Translations under genes and position numbers: made by a program
Notes under the pieces: generated by a model
The model's input: the letters and a program-made list of their open reading frames with translations, nothing else
Told to the model about the DNA's origin: nothing
The model's database searches: none
Origin: an uncultured Bacteroidales bacterium
Lineage (GTDB): Bacteria; Bacteroidota; Bacteroidia; Bacteroidales; Paludibacteraceae
Assembly (NCBI GenBank): GCA_900317885.1
Contig: ONIM01000021.1
Span: 1-44,699, forward strand
DNA length: 44,699 nt
Reading direction: 5' to 3'
Shown: positions 1 to 44,699 of the stretch, piece by piece
Position numbering within the stretch: the first letter of the stretch is position 1
How the letters are laid out: each line of letters starts with the position of its first letter

Positions 1-131
1 AGATCATGGATCTGCTGTACTCCATCTCCCAGGCCGGTATCACGGTACTTATGTCAACCCATAACCGACAGTGGCCGGAGTTATACCCCGGTAAGAAATG
101 GGTGTTTGAAGGAGGAAGGATAATCGTATGA
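1..131 (+). CDS. FtsE-like ABC transporter ATPase, C-terminal fragment
   Basis: The 5' end lies outside the window. The frame starting at base 3 is open to a TGA at 129-131 and gives about 42 residues. They contain the end of an ABC ATPase domain: a hydrophobic strand followed by MSTHN, whose histidine is the H-loop (switch) residue, then RQWPELYPGKKWVFEGGRI, where the final FEGGRI type motif is the usual last strand of the domain. The STHN sequence and the very short tail resemble the cell-division ATPase FtsE, which pairs with the membrane protein FtsX and couples ATP hydrolysis to activation of peptidoglycan hydrolases. The stop overlaps the sufE start by 4 bases (ATGA), so the two are probably co-transcribed. 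Other small ABC ATPases cannot be excluded from this much sequence. Confidence 0.7.
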   Translation, partial: IMDLLYSISQAGITVLMSTHNRQWPELYPGKKWVFEGGRIIV

Positions 132-553
132 GTATCAACGAGATACAGGACGAACTGATCGAAGAGTTCGAACTTCTGGACGACTGGATGGATCGCTACC
201 AGCTGCTCGTCGATTACGCCGAGGAACTGAAGAAAAACCCCCTTCCGGAGGCAGATAAGACGGAGAGCAACCTCATAGACGGTTGTCAATCGAAGGTGTG
301 GTTCACCTGCTCTTTCGAGGACGGCAAACTCTTCTTCAAGGGCGATTCCGACGCCTTGTTGGTAAAAGGTATTGTGGCGCTGCTGATTCATGTCCTGAGC
401 GGACATACGCCTGAGGAGATTGCGAACGCGAATCTCTATTTCGTAGAGAAAATAGGATTGCAGGAGCACCTCAGTCCGACCCGCAGCAACGGCGTCGTAG
501 CCATGCTCAAACAGATGAAACTGTATGCGTTGGCCTACGGGGCTAAAGGTTAG
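128..553 (+). CDS. sufE: SufE family Fe-S cluster assembly sulfur acceptor
   Basis: A 141-residue protein of normal SufE length. SufE takes persulfide sulfur from the cysteine desulfurase SufS and passes it to the SufBCD scaffold in the cytoplasm. The family signature LIDGCQSKVWF is present and carries the acceptor cysteine, here Cys53; the preceding region (DDWMDRYQLLVDYAEELKK) is the conserved N-terminal helix that docks on the desulfurase. The ATG overlaps the stop of the upstream ABC ATPase, which fixes the start. No suf genes are adjacent within the window. The stop codon lies inside an array of 7-bp repeats (541-568) and shares the bases TTAG with the stop of the convergent aroK. Confidence 0.93.
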   Translation: MSINEIQDELIEEFELLDDWMDRYQLLVDYAEELKKNPLPEADKTESNLIDGCQSKVWFTCSFEDGKLFFKGDSDALLVKGIVALLIHVLSGHTPEEIANANLYFVEKIGLQEHLSPTRSNGVVAMLKQMKLYALAYGAKG

Positions 554-568
554 AGGTTAGAGGTGAGG
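541..568. repeat. Heptanucleotide array at sufE/aroK 3' ends
   Basis: Four 7-bp units are seen in register: GGCTAAA, GGTTAGA, GGTTAGA, GGTGAGG. They span the shared stop codons of the convergent sufE and aroK genes and supply the last residues of both proteins. The GGCTAAA and GGTTAGA units recur on the minus strand in the array next to the der stop (7159-7193). Confidence 0.6.
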
Positions 569-1095
569 AACTCATAGAGTTCCTGAGCGATGCGCTCGTC
601 GGAGTCTTCATCGCATATTTCCACATCGAGAATATGATGCGCACGGCTGTAGAACGGCTCACGCGCTTCGAGTTGAGGAGCTATGAAAGAGAGTAGCTCC
701 TTTTCTGTGCGACCTTGCAGTACCGGACGCTCGCTTAGATCCGTCAAAGCAAGACGTTTTGCCAGATGCTCGGGCTTCCAGCGGATATAGATACTCGTGC
801 CTAATTCCCGCAGACAATCCATATTGTCCTCCCAGCAGGGATAACCGCCTCCGGTAGCGTAGATGACTTTCTCAAACGGCGCTGCGTCCGCGATGTCCTC
901 TACGACGTATTTCTCTTTCTTGCGGAAATCATCTATCCCGTACGTACGGATATATTCCGCAGTCGTGAGTCCGTGGATCTCCTTGAAGGCTTCGTCCAGA
1001 TCCACAAAATGCCAGCCGAGTTTCTCAGCCAGCTTTCGTCCGGCAGTAGTCTTGCCGGCTCCCATGTATCCAACTAAATAAATAGGAAGTTCCAT
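550..1095 (-). CDS. aroK: Shikimate kinase
   Basis: 181 residues. Phosphorylates shikimate with ATP to shikimate 3-phosphate in the chorismate pathway (cytoplasm). The P-loop GYMGAGKT is at residues 9-16; downstream are the shikimate-binding aspartate region (FVDLDEAF), the arginine in FRKKE, the GGG loop (ATGGGYP) and the lid segment with LSERPVL, all typical of AroK. An upstream in-frame GTG at 1110 would overlap the preceding gene; the ATG at 1095 was chosen because it lies two bases past that gene's stop and starts directly at the canonical MELPIYLVG. The final residues (LTSNL) are encoded by 7-bp repeat units. Last gene of the porU-porV-ispF operon, convergent with sufE, with overlapping stops. 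Confidence 0.95.
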   Translation of the reverse strand: MELPIYLVGYMGAGKTTAGRKLAEKLGWHFVDLDEAFKEIHGLTTAEYIRTYGIDDFRKKEKYVVEDIADAAPFEKVIYATGGGYPCWEDNMDCLRELGTSIYIRWKPEHLAKRLALTDLSERPVLQGRTEKELLSFIAPQLEAREPFYSRAHHILDVEICDEDSDERIAQELYEFLTSNL

Positions 1096-1097
1096 AA

Positions 1098-1424
1098 TTA
1101 GTATTCCCACGTATCATTGTCCGTCCAGACAATCTTGCCGTCTTGAATAGTAGCGAGCGGGAAGATAGAGCGGAAGGGGGGAGTGACGGTTCGGATGAGT
1201 TGCCACTCCTTATTATATACACGCGCGCACGAGGAACACTGCGGTGCGCAAGCGGTCATGACGACCAGCGTCGAGTCCGCGTATTGATAGACCTCCATAC
1301 GCGTGCTGTCGGTCAGCGCGATTCGCTCGTACGGACCGTCCTGTACCTCTACCTGAGGTACCTCACCCATCTGGAAAAGATCTGCGATGAGCGATAGAGA
1401 TATGGAGAGAAAGAGTAATCTCAT
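1098..1424 (-). CDS. Small secreted hypothetical protein
   Basis: 108 residues. A short hydrophobic N-terminus (MRLLFLSISLSLIADLF) looks like a signal peptide, so the product is probably periplasmic or surface exposed. The body contains a stretch STLVVMTACAPQCSSCARVYN with three closely spaced cysteines, followed by a WQLIRTVTPP segment. This resembles the C-terminal part of the small DUF3256-type proteins found in Bacteroidales, but the match is from memory and weak. The start overlaps the ispF stop by 4 bases (ATGA) and aroK follows after two bases, so it is a true operon member. No function can be assigned; the cysteine cluster could hold a disulfide or a metal. Confidence 0.7.
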   Translation of the reverse strand: MRLLFLSISLSLIADLFQMGEVPQVEVQDGPYERIALTDSTRMEVYQYADSTLVVMTACAPQCSSCARVYNKEWQLIRTVTPPFRSIFPLATIQDGKIVWTDNDTWEY

Positions 1425-1891
1425 TGAATCAATGCCACCGCGTAGGCAGCTATGCCTTCTTCACGGCCGACGAAACCTAAATGCTCCGTGGTCGTGGCTT
1501 TGATGTTTATTTGGTTTGGCTGTACCTCCATGACCTGAGCCAGACAAGCTACCATAGCCGGAATATGCGGATTGAGTTTCGGCGCTTGCGCACAAATCGT
1601 AATGTCGCAGTTCCCTAATTCATAGCCTGCTTCGCGGAGCATCTCCATGACGCGACGGAGAAGGATCTTGGAGTCGATGCCCTCGTACTCGTTACCTTTG
1701 GTATCGGGAAAATGGAAACCTATATCGCGCATTGCGGCTGCGCCGAGAAGGGCGTCGCAGAGCGCATGGATCGCTACGTCAGCATCCGAATGACCCAACA
1801 AGCCGCGGTCACACGGTACCTCAATTCCCCCTAACCACAGTTTGCGGTCAGGGGCGAATTGATGTACGTCATATCCAAAGCCAATTCTCAT
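1421..1891 (-). CDS. ispF: 2-C-methyl-D-erythritol 2,4-cyclodiphosphate synthase
   Basis: 156 residues, the usual length. IspF cyclises CDP-methylerythritol 2-phosphate, releasing CMP, in the non-mevalonate isoprenoid pathway; it is a cytoplasmic trimer with a divalent metal. The N-terminal GYDVHQF supplies the metal ligands Asp8 and His10, the loop LLGHSDADV supplies the third histidine, and DIGFHFPDT and the C-terminal TTEHLGFVGREEGI are family hallmarks. It is joined by ATGA overlaps to porV upstream and to the small secreted protein downstream. Its position between T9SS and shikimate genes is likely a shared transcript without a functional link. Confidence 0.97.
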   Translation of the reverse strand: MRIGFGYDVHQFAPDRKLWLGGIEVPCDRGLLGHSDADVAIHALCDALLGAAAMRDIGFHFPDTKGNEYEGIDSKILLRRVMEMLREAGYELGNCDITICAQAPKLNPHIPAMVACLAQVMEVQPNQINIKATTTEHLGFVGREEGIAAYAVALIQ

Positions 1892-3075
1892 TTCTTCTTG
1901 TTATCCACGAGGTCTTTGATACCATAGAGGTCGAAGCCCAGCGTGAAGCGCATGGTCTGATCAAGCGGGTTAGAAGCAGCCAGACCTACGCAGTAGGATA
2001 CATCGAGCGTTACGATCGAGAGGTGGAAACCGGCACCGAAGGTGAGGTAGTTACGGTTACCTTTGTAGTAGTTCTCGTAGCTATAACCCATACGAGCGAA
2101 GAACTGCTTGTTATAGCTATACTCGATACCTGCACCCCAGCGAACTTCGTTGAACTCCTCTTTGGCACCGCCCGGAGCGTCAGCAAAGCTCTGGAACCAT
2201 CCCTTAGCAGGGTTGATAGCCGAGTAAGCGTCCTGGCTGTACTTGCCGGTCGTCTTATCATCTGCATACTTGGAGTAGCGGGAAGGAACAAGCATCTTGT
2301 TTGCCTCTACGTTGAAGGTCAGGAAGTTGTACTTGTCGCACGGCAACTCGTAGCCTACACCGATATTCATGGATGCCGGGATGAAGTTACTGTGGTCATC
2401 GCTATACGCCATCTTACCACCGAGGTTCTTGAGGCTGAAACCGAGCGAGAAATTAGAGGTACCCATCGGCAGGTCAATCGGTTGTTTGTAGTACAGGGCG
2501 ATATCCGCAGCCATCGTCCAAGCGGGATGCATCTCACCGGCAATAGAGGTGGAGGTGTTCACTCCGTTGTTGAGGTCCGAATAGAGGAACCGCACCGCTA
2601 CAGACATCGATACGTACTCATGCAGCTTACGGAAATAACTGAGGTCGAGTGCCCACTCGTTCGGACGTACCGTGATTGCTGTCGGCGTAGCACTTCCGTC
2701 CGTGAGGGTAACGTCACCCATCGAGAAATACGTGAAACTGGCACCAATACCGCCACCGAGGTCACCGAAGTTATAGAAACCGGCGAGGTATGCCAGGTCG
2801 ATATCTCCTACCAACTTACGCAACCATGGCGTGTAGTTAGCCGTAATACCACCCTTGGAGTACATATAAGCGTACTTGGCGGGGTTCCAGTACTGGGAGT
2901 TAAAGTCGGCTTCTGTAGCTACACCTACGTCACCCAAACCGGCAGCACGTGCGTCCGGAGCAATGGACAGCGAAGGCATAGATGTAATCAGCGGGTTCAT
3001 TGTGTCGTCTGCTGTAGCTGCGCTCATCGAAGCGGCAAAAAGCAGAGCAACCAGAGAAATACTTAGTTTTTTCAT
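1888..3075 (-). CDS. porV: Type IX secretion outer-membrane protein PorV
   Basis: 395 residues with a clear signal peptide (MKKLSISLVALLFAASMSAATA). PorV (LptO) is a FadL-like outer-membrane beta-barrel that carries T9SS cargo from the translocon to the sortase PorU and the attachment complex. The mature N-terminus NPLITSMPSLSIAPDARAAGLGDVGVATEADFNSQYWNP is the PorV signature, with a glycine-rich hatch followed by alternating amphipathic strands and a barrel-closing end. It lies 96 bases after porU, an arrangement common in Bacteroidales. No TAnnTTTG box is visible in that gap, so it is likely expressed with porU. Its stop overlaps the ispF start. Confidence 0.95.
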   Translation of the reverse strand: MKKLSISLVALLFAASMSAATADDTMNPLITSMPSLSIAPDARAAGLGDVGVATEADFNSQYWNPAKYAYMYSKGGITANYTPWLRKLVGDIDLAYLAGFYNFGDLGGGIGASFTYFSMGDVTLTDGSATPTAITVRPNEWALDLSYFRKLHEYVSMSVAVRFLYSDLNNGVNTSTSIAGEMHPAWTMAADIALYYKQPIDLPMGTSNFSLGFSLKNLGGKMAYSDDHSNFIPASMNIGVGYELPCDKYNFLTFNVEANKMLVPSRYSKYADDKTTGKYSQDAYSAINPAKGWFQSFADAPGGAKEEFNEVRWGAGIEYSYNKQFFARMGYSYENYYKGNRNYLTFGAGFHLSIVTLDVSYCVGLAASNPLDQTMRFTLGFDLYGIKDLVDNKKK

Positions 3076-3171
3076 TTGAGTTATGTTTTGTTTTTTTTGT
3101 TAATAATAATCGTTTATAAGTTTTCAAGCGATATGCTTCATAGGCAATACAGGAGGTTTATGATTTATGAA

Positions 3172-6100
3172 TTATTTTGTTACAATTATTTTACCCGAGG
3201 TAACGCTGTATTTGCTATTCTCGGATTTGATCTTCACGGTATAGATGAATACGCCCGGATGGAGATTGAGGTTCGCGAGGTTGATAGAAACCTGGTCGGG
3301 ATTCTCCTGGGTATGGGAGTATAGCATCTGGCCGTTGATGTTATACAGATAAAGCTCTGTACTAAGCTGTTCATCGGGTTGATCGTAATTGACGATCAGA
3401 TTCAGTACGCCGCTCTGATGTACCGGGTTCGGGTAGCTCACTACGGAGTATATCGACGGATCCAGGCCTGCTTCCACTACGAAGTTCAGACTTTTCGTCG
3501 TGCTGTTATTCAGCAAGTCCCATGCGCGGAAAGTCAGGCTGTGGGGACCATCTTGCAAAGCTCCCATGAGATAACTGATTTGTCCGGTAGTATAGCTGTC
3601 GTTCGCTGCCGTGAAATAATCGTTGAGGATATAGATCTGCTTCGGGTCATTGTCCACGATCATCATCAGATCATGTCCGATACCTGCGCCGGCAGTATTG
3701 ATACCATGCTCGTCGTACAGGTCGGCGTAGAATCGCGGCGTGGAGTAGGTCTTACCTCCGTCCTGGAAAGCTTTGTTATTGAGGTATATCTCCATCTCAG
3801 GACCTATAGTATCAGCGCTGAGGATGTCTCCGGTGCCGCCGATCGTGAAGTCCTCATAATGACCCACAGCTTCGGCTAACTCGCCTTCGTCCGTCGTCTG
3901 CGCATAATAGACGATTCGCCCGTTGCCGTAGTTATACCGGATATCTTTGGGAACCATGAACGAATAGGAGAACTCTCCCTCTCTCACGGCAGCCGAACCG
4001 GTGAAGAGCGTACCGGGGTAGTCGTTGTATTTGAGTTCCTTAGCTTCTTCCGGGCTGGAATCATTGTCCCGCGTCGTGATCACCTGCATCTTGTCATAGA
4101 CGGTGATATCTACCTTGCCGTTGAAGTCGCTCACGGTCTGGTTATCCTCGTCCACGATGCGTCCTTGTACCTGCTGCACGCTCAGGGCGTGGAGGGTATC
4201 TATATCCGTTACGGTCTCTACATAGTAGTCGGTAGGGTAGTTGAGCCGCATGGCGGGATCGCCGAAGAGCACGTAGGAGAGTTTGTTCTCCTCGTATCCC
4301 AAGGCGTTCTTACCTGCCGCCAAGGCTTCGCCTAAGGTAGCTTCGTAATGGAAGGTATTGGAATGCTTGAATAACTCTGCTGTGACGGATCTGCTGAGGC
4401 GCGTGTTTCCCGGTGCATAGACGGTACGCGTAGCAGCCAATACAGCTATCGCTCCGCCTTTGGGATTGAGTACAGCGGTCTCGGCCGCACAACGTTTGCT
4501 GCCGTCATAGCGGGCAAAACTGCAGGTGGCAAACAACCAGAAGGCCTGGTTCTTATTGCTCATGAGCTCTATATCGTGCTGGTTGAGGATCGACTCGTTG
4601 GTAATGGCGTTATAGCCGCCATGGCCTGAGTAATTGAAGTAGAGCACGCCGTTCCGAAGGAGGTTATGAATTCTGTTCTTGGCTAAGGGATAACTCTCGC
4701 CGCTGGCGTTCACCTCCTGGGGATAGGCGTCCAGATAGACCTTATGGACTACGAAATCCGGGTTGTTCACGCGTGTCTGCTCGGCGCTCTGTTCTGCGGT
4801 ATCCGTGTGGGTACCATGCTCGCCGTCATCCGCGAGGTAAGCGAGCTGGTTCTTCCATTTGCCTCCCTGGGGATTGTTCATGTAGGCGATGAGTTTGTCT
4901 ATGGTGCTCTGCGCCTCCGCCACGCTTACTACCGGCAGACGGCCGATACCTATATCGATCTTTCCGCTGGCGTCCGTCACACCCTCGTTATCATCCAGAA
5001 AACCGAAGTAGTCATCCGTCGTATAGGCGTTTACTTCGTAGGAGGAGTTCTCCGCCTGATACGTGAGCAATAGCGCCTCGCCGGAGTTCGGAAGCAGTTT
5101 GCGGTTATCGAATGTACCGTGCCCAAGGAGCAGCAGCCATCTGGGTTTTTGCCCGATGCCGTTATTGGCGCGGTCGTAGAGCATCTTCATCAGCCATCGG
5201 TAGGCGGTAGCGTCGGGCGTACCGGAGGAGAACTCGTTATACACCTGTTTGTCGGTTACGACCGCCCAGGTGATACCCTCTTTCTTCTGGTGGGCTTGTG
5301 CCAGGCGTGTTGCCTCGGATTCGTATCCGTTTGGGCAGATGATGACGTAGTCGATGTTATTGAGCTGATGCAGGTCCTGGTTCAGAACGGTGCCTACCAC
5401 TTCGGCAGCGACAAAACCGCTGCCTGCGGTATTCACCGCGATATACTCATGTACGCCGTCAGCCTGCGTACCGACCCAGGTAATCTCGCTTCCCGAGAGG
5501 GTCGTGGGCATGCGCAGGATTGCGGCTTTGTCGGTAATATCCCATATCTGCGTAGATGCCGATGCGTTCGTCAGATGGAAACGTACCGGTACAGAGGAGT
5601 TGCGGTTAGCGAGCGTACGGACGGTCATGTAGCTGCCGTTCATGCGCAAGGGGCGTTGGCCTACTACCTCGATATAATCCAACCATCCTAAGGCGGATGT
5701 CTGGCTGCTCTGGAAGCGGAGTTGTACCTGCTGAGTAGCTGAAGCAGGCATAGTAGCGGATAAAGAGATCGTGCCTGTCTGACCGAAGTCGTAGTTATCC
5801 TTATACGCGTTGAGCGTCACGCTCTTGGACGCACTCCCCATCGTGGCGGTGAACTGCGATGAAACCGAGGCATAAGCCGCTACAGTAATATAGGCGGTGA
5901 CGTCCTCGGCATTCGGCAAGGAGAACGTGAAGGTACGTTTCATACCATTCTCAAACTGCTCGCCGTAGAACGTACGTCCGCCTCCGGAGACGCCGGAGCG
6001 GTCGATGAGGTTGAGGCTGTCTTTGTCATGTACCTGGAATGCCGGATAGGTCGTTACATCCGTCGGCGTACCGCTTATCGCTTCACCTGCGGTTGGAGCG

Positions 6101-6519
6101 AGAGGCGAACCGATATTATCCGTCAGGAAGTAGTATCCGTATTCGGAGTAGGGGTTGCGGGTGTGGGCGAAGCGGGATTTGGACGCGTCGTAAGCCCAGC
6201 TGATCGGTCCCTGAACGTAGAATAGCACGAAGTCGCTCCCTACAAATACCGGTACTTGCGGCAGGTCGTCGATATTCGGTTTGGAGAAATCCTGGGTCTT
6301 CATAGCACCTCCGTACCCGAACACGCGTACTTGCGAGGGGTTGCTGATACCGGCGGCCTGGAGGTCGCTGAACGTCATTTTGCAGACACCGCTCTCGCTC
6401 ACGCGGATCTTCACCCATTTGCCGGATGCCAGAACGGAATGACCGGCGTAGGTATGAATACCCGCTGCAGCCGACAGCCACAACGATAATAGCAGTACTA
6501 TGGATAGAATTTTTCTCAT
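3172..6519 (-). CDS. porU: Type IX secretion system sortase PorU
   Basis: About 1,115 residues. PorU is a gingipain-like (peptidase C25) surface sortase that removes the C-terminal sorting domain of T9SS cargo and attaches the cargo to anionic lipopolysaccharide. A signal peptide (MRKILSIVLLLSLWLSAAAG) opens the protein. The C25 catalytic region has FNYSGHGGYNA (histidine) and FWLFATCSFARYDG (cysteine). The C-terminus carries beta-rich domains and ends with a sorting-domain-like strand pattern (LYLYNINGQMLYS ... IYTVKI). A start at 6531 is possible; 6519 was preferred because it makes an ATGA overlap with the upstream gene and starts at the signal peptide. porV follows after 96 bases. Confidence 0.95.
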   Translation of the reverse strand: MRKILSIVLLLSLWLSAAAGIHTYAGHSVLASGKWVKIRVSESGVCKMTFSDLQAAGISNPSQVRVFGYGGAMKTQDFSKPNIDDLPQVPVFVGSDFVLFYVQGPISWAYDASKSRFAHTRNPYSEYGYYFLTDNIGSPLAPTAGEAISGTPTDVTTYPAFQVHDKDSLNLIDRSGVSGGGRTFYGEQFENGMKRTFTFSLPNAEDVTAYITVAAYASVSSQFTATMGSASKSVTLNAYKDNYDFGQTGTISLSATMPASATQQVQLRFQSSQTSALGWLDYIEVVGQRPLRMNGSYMTVRTLANRNSSVPVRFHLTNASASTQIWDITDKAAILRMPTTLSGSEITWVGTQADGVHEYIAVNTAGSGFVAAEVVGTVLNQDLHQLNNIDYVIICPNGYESEATRLAQAHQKKEGITWAVVTDKQVYNEFSSGTPDATAYRWLMKMLYDRANNGIGQKPRWLLLLGHGTFDNRKLLPNSGEALLLTYQAENSSYEVNAYTTDDYFGFLDDNEGVTDASGKIDIGIGRLPVVSVAEAQSTIDKLIAYMNNPQGGKWKNQLAYLADDGEHGTHTDTAEQSAEQTRVNNPDFVVHKVYLDAYPQEVNASGESYPLAKNRIHNLLRNGVLYFNYSGHGGYNAITNESILNQHDIELMSNKNQAFWLFATCSFARYDGSKRCAAETAVLNPKGGAIAVLAATRTVYAPGNTRLSRSVTAELFKHSNTFHYEATLGEALAAGKNALGYEENKLSYVLFGDPAMRLNYPTDYYVETVTDIDTLHALSVQQVQGRIVDEDNQTVSDFNGKVDITVYDKMQVITTRDNDSSPEEAKELKYNDYPGTLFTGSAAVREGEFSYSFMVPKDIRYNYGNGRIVYYAQTTDEGELAEAVGHYEDFTIGGTGDILSADTIGPEMEIYLNNKAFQDGGKTYSTPRFYADLYDEHGINTAGAGIGHDLMMIVDNDPKQIYILNDYFTAANDSYTTGQISYLMGALQDGPHSLTFRAWDLLNNSTTKSLNFVVEAGLDPSIYSVVSYPNPVHQSGVLNLIVNYDQPDEQLSTELYLYNINGQMLYSHTQENPDQVSINLANLNLHPGVFIYTVKIKSENSKYSVTSGKIIVTK

Positions 6520-7082
6520 TTGATCTTGCAATATAGTTTCTCTTCTCCGTTTATCTCCGTGCGGATGATTTCTTCTTTGTGTACAAGCCGCGGGGCGCGC
6601 TTAAGTTGAATATAAATCAGGTCTCCTTGCCGGATGGTCATCAGTTTGCCGGCTTCGGCGATTGCCTCTTCGGGCGAGAGCACGAGTTCTTCCTTCAGAT
6701 ACTCCCTTCCCTTCAGGGAGGGGGTGGGGGTAGGCTCATACTCTCCTATCGCGAGCGAGTAGTCAAAGGCAAGGGCTTTGGTCCAGGGTTCTCCTGCTTG
6801 CTGCGCTTCGCGCGCCCGGTCCATTGCAATGAAATCCGCTCCGGGAGCTACGGCGTCGTAGTAACGGCTCGCGAACTTCGGCGCTATCCCTTTACCCAAC
6901 TTGCTCACGCGCAGGACGACGCACTCCGTCACGCCTAACTCGCTCGTACTATCGGGAATGAACATCGGCTTACGGCCGTTCAGGAGACAACTGTCTCCTT
7001 TGAGAACCATCATCCATTGTTCGTCCGTCTTTCGACTTTCGACTTTTGACTTTTGTCTATATATGAAGCCGATTATTTTCAT
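6516..7082 (-). CDS. Degenerate fumarylacetoacetate hydrolase-family protein
   Basis: 188 residues, close to the short Bacteroidales members of the FAH (2-keto-4-pentenoate hydratase/YcgM) family. The start MKII, the block KPMFIPDS, the SRYYDAVAPGADF segment and the PW...AFDYS block line up with the family. However, the usual YExE metal-binding pair appears as VTEC, so at least two carboxylate ligands seem lost. Two stretches look inserted: residues about 9-18 (QKSKVESRK) come from a 7-bp repeat array and residues about 116-127 (PTPTPSLKGRE) from a C/G-rich repeat. A promoter at 7099-7129 fixes the start. It is first in the operon, overlapping porU by 4 bases. It may be non-catalytic or decaying. 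Confidence 0.7.
   Translation of the reverse strand: MKIIGFIYRQKSKVESRKTDEQWMMVLKGDSCLLNGRKPMFIPDSTSELGVTECVVLRVSKLGKGIAPKFASRYYDAVAPGADFIAMDRAREAQQAGEPWTKALAFDYSLAIGEYEPTPTPSLKGREYLKEELVLSPEEAIAEAGKLMTIRQGDLIYIQLKRAPRLVHKEEIIRTEINGEEKLYCKIK
6702..6735. repeat. C/G-rich in-frame repeat (LKGRE type) in FAH-like gene
   Basis: The plus strand reads CTCCCTTCCCTTCAGGGAG followed by G-runs and TAGGCTCATA. On the coding strand it encodes PTPTPSLKGREY. A close relative, including the flanking TAGGCT(C/T)ATA, lies inside the acyl-ACP thioesterase gene at 41108-41143 and encodes the same PxPxxxLKGRE pattern in an unrelated enzyme. Confidence 0.65.
7029..7056. repeat. In-frame heptanucleotide array in FAH-like gene
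   Basis: Four 7-bp units on the plus strand: CTTTCGA, CTTTCGA, CTTTTGA, CTTTTGT. Read on the coding strand they encode the segment around KSKVES. The same units recur in mutY (37582-37616) and the S9 peptidase gene (43296-43316). Confidence 0.7.
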
Positions 7083-7098
7083 CTCCGAAAAAAGCGCG

Positions 7099-7129
7099 CA
7101 AAGTTACAACTTTTTTTTGATATATGCAA
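7099..7129 (-). promoter_or_regulatory. Bacteroidota-type promoter for FAH-like/porU operon
   Basis: Minus strand: -33 TTG at 7127-7129, a 20-bp spacer, and -7 TAACTTTG at 7099-7106. Fits the TTG/N19-21/TAnnTTTG consensus. The first start codon downstream is the ATG at 7082. Confidence 0.7.
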
Positions 7130-7158
7130 GCGATTAAGTAAAAAGTGTAACTTTTTCT

Positions 7159-7193
7159 TAAACTTTAGCCTCTAACCTTTGCCTTTAGCCTTT
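7159..7193. repeat. Heptanucleotide array after the der stop
   Basis: Degenerate 7-bp periodicity on the plus strand: TAAACTT, TAGCCTC, TAACCTT, TGCCTTT, AGCCTTT. The array begins at the der stop codon and fills the space towards the porU-operon promoter. On the minus strand the units are of the GGCTAAA/GGTTAGA type also seen at 541-568. Confidence 0.55.
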
Positions 7194-8495
7194 ATTTTGC
7201 TCTGATAAAGAGTTGTACCGGCGTACCCTCAAAGTCCCACCACTCGCGCAGTTTGTTCTCCAGAAATCGCCTGTACGGTTCTTTGACATACTGCGGCAGG
7301 TTGGCGAAGAAGACGAAGGTCGGGATCTGCGTATTCGGCAGCTGGGTACAATACTTGATCTTGATATACTTGCCTTTCCATGCGGGCGGCGGGTAGTTCT
7401 CGATAAGCGGCAGGAATTTCTCGTTCAGTTGCGCTGTCGGCACTTTCTTGTTTTTATTCTCATAGACGTGCAGCGCGGTCTCCACCACTTTGAAGATTCG
7501 CTGCTTGGTCACGGCGCTGGTGAAGATGATCGGGAAATCTGTAAACGGCGCGATTCGCTCGCGAATAGCGCTCTCGTAGGCTTTGATGTCCTGATTCGTC
7601 TTGCTTTCTACCAGGTCCCATTTATTAATGCAGACTACCAGACCCTTCTTGTTCTTCTGGATAAGGGAGTAGATATTGAGGTCCTGCGCCTCGATACCCC
7701 TCGTAGCGTCGATCATGAGGATACATACGTCGCTGTTCTCTATCGCGCGGATGGAGCGTACGACGGAGTAGTACTCCTGATCCTCCGTCACCTTGGCTTT
7801 CTTGCGGATTCCCGCTGTGTCCACCAAATAAAAATCCTTGCCGAACTTGTTGTACCGCGTATAGATTGAGTCGCGTGTCGTGCCGGGAATGTCGGTTACG
7901 ATGGTCCGCTCCTCGCCGATGAAAGCATTGAGGATACTGGACTTGCCGGCATTAGGACGACCTACGATGGCGAATCGCGGCAGTTCCTCCAGCTGCTCGT
8001 CCGAGTCATCCTCTTTGCGGAAACGGCTCACTACTTCGTCCAGCAGATCGCCGGTACCGAGTCCGTTCTCGGCAGAGAGGATAAAGGGTTCGCCCAAGCC
8101 GAGTTTGTAGAACTCCGCAGCGCCGTATTGGTTCTCGAAGGTATCTACCTTGTTGACGCAGAGGATGGTAGGTTTCTTCGCCTGACGAAGCAGGTGGGCT
8201 ACCTCCATGTCGAATTGCGTCACGCCTTCGTTGACATCCACGACGAGCATCACTACGTCCGCCTCGCGGATAGCGAGGTCCACTTGCCGGTTGATCTCGG
8301 ATTCGAAGGTATCGTCGCTATTGACGACCCATCCTCCGGTGTCGATCACCGAGAACTCCCGTCCGCACCATTCGGCTTTGCCGTACTGACGGTCACGCGT
8401 CTCATTACTATCGCTCGACGTGTCCCTGTCAAGCGGTTAAATAGTGTGGATTTGCCTACATTAGGCCTCCCCACAATCGCCACAATGTTCGCCAT
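7192..8495 (-). pseudogene. der: GTPase Der (EngA), frameshifted in first G domain
   Basis: Der is an essential double GTPase that matures the 50S ribosomal subunit. The ATG at 8495 opens a frame with the first P-loop ([11 protein letters not shown]) and [13 protein letters not shown], ending near base 8406. The rest continues in another frame from about 8403: [28 protein letters not shown], the whole second G domain ([26 protein letters not shown]) and the KH-like C-terminus. About 13 bases seem missing between AIV and TRDRQ compared with the family, which removes the first switch-I segment. As it stands, an uninterrupted reading frame starts only at a GTG at 8349. Either a real mutation or an assembly error; since der is normally essential, an error or a second copy is plausible. 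It overlaps slyD by 35 bases. Confidence 0.85.
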
Positions 8496-9027
8496 CGCAG
8501 TTATTACATTTAGAATGACACTTGCCGCAGTGATGCGGATTTCGTATTGCTTTTAGTTCGCCTTCCGTCACGTCGCGGATGTCGAGGATCTGTCCTTTGA
8601 AGTGTAGGTCCTCTCCGGCGTAGGGGTGATTGAGGTCGATGGTCACTTTGTCCTCCGTGATCTCGCATACTTGCGCTTTGACGATCTGTCCGTCCACGGT
8701 ATTCATCGGCACGATTGCACCGACGTAAACGCGCTCTTCGTCAAACTCTCCGTCGCCGTTGAAGAACATGGTCTTGGGGAGCTCCATGACTCCTTCTTCC
8801 AGGTACTCGCCATAGGCGTCCGCCGCCTTGAGAACGAAGTCGAAGTTCTCTCCGGCTTCTTTACCTGCCATGGCAGCCTCAAACGCCGGAAGCATCATTC
8901 CTTCGCCGTGACACCATACTAACGGAGTTTCAGCTGTTGCTTTCTCCATGAGTTCTTCTTTACCATCCTCGCCGGCTATATACAGCTCGTACGTGGCTTT
9001 TACTACTTTTAGGTTTTCTACCACCAT
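8461..9027 (-). CDS. slyD: SlyD-like FKBP peptidyl-prolyl isomerase
   Basis: 188 residues. SlyD-type proteins isomerise Xaa-Pro bonds, act as chaperones through an inserted flap (IF) domain and bind nickel or zinc with a His/Cys tail. The sequence shows an FKBP half ([14 protein letters not shown] ... [26 protein letters not shown]), the IF domain in the middle ([15 protein letters not shown] ... [33 protein letters not shown]), and a metal-binding tail with [21 protein letters not shown]. The start overlaps the lptD stop by 10 bases, and its tail overlaps the der start, so the three genes form one operon. Confidence 0.93.
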
Positions 9028-11798
9028 GATACTCTACTATTTGTTGATTGATTACTGTTTTTATCGTATTTGAGGTCCGCGAGCATGGAGGCGTTGACGC
9101 CTATATGGAAGGTATAGCTCTTGAAGGGACCTATCGGGTTGATACTTGCGGTCATATTCCAGCAGTGGAGGTCACGGCTGATATTAAAGGTACAGGCCGT
9201 CACTTTCTTGTAGTCGAAGTTATACGTCATATTCGCGCTCACTTTCCATCCCTGGCCCAGTCCTATGTTTCCGCTGAGGGAGAGGCTATGGGTGAACTTC
9301 ATCTTATAGTACATCTTCTCGTAGTCAAACTGGTTTCCCGGAGCGTACGCGAGGGAGTAGCTGATCGAGAGGTTCCAGGGGAACTCGGTCTTGACGTATC
9401 CGTCGTCCACCTCCTCCGCTTTCTTGGTCTGTTTGGCATTCTTATCCATACCTTCGGCATCTTTCTCCACGGCGGCCAAGTCTCCGTTTGCTCCGTCCTC
9501 CGTATTCTCCGGCGTATCGTCCTTGGTCTTACGGCCTTCGAGCTTGTCTCTCCATTTCTTGATTGTCTGGTTGGAGATCGAGTAGTTGAAGCTCCATCTC
9601 AGTCCGTCCCAATGGGGGAAACGACCGTTATGCCAGTATTGCTTATTGGTTCGTACGGGCGTACCGAGTGCGTTGAGTTCGTACATGTACGGATCGAGGT
9701 GGGTACTCATATTCAGGCTGTAGTTATTGAGGTAGGGGAACTTCAGACGGAGGTTCACCGTAAACAGGTTCCAATTCATACTATCCGCGGCGAAGTTATA
9801 TCCTCCGTTGACGGAGAAGTTATCAATGAGGCTGATGACTTTGAACGGCTGTTTGCCCGTCGTGTCCTTGCTATTGACGATCTTCATCTCCAGGTTGTTT
9901 GCCAGGCCGAAACTCAGGGTAGCGGACATGCCTTGTGAGGCGGTACCGAAAGGCGCTCCCTGGAATCGCAAGTAGGTCTGGTGCACTACTTCTCCTGTAG
10001 GTACTTTGCGTCCGGCGGCATCGAGACTGTCCCGGTAATAAACCGGCTCGTCGTAGCTGCCGTAGTAGCCCCAGAAGGACTTGCCGAAGTCCGGATGGTA
10101 ACTAATGCTCAGAGATGGCGTCATCACATGGCGGAACTTCTCCACTTTGCTCTTGGGGAAGAGTTTCTTGAGCGGGGTGAAGAATCCGTAGATCTTTGTG
10201 CTGAAACTCAGACCCACGTCGAAATCAAAGACGTTATAGAATCCCGTTGTAGTATCCATCGCGAGTTTCTGGGCTTCATCGTCCCAGTAGCGGTCGGTAC
10301 GGGTGAAATACATCCGGTCGCGGAGGTTGATATTCGGGGTTATATTCAGGTATTTGAATACCGTGAAGCTGGCGTTAATGGGCAGGGAGTGGTTGAGCCC
10401 TGTCTGCCAGTCGCGTAGGAAATTGGACTTGAGGAAGTCCTTCTCCTTAATGCTGTTAACCGCTATCTTTCCGTTACCGGAGTAGCTGATCTTGATCTTC
10501 TCGTACCATTGTTCCTTGCCGCCTACTTTCCCTTTTCGTTTGAGGGTAGCCTGCCTCCATAGTTTGAAGGGGTAGATACTACTCATCGTGACGGTGAGCT
10601 GGGGTGCGGTTAGAGAGATGGTGGAGTCGCTGGTACGCTGTGTCAGACTCGCCGTCATGCTCAGGCTCCAGGGACTGTCGGGGAAGCGCTGGGTATAGTT
10701 GATGGTACTGCTCTTCGTATTCTCGGAGTAGAGGTTCGGGTTGTAGTAACTGTTGATATTACTACGGTTATAACCGCTGGTAGCGAAGTTCACGGACGCG
10801 GAGAAGGTGCTGTAGGGGTTGGATTTAGGGTCCTGGCTATGGGTCCATTGTACGCTGAAGTTCTTCCGCGTGGCGTAATCGGGCATGCCTTTCTCGCTGG
10901 TCACGTCGTTACGGTAGTTGATACTCAGGTTTCCGGAGAAATGGTATCGCCATACGTACTTGCTTTTGGCGCGCACCGCCCATGTGCCGCGGCTGTAAAT
11001 ATCTCCCGTTACCTCCAGGTCGATGTAGTCGGAGAGAGCGAAGTAATATCCGAAGTTACTGAGGTACAGGCCTCGGCTGTAGTCATCGCCGAAAGTAGGC
11101 ATGATAATACCGCTGGAGTAGGAATTGGTAAAGGGGAAGAATCCGAAGGGTATGGCTAAGGGCAGCGGCACGTCGCCTACTACCATGTACGCCGGGCCGG
11201 TAGCGATATAACTGCCGGGTTTGACTTTCGCTTTGGTCATCTTCAGGTAGAAATGCGGGTGCTCGTGGTCGTCGCAGGTGGTATATTGTCCGCCCGCCAT
11301 CATCATCTCATCGCCGTCCACTTTCTTGGTCTTATCGGCGATGATGTAACCCTCGCCTTGCTGCGTCACTACGTGACGGATATAGCCCTTCTGGGTCTTG
11401 ATATTATAGGTGATCTCGTTGGTCTCGTAGCTGTCTTTGCCGTCCTTGAATACCGGTTTGCCTTTCCATTCGTAATCGAGGGTATCGTACACGCCCCGTG
11501 CGTAGATGAGGCTGGAGTCGATATTCATCCGGATATAATCGGAGGTCAGCTCCATCTTCTCGTATTTGAGTTCGCCTTTACCATGCAGGTATGCGGTACC
11601 GTTTGCCATCATTACCATGGAGTCCGAGGACTGGTAGTGTACGGGCGAGGAGAGGGCGCTCTTCTTCTTGACCTCCTGCGGCTTGGCTATACTATCCGCT
11701 GCTATAGTGTCCTGCGCTACGTATATACTATCCTCTGCCCACGCTGCTGAGAAGCAGAGTAGGAGGCCCAAAATCCATATATATACACGTACGCGCAC
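9018..11798 (-). CDS. lptD: LptD-family outer-membrane LPS assembly protein
   Basis: About 926 residues. LptD is the outer-membrane barrel that, with LptE, inserts lipopolysaccharide into the outer leaflet. The N-terminus is a signal peptide (VYIWILGLLLCFSAAWA). Next comes an OstA/LptA-like jellyroll (ANGTAYLHGKGELKYEKMELTSDYIRMN ... GGQYTTC), then a long barrel region rich in alternating aromatic strands. A charged, low-complexity loop (KDDTPENTEDGANGD to KAEEVDDG) is probably an extracellular or periplasmic loop. An ATG at 11918 lies upstream of the promoter at 11823-11854, so translation must begin later; GTG at 11798 just precedes the signal peptide. Expressed with slyD and der. Confidence 0.88.
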   Translation of the reverse strand: MRVRVYIWILGLLLCFSAAWAEDSIYVAQDTIAADSIAKPQEVKKKSALSSPVHYQSSDSMVMMANGTAYLHGKGELKYEKMELTSDYIRMNIDSSLIYARGVYDTLDYEWKGKPVFKDGKDSYETNEITYNIKTQKGYIRHVVTQQGEGYIIADKTKKVDGDEMMMAGGQYTTCDDHEHPHFYLKMTKAKVKPGSYIATGPAYMVVGDVPLPLAIPFGFFPFTNSYSSGIIMPTFGDDYSRGLYLSNFGYYFALSDYIDLEVTGDIYSRGTWAVRAKSKYVWRYHFSGNLSINYRNDVTSEKGMPDYATRKNFSVQWTHSQDPKSNPYSTFSASVNFATSGYNRSNINSYYNPNLYSENTKSSTINYTQRFPDSPWSLSMTASLTQRTSDSTISLTAPQLTVTMSSIYPFKLWRQATLKRKGKVGGKEQWYEKIKISYSGNGKIAVNSIKEKDFLKSNFLRDWQTGLNHSLPINASFTVFKYLNITPNINLRDRMYFTRTDRYWDDEAQKLAMDTTTGFYNVFDFDVGLSFSTKIYGFFTPLKKLFPKSKVEKFRHVMTPSLSISYHPDFGKSFWGYYGSYDEPVYYRDSLDAAGRKVPTGEVVHQTYLRFQGAPFGTASQGMSATLSFGLANNLEMKIVNSKDTTGKQPFKVISLIDNFSVNGGYNFAADSMNWNLFTVNLRLKFPYLNNYSLNMSTHLDPYMYELNALGTPVRTNKQYWHNGRFPHWDGLRWSFNYSISNQTIKKWRDKLEGRKTKDDTPENTEDGANGDLAAVEKDAEGMDKNAKQTKKAEEVDDGYVKTEFPWNLSISYSLAYAPGNQFDYEKMYYKMKFTHSLSLSGNIGLGQGWKVSANMTYNFDYKKVTACTFNISRDLHCWNMTASINPIGPFKSYTFHIGVNASMLADLKYDKNSNQSTNSRVSWW

Positions 11799-11822
11799 TA
11801 TACCGCAAATTAAAAACGGCTG

Positions 11823-11854
11823 CAAAGGTACAACAAAAATTGCACATACGCAAA
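11823..11854 (-). promoter_or_regulatory. Promoter of lptD-slyD-der
   Basis: Minus strand: -33 TTTG at 11851-11854, a 20-bp spacer and -7 TACCTTTG at 11823-11830. Its position downstream of the longest ORF start rules out the ATG at 11918 for lptD. Confidence 0.75.
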
Positions 11855-11966
11855 TTTTTTTGCGATTTTTTTGCTTGGCGGTATAAAATACCGCGATAAT
11901 AGATAGCCTTTGGGCCATGCGGATAGCGGGATTAAGTACTAAACTTCTTATTTTTTTTGATTTTCC

Positions 11967-11997
11967 TTGCGTATCTCAAAATATTTTTGTATCTTTG
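11967..11997 (+). promoter_or_regulatory. Promoter of M20 peptidase operon
   Basis: -33 TTG at 11967-11969, a 20-bp spacer and -7 TATCTTTG at 11990-11997. Divergent from the lptD promoter, with about 110 bp between them. It places the true start of the peptidase at the ATG at 12015. Confidence 0.75.
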
Positions 11998-12014
11998 CAG
12001 CAAATTTTAAATCT

Positions 12015-13463
12015 ATGACCATTCAGGAATATATTTCCGCTCATCGCGAGCGATTCATGGAAGAGTGGGGAAGTCTCATTCGGATTCCTTCTGTTAGTTG
12101 TCAGGCCGAGCACAAAGCCGATATGCGGCGTTGTGCGGAGAGGTGGCGCGAACTCCTGTTAGAAGCGGGATGCCAGAAGGCGGAGATATTGGAGCCCCAG
12201 CCCCCTAAAGGGGGAGAAGTAGCGGGTAACCCCTTCGTTTACGCTGAATATATCTGTCAGCGAAGCGGTCTGTCAGGCGGAGCCGGTCTGTGCTCTGTTA
12301 GCGAAGCGGTCTCTGTTCCTACCGTTTTGGTCTATGCGCATTATGATGTGATGCCGGTGGAGCCGGTGGAGGAATGGCGGTCTGATCCCTGGGAGCCGTG
12401 TATCCGTGAGGGGCGTCTGTATGCCCGCGGAGCGGACGATGACAAGGGTCAGGCGATGATTCAGGCGAAGGCGTTTGAATACATGGTCAAGAGCGGTCAG
12501 ATGGGATGTAACGTCAAGTTCATTTTCGAGGGCGAGGAAGAGATTGGTTCGCCGTCATTAGAGGCGTTTTTAGAGGCGCATAAGGAGCTGCTGAAGGCGG
12601 ATATTATCTTGGTTTCCGACACGTCGATGATCGGCAAAGAGACGCCTTCTATCACAACGGGTCTGCGGGGACTGGCGTACTGGCAGATAGAGGTGGACGG
12701 ACCGAATCGGGATCTGCATTCCGGCCATTTCGGCGGGGCGGTTAAGAATCCTATTAATGCGCTCTGCGAGATGCTCTCGAAGGTGGTGGATGAGGACGGA
12801 AGGATCACTATCCCGGGCTTTTACGATGACGTATTGCCGATTCCCGAAGAGGAGCGCGCGATGATCGCTCAGATTCCGTTTGACCAAGCGAAATACAATC
12901 AGGCGATTGATGTAGATGATGTCTTCGGCGAGAAGGGGTATTCCACCTTGGAGCGCAATAGCTGCCGTCCGTCGTTTGATATCTGCGGTATCTGGGGCGG
13001 TTATACGGGCGAGGGCAGCAAGACGGTGCTGCCGAGCAAGGCGTTTGCGAAAGTATCCTGCCGCCTGGTAGCGAACCAGGACCACGAGAAGATCTCGCGC
13101 GCGTTTATCGAATATATGGAGTCGCTCAAGCCTCAAGGCGTGCGGATCAGGGTTACGCCGATGCACGGCGGTCAGGGATATGTCTGCCCGATAGATATTC
13201 CTGCTTATAAAGCGGCAGAGAAAGGCTTTGAGAAAGCGTTCGGAATCCGTCCGTTAGCTGCCCGCCGCGGGGGATCGATACCAATTATTGCGGCTTTTGA
13301 GCAGATTCTCGGGTGCAAGACCATCCTCATGGGATTCGGTCTGGAGCAGAACGCTATCCACTCGCCTAACGAGAGTATGGATCTGGAGGTGTGGGAGAAA
13401 GGAATCATTGCCGTTTCGGAATTTTATAAAACCCTTATAAAACCCTTACTAAAGTCTTACTGA
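12015..13463 (+). CDS. M20-family zinc dipeptidase
   Basis: About 482 residues. M20 dipeptidases hydrolyse small peptides with two zinc ions in the cytoplasm. Ligand motifs are VYAHYDVMP (His), RGADDDKGQ (bridging Asp), EGEEEIGSP (catalytic and ligand Glu), ILVSDTSM (Asp) and NAIHSPNESM (His); the dimerisation/lid domain lies between, with DLHSGHFGGAVKNP. Three repeat-derived segments are embedded: residues about 61-68 (PQPPKGGE), about 80-101 (the CQRSGLSGG region, between two strands near the active site), and the last 13 residues, from an 11-bp array. These lie in loops or at the end, so activity may be kept. First gene of an operon with the aminotransferase and DUF2520 protein. The ATG at 12015 follows the promoter. 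Confidence 0.9.
   Translation: MTIQEYISAHRERFMEEWGSLIRIPSVSCQAEHKADMRRCAERWRELLLEAGCQKAEILEPQPPKGGEVAGNPFVYAEYICQRSGLSGGAGLCSVSEAVSVPTVLVYAHYDVMPVEPVEEWRSDPWEPCIREGRLYARGADDDKGQAMIQAKAFEYMVKSGQMGCNVKFIFEGEEEIGSPSLEAFLEAHKELLKADIILVSDTSMIGKETPSITTGLRGLAYWQIEVDGPNRDLHSGHFGGAVKNPINALCEMLSKVVDEDGRITIPGFYDDVLPIPEEERAMIAQIPFDQAKYNQAIDVDDVFGEKGYSTLERNSCRPSFDICGIWGGYTGEGSKTVLPSKAFAKVSCRLVANQDHEKISRAFIEYMESLKPQGVRIRVTPMHGGQGYVCPIDIPAYKAAEKGFEKAFGIRPLAARRGGSIPIIAAFEQILGCKTILMGFGLEQNAIHSPNESMDLEVWEKGIIAVSEFYKTLIKPLLKSY
12195..12216. repeat. Palindromic C/G repeat in M20 gene (PPKGG)
   Basis: CCCCCTAAAGGGGG at 12201-12214, preceded by GCCCCA, is a near-perfect hairpin with a 4-base loop. It is read in frame as PQPPKGGE. 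A sister copy (CCCCCTGAAGGGGG) is in the DUF2520 gene at 14777-14790. Confidence 0.7.
12253..12317. repeat. About 60-bp interspersed repeat in M20 gene
   Basis: The region holds repeated subunits CTGTCAGCGAAGCGGT, then a CTGTCAGGCGGAGCCGGT variant, then CTGTTAGCGAAGCGGT. The whole 60-bp unit aligns with 36991-37052 (minus strand) inside mutY with only a few substitutions and one-base gaps. It is in frame in both genes but read partly in different frames. Confidence 0.7.
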
Positions 13464-13478
13464 ACCCTTACTGAGAAG
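13424..13478. repeat. Five-copy 11-bp array at M20 stop codon
   Basis: Units in register: TTATAAAACCC twice, TTACTAAAGTC, TTACTGAACCC, TTACTGAGAAG. The array encodes the last residues of the peptidase (YKTLIKPLLKSY) and its TGA stop, and runs on towards the next gene. Confidence 0.75.
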
Positions 13479-13494
13479 TTAATCAAAAAATACT

Positions 13495-14661
13495 ATGTTA
13501 AAATACGTAAATCGAACGAATTCTGATTGCTACAAATGGGACTCGGAATGTGCGGAGGGTTGTTTGCCCTTATGGATTGCGGATATGGATTTCGCAGCGG
13601 CCAAACCGATTCGCGAGGCCATGCAGCGACGTCTGGATCACGGGGTGTTCGGGTATTCCATCGTCCCGCAAGCTAATTATGACGCGGTAGCGAGTTGGTT
13701 CAGCCGGCGTCACGGATGGAGAGGTATCAGCCGTGATAACCTCCTTTATACGACAGCGGTTGTGCCGGCTATCTCGGCGATTTTTGCAGCTCTGCAGTCG
13801 CGTAAGAGAGATGAGCAGCATTGTTGCGAGAAGCTGCGGGTACTGACATTCACGCCGGCGTATAACTGTTTCTTCTCCTGTATCGAGAATATGGGTTGCG
13901 AGTTGGTGCCGTCGCCGTTAGTACTGCGCGAGAACCGGTTTGAGATCGACTGGGAGGATGTAGCTCAGAAGGCGCAGCACGCGGATGTATTCCTGCTTTG
14001 CAACCCTCATAACCCTACGGGACGCGTATGGACAAAAGAGGAGTTGGAGCGTCTGGCGGCAATCATGCGCCGCGAACATCTGTTTGTACTCTCGGACGAG
14101 ATCCATTGCGAGTTTGCGTTCCCGGGGCATGCCTATACGCCGTTTGCGACGATTGTACTGGACGATACGGATTTCTGCGTGTGTACGTCTGCGAGCAAGG
14201 CGTTTAATATCGCCGGACTCTTATGCGCCAATATCTATGTGCCGAACAAGCATCTCTTTGACCGGATTAACCACGCGCTGGAGATTCACGAAGTGAACGG
14301 TCTCAATCCGTTTGGTCTGGTAGCACAAGTAGCGGCGTATAACGAGTCGGAGAAATGGCTGGATGAGTTGAATCAATACGTGTATAGCAACTACTGCTAC
14401 CTGCGTGATTTTATCCATGCAGAGTTGCCTCAACTGCAAATCCACGAGACGGAAGGCACGTATCTGGCGTGGGTGAATATAGAGGCCTTGGGCATGAAGG
14501 CGGAGGAGTTCTGCAGCCGTCTGGCGAAAGAGGCGCACGTCCTCTTCAATCCCTCGGAGATGTACGGCGGCGAGGGCTATGTCCGTATCAATTTAGCGAC
14601 CTCCCGCGAGGTGCTGTCTGAAGCACTGAACCGACTTAAGAAATTTATCTCTGAATACTGA
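13495..14661 (+). CDS. MalY/PatB-type PLP aminotransferase (cystathionine beta-lyase)
   Basis: 388 residues, fold-type I PLP enzyme. MalY/PatB proteins cleave C-S bonds of cystathionine or cysteine, or act as aminotransferases. The opening (NSDCYKWD ... PLWIADMDFAAAKPIREAMQRRLDHGVFGYS) is the PatB signature, FLLCNPHNPTGRVW binds the cofactor, LSDEIHCEF holds the aspartate, and SASKAFNIAG contains the PLP lysine, Lys235. VRINLATSRE near the end holds the carboxylate-binding arginine. It lies 31 bases after the M20 gene and one base before the next gene, so it is an operon member. A cysteine-rich stretch around SRKRDEQHCCEK is longer than usual but does not match the repeat families. The exact substrate is unknown. 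Confidence 0.9.
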   Translation: MLKYVNRTNSDCYKWDSECAEGCLPLWIADMDFAAAKPIREAMQRRLDHGVFGYSIVPQANYDAVASWFSRRHGWRGISRDNLLYTTAVVPAISAIFAALQSRKRDEQHCCEKLRVLTFTPAYNCFFSCIENMGCELVPSPLVLRENRFEIDWEDVAQKAQHADVFLLCNPHNPTGRVWTKEELERLAAIMRREHLFVLSDEIHCEFAFPGHAYTPFATIVLDDTDFCVCTSASKAFNIAGLLCANIYVPNKHLFDRINHALEIHEVNGLNPFGLVAQVAAYNESEKWLDELNQYVYSNYCYLRDFIHAELPQLQIHETEGTYLAWVNIEALGMKAEEFCSRLAKEAHVLFNPSEMYGGEGYVRINLATSREVLSEALNRLKKFISEY

Positions 14662-14662
14662 A

Positions 14663-15397
14663 ATGAAGATAGCTATTATCGGAGCGGGAAGCGTTGGGAC
14701 GAATCTCCACCATGCCTTTGCGCTCAAGGGAGTTCGTACGGAACTCGTGCATGCGAGGCCGTTGACGGCCCCCCGGCCCCCTGAAGGGGGAGGTGTTCCG
14801 GAAGCGGATGTGTATATCTATACGGTAGCGGATCATGCCTTACGGGACGTGGTAGCGGTTGTACATGCGCCGAAAGCGCTGCATCTGCATACCTCCGGAA
14901 GCATGCCTATTGAGGTATTCGGCGAGGATAAGCCTCATGCCGGCGTGCTGTATTTCCTGCAATCCTTCAGCCGGACGAAGCTGATAGACGAGTGGGGCAG
15001 TATTCCTTGCTTTATCGAGGGTAAGAATATCGATGACGTAGCGGCTATCTATTCGTTAGCGCAGGTGTTGACGGAGCGAATCTACGAGGCGAATCAGCAC
15101 GACCGCGAGCGCTTGCATATAGCGGGGGTCTTTGCCAATAATTATTCCAACCTCATGTACCGGATGGCGAAAGAGGTATTGAGCGACACGCAGATTCCTT
15201 TTGAGGCCTTGTTGCCGCTGATAGACAATACGGCGGCTAAGGTACATGCCATGTCTCCTCAGGAGGCACAGACGGGTCCTGCCAAACGCGGGGACGTAGC
15301 GGTGATTGCTCATCAGCGAGAAATCTTGTCTCCTTATCCGGAGATTCAGGAGGTGTATTGTTTGCTCTCAGAAATTATTCTAAATCACCGTGAGTAG
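14663..15397 (+). CDS. Rossmann-fold DUF2520 domain protein
   Basis: 244 residues. The N-terminus MKIAIIGAGSVGTNL is a dinucleotide-binding motif, followed by TVADHAL, LHTSGSM and a helical second domain (HIAGVFANNYSNLMY, LLPLIDNTAAKV, QTGPAKRGD), the pattern of the Rossmann-like plus DUF2520 family related to pyrroline-5-carboxylate and ketopantoate reductases. The precise reaction is not known. Residues about 37-45 (TAPRPPEGGGV) come from a palindromic C/G repeat and would lengthen the loop after the second strand, next to the cofactor site. It starts one base after the aminotransferase stop. No terminator hairpin is obvious before the next promoter region. Confidence 0.85.
   Translation: MKIAIIGAGSVGTNLHHAFALKGVRTELVHARPLTAPRPPEGGGVPEADVYIYTVADHALRDVVAVVHAPKALHLHTSGSMPIEVFGEDKPHAGVLYFLQSFSRTKLIDEWGSIPCFIEGKNIDDVAAIYSLAQVLTERIYEANQHDRERLHIAGVFANNYSNLMYRMAKEVLSDTQIPFEALLPLIDNTAAKVHAMSPQEAQTGPAKRGDVAVIAHQREILSPYPEIQEVYCLLSEIILNHRE
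14777..14790. repeat. Palindromic C/G repeat in DUF2520 gene (PPEGG)
   Basis: CCCCCTGAAGGGGG, a hairpin-forming near-palindrome, read in frame as PPEGGG. Sister of the copy at 12201-12214 in the same operon, embedded in an unrelated protein. Confidence 0.7.
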
Positions 15398-15400
15398 TTC

Positions 15401-15444
15401 GACTCTGCGTCAAAAAGTATTCGACAATACGTCAAAAATATTTT
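15401..15444. promoter_or_regulatory. Two 22-bp direct repeats upstream of AraC-type gene
   Basis: Copy one begins GACTCTGCGTCAAAAAGTAT at 15401 and copy two begins GACAATACGTCAAAAATATT at 15423, exactly 22 bp (two helical turns) apart. The second ends a few bases before the -33 box at 15451. Layout and spacing fit tandem binding sites for an AraC-family protein. A related copy precedes the fimbrial promoter at 16754. Confidence 0.6.
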
Positions 15445-15450
15445 AATCCC

Positions 15451-15481
15451 TTGTTTTTTTGTTGAAAATTGTGTACCTTTG
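15451..15481 (+). promoter_or_regulatory. Promoter of AraC-type regulator gene
   Basis: -33 TTG at 15451-15453, a 20-bp spacer, -7 TACCTTTG at 15474-15481. The transcript would begin near 15490 and carry the leader ORF and the G tract. Confidence 0.75.
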
Positions 15482-15506
15482 CAATCGTTTTTGGAAAAAT
15501 GAAAGA

Positions 15507-15566
15507 ATGAATTGTGTAAACGGTTTAAAATCAATGGATTACGTCAATCGGGGGGGGGTAAAATGA
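15507..15566 (+). other. Possible 19-residue leader ORF before the regulator
   Basis: ATG at 15507 opens a short frame that reads through the G tract and stops at TGA 15564-15566, overlapping the ATG of the regulator (15563) as ATGA. It could couple translation. One more G in the tract would fuse the leader in frame to the regulator. Whether it is translated is unknown. Confidence 0.35.
15550..15558. repeat. Nine-G homopolymer just before the regulator start
   Basis: A run of nine G residues ends five bases before the regulator's ATG. Such tracts are prone to slippage in cells and to errors in sequencing. Confidence 0.8.
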
Positions 15567-16765
15567 CTCTTCGTTATTTATATTTAGAATATAAATCCGA
15601 ATTTGTATTCGGAGCAGTGTTGTTAGCATTAGTAGTGATAAGTTATGCGCTATCGCCGCTAATTGATGCAGAGATCTTCCGACAATTTATCTCTCCGATT
15701 CAGAATATCGCCATTTTGGTTGTGACGATGATTAATGCGTGGGCGATGTGGCGTCATAATGAAGGTTTGCGAATCCGTAAGTATTTTTCCGCAATGATGG
15801 TCTCTCTTGCCTTGCTGACCCTTATTGCTTTGTCTGTTCGTTATATAGCGAATAATTTTAATGAGGCAGCGGAAGGTATATTCAGTTTTGAGGGCTGGGA
15901 GATGCTCTTTGGCGATATTATCGCGTGGTTGCTTTTGGCTTATCCGTCCGAGTTGTTGAGGCCGGGATGGTTGAGTTGGAAGAATGCGATTACGCGTCTT
16001 CTGCCGGTTATTTTCATCGGGGTGGTAGATTATTTCGTACCATGGGATCTGCGATGGTTATTAGTTGTCGTACCGATTATATGGATTATCCTATTATCTC
16101 GGCACGTACGCTCGTATCGTAAGTATTGCGAGGATAACTTCAGTTCGATGGAGGAGACGGATGAGCGGTGGGTAATTCGGTATCTGCTGATGATGCTTAT
16201 TTTAGGTGCATCCTATGCTGTACTATGCTTTATAGAGACTCCCACGCGTCTTTTTACGCAGCAATGGTTGATTTTCTATATCCTTGTTTATACGAACGAT
16301 CAGGTAATGTTCCGCTCCAAGCCGTGGCTGGAGAAGGTAGAGAGTACGAAGCCTTCCGAAGAGGTCGAAGAGCCTGTCTTGGAGCGCACTGAGGTGGTGC
16401 CGGAGGCAGAGGAGGCGAATGGCGCGAATACGGGATACCGCCGGGCGTTAGAGGAATGGATGGAGAAGGAGAAGCCGTATCTGAATCAGGAGTTCCGGCT
16501 GACGGATCTGCGTGCGGTATTGCCGATGAATAGAACGTATATCTCTCAGTTTATCAACGCGGAATATGACTGTACTTTCTATCAGTTTGTGACGAATTAC
16601 CGTATCGCGGAGGCAAAGCGTCTGATGCGGGAGAACCCGAATATGAAGATGCAGGACGTATCGGAGCAAAGCGGCTTCTCGTCGCTGACGGTATTCGGAC
16701 GAATCTTTGCACGCGAAACGGGCCTGACTCCGAGCGAATGGAAGGTTTCTTCCGACAATTCGTAA
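15563..16765 (+). CDS. Membrane-embedded AraC-type transcriptional regulator
   Basis: About 400 residues. The first 260 or so contain roughly eight hydrophobic membrane segments (for example FVFGAVLLALVVISYAL, IAILVVTMINAWAMW, FIGVVDYFV, LLVVVPIIWIILL). A charged linker (EEVEEPVLERTEVVPEAEE) leads to a C-terminal AraC/XylS helix-turn-helix pair: LTDLRAVLPMNRTYISQFIN and MQDVSEQSGFSSLTVFGRIFARETGLTPSEW. It is therefore likely a membrane sensor that binds DNA directly. The longest frame starts at a TTG at 15512, but ATG 15563 is preferred. Operator-like 22-bp repeats precede its promoter, and a related site overlaps its own stop codon, upstream of the fimbrial promoter. It probably controls both; the signal is unknown. 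Confidence 0.88.
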   Translation: MTLRYLYLEYKSEFVFGAVLLALVVISYALSPLIDAEIFRQFISPIQNIAILVVTMINAWAMWRHNEGLRIRKYFSAMMVSLALLTLIALSVRYIANNFNEAAEGIFSFEGWEMLFGDIIAWLLLAYPSELLRPGWLSWKNAITRLLPVIFIGVVDYFVPWDLRWLLVVVPIIWIILLSRHVRSYRKYCEDNFSSMEETDERWVIRYLLMMLILGASYAVLCFIETPTRLFTQQWLIFYILVYTNDQVMFRSKPWLEKVESTKPSEEVEEPVLERTEVVPEAEEANGANTGYRRALEEWMEKEKPYLNQEFRLTDLRAVLPMNRTYISQFINAEYDCTFYQFVTNYRIAEAKRLMRENPNMKMQDVSEQSGFSSLTVFGRIFARETGLTPSEWKVSSDNS

Positions 16766-16803
16766 AAAATATCTGTTTTTTTTCAACTCTCGTTCAATAA
16801 ATC
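16754..16803. promoter_or_regulatory. Operator-like repeats upstream of fimbrial promoter
   Basis: GACAATTCGTAAAAAATAT at 16754 closely matches the second repeat upstream of the regulator gene (15423). A weaker second copy, CAACTCTCGTTCAATAAAT, begins at 16784 with its CGT core 30 bp after the first, and lies about 20 bp before the -33 box. The first copy overlaps the regulator's stop codon. Confidence 0.5.
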
Positions 16804-16813
16804 AGTCCAACTA

Positions 16814-16844
16814 TTGCATATTTGTAAAATATGTAGTACCTTTG
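16814..16844 (+). promoter_or_regulatory. Promoter of the fimbrial operon
   Basis: -33 TTG at 16814-16816, a 20-bp spacer and -7 TACCTTTG at 16837-16844. The first downstream in-frame ATG is 16883, so the ATG-less longer frame starting at 16814 is excluded. Confidence 0.75.
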
Positions 16845-16882
16845 CACCGTTTTTATCGAAAAAAGTTACTGATTTTACGATT

Positions 16883-18343
16883 ATGCAATTTTTAAGGTAC
16901 CTCGTTTTAATGTCTGTCTGTTTAATTCTTCCGGCACCCATTTGGGCGCAGGAGGAGTTGTCGCATGATACGGCTCAAAGCAAACCGTCTCGTGAGAAGA
17001 TCGAGGTAGTAGCTCTGAAAAATAACTTAGCATACGACGCTATTCTGACGCCGAACTTGGAGATCGAGTTCCGTCTGGCTCCGAAATGGAGTATGGAGCT
17101 TGGCGCGGCGTTCAATCCCTTCCCTTTGGACGATACGAAATTCCCTAAATGGCGCCATGTATCTGCATGGATTGCTCCGCGGTACTGGTTCTGCAATGTG
17201 TTCAACCGCGGATTCCTCTCCTTCAATGTGGCGTACGCTCATTATAACGTAGCGGGTAACGCATGGCCTGTATCCTGGATGTACAAGCAGGTGAAGGAGA
17301 GCCGCTACCAGGGCGATGCAGTCATGGCGGGCGTTAGTTACGGTTGGCATTTCGCTATCTCTCCGCATTTCAGCGTAGAGTTGGAAGGTGGAGTAGATGC
17401 CGGATATACATGGTACGACCAGTTTGAATGCAAACATTGCGGCGCCAAGAAGGATCATGGCGGCCGTTGGTTCGTATTACCGAAGATAGGCGTGAACCTG
17501 TCGGTACCGTTAGGCGGCGACAAGTTGTCCTTAGCGAGAAGATGCGACTGCGAGCAGATCGACGACAAGCCCGAAGAGGCCGCTCCGGATACCACGCCGG
17601 TAGTAGTAGAGCCGATTGTAGAGGAGGAGCCGGTAGAGCGGTTGGAGGTAGCGCGTATCGTCGTGCCGATCGTAGGTACGGCGGCGCCGGTGATAGCATC
17701 CGTACCGTTCTTCGAGCCGAAGGTGGACAACATGCAGCGTCTGCGTAGCAGGCTGCTCAGAAGCGAAGAGACGTACGAGCCGTACGACCAGAATATGGCG
17801 CTTAGTGCGGACCCGCGTAACGTGTTCCTTTATTTTGAGGTGAACGTGACGAAGATGGACCGCTCGTTTATCCAGAACGATATGCTGATGGATAGTATCA
17901 TGCAGATCCTGGGTAACGTAGTAGCGGACTCGACGATCCGCGTATCGCATGTTCAGATCGTGGGCTTCGCTTCCTTCGACGGTCGTCAGGCGTACAACCA
18001 CCGCCTTGCGGGTAGCCGTGCGCAGACGATTAAGGAATATATGCAATCGGTATATCCGCTGCCGGATAGCGTCTTTGCGGTCTGCAACGGCGGCGAGAGC
18101 TGGGCGGAGTTACGGTACCGGTTGGTACAGCTGACGCATAATACAGAGCGCGTGACGGAGGAGCAGGTAGAGATGATCAACGAGGTCATCGCGATCATGG
18201 ATACGGAGCCCGATGCGGACCTGCGCGAGAAGCAGATCAAGGCGTTGCGTAAGGGCGAGACCTACCGCTATCTGCGCGATGAGTTGCAAGATATCATGCG
18301 TAACTTAGGATGTATCACTATCTATATAGAGACAGTGGAGTAA
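16883..18343 (+). CDS. DUF3575 / OmpA-like outer-membrane protein of fimbrial locus
   Basis: About 486 residues. A signal peptide (MQFLRYLVLMSVCLILPAPIWA) is followed by a DUF3575-type beta-barrel (VALKNNLAYDAILTPNLEIEFRLAPKWSMELGAAFNPF, then the RHVSAWIAPRYW and VSYGWHFAIS strands). After a proline- and glutamate-rich linker there is a C-terminal part with an OmpA-like flavour (VFLYFEVNVTKMDRSF ... VQIVGFASFDGRQAYNHRLAGSRAQTIKEYM), which may bind peptidoglycan. Proteins of this build commonly open Bacteroidales fimbrial operons, where they may help anchor or export fimbriae. First gene after the promoter, with the major subunit 107 bases downstream. The C-terminal domain lacks a textbook OmpA core, so that part is inference. 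Confidence 0.8.
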   Translation: MQFLRYLVLMSVCLILPAPIWAQEELSHDTAQSKPSREKIEVVALKNNLAYDAILTPNLEIEFRLAPKWSMELGAAFNPFPLDDTKFPKWRHVSAWIAPRYWFCNVFNRGFLSFNVAYAHYNVAGNAWPVSWMYKQVKESRYQGDAVMAGVSYGWHFAISPHFSVELEGGVDAGYTWYDQFECKHCGAKKDHGGRWFVLPKIGVNLSVPLGGDKLSLARRCDCEQIDDKPEEAAPDTTPVVVEPIVEEEPVERLEVARIVVPIVGTAAPVIASVPFFEPKVDNMQRLRSRLLRSEETYEPYDQNMALSADPRNVFLYFEVNVTKMDRSFIQNDMLMDSIMQILGNVVADSTIRVSHVQIVGFASFDGRQAYNHRLAGSRAQTIKEYMQSVYPLPDSVFAVCNGGESWAELRYRLVQLTHNTERVTEEQVEMINEVIAIMDTEPDADLREKQIKALRKGETYRYLRDELQDIMRNLGCITIYIETVE

Positions 18344-18431
18344 ATCCGAAAAAATAAAAATCAATTAATAACCACAAAAGAGAAAAATCGAAAAAACAAA
18401 ACAAACTAATTAATTAACCCAATTATTAACC

Positions 18432-18447
18432 AACAAAAATTTTTGTT
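18432..18447. promoter_or_regulatory. 16-bp perfect palindrome before the major fimbrillin
   Basis: AACAAAAATTTTTGTT ends three bases before the ATG of the major fimbrial subunit, within an AT-rich 107-base gap (18344-18450) that shows no TAnnTTTG promoter or terminator. With no loop it is a poor RNA hairpin; it could be a protein site or an unstructured, highly accessible leader favouring strong translation. Confidence 0.35.
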
Positions 18448-18450
18448 AAA

Positions 18451-20226
18451 ATGAAAACTGTAAAATCATTTGCTTATTTCATGGCGGTAGCTATGGTAAG
18501 CACAGTGGGAATGGTTTCCTGCAAGGACAAGAACGCTCCTGAAGAGGAAAAAGGCAGGTCCCAAAGTCAGCAGCAGGTAGAGGCGGTAAAGACCGAATTC
18601 TCTATCTCTATGCCTGCTCAGTTAGGTCCGAATCGTATGCCGGGTACAAACGTTCAAGTAAACGGACTGGAGCATTTCCAAGGTCTGACCGGAATCACGC
18701 TGCTTCCTTTCGCAAAATCAGAAGAACGTATTGGTGCTTCGGATGTACGTCTGGGTGGAGCCAATATCACGCTGGCTAATCTGACAAAGGCGGAGATTGA
18801 CAAAACTAACCGGGCGAAATTGTACAACGATGTAAACATCCCGTTGACTACTTCGTCCTTCCTCTTCTACGCTAAGTCGGCTGCTACTGGTGACCTGTTC
18901 GACGTAGGTTCGCTTAAACCGACTCCTACGGATTTGAATGCTGAGCCTTCGGGTATTTCCTTTGACTTGGAGCAGATTATGCCTTCCGCAACTACGGAAT
19001 ACACCACCGGTCACGATGCGCTTCTCGCTTATCTGAACGCTGTTGCTAACGCTTCGGCTGGTGCTCCTGCTGTTAAATGGTGCGACGTACCGGCTTCGGG
19101 TGCGGGTGCAGATGCCGGTATGGCAGCTCTCTTTGCTACCTTCAGCACGATGCACGGACTTTCTTCGTTTGAGGTATCCCGCGTGCTGACCGATCTCTAT
19201 CGTTCGCTCACGCCGCTTAAGACTACGAATGCTTTGGCTGCTGCAGTAATGCACGAGATTGATACGCACACCGGCGTAACCATGGCCGGAACCAACCTCG
19301 ACTCTGTAACTCTTGGTGGTGACTTAGCCGGCTTCCCGGAAAACTGCAAACTGCCTTCAGGTTCTGTAGATATCAAATGGGTTGGCGAAAGTACTGACGC
19401 ATTCCAGGATGGTCTGTATTCCAACATGGCTGCTCTGGATAAATACGTATATCCGGCACAGCTCTGGTACTATGTTAATTCGTTTATTAACACTTCGAAT
19501 TCCTCGAAGAAGACAGTTTATGATAACACTACCAACGCATGGGGTGATGTTTTGGCTGCACACGAAGGTCCGCTTTCTGTCAACTCTCGTACGCGTGCCG
19601 TAGCTATCACCAGCCCGATTGAGTATGCAGTAGGTCGTCTGGATGTAGGCGTAATGACTGCTGCTTCCCCGCTGAAGGATAACAGCCATAATATTCAGGC
19701 AGTGGCTACTGATGTAGCTGTTCCTGCAGCTGGCTTCCCGATCACGGGTATCCTCGTAGGTGGTCAGAAACAAGTGAAGTTCGACTTCACCACCAATACC
19801 ACTGCTACCGAGTACACTATTTACGATAAGAACATGTCTTATGCTACTATGGCAGCTACCCCTTCCGTAATGTCAACGGAACACTACAACCATACCTTGG
19901 TTTTGGAGACCGCTGCTAATACTATAGTACGTATTGCAGTAGAGATGGTTAACAACACCGGTAAGGATTTCTATGGCGTAGGCAACCAGTTGATTCCGGC
20001 CGGCGGTAAGTTCTACGTAGTAGCTCAGTTGGATCCGAATGGTAAGACTTCCGCAACGGAAAATAAGGTCTTCAAACAAGACTATACCACTACGGCTATC
20101 CTGACGCTCCAGAACCTGAGAAATGCGTACAACACTATTCCGGATCTTCGTACCCCGAAGCTGGAGCTCGGATTCTCGGTTAACCTCGAGTGGCGTACCG
20201 GTGATACTTATACTGTAAATCTGTAA
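18451..20226 (+). CDS. Major fimbrial subunit (fimbrillin, FimA/Mfa1-like lipoprotein)
   Basis: 591 residues. The signal peptide ends in a lipobox (VSTVGMVSC), so the precursor is a lipoprotein, as for Bacteroidales type V pilins. These are transported to the surface, trimmed after an arginine by a trypsin-like protease and polymerised by strand exchange. The body is a two-domain beta-sandwich pattern beginning TEFSISMPAQLG and ending with PKLELGFSVNLEWRTGDTYTVNL, typical of the closing strands. Low lysine and many Ala, Thr and Ser suggest an exposed, variable protein. It has the only ATG start among the structural subunits and the most AT-rich leader, consistent with high expression. Subtype assignment is uncertain. 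Confidence 0.8.
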   Translation: MKTVKSFAYFMAVAMVSTVGMVSCKDKNAPEEEKGRSQSQQQVEAVKTEFSISMPAQLGPNRMPGTNVQVNGLEHFQGLTGITLLPFAKSEERIGASDVRLGGANITLANLTKAEIDKTNRAKLYNDVNIPLTTSSFLFYAKSAATGDLFDVGSLKPTPTDLNAEPSGISFDLEQIMPSATTEYTTGHDALLAYLNAVANASAGAPAVKWCDVPASGAGADAGMAALFATFSTMHGLSSFEVSRVLTDLYRSLTPLKTTNALAAAVMHEIDTHTGVTMAGTNLDSVTLGGDLAGFPENCKLPSGSVDIKWVGESTDAFQDGLYSNMAALDKYVYPAQLWYYVNSFINTSNSSKKTVYDNTTNAWGDVLAAHEGPLSVNSRTRAVAITSPIEYAVGRLDVGVMTAASPLKDNSHNIQAVATDVAVPAAGFPITGILVGGQKQVKFDFTTNTTATEYTIYDKNMSYATMAATPSVMSTEHYNHTLVLETAANTIVRIAVEMVNNTGKDFYGVGNQLIPAGGKFYVVAQLDPNGKTSATENKVFKQDYTTTAILTLQNLRNAYNTIPDLRTPKLELGFSVNLEWRTGDTYTVNL

Positions 20227-20251
20227 CTAATAAATCAGGAAATTGTAGATC

Positions 20252-21223
20252 TTGAATAGCAAACTATACATAGTATTGCTTCTATACGTTTTCGCAACGG
20301 CGGGTTGTCGTCTTGTAGACGACGACCTGACCGCGTGCGGAAGCGATTACCTCATCAACTATGAGGTACGCCTCGTCACGGAGGTGAACATGGTGATAGA
20401 TGAGGAATTATCGTCAGATATAGAGAAACCCGTAGCCAATGCGCTTAAGTTATGGTCCGAGCCTATTTTCGCGGGCTATGCGCACGATCTGGATATGCGT
20501 TTCTATTCCTTGGATGGAACTGACGAACTAAAGTATCAGAAGCAGGAGATCATAGACGCCACGCGTAAGTCCTATACACTATATATCCCGCGCGAGAACT
20601 ATCGTCATTTGGCGATCGCGAACGTGACGGATAACACGGGTGTAGAGGAGGTGGACGGCGCTAAGGCTCCTTCGATGATGCTCAGACAAAAAAACAAAGA
20701 CACGCTTGACTCGCATAGTATGGCGGTTTATTCAGCCCGGTTGCAGATGTACATGACCGAGAACGAAAACCTGTCTTTCGACGTACATCTATATATGGTA
20801 AGCAGCGCCTTGGCATTAGTGATCGTAGATTCGACGAGGACGAAGAATCCGGTATTGGAATCGGTCTATATAGAGGGTACAGCAACGCGGTTTAACGTGA
20901 ACGACAGCGCCTATGCGTTTTATTCGCCCAGCGTGCTACGGGCGCAGAAAGTAATGCACAACCGCTGCTTCGCATGCGTCACGCTGCCTTCGAGCGATGA
21001 AGACGACTCATGGAAGGTGAAGGGCTATGTGCGGAATGAAGATAATACGGTCACGGAGTCGGTACTGACGATTCGTCGCCCGTTGCAGGCGGGTACGATG
21101 CGTATTATCAAGGTGTGGTTAGGCGACGACGGCTCGTTAACGCCGATACAGACCGCGGAGGTCGGTGCTACGATTACGCTGGACTGGAAGGACGGCGGTA
21201 TACACGATGTGGTAACGGGGTAG
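20252..21223 (+). CDS. FimB/Mfa2-family fimbrial anchor lipoprotein
   Basis: 323 residues. The lipobox lies in LYVFATAGC, and the following DDDLTACGSDYLINYEVRLV with a second cysteine resembles Mfa2/FimB proteins, which cap the fimbrial base in the outer membrane and limit its length. The core RKSYTLYIPRENYRHLAIANVTDN and the later VYIEGTATRFNV are family-like strands. The start is TTG at 20252, directly followed by the signal peptide and preceded by AGGA; no ATG gives a full signal sequence. It is 25 bases after the major subunit and ends just before a GTGTATA repeat array. Confidence 0.82.
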   Translation: MNSKLYIVLLLYVFATAGCRLVDDDLTACGSDYLINYEVRLVTEVNMVIDEELSSDIEKPVANALKLWSEPIFAGYAHDLDMRFYSLDGTDELKYQKQEIIDATRKSYTLYIPRENYRHLAIANVTDNTGVEEVDGAKAPSMMLRQKNKDTLDSHSMAVYSARLQMYMTENENLSFDVHLYMVSSALALVIVDSTRTKNPVLESVYIEGTATRFNVNDSAYAFYSPSVLRAQKVMHNRCFACVTLPSSDEDDSWKVKGYVRNEDNTVTESVLTIRRPLQAGTMRIIKVWLGDDGSLTPIQTAEVGATITLDWKDGGIHDVVTG

Positions 21224-21230
21224 TGGTTTG

Positions 21231-21258
21231 GTGTATAGTGTATAGTGTATAGTGTATA
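21231..21258. repeat. GTGTATA heptanucleotide array with next gene's start codon
   Basis: Four perfect tandem copies of GTGTATA, beginning seven bases after the stop of the anchor gene. The GTG of the last copy (21252) is the start codon of the next gene, so the array is both spacer and start site. Confidence 0.85.
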
Positions 21259-22355
21259 GAGAAAAAAGGTACATATGGATTTTGGTGCTCGCGCTGGTAA
21301 TGGCGGGATGCAAGAAAGAGGAGCCATCGCAAGTGGTTTCGATGCCGATATCGGTATGTCTGTCTGCGGATGATGTGATGTCTGCGCGGAATGCGGCTCC
21401 GATTCGTCGTGCTATCGGAGATCCCGGAACGACGGAGCGTTTCCTCTTCCCGCACTACCTGTATATCATCGTCATGCGTCAGAAACCCGATGAGTCATGG
21501 GAACTGTGGCAATCGATCGAGTGCACGCCTACGGATGAGGACTGGACCCCGGGACGGTATGAAGATGGTCCGCTATCCTATATCGGCGATAGTATCTATC
21601 GGTATAACGATCGTTTCAACCTCCTATTGACTAACGGTACGTTGATCGGTCGTCAGGAGTTTGTAGGACGCGTGTTTGCTGTTGCTTCGGCAGTGTCGCT
21701 GACGTTTAACCAAGCGCTAACCTCTATCGCGAATATGGATCAAGCGTTAGGCCTGACTTTCAGCACTTCGACAGAAACGATCCAGAATAACCTCCAGCAT
21801 ATCTACTCGACACCCTATAACTATGAGGTAGGAGGCAAGTACTACGGCGAGTTCAGCAGTGTGAACGAGAAAGTGCCGCAGTTGAATCTCCTGCTGTACC
21901 ACGTAGCGGCGAAGGTAGATATCAAATGGTCAGTAGCGGAGAGTCTGCGTATCAATAAGGATCATCCGGAGAATGCGATTCGATTGACATATATGCAGGC
22001 GCGAAACCTCTTTAACGGCAATGCGTATTGCTTCAAGCCGATGGAGAATACGAATGCCACCCCATTAGCATCCGGCTACTCGCGGGAGATCATCACAGCG
22101 GGGAATGAAGGATTATGGTGGGAAGGACGGTACTATTTTTATACCATTCCTTATACCATAGAGGAAGAGAGCGAACGCTATTTCCCGCTCCAGATGGTAC
22201 TGAAGACCAACGGAAGTACAAGCGCCGGATACCGTCCTACGCTGAAGATGAAGGTAGATACCAGCTCGCCGTTTGTACCCTGGATGCGCGCTAATTTTAG
22301 GATTACCGCCCCGCTGACGGATAAAACAGAACCGATGATTATAAACAACGATTAG
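21252..22355 (+). CDS. Putative minor/tip fimbrial subunit lipoprotein
   Basis: 367 residues. A signal peptide with a lipobox (ILVLALVMAGC) shows export as a lipoprotein. Sequence blocks such as FLFPHYLYIIVMRQKP, DSIYRYNDRFNLLLTNG and LNLLLYHVAAKVDIKW are typical of accessory subunits in Bacteroidales fimbrial operons, probably tip or adaptor proteins. Exact family membership is not clear by eye. The start codon is a GTG inside the last GTGTATA repeat unit; no other start leaves the signal peptide intact. The stop is two bases before the giant adhesin start, suggesting translational coupling. Confidence 0.72.
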   Translation: MYREKRYIWILVLALVMAGCKKEEPSQVVSMPISVCLSADDVMSARNAAPIRRAIGDPGTTERFLFPHYLYIIVMRQKPDESWELWQSIECTPTDEDWTPGRYEDGPLSYIGDSIYRYNDRFNLLLTNGTLIGRQEFVGRVFAVASAVSLTFNQALTSIANMDQALGLTFSTSTETIQNNLQHIYSTPYNYEVGGKYYGEFSSVNEKVPQLNLLLYHVAAKVDIKWSVAESLRINKDHPENAIRLTYMQARNLFNGNAYCFKPMENTNATPLASGYSREIITAGNEGLWWEGRYYFYTIPYTIEEESERYFPLQMVLKTNGSTSAGYRPTLKMKVDTSSPFVPWMRANFRITAPLTDKTEPMIINND

Positions 22356-22357
22356 TT

Positions 22358-25300
22358 TTGAAACTGAGAAGATACATATTATTATTATGGAGCGTGTGCG
22401 CATGCGTATGCACGTACGCGCAAACAGATACCATCCGGTATGTGCATCCTAACGGCGCGTATAACAAGGATGGTAGGTCCTGGGAGAACGCGATGAACCG
22501 TGTGCAGGACGCTATCAACGACCTGCGCGGCTATTTGGAGACCAACGGCCTCCATTCCGGCTCGGTCTATATCGCAGCCGGAACCTATGTGCCTACCGAG
22601 TCCACGGAGTCATCGGGCGGATCGATGTTGAACACATCGTTTAAGATCTACGGCGGTATTCACGTCTATGGCGGATTTAATGCAGCTGATCCGGAGAGCA
22701 GGCCGGGCTTGCGTATCATGGTGAACGGCAAGACCTGCGAGGAAAACTGGGCGGACCAGTCCGGTATCGGTACCGTCTCCGGCACGGAGATTGCTTCGCA
22801 GTGGGATTTTCAATACAAGACCATCCTCACCGGTAACCACTCCTCTTCGGCTCCTACCTTTACCTTCGACTCCATCCGCGGCAAATATACGACTGCGTAT
22901 GCCGCCAGCTCGTACCACGTCGTTTGGTTTGCTACCAACGGCATCTGGCCGGCTACCGATGATCTACTGAAGAACCACTATAAGCCGTTACAGTATCCGG
23001 CGTCGATAGACGGCTGCGTCATCTCGTCGGGTAATGCCTCCAGTCGCAATATCAACCTCCGTGAGCATACGGGCTACGGCGGCGGCGTATATATGGTAGG
23101 TAACTCCAGTATGCGCGGCTGTATCGTGGAGCGCTGCTCGGCGAACATGCGAGGCGGCGGAATCTACGCGGATGGCGGCGGTACGATCGAGTTCTGCTAT
23201 ATCCATACGTGTCAGTCTGCGGGTATCGGTGTATATCAAGGCTACGGCGGCGGTGTATGTATCGATCATGAGGGTTCGGTAGGGCATTGCCAGATCACCT
23301 CTTGCGCGTCCCGATGCGGCGGCGGTATCTTCATCAGCCATGTGCCGGAGGATTATCCTACTACCGGCGAGCCCGCTATCGACGGAATCAGCAATTATTC
23401 CCCGTACGCAACGGCTTGCGTAGTCAATAATAATACGACCAACGCCGAAGGCGCCGGTATCTATCTGGCGGAAGGAGGTACGGTCAACCACTGTACCGTA
23501 ACGGCGAATAACTGTATGGGTCCGGATGTGACTTATTACGGTCGTCGTCATGGCCGTACCGGCGGTATCTATGTCCGTAACTGCGGTCAGATATTCAACT
23601 CCGTTTTCTGGGGTAACCGCTGCGACGTCAATAATGATATCCAGTTTGCTTCCGTGCGTCAGAAGACCGGTGTTGCGGGCTATGAAACCTTCGTCTATCA
23701 CTCGGCGTTCATGAACCATGATATCACGGACTGGACGGGTGTGCGCAAAGAGAGTGTCTATTCCCTTGATAAGCAGAACATGCCGGTGAAGGGCGGCTCG
23801 GATAACTTCCCCTGTTTCTTCAGCCCTACAGTCACGCCGCTGAACTGGGATTCCGTCAATACCTCGGCGGGAATCTACGGCGCAGGTGTATTAGCGCATA
23901 TGCGTCCGGTGGATTATCCGGGTCCGCGTATCTGGCACTTGACTTCCCACTCCTATCTGGATCAGAAGGGTGTACAATGGTCTTCGGCGATGGTGGATCC
24001 TCCGATATGGCTGATTCATGCGCATACGGATTATGGTGTCGTGTCTAACCCGTATGAGCCTGCGTCCACCTTAGGCGCCTTGGTTCGCAAGCCGGATAAC
24101 ATGCGTCATGCGTTGTTTCCTCAGCAAGGTCTGGAGGGTAGAAAGAACGCGGGCCTTATACCTACGGTCTTTGTGGATCTGAGCCACGAAGGTGATTTCG
24201 ACGGAGATGGTCATTTCGTTACGCCGCCTCATTCCGGCTCCAGCTGGGATGCTCCGCTACATTCCATCGGCGATGCGCTCATGTACTATCGTACCTATCT
24301 GGTAGAAGAACCGGGCAAGGCCATCGGTAAGCGTGCGCACTATCATCTGCCTTCGGCATGGGATCCGGAGACCGGCAATCCGACGGAATATACCGACTAC
24401 AACTATGTCCAGCTGCTCGTTAAAGAAGGTGAACAGAGTACCGCCGGACCGAATAACTACTTAGGGAAAGATATGCGTACCGCTTCTATCCGTACGCTGT
24501 CCCACATGCGTCTCTACGGCGGCTATCCCAAGACCCTGACCGGTACAAGTACGGAAGGGCGCGACCCGCTGAATCATCCTACGGTCATTACCGCCAATAT
24601 CGCGGACGAGAAAGGCGAGGTAGCGTATGCCAACAACTCCGCGCACGTATTTACGTATGTGAACACCGAATATACAATCGTCGATGGATTCCAGCTTCTC
24701 AACGGTAATGCCCATAATTTAACGGGATCAGCCGTTATGGCAGGTGGCGGCGTGCTGGTTAGTAATGATAAAAATGTAATAACCGATCCATCCAAACGTA
24801 TAGACATGGTGGGCAATGAGCTGCGTAACTGCCGCCTCGCGAATAACTCCGCCCCCAAAGGTGCCGCGATTTATGTAACCGGCGATAGTAAGCCAAATCT
24901 ATTTTACACATGTTATGCCGAATTGAAAGTGGTCAATTGTATCATCCGTAATAATACCGCGGATTATTCCTCCGGCAATAATGGTGTTATTACGGCAAAC
25001 GGCCGCGCCTTCATCGATATCGACCATTGCGATATTGTCAATAATGTCGGCTACCCGCTTCAATCGGATAATAGATGGTGGAAGGATGGTCAAACGTTAA
25101 ACTTCAAAGGCAATATCCGCATAGATAACTCGCTTATCTATTGCAATGGTACGGAGGTATTGAACGACCGCTCCGCGTTAGCTGCAAATACCCCGCTTTC
25201 CGTAGATGCGTCAACGCAGGACTATATATTCGGTACCTATAATATGTTCGATGCCGATATCCAACTCCATACCGCCGATGAGACTCAGCCGCATGGCTTC

Positions 25301-28300
25301 TTCAAGAGCGATTTTACGGTTGACAAAACGAATGTGCTACCGCCAGGAATGCCGGATGCAGCGAATCATCCGTTGAATTTGGTAATGCCGGCGGAGAAAT
25401 ATAACCAGTGCAACCTCACGCGTACCGACCGTAATGCCTCGACATACCCTGTCTTCGTCAACCCCTCGCGTAATATCGGTCACTCGGTAGAGGGCGACAG
25501 ACCTTTGTACGGAGGTAAGGTATCGTTCATTCCGCTGAATAATAACCCCTGCGTCAACGCCGCTTCTGTCTCTGCATACGGCGCCAATAATGTGCCGCGT
25601 CCGGAAGCTGAAGATTTCGACTTGACGGATTATACCCGCCGTAACTATGGCGGCGAACCGGATATAGGTGCGCTCGAAGATACCGACCTGCCGATCAGCG
25701 GTTCGGTCATCTATGTCACGCCGAATGGCGCCGGTAAACGCGATGGTTCCTCTTGGGCAAACGCCATCGCCGGTAATACGGTCTATGTACTGAATGACAT
25801 TACCGGTCCTGCTTTGGCTACGGGCGACCAGATAGACCCGGAGCTTACTTGCGACCGTGTCCTTGACAGCGAGGGCAACCCGATCCTCACTACCAATGAG
25901 AAATACAACGGTGGTTGGGGAAAATCATGGTTTACTGCTATTAAAACAGGCACCGTGACCGAGACTATGGTTACGGACCGATGGACAACCGAAGTGGCTG
26001 TTTATACCGATGGTCCCCGTGCCGGCGAACGATACACGCTTCAGAATAAAGCGTTTTCGGAAGAGACACAAACCAATACTATAACCCCCGGAACTACGCC
26101 GACGGGGTTTGAGCCGGGCTATTATTATGACCCGCGATATCCGTATGGCGAAATCTCTGGCGCATCCAGGTTCTTTTGGCGCGCGAACCCCTTTACTGGA
26201 AGTTATGGTAACATGACTGCTTTCATTACCAATTGCAAAGCAAACGGATGGATTAACAATACCCGTGCAGAACGGTATGTAGGCGGTCTTCAGTATGCAG
26301 TAGAGAAAGCGTCTGAGGCGAACAAGACTTATCATAGCGACTCCGTACAAGTATGGGTGGGAGCCGGCAAATATACGGATTATAAGGGATTCGTTATGCG
26401 TGATTCCGTCACGGTATTAGGCGGATTCCCTGCTGGGAAATATAAATCCCCGGGTATAACCGAGCGTCAGGCATTGATGTCTAATGTTGTCAGTATTCCG
26501 AAATCCAAACCGGCAGAGAAATTCAATCCCGTGGATTATGAGACGATTTTGCAGATATCGGATACTGTCCCGATAAAAAATGCCAATGAATTTAATACGA
26601 ACGCCGTCAAATATTGGGACAATGATTTGTCGCGCGATGAGGCAACCGACACACGTACGTATGCCTACAAGACACGCAATATCACAAAAACCTATACGTA
26701 TTCCACCAATATGACGGATAATACCGCCAAGTATATCCAATTGCCGAAATTTGACGCCGGTTCAGAAATGCGAAAGTCTGAAGAACTTCATGTAGATTCG
26801 ACGGAGTATGTGTATGGCACATATGGTGATAAAGACGTTTGGCATGTCCTCTATCCGAGTTCGCAGGAGTATTATGAGGTAAATATATCTCGACAAACTC
26901 CTAATCTTAAGATATTTGATCATGATGCTGACACCGTCATAAGTAATAGTCAATCATCCATATGTTACCGAATAGCTAACGGTTCGCTTACGGGTCTGCG
27001 TATGTGGCAGACACTTCGTAATCTGGAGGACGGAACGCACTATCTGACGCTGGATATGAACGGCGGATATAGAAATCATAAAGATAAAAAATTTGACATC
27101 ACAACGCCCAGTAATATCTGGCTGCATATCCGCGATGCCGCCGGAAACGAACTAATCACTCCGGTACAGTTGAGATGTCATGGAAAGAATGGTTCCAACG
27201 ATAAAGAAACAACGAATGTGCGTAGCGCTGCTTTCCGAAAGACCGTGCAGTTCACTACCTTAACCACCGGGGATGTGACGATATCCATAGAAGTGGGGGT
27301 TGGTACAAGAAATACATCAAGTAACAGTGCAATGTTTCCGACACCCGATGGTAGTGACCCGAATCCGATACCCTATCAATATAAATTTGATGAAGACGCT
27401 AAAAATAATCCTTGGAGCAGTAGGAACCCGAACAAGCGTGAGTTCTTTATTACCAATCTGGTGCTGAAGACATTGGATAAGGAGCAAAGTTATGGCCTCG
27501 TTGACTCTGTAGCGGTGGATAATGATACCATCGTGCCGGATCGGAAATCTCAGGAGGTGATAGAGAGGGATGTATATACGGTTACCAAAAATCGTAAAAC
27601 GATTCGTAAGCGTGTGTTGACTATGCCGGATGTGTGTGTGCCTACCTATGGCGGTGGTTGTATAGATGCTCCTGAGACCTGGGGTCAGGCATTTAGTGAT
27701 AATCTGGCGCATACCGACCGTGTGTGGGGAGAATCCAAAGATAAACGTAAGGCGACTACAATAGCCAAGCAGGAGGACCCCCATTACATAGAGTATCAAG
27801 AGGCGTACTGGGACGGCTTTACCATCCGCCACGGATTCCTGTACAATGAACCTATGTGTCATGGCGGTGGTCCCGGCGTGAATATGTACGAAGGCGGACA
27901 CCTGTTGAACTGTATCGTTATCAACAATATCGCAGCGAGCGACCGCCAGAAAGGTGGCGGTATATTCTGCGATGGCGCTACCTCTACGATTGAGGGCTGC
28001 TTCGTGCTCAATAATGTCTCTACGTATGGTTTGCATAGTACCCAGGGACAGATATTTGCGGGCGGTATGTTCCTCTATGAGGGTACGTGCTTCAACTCCC
28101 TTTTCGCTAACAACTACAGTTACGGAACTGGTGGAGGCGTGGGCTTCTGCGTCGGTAAATTCTATAATAACTCCATTGTATATAACACCTGTGTCTATAG
28201 GGAGATAAACAATAAAATCAATGGCGGTGCTATCGCCTTGGCAACGAGTTCCAAACCGAACCTCTTCGTAGCCAACACTATCATATACGGCAATACAGGA

Positions 28301-31300
28301 CGAGCTATCCGTGAAAGAACGGATTCTAAGTATCAAGGAACACAAATCATAAACCCGTTCCTCAACTGCTATGTCCAGACCGCAGAAGACTTCACTCAAA
28401 CTACGTATAGGGATAATATTCTTAATTATTCAGATTATCCGGCGGGTTCCAAAAAATACGGCAAAGGCAATGTCTTGATTCAAGGACCTGCCACCTTGGC
28501 TAATACGCCGTTTGCAGCGGATGTTGAAGGTGGCCGCGTGGGATACGCCAGTGAGACCAACGATTTCCGCTTACGTATCACGATGGACAGTTGTGTCAAC
28601 AAAGGTACGGAAGATTTCGCAGGCGACTTGCTGGATGTGCTGATGAACAAGGAGGGTAAATCCGCAGCTGAGGTAAAACAAATGGATATCTACAAGAGCG
28701 TAGAAGGAGTGGTGTTGCCGCAGAACGATGTGGCGTTTGCGAAACGTGTGCAGGACTGCCAGATTGATATGGGTGCGTACGAGTTCAACGCGGCGTACTC
28801 TATCAGACCCGATACGACGACTCATCCGGGGCAGGCAATTTACTACGTGACCTTCGATGCGCAAGGTGGTGACGCGTCGGCTAATTCGCCTGCGAACGCG
28901 GCTTGTAAGCAGAAACTGCAGTTAGTACTAGATGCGGCAGGACGATACAAGAATAACCTCATGACCCTGCCTATGTATAACAAAGGCGAGGCGGGTACGT
29001 ATGTAACGGATCAGCCGAATAAACACTGGTCAGTAGAGGTTTGGCTGGAGGGCGATAGTACCAATAATACCGTCATCGGCGAGTACAAAGAATGGTACAC
29101 GGCGACGCGTTCGACCAAGCATAACGTGGATAACTACGTCGATAATACCCTCGACTACTCGTTCATCATCCCGCACGGCGTACAGATCAAAGGCGGTTAT
29201 ACTACGGATTTCACGGGACGCGACCCGCTGACCTATCGTACCGTCCTCTCCGGTAAGATCACTTCTTCTACCGGTGCGGAAGGAAATACCTTCCACGTCG
29301 TGACTTTCACCAACGACCTCTTCACGCCGGATGAGGAGTACTATATGGACGGAGATAATCCGATTCGTAACCAGCTGGCATTCATGACCGATGAGAAAGA
29401 CCGCGCCGTGGTGGATGGTATCTTTATCATGGATGGTCATGCGAACTCACCGGATCTGCCGGATCGTATCGGAGCAGCGGCGGTGGTAACCCACTACGCC
29501 CATATCCGTAACTGCGTCATACAGAATAATACTGCAGAGGCTAATGGCGGCGGTCTCTATCTCAAGCCTTATGCGCTCGTCAGCGGTACGATTATCAAGA
29601 ATAATACGGCGGAGACCGGTGGTGGTGTCTATATCGAGGCGCCGTCCAGTCTGGATTCTCTGGCGCGTGTGTTCTCCTCTACGATATGCGAGAATACGGC
29701 TCGCTCGACCGCCGGAGGTATGTATTTCAACAATACCTACGCCCGCGTCAACTCGACGGCATTATGGCATAATGAGGCGAACGACTATGCGAACATCTCC
29801 GGCGTCTTCTCGCGATCCAGTGACGAGACGGATTACCCGCTGAACTTCTGCGCCGTCGAGTCCCGCCGTCTGGAGGGTCAGGGTAACGTAGAGCTTTCGC
29901 CGAAAGAGACGGAGGGTGTCCGGTGGGATAGGCAAGATCCGTTCAACGCTATCCTCTATTATCCGATAGAGATGTCCTCTACGCTCTCCCGCGCGGGTAT
30001 GACTTATAATGAGTGGCGTAAGACGATGGATATCTTTAAGACCCTCGACTCCGTAGATATAGCCGGTGTGAGCCGAACCAGATGGCTCTCCGACGGTTCG
30101 GAGCGCGGCTACGCATGGAAGACCGATACGCTCGTAACGAAGAATAACGACTTCATCGAGATCGGCGCCCGCGCGATCAATAAGAACTTCGCCATCAACG
30201 TCAAGCAGGAATATGTGATGAACCGTCTGTACGTCATGCATACCGACCTCATCAACTCCGAGGCGGCGCGTGCCCTGCAGGATAATACCCTCAATAACGA
30301 TACCGCGAATATGTACCGCCAGATGGGTTCGTGTATCCTGAATCCGTTCCACCGTCTGGGTGACGCGTTTGACTATATCATCGCCGCGCGTAAGGCGAAC
30401 CCGGCGCTCTATCGTAACCGTGTATTCTCGGTCTTCATCGAGCAGGGTACATACTATCCGTATCATAACGCGTACGGCGAGCAGGACGAGGTACGAAATA
30501 ATACCTTCCTTGTGCCGGAGGCTATCTATGTCATCGGCGGTGTCGATTCGCGTCCGGATGACCACCACTATGGTCAGGAGGGTTATTATGATCTGTTCAC
30601 CGGTGCGTCTTATGGCGATCCGAGCAGAGATGTAGATGTCCGGATCAAACTGCCGAGCGGCGCCACCACATCCTATACCATCAATGCCGCTCCGCTGGAT
30701 ACCATCCGTCTGCGTGACGACCGTCACCGCCCGATGCGTGATAATAACCTCAACTCCGTCATCGAGCCGTGGGAGCTGGAGAGGCAGACGATCCTCTCCG
30801 GTAATGCCGTAGCGGGTGAGGACTTTACCCACGTCTATCACGTCATTACCATGCATGCCGACTCCAACCATGTCGGCCCGCAGCCGCTGAAGTTCCGCCG
30901 TATGAATCCGGCGCGTGAGGCCGGCGATAAATCGGTTCCGCTGCTCATCGATCCTATCCCGATGAACCGGCCGGATCTCTTTGATCAAGAGTTAGACCAG
31001 TCTATCCTCGGTCGTACCGTTGAGTTCGACGGTATCCAGATCACCGGCGGATATGCGAACCACTTGACGCCGGAAGATACGCTTCGTCACCCGTACGTAA
31101 AGAAGACCTATTTCCGCGGCGGCGGTATCTTCGTCGATGGTAACTGGAATGAAGACTTCAATGATCCGGGAGATGTATTGCCGAACGTGACCGAGCCGGC
31201 GAAATATAATATCCCGATCGTCGTAGAAAACTGCTTCTTTACCAATAACATGGCGGGTAACGGTGGTGCGCTCTACTCCAACGGTGGTATCTATGCGTTT

Positions 31301-31753
31301 GGTAACCACTTCACGCAGAACTACTCGCAAGGCCCGATGACCGAGCTGGATCAGAACTTCATCCCTTGGACCGCCGGAGGATGTATCGCTACCAACGCCG
31401 TATGCGATGTGGCTAACACCTTGTTTGACAATAACGAAGCACGCCGCGGTCTCTATCCGATTACCGTCTCCGGTGACGAGGAAATACCTTATGCCGATGC
31501 CCGTCAGGGCTTCGGAGGATGTCTCTCCGTAGCGTCACAAGCTCATGCCCGTATCGTTAACTGCCACTTTATGAAGAATAAGGCGGTGGCTTATCCGTCT
31601 ATTTACAACTTCTATTCTAACAGCCAATATCACGATCCGGATTCGATGCAGTTTGCCTTCAATACCATCTTCTGGGGTAACGAGGTATTCGAGGTCGAGA
31701 GTCTGTGTATAAAGCCCATGAAGCGAGTGACTCAGTCTTCCATCCGGATGTGA
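22358..31753 (+). CDS. Giant beta-helix surface adhesin, N-terminal part
   Basis: About 3,130 residues, starting at a TTG with a signal peptide (YILLLWSVCACVCTYAQ). It is built of repeated modules that start with a (V/I)Y(V)xPNGxxxxDGxSWxNA motif, then a helix, V(Y/W)(I/V)xxGxY and YGGF, and then right-handed beta-helix rungs with GGGIY, GGGVY and N(N)T repeats. Module starts are near 22436, 24163, 25699, 28836 and 30205. The module at 25699 is interrupted after SSWANAIAGN by about 170 residues before GGLQYAVEKASE resumes. The part from about 24,700 to 28,500 is AT-richer than its flanks. The frame ends about 12 codons after the point where homology moves to the next frame. Presumably a T9SS-secreted adhesin or enzyme scaffold made with the fimbriae. 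Confidence 0.85.
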   Translation: MKLRRYILLLWSVCACVCTYAQTDTIRYVHPNGAYNKDGRSWENAMNRVQDAINDLRGYLETNGLHSGSVYIAAGTYVPTESTESSGGSMLNTSFKIYGGIHVYGGFNAADPESRPGLRIMVNGKTCEENWADQSGIGTVSGTEIASQWDFQYKTILTGNHSSSAPTFTFDSIRGKYTTAYAASSYHVVWFATNGIWPATDDLLKNHYKPLQYPASIDGCVISSGNASSRNINLREHTGYGGGVYMVGNSSMRGCIVERCSANMRGGGIYADGGGTIEFCYIHTCQSAGIGVYQGYGGGVCIDHEGSVGHCQITSCASRCGGGIFISHVPEDYPTTGEPAIDGISNYSPYATACVVNNNTTNAEGAGIYLAEGGTVNHCTVTANNCMGPDVTYYGRRHGRTGGIYVRNCGQIFNSVFWGNRCDVNNDIQFASVRQKTGVAGYETFVYHSAFMNHDITDWTGVRKESVYSLDKQNMPVKGGSDNFPCFFSPTVTPLNWDSVNTSAGIYGAGVLAHMRPVDYPGPRIWHLTSHSYLDQKGVQWSSAMVDPPIWLIHAHTDYGVVSNPYEPASTLGALVRKPDNMRHALFPQQGLEGRKNAGLIPTVFVDLSHEGDFDGDGHFVTPPHSGSSWDAPLHSIGDALMYYRTYLVEEPGKAIGKRAHYHLPSAWDPETGNPTEYTDYNYVQLLVKEGEQSTAGPNNYLGKDMRTASIRTLSHMRLYGGYPKTLTGTSTEGRDPLNHPTVITANIADEKGEVAYANNSAHVFTYVNTEYTIVDGFQLLNGNAHNLTGSAVMAGGGVLVSNDKNVITDPSKRIDMVGNELRNCRLANNSAPKGAAIYVTGDSKPNLFYTCYAELKVVNCIIRNNTADYSSGNNGVITANGRAFIDIDHCDIVNNVGYPLQSDNRWWKDGQTLNFKGNIRIDNSLIYCNGTEVLNDRSALAANTPLSVDASTQDYIFGTYNMFDADIQLHTADETQPHGFFKSDFTVDKTNVLPPGMPDAANHPLNLVMPAEKYNQCNLTRTDRNASTYPVFVNPSRNIGHSVEGDRPLYGGKVSFIPLNNNPCVNAASVSAYGANNVPRPEAEDFDLTDYTRRNYGGEPDIGALEDTDLPISGSVIYVTPNGAGKRDGSSWANAIAGNTVYVLNDITGPALATGDQIDPELTCDRVLDSEGNPILTTNEKYNGGWGKSWFTAIKTGTVTETMVTDRWTTEVAVYTDGPRAGERYTLQNKAFSEETQTNTITPGTTPTGFEPGYYYDPRYPYGEISGASRFFWRANPFTGSYGNMTAFITNCKANGWINNTRAERYVGGLQYAVEKASEANKTYHSDSVQVWVGAGKYTDYKGFVMRDSVTVLGGFPAGKYKSPGITERQALMSNVVSIPKSKPAEKFNPVDYETILQISDTVPIKNANEFNTNAVKYWDNDLSRDEATDTRTYAYKTRNITKTYTYSTNMTDNTAKYIQLPKFDAGSEMRKSEELHVDSTEYVYGTYGDKDVWHVLYPSSQEYYEVNISRQTPNLKIFDHDADTVISNSQSSICYRIANGSLTGLRMWQTLRNLEDGTHYLTLDMNGGYRNHKDKKFDITTPSNIWLHIRDAAGNELITPVQLRCHGKNGSNDKETTNVRSAAFRKTVQFTTLTTGDVTISIEVGVGTRNTSSNSAMFPTPDGSDPNPIPYQYKFDEDAKNNPWSSRNPNKREFFITNLVLKTLDKEQSYGLVDSVAVDNDTIVPDRKSQEVIERDVYTVTKNRKTIRKRVLTMPDVCVPTYGGGCIDAPETWGQAFSDNLAHTDRVWGESKDKRKATTIAKQEDPHYIEYQEAYWDGFTIRHGFLYNEPMCHGGGPGVNMYEGGHLLNCIVINNIAASDRQKGGGIFCDGATSTIEGCFVLNNVSTYGLHSTQGQIFAGGMFLYEGTCFNSLFANNYSYGTGGGVGFCVGKFYNNSIVYNTCVYREINNKINGGAIALATSSKPNLFVANTIIYGNTGRAIRERTDSKYQGTQIINPFLNCYVQTAEDFTQTTYRDNILNYSDYPAGSKKYGKGNVLIQGPATLANTPFAADVEGGRVGYASETNDFRLRITMDSCVNKGTEDFAGDLLDVLMNKEGKSAAEVKQMDIYKSVEGVVLPQNDVAFAKRVQDCQIDMGAYEFNAAYSIRPDTTTHPGQAIYYVTFDAQGGDASANSPANAACKQKLQLVLDAAGRYKNNLMTLPMYNKGEAGTYVTDQPNKHWSVEVWLEGDSTNNTVIGEYKEWYTATRSTKHNVDNYVDNTLDYSFIIPHGVQIKGGYTTDFTGRDPLTYRTVLSGKITSSTGAEGNTFHVVTFTNDLFTPDEEYYMDGDNPIRNQLAFMTDEKDRAVVDGIFIMDGHANSPDLPDRIGAAAVVTHYAHIRNCVIQNNTAEANGGGLYLKPYALVSGTIIKNNTAETGGGVYIEAPSSLDSLARVFSSTICENTARSTAGGMYFNNTYARVNSTALWHNEANDYANISGVFSRSSDETDYPLNFCAVESRRLEGQGNVELSPKETEGVRWDRQDPFNAILYYPIEMSSTLSRAGMTYNEWRKTMDIFKTLDSVDIAGVSRTRWLSDGSERGYAWKTDTLVTKNNDFIEIGARAINKNFAINVKQEYVMNRLYVMHTDLINSEAARALQDNTLNNDTANMYRQMGSCILNPFHRLGDAFDYIIAARKANPALYRNRVFSVFIEQGTYYPYHNAYGEQDEVRNNTFLVPEAIYVIGGVDSRPDDHHYGQEGYYDLFTGASYGDPSRDVDVRIKLPSGATTSYTINAAPLDTIRLRDDRHRPMRDNNLNSVIEPWELERQTILSGNAVAGEDFTHVYHVITMHADSNHVGPQPLKFRRMNPAREAGDKSVPLLIDPIPMNRPDLFDQELDQSILGRTVEFDGIQITGGYANHLTPEDTLRHPYVKKTYFRGGGIFVDGNWNEDFNDPGDVLPNVTEPAKYNIPIVVENCFFTNNMAGNGGALYSNGGIYAFGNHFTQNYSQGPMTELDQNFIPWTAGGCIATNAVCDVANTLFDNNEARRGLYPITVSGDEEIPYADARQGFGGCLSVASQAHARIVNCHFMKNKAVAYPSIYNFYSNSQYHDPDSMQFAFNTIFWGNEVFEVESLCIKPMKRVTQSSIRM

Positions 31754-34700
31754 TTGCCAAACTGATGGAACTGCGTGCGCAGGGTGATAAGCTGGAGGGA
31801 CTCTATTTCTGCTCCTATCGTAAGACCTATGGTCCTACCGGCATGAAGCCGACGCCGGAGGGATACCTCTTGACGAGAGATGAACAGCGCGCCTTCGTTG
31901 ATCCGCGTCAGAAGCCTGTCAAGATCCAGATGGAGCATGGCTTCCCGGTAGAGGATTATGACAACCTCTTTACCTACGTTCACGGAAACAACAATACGCT
32001 GATCAACCCGATCAATACCGCTACCGACGGTCCGAACTTCAAGCAGCCTACCTTCATCGCCGGTATCGACGGTTACATGCAGAACGCCGACTGGCTGCTC
32101 GCCCGTATGAACCTGACGACCGACCAGGGCTGGGGTCACCTCAAGCAGACCGTTACCCGTGGAGTAGGGTACTTCCTTACCCGCTATACCGGGAAAACAC
32201 ACTACGAGACGTTCGAATTAGCTCTCGATGCAGCGAATATTGCTGTCGGAGAAGATACCTGTACCGCATGGAGCGTGCTGCCGGTTCGTGGTCTGCCTAT
32301 CGCTACGTTTGATGATGTACAGGATCCGCCCGGTGCCATCTATAACTGGTACTCCAAGCGCTACGGCGCCTATATGTCGGATATCAACGACCCGCTGCCT
32401 ATCAAGGACCAGTATTACATGGCATACTCCCGTACGACCAGCGATGAGGAGGTATCCGGTAACATGGACCGTATCTCCAAGCACCCGAAGACCGGCGAGA
32501 CCGATGTCTATATCGACGTAGGTATATATGAGTACCAGTACGTCCAACTGGATATCAAGGGTCAGGAGATCGATACGATGTGGGTAGCTACCAAGGTGAA
32601 GGATCCTATCCGGCATGACGGTCTGACATGGGAGACCCCGACTACGGATCTCCAGACGGCGATCGATATCCTCATGTCGTCCCATAACAGCCATGATAAG
32701 TATGTCTGCTTCTTGGGCGACGACGAGGGTGGTACCTTCTCGCCAAGCAATGTGATCGATAACCGCCGTGCGTTTATCATTACCTCCAATACGCTGGAGC
32801 CGCTGCTGCCGGATAGCGCTGAAGCAGACCATGACTACGGCGTGAACAGCTTGACCTTCCTCGGAGGATATAGCTTTGACGTCAAGGATGCGCCTCGTGA
32901 CCCGCAGGCTCATCCGACCATCATCGAGATGCCGAACATCGGTACAGCGGCGCAACGCAACCAGCTCTTCATCGTCGAGGATATGACACGCCAGATGGTA
33001 CAGGCTAACTGGCAAGGCGAATATACCTCGCGTGACAGCGTCGTGATCCCGATCGTGTTTGACGGCATGACGTTTATCAACCCCTATTCGACGAAGGATC
33101 CTTCTTCCGATGTAGGCGGTTATAACAACCAAGGAGGTCTGATGTCTAAGAAGGGTGGCGCCGCTATCTATTATCGCTGGCAGCGGCGTTACGAAGGGCA
33201 TGATAATGTTTATTCGCCTGATTTTAATAAAGCGCTGCACCCCGATTCGGCGCTGATAGACGGCATGAAGACGGTTCTGCCGAAACTCACGCTCTCCAAC
33301 TGTATCTTCATGGATAACGGTGCGCGCGACGGCGTAGACCATAATGAGCGTTCCGCAGCGGTGCGTATTGACCACGGTGGTGGCTCGTCCCTCATCGTCA
33401 ACTCGCTCTTCCACTCCAATGCCGGTGCGCCGGTTTACGCGCGTACCTATGATATATTGGAGGAGGAGAACGATCTGGCATCCGTGCCGAATGATGTAGT
33501 GATCATCAACTCTACCTCTGCCCTCAACGACGGTCACATCCGTTTGGAAGGCGCAAACAGCGAGGTGCATAACTCCCTCATCTGGCTCGATGACCTCGAT
33601 AATGACACGACGATCCAGCTCCAGATGGGTGCATCCGATCAATGGGACAAGACGACCAACAGCGAGCGAGGCGGTATCGACGGCCGTATGACCAATAATG
33701 CCGTCTGGGGATGCTTCAAGGGAGCCGGTGCCGGATCCTATGACAACGATAATCTCGTGACCGAGAACAGGAATCTGACTAACGGTCCGGGCTTCGTGCT
33801 GCCGTTTGTGGCGGCTTCAACCTCCGAGCAACGCCGTGAGCGTAGTTTCCGTCTGAATCCGTCTCTGATAACCCATGAGAAAGCGGATACGACCCTCTAT
33901 CGCAACCGCGTCTTCTTCCGTGTTTATCCGGATACCTGTGCCGAGACGCATAATAAGTATTGGCGTCGCTCCAACGGCTTCAAGTCCACCTTTATCACGA
34001 CTCTCGCAAACGACTCCGACTTGGCTGCCAAGCCGCGTCTTTCGGGTAACGGAATGGAGCGTGGCGCATACGAGTGTCTCGCTACCCTCCAACGCGTCCT
34101 CTACGTCCAGCCTACGCTCGTCGATGCGGGAGACGGCTCGTCTTGGGAGCATCCGTTCGGTCAGGGTCAGCTGCAAAACGCTATCGATGCCGCGGCCGTA
34201 TATAACTACCTGAATCAGAATGCCCCCAATAGAGAGGATAAGAAGGCGTACGTCTTTGTCAAGGGTTCGTATGACTCACGCGATCATACGGATTTGCAGG
34301 CGCGCGACGGCGTGTTCGTCTATGGTTCGCTGCCTACTACCTTCAATGATACAGCTGCTATCGATCCGGATTCGAAGCAGTTCACCAATGCCGAGTGCCA
34401 GCGCTTCGTTAACTACGTACGCGCTTCCTCTACCGGCGTTGCTTCGCCGAATGCTACGCCGACGCGTATCAACTCGATCCACGTTGAGGGCGATGATTTC
34501 GAGACGGGCTTCCTGCTCGATGGATTTATGATTACCAACCCGGATGCCACCCTGCATGCTTCGCCGGTGATCCTCAACAACGAGATGACAGCCATCCGTA
34601 ACTGCCTCATTACCGATAATAAGGTAACGGATGTACCGGTAGTGGATGTTACCCGGGGTCTGCTCTATAACAACCTCATTTATGGCGACTCGGCTTCCGC

Positions 34701-36825
34701 AATCGTCAAGGTAGGCGCACATGGATTAGCGCTGAATAATACGATTATCTCCGACAATGCAGCGGTAGAGCCGATGGATGTGACCGAGGCCGTTCCCGGT
34801 GCAGTAGTGAATAATATTGCTCTCAACTCTAAACTCTCATCTCTCAACTGTTTCGCTCCGTATTTCACGGACCGGACGCCTTATAACTTGCCGGATTATC
34901 TGACGGAAGACAAGCCGCTTTCCTACCAGCTCCATGAGCATAGCGCATATATCCATGCCGGCACGGACGACCAAGCGTTGGGGGCTGTCTATGCCTCCTA
35001 CATAGCCGATAGTACCATCGCTTTCCGCTACGACCGCGACGTGCTCGGTAACCCGAGAAAGATCGGTACAGGTGTCGATATGGGTGCGTTAGAGACCTGG
35101 AAGGTAGAGAAGAAAGGCTACCGTGAGGTCACCGCCCGGACCAATAAGGTAGGATCGGAGAGTACGGTAGATGAGAATAAGTTCTACGCTTTCCTCGAGA
35201 ACTACGGCGGTAACGACTACCCGCATCCGGGATCGGTGGTTTACCTCATGGATAGCGCTGCTATGAGTATGCAGTATGAGGCCCTTCCGGACTTCGTGGA
35301 TCTGAAGACCGGTCTCACGCCTTTTGCCCTCCGTCCGGGATATATGCTCCTCAAGTCCGGCGCTTCGTTCTACGGCAACGGCCATACCGTACAGATGAAC
35401 TACCTGGCGGCGGAGAAACGGTTTAAGAACCAGCGTTACTCGATGACCTCCTTCCCGTTCAACTACTCGGCGGCGGATATCACCGTCTCCGGCTACGATG
35501 CAGGGAAAGACTCGTTAATCCTTCTGCCTTCGCCTTTCACCTTCAATACCTACCAGTATGCAGGCGCAGCGCGTTCGGCGAAGGATTATGTCTTCCAGCC
35601 TACTAACTCCTCGCTATGGCACCCTGTCGATACGCTCAATCGTACCGCTACCGACGGATACCTCATGGATTTCGGTGCTGTCACCGATACCGTCCTCCGT
35701 TTCAATGCCTTCGCCCCCAACCCCGGTGAGTATATTTATACCGAGGATGGCGATGACAAGACGGTTAAACTCACCCAGTACGATCACCGCCAAGGCGGTA
35801 CGGGCTCGTCGCTGGACTTCACGACCCAGGAGAACATGGGATGGAATATGAAGGGTCTGCCGTGGCTCGTGTCCTACTACCGTACCGATACGATTATATG
35901 GGCGGGTAACTTCGTAAGACAGATGTATATCCCGCATGTCATCTATCAGATGGACGGAAGTATGAAATACGGTATCGCGGGCGATCAGGCTTATACATCC
36001 CGTTCGTGGGATAGGGGTACGACCGTCTCGATGGGTAGTGCTTTCCTTACCCAGACGGCTACGCAGAGCGATCGCGAGACGGTGGTCTTCCATATCCCGT
36101 ACTACGACCAGAATAAGAAAGTGGCTCGTCCGGTGATAGACCTCTCCGCGTCCACGCCGCAGGTAGCTCATGCACCGATGCGAAAAGCCGCTCTCGGTAA
36201 CCGTACCGTGACGGAGGTAGCCGATATGCTGACCCTCATGCCGGATTCCGCTGCATCCAAACGGGTACAGTATGCTTACGGCCGGGACGGTATCAAGTGG
36301 AATGCTAACGACAGCCTGCCGCAGATGTATGTACTGGATAACAAGGGTCTGTCCCGTATCTCGCTGCTCGGCGCAGCGCCGATAGAGGTGGATATACCTG
36401 TGGGCGTGAAGGTGCCGGCGAACTACGACGGCTATAACTTCACCTTCCGCCTGCCGTCCAAGGAGGCGTTTGAGAACTATCCGTCCGTATGGCTGATTGA
36501 CTACGAGAAGAAGAGCTATATCAACCTCAAGGATGAGGACTACGAGGTACCGCTCGCTACCGGCGAATATACCAAGCGCTTTGCGATCCGTATCGGCGCC
36601 CTGCCGCGTAACGCTACTTCGACTCAGAAGAAATATACCGTCTATATGTATCGCGGTACGCTCTATATCCGCGGCTTGCAGACCGGCGACCGGATTACCG
36701 TCTATTCGCCGTCAGGACAACTCGTCCAGACAGCTGTCGCCGACGGATACGAGTACTCCTCGCCGATGCTCTACCAGACCTCGTATATCGTACGGGTCAA
36801 CGACGAGACGCATAAAGTGCTTTAG
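31705..36825 (+). CDS. Giant beta-helix adhesin, C-terminal part with T9SS sorting domain
   Basis: About 1,700 residues in the -1 frame relative to the upstream part, overlapping it at 31705-31753. It has no signal peptide and no credible start (only a GTG in the overlap), and continues the same protein: EVES/VYKAHEASDS joins without loss. Two more beta-helix modules begin near 32614 (DGLTWETPTTDLQTAIDIL) and 34096 (RVLYVQPTLVDAGDGSSWEHPFG). A beta-rich region follows, then the final 70 or so residues (TLYIRGLQTGDRITVYSPSG to SYIVRVNDETHKVL), a type A T9SS C-terminal sorting domain that PorU would cleave. Unless frameshifting occurs, the N-terminal product would lack its anchor. Stop shares TTAG with the convergent mutY. 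Confidence 0.85.
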   Translation: MYKAHEASDSVFHPDVIAKLMELRAQGDKLEGLYFCSYRKTYGPTGMKPTPEGYLLTRDEQRAFVDPRQKPVKIQMEHGFPVEDYDNLFTYVHGNNNTLINPINTATDGPNFKQPTFIAGIDGYMQNADWLLARMNLTTDQGWGHLKQTVTRGVGYFLTRYTGKTHYETFELALDAANIAVGEDTCTAWSVLPVRGLPIATFDDVQDPPGAIYNWYSKRYGAYMSDINDPLPIKDQYYMAYSRTTSDEEVSGNMDRISKHPKTGETDVYIDVGIYEYQYVQLDIKGQEIDTMWVATKVKDPIRHDGLTWETPTTDLQTAIDILMSSHNSHDKYVCFLGDDEGGTFSPSNVIDNRRAFIITSNTLEPLLPDSAEADHDYGVNSLTFLGGYSFDVKDAPRDPQAHPTIIEMPNIGTAAQRNQLFIVEDMTRQMVQANWQGEYTSRDSVVIPIVFDGMTFINPYSTKDPSSDVGGYNNQGGLMSKKGGAAIYYRWQRRYEGHDNVYSPDFNKALHPDSALIDGMKTVLPKLTLSNCIFMDNGARDGVDHNERSAAVRIDHGGGSSLIVNSLFHSNAGAPVYARTYDILEEENDLASVPNDVVIINSTSALNDGHIRLEGANSEVHNSLIWLDDLDNDTTIQLQMGASDQWDKTTNSERGGIDGRMTNNAVWGCFKGAGAGSYDNDNLVTENRNLTNGPGFVLPFVAASTSEQRRERSFRLNPSLITHEKADTTLYRNRVFFRVYPDTCAETHNKYWRRSNGFKSTFITTLANDSDLAAKPRLSGNGMERGAYECLATLQRVLYVQPTLVDAGDGSSWEHPFGQGQLQNAIDAAAVYNYLNQNAPNREDKKAYVFVKGSYDSRDHTDLQARDGVFVYGSLPTTFNDTAAIDPDSKQFTNAECQRFVNYVRASSTGVASPNATPTRINSIHVEGDDFETGFLLDGFMITNPDATLHASPVILNNEMTAIRNCLITDNKVTDVPVVDVTRGLLYNNLIYGDSASAIVKVGAHGLALNNTIISDNAAVEPMDVTEAVPGAVVNNIALNSKLSSLNCFAPYFTDRTPYNLPDYLTEDKPLSYQLHEHSAYIHAGTDDQALGAVYASYIADSTIAFRYDRDVLGNPRKIGTGVDMGALETWKVEKKGYREVTARTNKVGSESTVDENKFYAFLENYGGNDYPHPGSVVYLMDSAAMSMQYEALPDFVDLKTGLTPFALRPGYMLLKSGASFYGNGHTVQMNYLAAEKRFKNQRYSMTSFPFNYSAADITVSGYDAGKDSLILLPSPFTFNTYQYAGAARSAKDYVFQPTNSSLWHPVDTLNRTATDGYLMDFGAVTDTVLRFNAFAPNPGEYIYTEDGDDKTVKLTQYDHRQGGTGSSLDFTTQENMGWNMKGLPWLVSYYRTDTIIWAGNFVRQMYIPHVIYQMDGSMKYGIAGDQAYTSRSWDRGTTVSMGSAFLTQTATQSDRETVVFHIPYYDQNKKVARPVIDLSASTPQVAHAPMRKAALGNRTVTEVADMLTLMPDSAASKRVQYAYGRDGIKWNANDSLPQMYVLDNKGLSRISLLGAAPIEVDIPVGVKVPANYDGYNFTFRLPSKEAFENYPSVWLIDYEKKSYINLKDEDYEVPLATGEYTKRFAIRIGALPRNATSTQKKYTVYMYRGTLYIRGLQTGDRITVYSPSGQLVQTAVADGYEYSSPMLYQTSYIVRVNDETHKVL

Positions 36826-37898
36826 TGAATGAGGCTGATGGCCTTTAAGGTCAATCGGGATAGGGCGTAGTTATCCAACTCGTCCCATCGGATAGCAAGA
36901 GTGCCGGGTATCTCCGGCATTTCTTGTACTCTATGTATAAGGAAACGCGCATGTATGCGCTGGTGCGAGAGCACGTGCGAGATTTCGCAGACCGGCTTCG
37001 CCTGACAGAGCAAAGACCACTCCGTTGACAGACCGCTTTCGCTGACAGACTCCTCGCAGGGAAACTCATAGAGGTGATACCAGATGTCCTTCGGGTTCTC
37101 GCGGCGTTGAATAAGGGTAATTGGGGAGAGGTTACCGGTTACGGGGGCAAGGTAGATATGGTACGTGAACCATCTGTCGCGGACTTTGGGACGAGGTTTT
37201 CGTATAGGAAGCAAGTCGGCCGTGCCGTGCGCATGAGCCGCGCAGAAATCCTTCAGCGGACAGGTTTCGCATGCGTCGCCTAATACCGGCGTGCAGTAGA
37301 GCGCACCAAACTCCATGATTGCGGAGTTGAAAAGTCTAGGATGATCCTTATCCAATAGATCTTCGATTCGCTGATGGAAGAGCTTTTTGCCTGCTGTGGT
37401 GTCAAACGGCTCGTCGATATCCATGAGCCGTGCTACCACCCTATAGACGTTTCCGTCCATCGCCGGATAGGGAAGATTGTACGCAAACGAAGCGATTGCT
37501 CCGGCGGTATAATCGCCTATACCGGGTAGCGAACGGATCTCCTCAAAAGCCTTTGGGAAAAAATAATCTTGCTGTGCACCGCTTTCGACTTTCGACTTTT
37601 GACTTTCTACTATCATCTGCGCCGCCTTATGCAGATTCCGCGCGCGGCTGTAGTAACCCAAACCCTGCCACTCGCGCAAAACTTCCGCTTCATCCGCCTC
37701 AGACAGTGCTTTGACAGTAGGCCAATGGTCCAGGAATCGTCGGTAATAATCCAACCCTTGGGCCACTCTGGTCTGCTGTAAGATCACCTCGCTTAACCAT
37801 ATTGCATACGGATCCTCCGTCTCCCTCCAAGGGAGAATGCGCTTGGAAGACTCATACCATGCGTATAAATGGCTATATATGAGTGTTTTGTCCTGCAT
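36822..37898 (-). CDS. mutY: A/G-specific adenine DNA glycosylase
   Basis: About 358 residues. MutY removes adenine mispaired with 8-oxoguanine. WLSEVILQQTR carries the catalytic Glu37, LPGIGDYTAGAI is the helix-hairpin-helix with the catalytic aspartate, and CTPVLGDACETCPLKDFC holds the four cluster cysteines, with seven rather than the usual six residues between the first two. The C-terminal NUDIX-like domain recognises 8-oxoG (ISHVLSHQRIHARF). Two repeat-derived segments interrupt it: residues about 95-106 (VESQKSKVES) and about 283-303 (SVSESGLSTEW onwards), the latter in the NUDIX-like domain. ATG 37898 was preferred over a GTG at 37916. Divergent from the HU gene. Confidence 0.93.
   Translation of the reverse strand: MQDKTLIYSHLYAWYESSKRILPWRETEDPYAIWLSEVILQQTRVAQGLDYYRRFLDHWPTVKALSEADEAEVLREWQGLGYYSRARNLHKAAQMIVESQKSKVESGAQQDYFFPKAFEEIRSLPGIGDYTAGAIASFAYNLPYPAMDGNVYRVVARLMDIDEPFDTTAGKKLFHQRIEDLLDKDHPRLFNSAIMEFGALYCTPVLGDACETCPLKDFCAAHAHGTADLLPIRKPRPKVRDRWFTYHIYLAPVTGNLSPITLIQRRENPKDIWYHLYEFPCEESVSESGLSTEWSLLCQAKPVCEISHVLSHQRIHARFLIHRVQEMPEIPGTLAIRWDELDNYALSRLTLKAISLIH
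36991..37052. repeat. About 60-bp interspersed repeat in mutY
   Basis: On the coding strand it begins TCTGTCAGCGAAAGCGGTCT and contains a second CTGTCAGGCGAAGCCGGT subunit. It aligns over its length with 12253-12317 in the M20 gene. It is in frame in the NUDIX-like domain of mutY, in a loop before the conserved HVLSHQR strand. Confidence 0.7.
37582..37616. repeat. In-frame heptanucleotide array in mutY
   Basis: Five 7-bp units on the plus strand: CTTTCGA, CTTTCGA, CTTTTGA, CTTTCTA, CTATCAT. The coding strand reads VESQKSKVES. Units two to four match the array in the S9 gene exactly (43296-43316). Confidence 0.75.
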
Positions 37899-37937
37899 TT
37901 TGACCGTTAAAATCACCTAAATGACTGATTTTGAGCA

Positions 37938-37968
37938 CAAAAATACAAAAAAATTTGCACATGTCAAA
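37938..37968 (-). promoter_or_regulatory. Promoter of mutY
   Basis: Minus strand: -33 TTTG at 37965-37968, a 19-bp spacer, -7 TATTTTTG at 37938-37945. Its -33 box lies within the same 15-bp near-palindrome as that of the divergent HU promoter. Confidence 0.65.
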
Positions 37969-37985
37969 ATAATTTTGTAATTTTG
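37954..37985 (+). promoter_or_regulatory. Promoter of HU-family gene
   Basis: -33 TTTG at 37954-37957, a 20-bp spacer, -7 TAATTTTG at 37978-37985. The two divergent -33 boxes form TTTGCACATGTCAAA, so the two promoters overlap face to back. Confidence 0.7.
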
Positions 37986-38067
37986 CCGCGTTTTTTCGCC
38001 GATGGAGATAATTTTTAGGAAAACAGGCGGAATTTGGAATCGGAAATTTAGATTAAATCAAGGATAT

Positions 38068-38364
38068 ATGACAAAAGCAGAACTCATTACAGAAATTGCA
38101 ATCTCTACGGGATTAGATAAGACCACGATTAGCATGGTAGTAGAGAAGTTTATGAGCAATGTGAAGAAAACCATGTCAAAGGGAGAGAACGTTTATCTCC
38201 GTGGATTTGGTACGTTCCTGTTGAAGGAGCGCAAGGACAAAGTTGCTCGGAATATTACTGCGCGCTCGACGGTCTTCGTACCGGGTCATAGCGTGCCGGC
38301 TTTCAAACCCGCTGCAGAGTTTAAAGAGGCAGTGGAGAAGACCAAGCCGATTAAGAAAGACTAA
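38068..38364 (+). CDS. HU/IHF-family DNA-binding protein
   Basis: 98 residues, the usual HU size. HU proteins are dimers that bend and compact DNA. Sequence: helical N-terminus MTKAELITEIAISTGLDKTTISMVVEKFM, the core ENVYLRGFGTFLLKERKDKVARN, and the DNA-gripping arm ending PAFKPAAEFKEAV. Here the arm reads ITARSTVFVPGHSV rather than the commoner basic PRTGE type. The longer frame beginning at 38002 is less likely; ATG 38068 gives the canonical start. It has its own promoter and heads a cluster with the COX24-type protein and ribonuclease G, an order conserved in Bacteroidota. Confidence 0.93.
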   Translation: MTKAELITEIAISTGLDKTTISMVVEKFMSNVKKTMSKGENVYLRGFGTFLLKERKDKVARNITARSTVFVPGHSVPAFKPAAEFKEAVEKTKPIKKD

Positions 38365-38407
38365 AATCAATAACAGTATAATAACCATTTAATTAATTTT
38401 ATTCATT

Positions 38408-38497
38408 ATGCCAAACGGAAAGAAGCATAAGAGACATAAGATGTCTACGCACAAGCGTAAAAAACGCCTGCGTAAGAATCGTCATAAGCATAAGTAA
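38408..38497 (+). CDS. AURKAIP1/COX24-domain ribosomal protein (29 residues)
   Basis: A very short gene with ATG at 38408 and TAA at 38495-38497. The product begins MPNGKKHKRHKMSTHKRKK and ends RLRKNRHKHK, almost entirely lysine, arginine and histidine. It matches the tiny Bacteroidota proteins called AURKAIP1/COX24 domain proteins, relatives of mitochondrial mS38 and bacterial bS22, which sit in the small ribosomal subunit. Its position just before ribonuclease G is the conserved one. It is 43 bases after the HU gene and is followed by a hairpin with a T-run. Confidence 0.9.
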   Translation: MPNGKKHKRHKMSTHKRKKRLRKNRHKHK

Positions 38498-38513
38498 TTG
38501 ACGATTGCTTTTT

Positions 38514-38570
38514 AGCTTTGTGGCGCTAAGCTTGCTCAGGTGTGGGCGAGTTTGCCACAAGGCTTTTTTG
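38514..38570 (+). terminator. Hairpin with T-run between COX24 gene and ribonuclease G
   Basis: AGCTTTGTGGC (38514-38524) pairs with GCCACAAGGCT (38554-38564), an 11-bp stem with one G-U pair, a loop of about 29 bases, followed by a run of T. It lies 25-30 bases before the ribonuclease G start, so it is either a terminator of the HU-COX24 transcript, partial attenuator, or an RNA element in the ribonuclease G leader. Confidence 0.6.
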
Positions 38571-38594
38571 TTTATTTTTTTAATCCTTTCAAGT

Positions 38595-40121
38595 ATGAAA
38601 AGCGAATTGATTGTGGACGTACAGCCGCAAGAGATAGCTATCGCGCTGACCGAGGATGACCGTCTGCAGGAGGTGAACCGTGAGAAACGGAATCAGGATA
38701 ACTTCGCGGTGGGAAATATCTACTACGGTAGAGTGAAAAAGGTCATGCCGGCGCTCAATGCAGTCTTCGTGGATGTAGGTCATGAGAAAGAAGCTTTTCT
38801 GCATTATTTGGACTTAGGTTCTCAGTTTCGTACGTTGCATGCCTATGTTACCAAAGCCGTGTCAGACCGGAGAAAGATGCCCGTGGTTACCAAGACCCCG
38901 CGTCAACCGGAAGTAGGCAAAGAAGGACAAATAGCGGATGTACTCAAAGTAGGCGACACGCTGCTGGTTCAGGTCTCTAAGGAACCCATTAATACGAAGG
39001 GTCCGCGGCTGACCGCGGAGATCTCTATCGCCGGCCGCAATATAGTACTCATCCCCTTTGCCGACGGCGTTATGGTAAGTCAGAAGATTAAGCGCGAGGC
39101 AGAACGTCAGCGCTTGAAACAACTCCTGCTCTCCATTAAGCCTGCGGGCTTCGGAATCATCGTCCGCACCGTAGCGGAGGATAAACGTGCAGCCGAGTTG
39201 GACAATGAGTTACGATTATTAATGGAGCGGTGGCAGCAGACCGTCAAAACCCTCCAGCAGAAAGAACCCGTTAGCCTTGTTAGTGAAGAGATGGGCCGCA
39301 CCCTCGGTATCATCCGAGACGTACTCAGCCCGGATTTCACATCTATTCAGATCAACGACAAGGACATCTATGACGACGTGCGCAATTACCTCGAGCTCAT
39401 CGCTCCCGAGAGCGCCAAGATCGTAAAGCTGTACAAAGGCGAGCAACCTATCTTCGACCATTTCGACATTACCCGTCAGATGAAAACGGGCCTCGGCAGG
39501 ACGGTCGGTTTTAAGCATGGGGGCTACCTCATCATCGATAAGACCGAAGCACTATTCTCCATTGATGTCAACTCCGGTAGTAAGAAGATCTATGAGGACC
39601 AGGAAGAGAATGCGTACCAGTTCAATATGCTGGCGGCGGATGAGTTGGTTCACCAACTGCGACTCCGGGATATAGGCGGAATCATCATCGTCGATTTTAT
39701 CGACATGGACTCCAAGGAGCACCAGCAGCAACTCTACGACTACGTACGCAAACTAATGGATCGCGACCGCGCGAAGCATAACGTCTTACCGCTGAGTAAG
39801 TTCGGTCTGATGCAGATCACCCGCCAGCGCGTCCGTCCGGCTGTAGAGATGGAGGTAGAAGAAGTATGTCCTACCTGTATGGGCAAAGGCAAGATCCAGG
39901 CCTCGCTCCTCTATACGGATAAGATTGCCGAAGAATGCGAACAAGAGTACGAGAAGCACGGAAGGGGAATGAAGCTTCATCTGCACCCCTATCTCTATGC
40001 GTATGTGACGAAAGGGTGGTGGAGATCCTTAGCCGCTCAGTGGCGTAGAAAATACGGCATTAAGGTGGTCGAGAACCAGTCGCTCGGAATGCTCGAGACG
40101 CGATTTATTGCAGAAAAGTAA
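38595..40121 (+). CDS. rng: Ribonuclease E/G family endoribonuclease
   Basis: About 508 residues. Ribonuclease G cleaves single-stranded RNA, including 16S rRNA 5' maturation, in the cytoplasm. An S1 domain opens the protein (NIYYGRVKKVMPALNAVFVDVGHEKEAFLHYLDL), followed by the RNase-H-like and 5'-sensor parts and the catalytic region (IDVNSGS and GGIIIVDFIDM with metal-binding aspartates). The zinc-link CPTCMGKG holds the subunits together. The length fits RNase G rather than the longer RNase E. Start ATG 38595 was preferred over an upstream ATG at 38505 because it matches the family and the upstream piece overlaps the hairpin. Confidence 0.95.
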   Translation: MKSELIVDVQPQEIAIALTEDDRLQEVNREKRNQDNFAVGNIYYGRVKKVMPALNAVFVDVGHEKEAFLHYLDLGSQFRTLHAYVTKAVSDRRKMPVVTKTPRQPEVGKEGQIADVLKVGDTLLVQVSKEPINTKGPRLTAEISIAGRNIVLIPFADGVMVSQKIKREAERQRLKQLLLSIKPAGFGIIVRTVAEDKRAAELDNELRLLMERWQQTVKTLQQKEPVSLVSEEMGRTLGIIRDVLSPDFTSIQINDKDIYDDVRNYLELIAPESAKIVKLYKGEQPIFDHFDITRQMKTGLGRTVGFKHGGYLIIDKTEALFSIDVNSGSKKIYEDQEENAYQFNMLAADELVHQLRLRDIGGIIIVDFIDMDSKEHQQQLYDYVRKLMDRDRAKHNVLPLSKFGLMQITRQRVRPAVEMEVEEVCPTCMGKGKIQASLLYTDKIAEECEQEYEKHGRGMKLHLHPYLYAYVTKGWWRSLAAQWRRKYGIKVVENQSLGMLETRFIAEK

Positions 40122-40157
40122 AAAAGATAGAGACCTTTTGCGGGTCTCTATTTTTTT
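40121..40157. terminator. Bidirectional terminator between rng and NrdJ fragment
   Basis: ATAGAGACC (40127-40135) pairs with GGTCTCTAT (40143-40151) around a 7-base loop. Flanking A and T runs allow it to work for both convergent transcripts. It begins at the rng stop and touches the stop of the convergent gene. Confidence 0.85.
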
Positions 40158-40644
40158 ATTCTTCAATATCTTCTACTTCGGCTCCGGGGATGTACCGTTT
40201 GAGTACTCGCGCTACGCCGGTAGTCCAGGAGTTGATGGAGTCGCTGTCCATCTGCAGGCCGCTGATCATGTGTACTACTTGGTCGATCGGCATGCCATAC
40301 CGTAACACGCCGGAGATCAACCTCGCGTAGTTCCAAAACTCGCGGTCGAACTTATAACTCAATCCCTCTACGGTTGTCTTAAAGCCGCGGGTGTTGACAA
40401 ACTGGAAGTCGTAACGCTTGGTGCCGTCTTCTTTGACTACTTTGATGATCTTGCCTTTCGTCACGGATTTGGGTAATGCGATACCCATCTCGTCATCCGC
40501 CAGACCGGTGAAGATCTCATACGGTCTGCCGTCCTTCAGCCCGACGAACGCTATCCATTTGTCTTTCTGGTTCTGGAATCGCACTACGTCGCATTCCAAC
40601 TCTGCGGGGCGCTTCAAGAGCGTTGTGTCCTGTTGTATATCCAT
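40156..40644 (-). CDS. Orphan C-terminal domain of B12-dependent ribonucleotide reductase
   Basis: 162 residues that match the region close to the C-terminus of adenosylcobalamin-dependent (class II, NrdJ) ribonucleotide reductase: RPAELECDVVRFQNQKDKWIAFVGLKDGRPYEIFTGLADDE, then LPKSVTKGKIIK, YDFQFVNTRGFKTTVEGLS and ARLISGVLRYGMPIDQVVHMISGLQ. In full-length enzymes this follows the catalytic barrel and precedes a cysteine-rich redox tail. Here both the barrel and the tail are missing, and only one cysteine remains. It has its own ATG placed exactly at the end of a 7-bp repeat array. It could be a decayed remnant, or a split accessory subunit like NrdJb. No other nrd gene is in the window. Confidence 0.75.
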   Translation of the reverse strand: MDIQQDTTLLKRPAELECDVVRFQNQKDKWIAFVGLKDGRPYEIFTGLADDEMGIALPKSVTKGKIIKVVKEDGTKRYDFQFVNTRGFKTTVEGLSYKFDREFWNYARLISGVLRYGMPIDQVVHMISGLQMDSDSINSWTTGVARVLKRYIPGAEVEDIEE

Positions 40645-40692
40645 AAATCCTAAATCTTAAATCCTAAACCCTAAACCCTAAATCCTAAAAAC
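40644..40692. repeat. TTTAGGG-type heptanucleotide array
   Basis: Seven 7-bp units on the plus strand: TAAATCC, TAAATCT, TAAATCC, TAAACCC, TAAACCC, TAAATCC, TAAAAAC. The array includes the thioesterase stop codon and ends at the ATG of the next gene, so it makes up the whole intergenic space. Confidence 0.85.
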
Positions 40693-41428
40693 TCACCTTG
40701 GCTGAGCAACTCGTCTCGCCGTGCTGGTTCTTCTGCTGGTATTGTACGCCGTCTTCCGTGACGAGGTAGAGCGTTTGCAGCTCTTCGCCCAGCATGGCTT
40801 CCTTCTGGTAGTTGATGTCCAGCCTTACTTTCTTGCCGTAGTAGTCCGGTAGATACGCATCGGTCATGGCTTGCAGGTATCGGCACGAGTTGCAATGCCC
40901 GTTGTAGTCGATGTCGGAATAAACGACTTTATGCGGTACGACGCCTGTCGGTTCGGGGATGGTGGTCATGCGGATGCGATTCATCTCTATCACCTCGCCG
41001 TCCACGCAGCCCTCAAACATCGGGTCATCGAAGATATTCACAATCTCGCGTTTCTCCAGATCCAATACCGCCCACACGCTCTTGCATTGCCCTATTAAAA
41101 TCCATTCTTCCTCCCTTCCTTTTAGAACATTGTCGGGGTTAGGCTTATAAATCCGGAAATCACGGGTGCTGAGCATGTGTGCGTTGCTCTCGATCCAGGT
41201 CTCAAAACGTACCTTCTCACAATGCGTCGGCAACTCGTACCTCTCCACAGACAGCCGCGTCAGAATCCATGTCAGCCCTCTCGGATGGAGGTTCGCGATA
41301 CCGAATCCCAAATCATCTGCTACTCTTCCGGCGACTTCCAGCAGGTAGTTCTCGAGGTTAAACAGACGCAACTTCTTCTTTCCGTCCACCTCCTGGTATT
41401 TGATCTCGTATTCGTAGTTATACTTCAT
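40685..41428 (-). CDS. Acyl-ACP thioesterase
   Basis: 247 residues. Hydrolyses acyl-acyl carrier protein to free fatty acid and ACP in the cytoplasm. Family marks are the opening Y..EYEIKYQEVD.KKKLRLFNLENYLLEVAGR, the RGLTWILTRLSVE strand, VWAVLDLEKREI, and the second hot-dog domain with YSDIDYNGHCNSCRYLQAM, which holds the conserved asparagine/histidine. Residues about 96-107 (KPNPDNVLKGRE) are encoded by a C/G-rich repeat also found in the FAH-like gene, inserted in the loop before the VWAV strand. Its stop codon is the first part of a TTTAGGG array, and its start follows a TTTAGAG array. Likely transcribed with the S9 gene. Confidence 0.92.
   Translation of the reverse strand: MKYNYEYEIKYQEVDGKKKLRLFNLENYLLEVAGRVADDLGFGIANLHPRGLTWILTRLSVERYELPTHCEKVRFETWIESNAHMLSTRDFRIYKPNPDNVLKGREEEWILIGQCKSVWAVLDLEKREIVNIFDDPMFEGCVDGEVIEMNRIRMTTIPEPTGVVPHKVVYSDIDYNGHCNSCRYLQAMTDAYLPDYYGKKVRLDINYQKEAMLGEELQTLYLVTEDGVQYQQKNQHGETSCSAKVSF
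41108..41143. repeat. C/G-rich in-frame repeat (LKGRE type) in thioesterase gene
   Basis: The plus strand shows CCTCCCTTCCTTTTAG, then a diverged middle, then GGGGTTAGGCTTATA. It aligns with 6702-6735. The coding strand reads KPNPDNVLKGREEE against EPTPTPSLKGREY in the FAH-like gene. Confidence 0.65.
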
Positions 41429-41457
41429 CTCTAAACTCTAAAACTCTAAACTCTAAA
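41429..41457. repeat. CTCTAAA heptanucleotide array
   Basis: Four units: CTCTAAA, CTCTAAAA (one base longer), CTCTAAA, CTCTAAA. They fill exactly the gap between the stop of the S9 peptidase gene and the start of the thioesterase gene. Confidence 0.85.
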
Positions 41458-43584
41458 CTATTCCTTCAACCATCTATCCAGCCATCCTCTGAACTTGCGT
41501 TGCCAGAGAATACCATTCTGGGGTTTGAGCACCCAGTGGTTCTCGTCCGGGAAGATCAGTAACTCTGCAGGCACGCCGCGCATCTTGGCCGCATCAAAGG
41601 CTGCCATGGCTTGGTTGGCCAGAATGCGGTAGTCTTTCTCGCCGTGGATACAGAGGATCGGCGTGTCCCATTTATCCACGAACTTATGCGGGCTGTTTTC
41701 AAACGTGCGCTGCGCAATCTTATTGTCTTTGTCCCAATAAGCGCCGCCCATATCCCAGTTAGCAAACCATTTCTCTTCGGTCTCGAGGTATTGCATCTCC
41801 AGATTGAAGATTCCGTCATGAGCGATGAATGCCTTGAATCGTCCGTCATGGTGACCGGCAATCCAATAGACGCTGAATCCGCCGAAGGATGCGCCTACGC
41901 AACCCAGATGATCTTTATCGACGTACGGCTCCGTGCAGAACTCATCAATGGCGGTGAAGTAATCCTTCATACACTGGCCTCCGTAGTCGCCGGAGATCTC
42001 TTCGTTCCACTCCTTGCCGAATCCCGGCAGACCGCGGCGGTTGGGTGCAACGATGATATAGTCGCCGGCGGACATCATCATAAAATTCCAGCGGAAGGAC
42101 CAGAATTGGGAAACCGGGCTTTGCGGGCCTCCCTCGCAATAGAGGATCGTCGGGTATTTCTTCGCGGGATCAAAATGCGGCGGGTAGATGATCCACGTCA
42201 GCATATCTTTGCCGTCGGTAGTCTTCTGCCAGCGCGGCACGACGGTGGAACGCTCGATCTGCTCATAAATATTGTCGTTCTCGTGGGTCAACTGCTCTAA
42301 CGCGCCCTCGTTTCGGATGTCGAGGTGGTAGATCTCGTTCGCCTGACGCATCGAGTGACCGAGGATATATGCCTGATAATCCGCTACGTCGCCCAGCCCG
42401 AGATCGTGTTGTCCCTCCGTGAGTTTGGACGTCCAGCCGTCCAAGGTCACGCGGTAGAGTTGTACGGTAGCCTGTTTGCAAGCAGTAAAGACGAGAGACG
42501 TGTCGTCCAGCCACTGGTACTCATCAACGTTGGTGTCCATCGCGCGGCTGAGGAAACGTTTCTCGCCCGTCTCCAGACTCAGCGCCATCAGCCGGTTCTC
42601 GTCGCTCTCATAGCCGTCGCGCTCCATCGACTGCCAGGCGATCCACTTGCCATCCGGCGAATAAGAGGGGTTCGTGTCGTAGCCCTTGTTGTCGGACGTG
42701 ATATTCTTATGCGCACGCGTACGTATATCAAATAGGTATATATCGCTGTTGGTCGAAACGGCATACTCTAAGCCTGTTTTTTTGCGGCAGGTATAGGCAA
42801 TCTCCTCGTTGTTGGGGTTCCACGCCAGCTGCTCGATTCCTCCGAAAGGCTTCATCGGACATTCGAATGCTGTGCCCTCCAGAATATTCACGCATCCGCC
42901 AAGTTTGGCGGATTTCATTCGTTCGCCCTCGCCGTAGTATTCGGTCTGCAGCTCATAGACAAAGGGCTGCGGAGCAGTCTCGGTCCATTCATCCCAGTGT
43001 TTGTACATCAGATCCTCGTGCATGTGACCCGTTGCCAGCGGCAGATCGGGATACTTGTCCGCCGTCGTCTGAACGGTCTTCACCTGCTTCACAAGAATGA
43101 TCTTGTCGCGCATAGGGGAGAGTAGGAAGCCCTCGATGTCCTCTGCGCCGGTTACCTCCACTTCCTCTTTGTCGCGGCGGATATAGAGTTTGCCGCCTTT
43201 GAGGTACGCCAACGCACCGCTGTTGCCGAACCATGCCGGCTCTGAACCTACAAACTCATCTACAATAGTTAATTGCTTTGAGTCCGAAGGACGGTCTTTC
43301 GACTTTTGACTTTCTACTGAATATGGATTCACAATCCGGATCCAGGTCGTACTCCGGTTCTCCTCCACGGAATAATAGCTCACGGTGTACGCGAGCAGAC
43401 CTGTCTCAATGTCGCTCTTCACACTACCGATGCGACCCATCGCCCAAAGTCCTTCCGGAGTCAGACGACCGCCTTCAATCGTAATCTGAGGCTTCGTAAT
43501 GGGAGCTTTGCCTTCTTCTGCTTTTTGGCAACCTGCGCCAACTAACGCCATTAATGCCATACTGATAATTACTAATTTCTTCAT
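41458..43584 (-). CDS. S9 prolyl-oligopeptidase-family lipoprotein (DPP5-like)
   Basis: About 708 residues. The start MKKLVIISMALMALVGAGC gives a lipobox; a longer frame from 43635 overlaps the promoter and was rejected. A beta-propeller with TolB-like repeats (NPSYSPDGKWIAWQSMERDG; LAWNPNNEEIAYTC) precedes the alpha/beta hydrolase domain with GASFGGFSV (serine), HGEKDYRI (aspartate) and DENHWV (histidine). The family removes dipeptides from peptides in the periplasm or at the surface, fitting amino-acid-fermenting Bacteroidales. Residues about 88-97 (VESQKSKDR) come from a 7-bp repeat array, in the first part of the propeller. Promoter at 43605-43636. Followed by the thioesterase after a CTCTAAA array. 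Confidence 0.9.
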   Translation of the reverse strand: MKKLVIISMALMALVGAGCQKAEEGKAPITKPQITIEGGRLTPEGLWAMGRIGSVKSDIETGLLAYTVSYYSVEENRSTTWIRIVNPYSVESQKSKDRPSDSKQLTIVDEFVGSEPAWFGNSGALAYLKGGKLYIRRDKEEVEVTGAEDIEGFLLSPMRDKIILVKQVKTVQTTADKYPDLPLATGHMHEDLMYKHWDEWTETAPQPFVYELQTEYYGEGERMKSAKLGGCVNILEGTAFECPMKPFGGIEQLAWNPNNEEIAYTCRKKTGLEYAVSTNSDIYLFDIRTRAHKNITSDNKGYDTNPSYSPDGKWIAWQSMERDGYESDENRLMALSLETGEKRFLSRAMDTNVDEYQWLDDTSLVFTACKQATVQLYRVTLDGWTSKLTEGQHDLGLGDVADYQAYILGHSMRQANEIYHLDIRNEGALEQLTHENDNIYEQIERSTVVPRWQKTTDGKDMLTWIIYPPHFDPAKKYPTILYCEGGPQSPVSQFWSFRWNFMMMSAGDYIIVAPNRRGLPGFGKEWNEEISGDYGGQCMKDYFTAIDEFCTEPYVDKDHLGCVGASFGGFSVYWIAGHHDGRFKAFIAHDGIFNLEMQYLETEEKWFANWDMGGAYWDKDNKIAQRTFENSPHKFVDKWDTPILCIHGEKDYRILANQAMAAFDAAKMRGVPAELLIFPDENHWVLKPQNGILWQRKFRGWLDRWLKE
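43296..43316. repeat. In-frame heptanucleotide array in S9 gene
   Basis: Three 7-bp units on the plus strand: CTTTCGA, CTTTTGA, CTTTCTA. Identical to three units in mutY. The coding strand reads VESQKSK. Confidence 0.75.
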
Positions 43585-43604
43585 TGTTATTAAGAAAATT
43601 TGTG

Positions 43605-43636
43605 CAAAGGTACAAAAAAATTTGCATATATGCAAA
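43605..43636 (-). promoter_or_regulatory. Promoter of S9 peptidase operon
   Basis: Minus strand: -33 TTTG at 43633-43636, a 20-bp spacer, -7 TACCTTTG at 43605-43612. Its -33 box forms half of the perfect palindrome TTTGCATATATGCAAA. Confidence 0.75.
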
Positions 43637-43652
43637 ATTTATAGTAATTTTG
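43621..43652 (+). promoter_or_regulatory. Promoter of beta-CASP protein gene
   Basis: -33 TTTG at 43621-43624, a 20-bp spacer, -7 TAATTTTG at 43645-43652. Shares the 16-bp palindrome at 43621-43636 with the divergent S9 promoter. Confidence 0.7.
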
Positions 43653-43672
43653 TAGCAAAATTTTATGTACGT

Positions 43673-44699
43673 ATGAAGATTCAGTTCTTAGGCGCAACTC
43701 GCGAAGTAACGGGCAGTAAGCATCTGATTACTACCGATTCGGGTCATACCATCCTTCTGGATTGCGGTATGTACCAGGGCAAAGGAATGGAGACCGATGC
43801 AGCAAACCGCGATCTGGGATTTGATCCCAAGAAACTGGATTGCGTCGTGCTCTCCCATGCGCATATCGACCATTCGGGACTCATCCCGTATATCTATAAG
43901 ATGGGCTTCCGCGGGGATATCTACTGCACGCCGGCGACGCGCGATCTCTGTGCCCTCATGCTTGCCGACACGGCCTTTATCCAGGAGCAGGATGTCCGTA
44001 CGTACAATAAGAAGATCGACCGCCAACACCCGCATAAGGAGAAGGGCAAGACCTATAAGATCGAACCTCTGTACTCCCAGCGTGAGGTGGAGCAGGTGAT
44101 GCGGCATTTTGTGACCTATAGTTATGACCGCCGTTTCCGTTTGTTTGACGATGTCCTGCTGACTTTCACCAACTCCGGTCACATGCTTGGCGGCGCCATC
44201 TGCTCGCTGGAGATCTACGAAGAAAGCCGCTGGAAGCGCTTGGCCTACACCGGTGACATCGGACGGAAGCATTGTCATATCCTGCCTCCGCCGCAACTCT
44301 TTCCCCAATGCGATTACCTCATCTGTGAATCGACCTACGGCGACCGTCTGCATGAGGAGCAGGAGGTGACGGAGGAACAACTCTTAGGTGTGGTAGAGGA
44401 TACCTGCGTCTATCGCAAGGGCCAACTGCTGATCCCGTCTTTCTCGGTAGGCAGAACCCAGGAGATCGTCTATGTCCTCAACGAGCTCTATAGCGACGGC
44501 CGTCTGCCGCAAATCCCCGTCTATGTGGACTCGCCGATGTCCACGAATGCGACCGAGATCTTCCGTATGTACCCCGAGGAACTGAGCGAAGAGGTGCATG
44601 ACACTCTGCGTTTTGACTCCGATCCGTTTGGTTTCAATACCCTGCGGTACATCACCGACATCCGCGAATCCAAAGCGCTTAACCACAAGGACGAACCCT
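43673..44699 (+). CDS. Metallo-beta-lactamase/beta-CASP RNA-processing protein, partial
   Basis: The frame from ATG 43673 is open to the window end (342 codons, 3' end outside). The N-terminus MKIQFLGATREVTGSKHLI, LLDCGMYQG, the zinc-binding SHAHIDHSG, the later SGHMLGGA and YTGDIGR are metallo-beta-lactamase motifs. CESTYGDR, PSFSVGRTQEIVYVLNEL and VDSPMSTNATEIF are the start of the beta-CASP domain. Such proteins (Ysh1/CPSF-like) are RNA exo- or endonucleases. An ATG nine bases upstream stops after two codons, which supports the chosen start. Divergent from the S9 gene with overlapping promoters. Confidence 0.92.
   Translation, partial: MKIQFLGATREVTGSKHLITTDSGHTILLDCGMYQGKGMETDAANRDLGFDPKKLDCVVLSHAHIDHSGLIPYIYKMGFRGDIYCTPATRDLCALMLADTAFIQEQDVRTYNKKIDRQHPHKEKGKTYKIEPLYSQREVEQVMRHFVTYSYDRRFRLFDDVLLTFTNSGHMLGGAICSLEIYEESRWKRLAYTGDIGRKHCHILPPPQLFPQCDYLICESTYGDRLHEEQEVTEEQLLGVVEDTCVYRKGQLLIPSFSVGRTQEIVYVLNELYSDGRLPQIPVYVDSPMSTNATEIFRMYPEELSEEVHDTLRFDSDPFGFNTLRYITDIRESKALNHKDEP

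What the first reader, a model, noticed from the sequence alone, without database searches (positions are those of the whole stretch)
37582..37616. Stop-free 7-bp repeat arrays inserted in frame in three unrelated enzymes
Arrays of CTTTCGA/CTTTTGA/CTTTCTA units occur inside mutY (37582-37616), the FAH-like gene (7029-7056) and the S9 peptidase gene (43296-43316). All three are in the orientation that encodes VESQKSK(VES) and lie at places where family members have no such segment. mutY and the S9 gene share 21 identical bases. A 7-bp unit with no stop in any frame on that strand can be tolerated inside genes. This looks like a class of protein-embedded microsatellite that spreads or expands in this genome. 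Analogous, not known to be related, are the heptanucleotide STRR repeats of cyanobacteria.
Basis: partly seen in the sequence, partly recalled or inferred. Interest (0 to 1): 0.78.

Follow-up and report, generated by a model that had tools for sequence, protein, structure and literature searches.

The report
Seven-base repeats rewriting enzyme loops
In what looks like a rumen bacterium and its relatives, short blocks of a seven-letter DNA repeat sit in frame inside many basic enzymes, and different species carry different repeats at the same spots, as if repetitive DNA kept rewriting small parts of essential proteins.

Summary
CTTTCGA-type blocks lie in mutY, the FAH-like gene and the S9 peptidase gene, and at 24 further places in this assembly. 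Of 34 blocks in the DNA I fetched, 30 lie inside open frames, many in core enzymes (MurD, MurF, MurG, Cmk, IleRS, DXS, MutS2); 26 of those 30 read VESRKSK. They are not random-phase microsatellites: 29 of 34 begin at the same base of the unit, the commonest length is 30 bp (four units plus CT), and internal variants recur in the same order at unlinked genes. Period 7 exceeds all other periods in five of six genus samples. Sisters with 93-94% identical protein lack the S9 segment. At 10 of 15 sites compared, by eye, a relative carries a different repeat at the same spot. In IleRS the block replaces a variable native segment, and identical blocks occur in species whose four-fold sites match only about half the time. 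Best explanation: near-neutral blocks copied between sites as short patches, kept where frame and loop tolerate them; the enzymology is unknown. Nearest known: heptamer repeats of cyanobacteria and Xanthomonas, and Rickettsia palindromic elements. New variant of a known kind.

The parts
37582..37611 (-). 30-bp CTTTCGA-type block (units C,C,T,A + CT on the + strand) inside mutY, coding IVESQKSKVES
   Evidence: loop variable in 29 other orthologues; gap in MutY structures
36822..37916 (-). mutY (A/G-specific adenine glycosylase): HhH-GPD and NUDIX_4 domains
36989..37050 (-). second dispersed repeat in the same mutY: GGTCTGTCA-type spacers alternating with small stem-loops
   Evidence: (matches of about 45-63 bp at 82-90% elsewhere in the genus)
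7029..7058 (-). 30-bp block (CTTTCGA x2, CTTTTGA, CTTTTGTCT) near the start of the FAH-like gene, coding RQKSKVESRK
6516..7082 (-). FAH-like gene (FAA_hydrolase domain)
43296..43318 (-). 23-bp block (C,T,A + CT) inside the S9 peptidase gene; part of a 14-aa extra segment SVESQKSKDRPSDS absent from the two closest sisters, followed by GTCCTTCGGAC
41458..43635 (-). S9 family peptidase gene
40644..40689 (.). heptamer array between two genes, unit CCTAAAT/CCTAAAC
41429..41459 (.). heptamer array between two genes, unit CTCTAAA
21231..21259 (.). heptamer array between two genes, unit GTGTATA
12253..12291 (+). spacer plus stem-loop repeat (TCTGTCAGGCGAAGCCGG) in ORF 11967-13463; G000-specific extra residues in this ORF

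Best explanation
The arrays are small, non-autonomous, near-neutral repeat blocks, most often (CTTTCGA)4CT = 30 bp. They are copied between sites in the genome, and perhaps between species, as pre-formed short patches: a stretch of the target of roughly 30-100 bp is replaced or inserted, with no target-site duplication seen. Copies that keep the frame and fall in a permissive loop survive purifying selection; the orientation reading VESRKSK is hydrophilic and survives most often. Different lineages of the genus have different prevailing heptamers, so the same loops are rewritten repeatedly. Shown: preferred ends, shared internal variants, in-frame placement, species-by-species turnover, short patch borders. 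Inferred: copying by microhomology-guided repair, replication template switching or uptake-type illegitimate recombination; near-neutrality; that the sites are surface loops.
For: Dispersal: 43 overlapping hits at 26 places in G000. Ends: 29 of 34 blocks start in the same phase, 14 of 34 are exactly 30 bp, 19 of 34 have a length of 7n+2; the base before a phase-0 block is T (22 of 29) or G (7 of 29). Copying of formed blocks: mutY and L030 share unit order C-C-T-A and S9 has C-T-A; C-C-T-C recurs in L019 and L170; the CTTTTGA variant is the second unit from the right end in 8 of its 13 occurrences. In frame: 30 of 34 inside open frames with positive codon score, 26 of the 30 in the VESRKSK orientation (3e-5 for an even split); the two flanks, scored without the block, point to the same strand and frame in 24 of 34 (one of these, L167:969-998, is non-coding). 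Hosts: 19 of 20 open frames submitted match a known family. Turnover: at 15 sites compared a different heptamer or hairpin repeat sits at the same spot in at least one relative at 10, by eye; ambiguous at 2 (radical-SAM protein, MurG); not seen at 3 (FAH, Cmk, RluA-family). Patch size: MurD of G000 is 0.88-0.94 identical to G193/G169 at 60-300 bp left of the block and 0.91-0.93 at 60-300 bp right of it, but 0.33 in the 15 bp before it and 0.73 in the 15 bp after it; G304, 0.71-0.82 in its near flanks, has 0.80 in those 15 bp and 0.97 in the block. Homogeneity: (CTTTCAA)4 in IleRS is 30/30 identical in all pairs of G269, G326, G247 and G301, whose four-fold sites are 45-54% identical. Prevailing unit: CTTTCGA:CTTTCAA overlapping hits are G000 28:2, G169 22:4, G187 22:1, G201 9:0, G319 24:14 where IleRS holds CTTTCGA-type units, and G269 3:8, G247 2:4, G217 2:10, G326 0:10, G301 1:14, G310 0:2 where it holds CTTTCAA: 11 of 11 agree.
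Against: No copying enzyme or intermediate was found; patch copying is inferred from pattern alone. Some heptamers look locally born: IleRS of G313 and G290 has TACACNN units beside a TACACGC-like native stretch. The right end is looser than the left: 15 of 34 lengths are not 7n+2. In the 60-kb G193 sample periods 8, 11 and 15 exceed period 7. G319 is mixed, and the 11 species are not independent (G326 and G217 are near twins). The IleRS block of G201 has decayed (26/30 to G000). Conservation of IleRS blocks could partly reflect selection on the peptide, although synonymous sites are conserved too. The block shared by MurD of G000 and G304 but absent from closer sisters could be ancestral, with replacement in the sisters. 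'In frame' is partly by construction, since a frame with a stop in the block is not counted; the flank test (24 of 34) is the independent one. Most of the 34 blocks were fetched because they match the pattern. All genomes are single assemblies per species; variation within a species was not seen.
Confidence: 0.5

Rival explanations
1. Local slippage only: each array grew in place from a chance 7-9 bp match, with a strong 7-bp step, and selection kept the in-frame ones.
For: Period 7 dominates with many unrelated units. TACACNN units in IleRS of G313 and G290 resemble adjacent codons.
Against: The same unit, with the same phase at the left end and recurring internal variants, sits in more than 20 different genes; slippage would give varied units and random phase.
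Confidence: 0.25
2. A true mobile element with recognised ends and its own (unknown) recombinase. The ends GT|CTTTCGAC...CGACT and the partly self-complementary TCGA units could be the recognised structure.
For: Narrow left flank (T or G, no C; A is excluded by construction) and preferred length. In single-strand folds of the four-unit block, units pair as two small hairpins.
Against: The folds are weak (z about -1.6). The unit CTTTCAA has the same four-unit form without the TCGA self-complementarity (my reading). Y1/REP-type transposases do not follow the arrays: of 8 genomes chosen for checking, all with CTTTCGA arrays, 3 (G169, G187, G191) have no match and the other 5 only weak ones of at most 25.3 bits; 42 of 121 genus genomes have a match. 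Other recombinase families were not tested. No target duplication was seen in the sites compared.
Confidence: 0.15
3. The blocks are functional switches (phase variation) or regulatory sequences.
For: A 7-bp unit would shift frame if copy number changed by one; non-coding copies of related units exist.
Against: Hosts include enzymes that are normally essential, where an off state would be lethal or costly (established knowledge of these enzymes); flank frames agree in 24 of 34; 30 bp is the commonest length.
Confidence: 0.05
4. Assembly artefact or chance similarity in hypervariable loops.
For: Metagenome assemblies; loops of these proteins vary anyway.
Against: Assemblies under different project names carry them; 0 expected in 100 shuffles; 18 of 30 genus IleRS segments have best lag 7 against 2 of 28 in other genera.
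Confidence: 0.02

Closest known systems
Heptameric tandem repeats (STRR) of cyanobacteria (recalled) and the GGGAATC/GGGGAYT heptamers of Xanthomonas and Nostoc (PMC4692102, abstract and passages seen)
   Same: 7-bp unit, many dispersed sites, a preference for four units; heptamers over-represented in many bacteria according to that paper
   Different: Those are mainly non-coding (intragenic 11% and 7% in the two Xanthomonas), and the paper links the four-unit preference to G-quadruplexes. Here the units have no G-tracts, most CTTTCGA-family blocks in my set are inside genes, and turnover between species at the same site is seen.
TAACTGA direct repeats of Beggiatoaceae, Cyanobacteria and some Bacteroidetes (PMC4679880, abstract and two sections read)
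   Same: Heptamer repeats scattered through a genome, some inside open frames; reported in five Bacteroidetes, including Paludibacter
   Different: In the main genome studied, mostly within several nucleotides upstream of start codons; in-gene cases mainly at protein ends; one unit only.
Rickettsia palindromic elements, RPE (review PMC2229807, passages seen; original papers not held)
   Same: Small repeats in frame in conserved proteins (19 reading frames in the review), tolerated by the product
   Different: RPEs are 105-146 bp palindromes with terminal inverted repeats; these are 23-55 bp direct heptamers, exchanged for other repeats between species.
PARCEL coding repeats (PMC2996958, abstract read)
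   Same: Intragenic coding repeats thought to be shuffled within and between genomes
   Different: 25-residue domains in open frames without assigned function, some membrane-targeted; not blocks of about 8-19 residues in core enzymes.
Small dispersed repeats of cyanobacteria (Elhai 2008; cited in PMC2884548, of which I saw passages; paper itself not held)
   Same: Very small repeats that might be mobile; some associated with heptamer arrays (recalled)
   Different: Not compared directly here.

Membership tests
Heptameric STRR / heptamer simple sequence repeats | Tandem 7-bp units, dispersed over the genome, in excess of neighbouring periods | tested here: met
   8.5 period-7 arrays per 100 kb in G000 (8.1 without the window) against 0-1.6 for periods 5, 6, 8, 9, 10. 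In the small G193 sample periods 8, 11 and 15 were higher than 7.
Heptameric STRR / heptamer simple sequence repeats | Mainly intergenic | tested here: not met
   CTTTCGA family: 30 of 34 in open frames (mostly pattern-selected). All units together in genus DNA: 37 in genes, 26 at gene edges, 42 intergenic or unclear, of 105
Rickettsia palindromic element (RPE) | In-frame residence in conserved protein genes | tested here: met
Rickettsia palindromic element (RPE) | 105-146 bp palindrome with terminal inverted repeats | tested here: not met
   direct repeats of 23-55 bp
REP / RAYT (Y1 transposase-associated palindromes) | Y1 transposase in genomes that carry the repeat | tested here: not met
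   none in G169, G187, G191, which carry many arrays; weak matches only in 5 others; G000 has one of 26 bits with a stop inside
Phase-variation contingency locus | Copy number varies between cells and switches the frame | not testable with these tools
   one assembly per species; no reads
Transposable element | Target-site duplication | tested here: inconclusive
   filled and empty sites differ by replaced patches and no duplication was seen by eye, but orthologues are only about 70-94% identical, so short duplications could be blurred

The most novel reading that the evidence does not exclude
The genus has an active loop-rewriting process: a dedicated or co-opted copying machinery spreads 30-bp heptamer blocks with defined ends through core genes and keeps them homogeneous within a species, so that essential enzymes carry a species-specific repeat peptide in the same loops.
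Probability: 0.2. Interest if true: 0.85.

Novelty: new variant of a known kind. Interest (0 to 1): 0.66.

Why it matters
Heptamer repeats have been reported as over-represented in bacteria, and the role of the best-studied ones was still unexplained in the 2015 paper I saw (PMC4692102). Here the same protein sites in many species act as recorders: filled, empty and refilled states can be read at known positions, which makes the origin, copying and loss of heptamer blocks testable. It also suggests repetitive DNA as a main source of in-frame length change in core proteins: of 6 G000-specific extra segments of 4 or more residues found in the 20 window genes compared with two sisters, 3 are these arrays and two more look like other repeat families. 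Four-unit blocks without G-tracts also speak against G-quadruplexes as the general reason for a four-unit preference.

Tried and rejected
Y1/REP transposase as mobiliser: matches in 42 of 121 genus genomes, none in G169, G187 and G191 and only weak ones in 5 others. Hairpin formation as the reason for four units: weak folds, and CTTTCAA blocks have the same form. Exact 12-mer counts as a way to list repeat families: only four groups surfaced. The 'read backwards' control of the pattern search is no control for CTTTCAA, because the reversed pattern is the same cyclic unit. Stop-freedom as a special property: close to a necessity. A structure prediction was not run: the tool's stated list of admissible relatives does not name loci from the genome search, and a single-sequence model seemed of little use. 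Literature: searches (all ten allowed) listed no paper that I recognised as describing in-frame heptamer blocks in Bacteroidales; that library lacks most subscription papers. Rows dropped: 2 of 30 IleRS loci from other genera lacked anchors; 5 of 34 blocks not starting in phase 0 were left out of the flank counts; 7 of 27 window genes had no match in the sister stretches and were left out; L256 was left out. The census set of G000 includes the window itself (5 of its 26 arrays). The second set of host sites was compared with at most 5 relatives each.

Full report
Observation. They are read in the host genes as VESQKSK-type peptides. The 18-bp core pattern occurs 5 times in the window and in none of 100 shuffles; mutY and S9 share 23 identical bases. 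The hosts are a MutY (HhH-GPD, NUDIX_4), a protein with the FAA_hydrolase domain and an S9 peptidase.

Genome-wide. The window is contig C28 of a 2.12-Mb, 89-contig assembly, 88.8% complete. The three-unit pattern CTTTYGA gives 43 overlapping hits at 26 places in it. In a family sample the exact CTTTCGA three-unit pattern is found in 49 of 300 genomes, all but three (G083, G107, G153) in the window's own genus, where counts run from 0 to 60. The listed ones included rumen Bacteroidales and Paludibacteraceae assemblies, Flavobacterium species, a Hydrococcus cyanobacterium and others. Named stretches that match the G000 DNA I held include SRR5976181_bin.53 (91% over 3.1 kb), UBA2712 (91% over 0.7 kb) and Paludibacteraceae RGIG3254 (79% over 2.5 kb). 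I therefore take the organism for a rumen member of the Paludibacteraceae; no call names it.

Period. In stretches not chosen for arrays (though one of them is the window itself), period-7 arrays occur at 8.5 per 100 kb in G000: 26 in 304,699 bases, or 21 in 260,000 without the window. Five other sets from the genus range from 3.3 (2 arrays in 60,000 bases of G193) to 16.9. In 20 other genera of the family the figure is 2.5 (7 in 279,525 bases). In G000, periods 5, 6, 8, 9 and 10 have 0 to 1.6 and period 11 has 3.9. Period 7 is the highest in five of the six genus sets; in the G193 set periods 8 (5.0), 11 (10.0) and 15 (5.0) exceed it. Units are many and unrelated (GTGTATA, ACAATGT, GATTGGA, CTGAAAA and others). 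Of 105 such arrays in 951,964 bases of genus DNA, my codon-score classifier puts 37 inside genes, 26 at gene edges and 42 in intergenic or unclear DNA.

Anatomy of the CTTTCGA family. Among 34 blocks in the G000 DNA I held, mostly fetched by the pattern itself, 29 begin at the same base of the unit, 14 are exactly 30 bp, (CTTTCGA)4CT or a variant of it, and 19 have a length of 7n+2. In the 29, the preceding base is T in 22 and G in 7, and the base before that is G in 18. The CTTTTGA variant sits second from the right end in 8 of its 13 occurrences, and whole strings recur: C-C-T-A in mutY and L030, C-T-A in S9, C-C-T-C in L019 and L170. Copying of formed blocks gives this; slippage at each site does not.

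Hosts and frame. For 30 of the 34, the block lies inside an open frame with positive codon score. Three more are non-coding and one (L022) appears to lie just upstream of a start codon. Two pairs share a gene (L013, L179). The best-scoring frame of the left flank and of the right flank, taken without the block, agree in strand and frame in 24 of 34, one of them non-coding. 26 of the 30 read VESRKSK and 4 read LSTFDFR. Profile searches match MiaB (a fragment), MurF-Alr, Cmk, MurD, IleRS (a fragment), DXS, an RluA-family enzyme, a 2-oxoacid oxidoreductase subunit, MurG and MutS2 (the models I name for MiaB, MurF-Alr, IleRS and RluA score below NCBI's curated cut-off). They also match a GH130, a transporter permease, a DHH protein, DUF58, an ATP-grasp protein, a GHL10 protein, a radical-SAM protein and an M24 peptidase, and the altronate/galactarate dehydratase behind the L022 block. 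The L027 frame at 2524-3021 matched nothing in Pfam; I read it as RecF-like by eye. The remaining hosts were not searched.

Same sites in relatives. S9: the two closest sisters, 93-94% identical in protein, have NPF-ENM where G000 has NPYSVESQKSKDRPSDSKQ; of nine, G304 has a different insert (PTPGPSRKGG) and G305 one extra residue. FAH: ten residues absent from G193 and G275; G304 has a shorter similar segment. MutY: in 29 other orthologues the loop before FP..FEEIRSLPGIG carries nothing or little, the same kind of block, or other repeats such as ECTMNNVQCTKG (row L204: EQCTMNNVQCTKGSTIC); solved MutY structures have a 10-residue gap there. IleRS, 30 genus sequences: four species have CTTTCGA-type four-unit blocks, five have perfect (CTTTCAA)4, and others have interrupted or mixed blocks or CAACTAT, ATTACGA or TACACNN heptamers; three have a CCCTCCC-type hairpin and eight a shorter segment that I take as native to the genus. 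In 28 other genera the segment is 54-57 nt without periodicity. So in IleRS the block replaces a variable stretch and is not a pure insertion. Best lag is 7 in 18 of 30 genus sequences and 2 of 28 others. DXS, MurD, MurF, DUF58, the M24 peptidase, the oxidoreductase and MiaB show the same exchange of repeat types. Cmk, FAH and the RluA-family gene do not, and the radical-SAM protein and MurG are ambiguous. All this is by eye.

Prevailing unit. In the 11 species whose IleRS holds CTTTCGA-type or CTTTCAA-type units at this site, the unit in IleRS is also the commoner one genome-wide: CTTTCGA:CTTTCAA is 28:2, 22:4, 22:1, 9:0, 24:14 in G000, G169, G187, G201, G319 and 3:8, 2:4, 2:10, 0:10, 1:14, 0:2 in G269, G247, G217, G326, G301, G310. 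G179, whose IleRS block is mixed, is not placed in either group.

Homogeneity and patch size. (CTTTCAA)4 in IleRS is 30/30 identical in all pairs of G269, G326, G247 and G301, whose four-fold degenerate sites are 45-54% identical; G217 is a near twin of G326. G000 and G169 are 30/30 at 65%. Against this, G201 has decayed (26/30 to G000). In MurD, G000 is 88-94% identical to its two sisters at 60-300 bp left of the block and 91-93% at the same distance right of it, but 33% in the 15 bp before it, and they lack the block. G304, 71-82% identical in its near flanks, has the block at 97%. In IleRS, G193 differs from G000 over at most about 105 bp around the site (bins of 0.73, 0.53, 0.63, 0.40) between flanks of 0.93 and 0.96. 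Only a short patch changed.

Mechanism. What is shown is a population of short blocks with a fixed left end and preferred length, dispersed, in frame, exchanged at the same sites between species, with short patch borders and no target duplication that I could see. What I infer is that repair- or replication-based copying of short patches moves them, that most out-of-frame or misplaced copies are lost, and that survivors are close to neutral. I put 0.5 on this whole statement; pure local slippage remains possible for other units.

Known or new. Over-representation of heptameric repeats in bacteria, and a four-unit preference in Xanthomonas and Nostoc, are in print (PMC4692102, abstract and passages). 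So are TAACTGA heptamers, mostly before start codons (PMC4679880, abstract and two sections). In-frame Rickettsia elements in conserved proteins are in print as larger palindromes (PMC2229807, passages). In ten searches of one open library I saw no account of heptamer blocks inside core enzymes of Bacteroidales, nor of their exchange at fixed sites (listings). I file it as a new variant of a known kind.

Noticed in passing
window 36989-37050 and 12253-12291; L176, L184, L185: A second dispersed family: GGTCTGTCA spacers alternating with small stem-loops of varying stem (GGCGAAGCC, GCGAAGC, GCCCGAAGGGC). 7 spacer-insert-spacer matches in 305 kb of G000 DNA, 5 of them with a stem of 2 or more; tandem versions stand in MurF of G269 and DXS of G304.
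   Followed up: partly
IleRS of G317, G298, G211 (L361, L376, L368); DUF58 of G269 and G275; window ORFs 11967-13463 and 6516-7082: A third group of CCCTCCC...GGGAGGG-like hairpins coding PxPSLKGGE-like peptides, in frame, in part at the same sites that hold heptamers elsewhere.
   Followed up: partly
L172 (RluA-family gene) and many places in G193, G247, G269, G304: ATTGACA heptamers inside the gene, with many further matches in sister genomes.
   Followed up: no
L167:969-998, L176:15235-15264, L180:1176-1219: Three non-coding CTTTCTA/CTTTCGA blocks are all followed by AAAAATCTNNGATTTTNNTTGCATA, a hairpin plus promoter-like stretch.
   Followed up: no
G193 synteny set and other genus stretches: Period 11 is also raised in the genus (2.4-10 per 100 kb against 0.7 in other genera), and periods 8, 9 and 15 in some sets.
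   Followed up: no
MiaB of G247, L013, L027, L180: Heptamer blocks joined to or interrupted by a small GAGCG...CGCGGT-like hairpin, as if one repeat had entered another.
   Followed up: no
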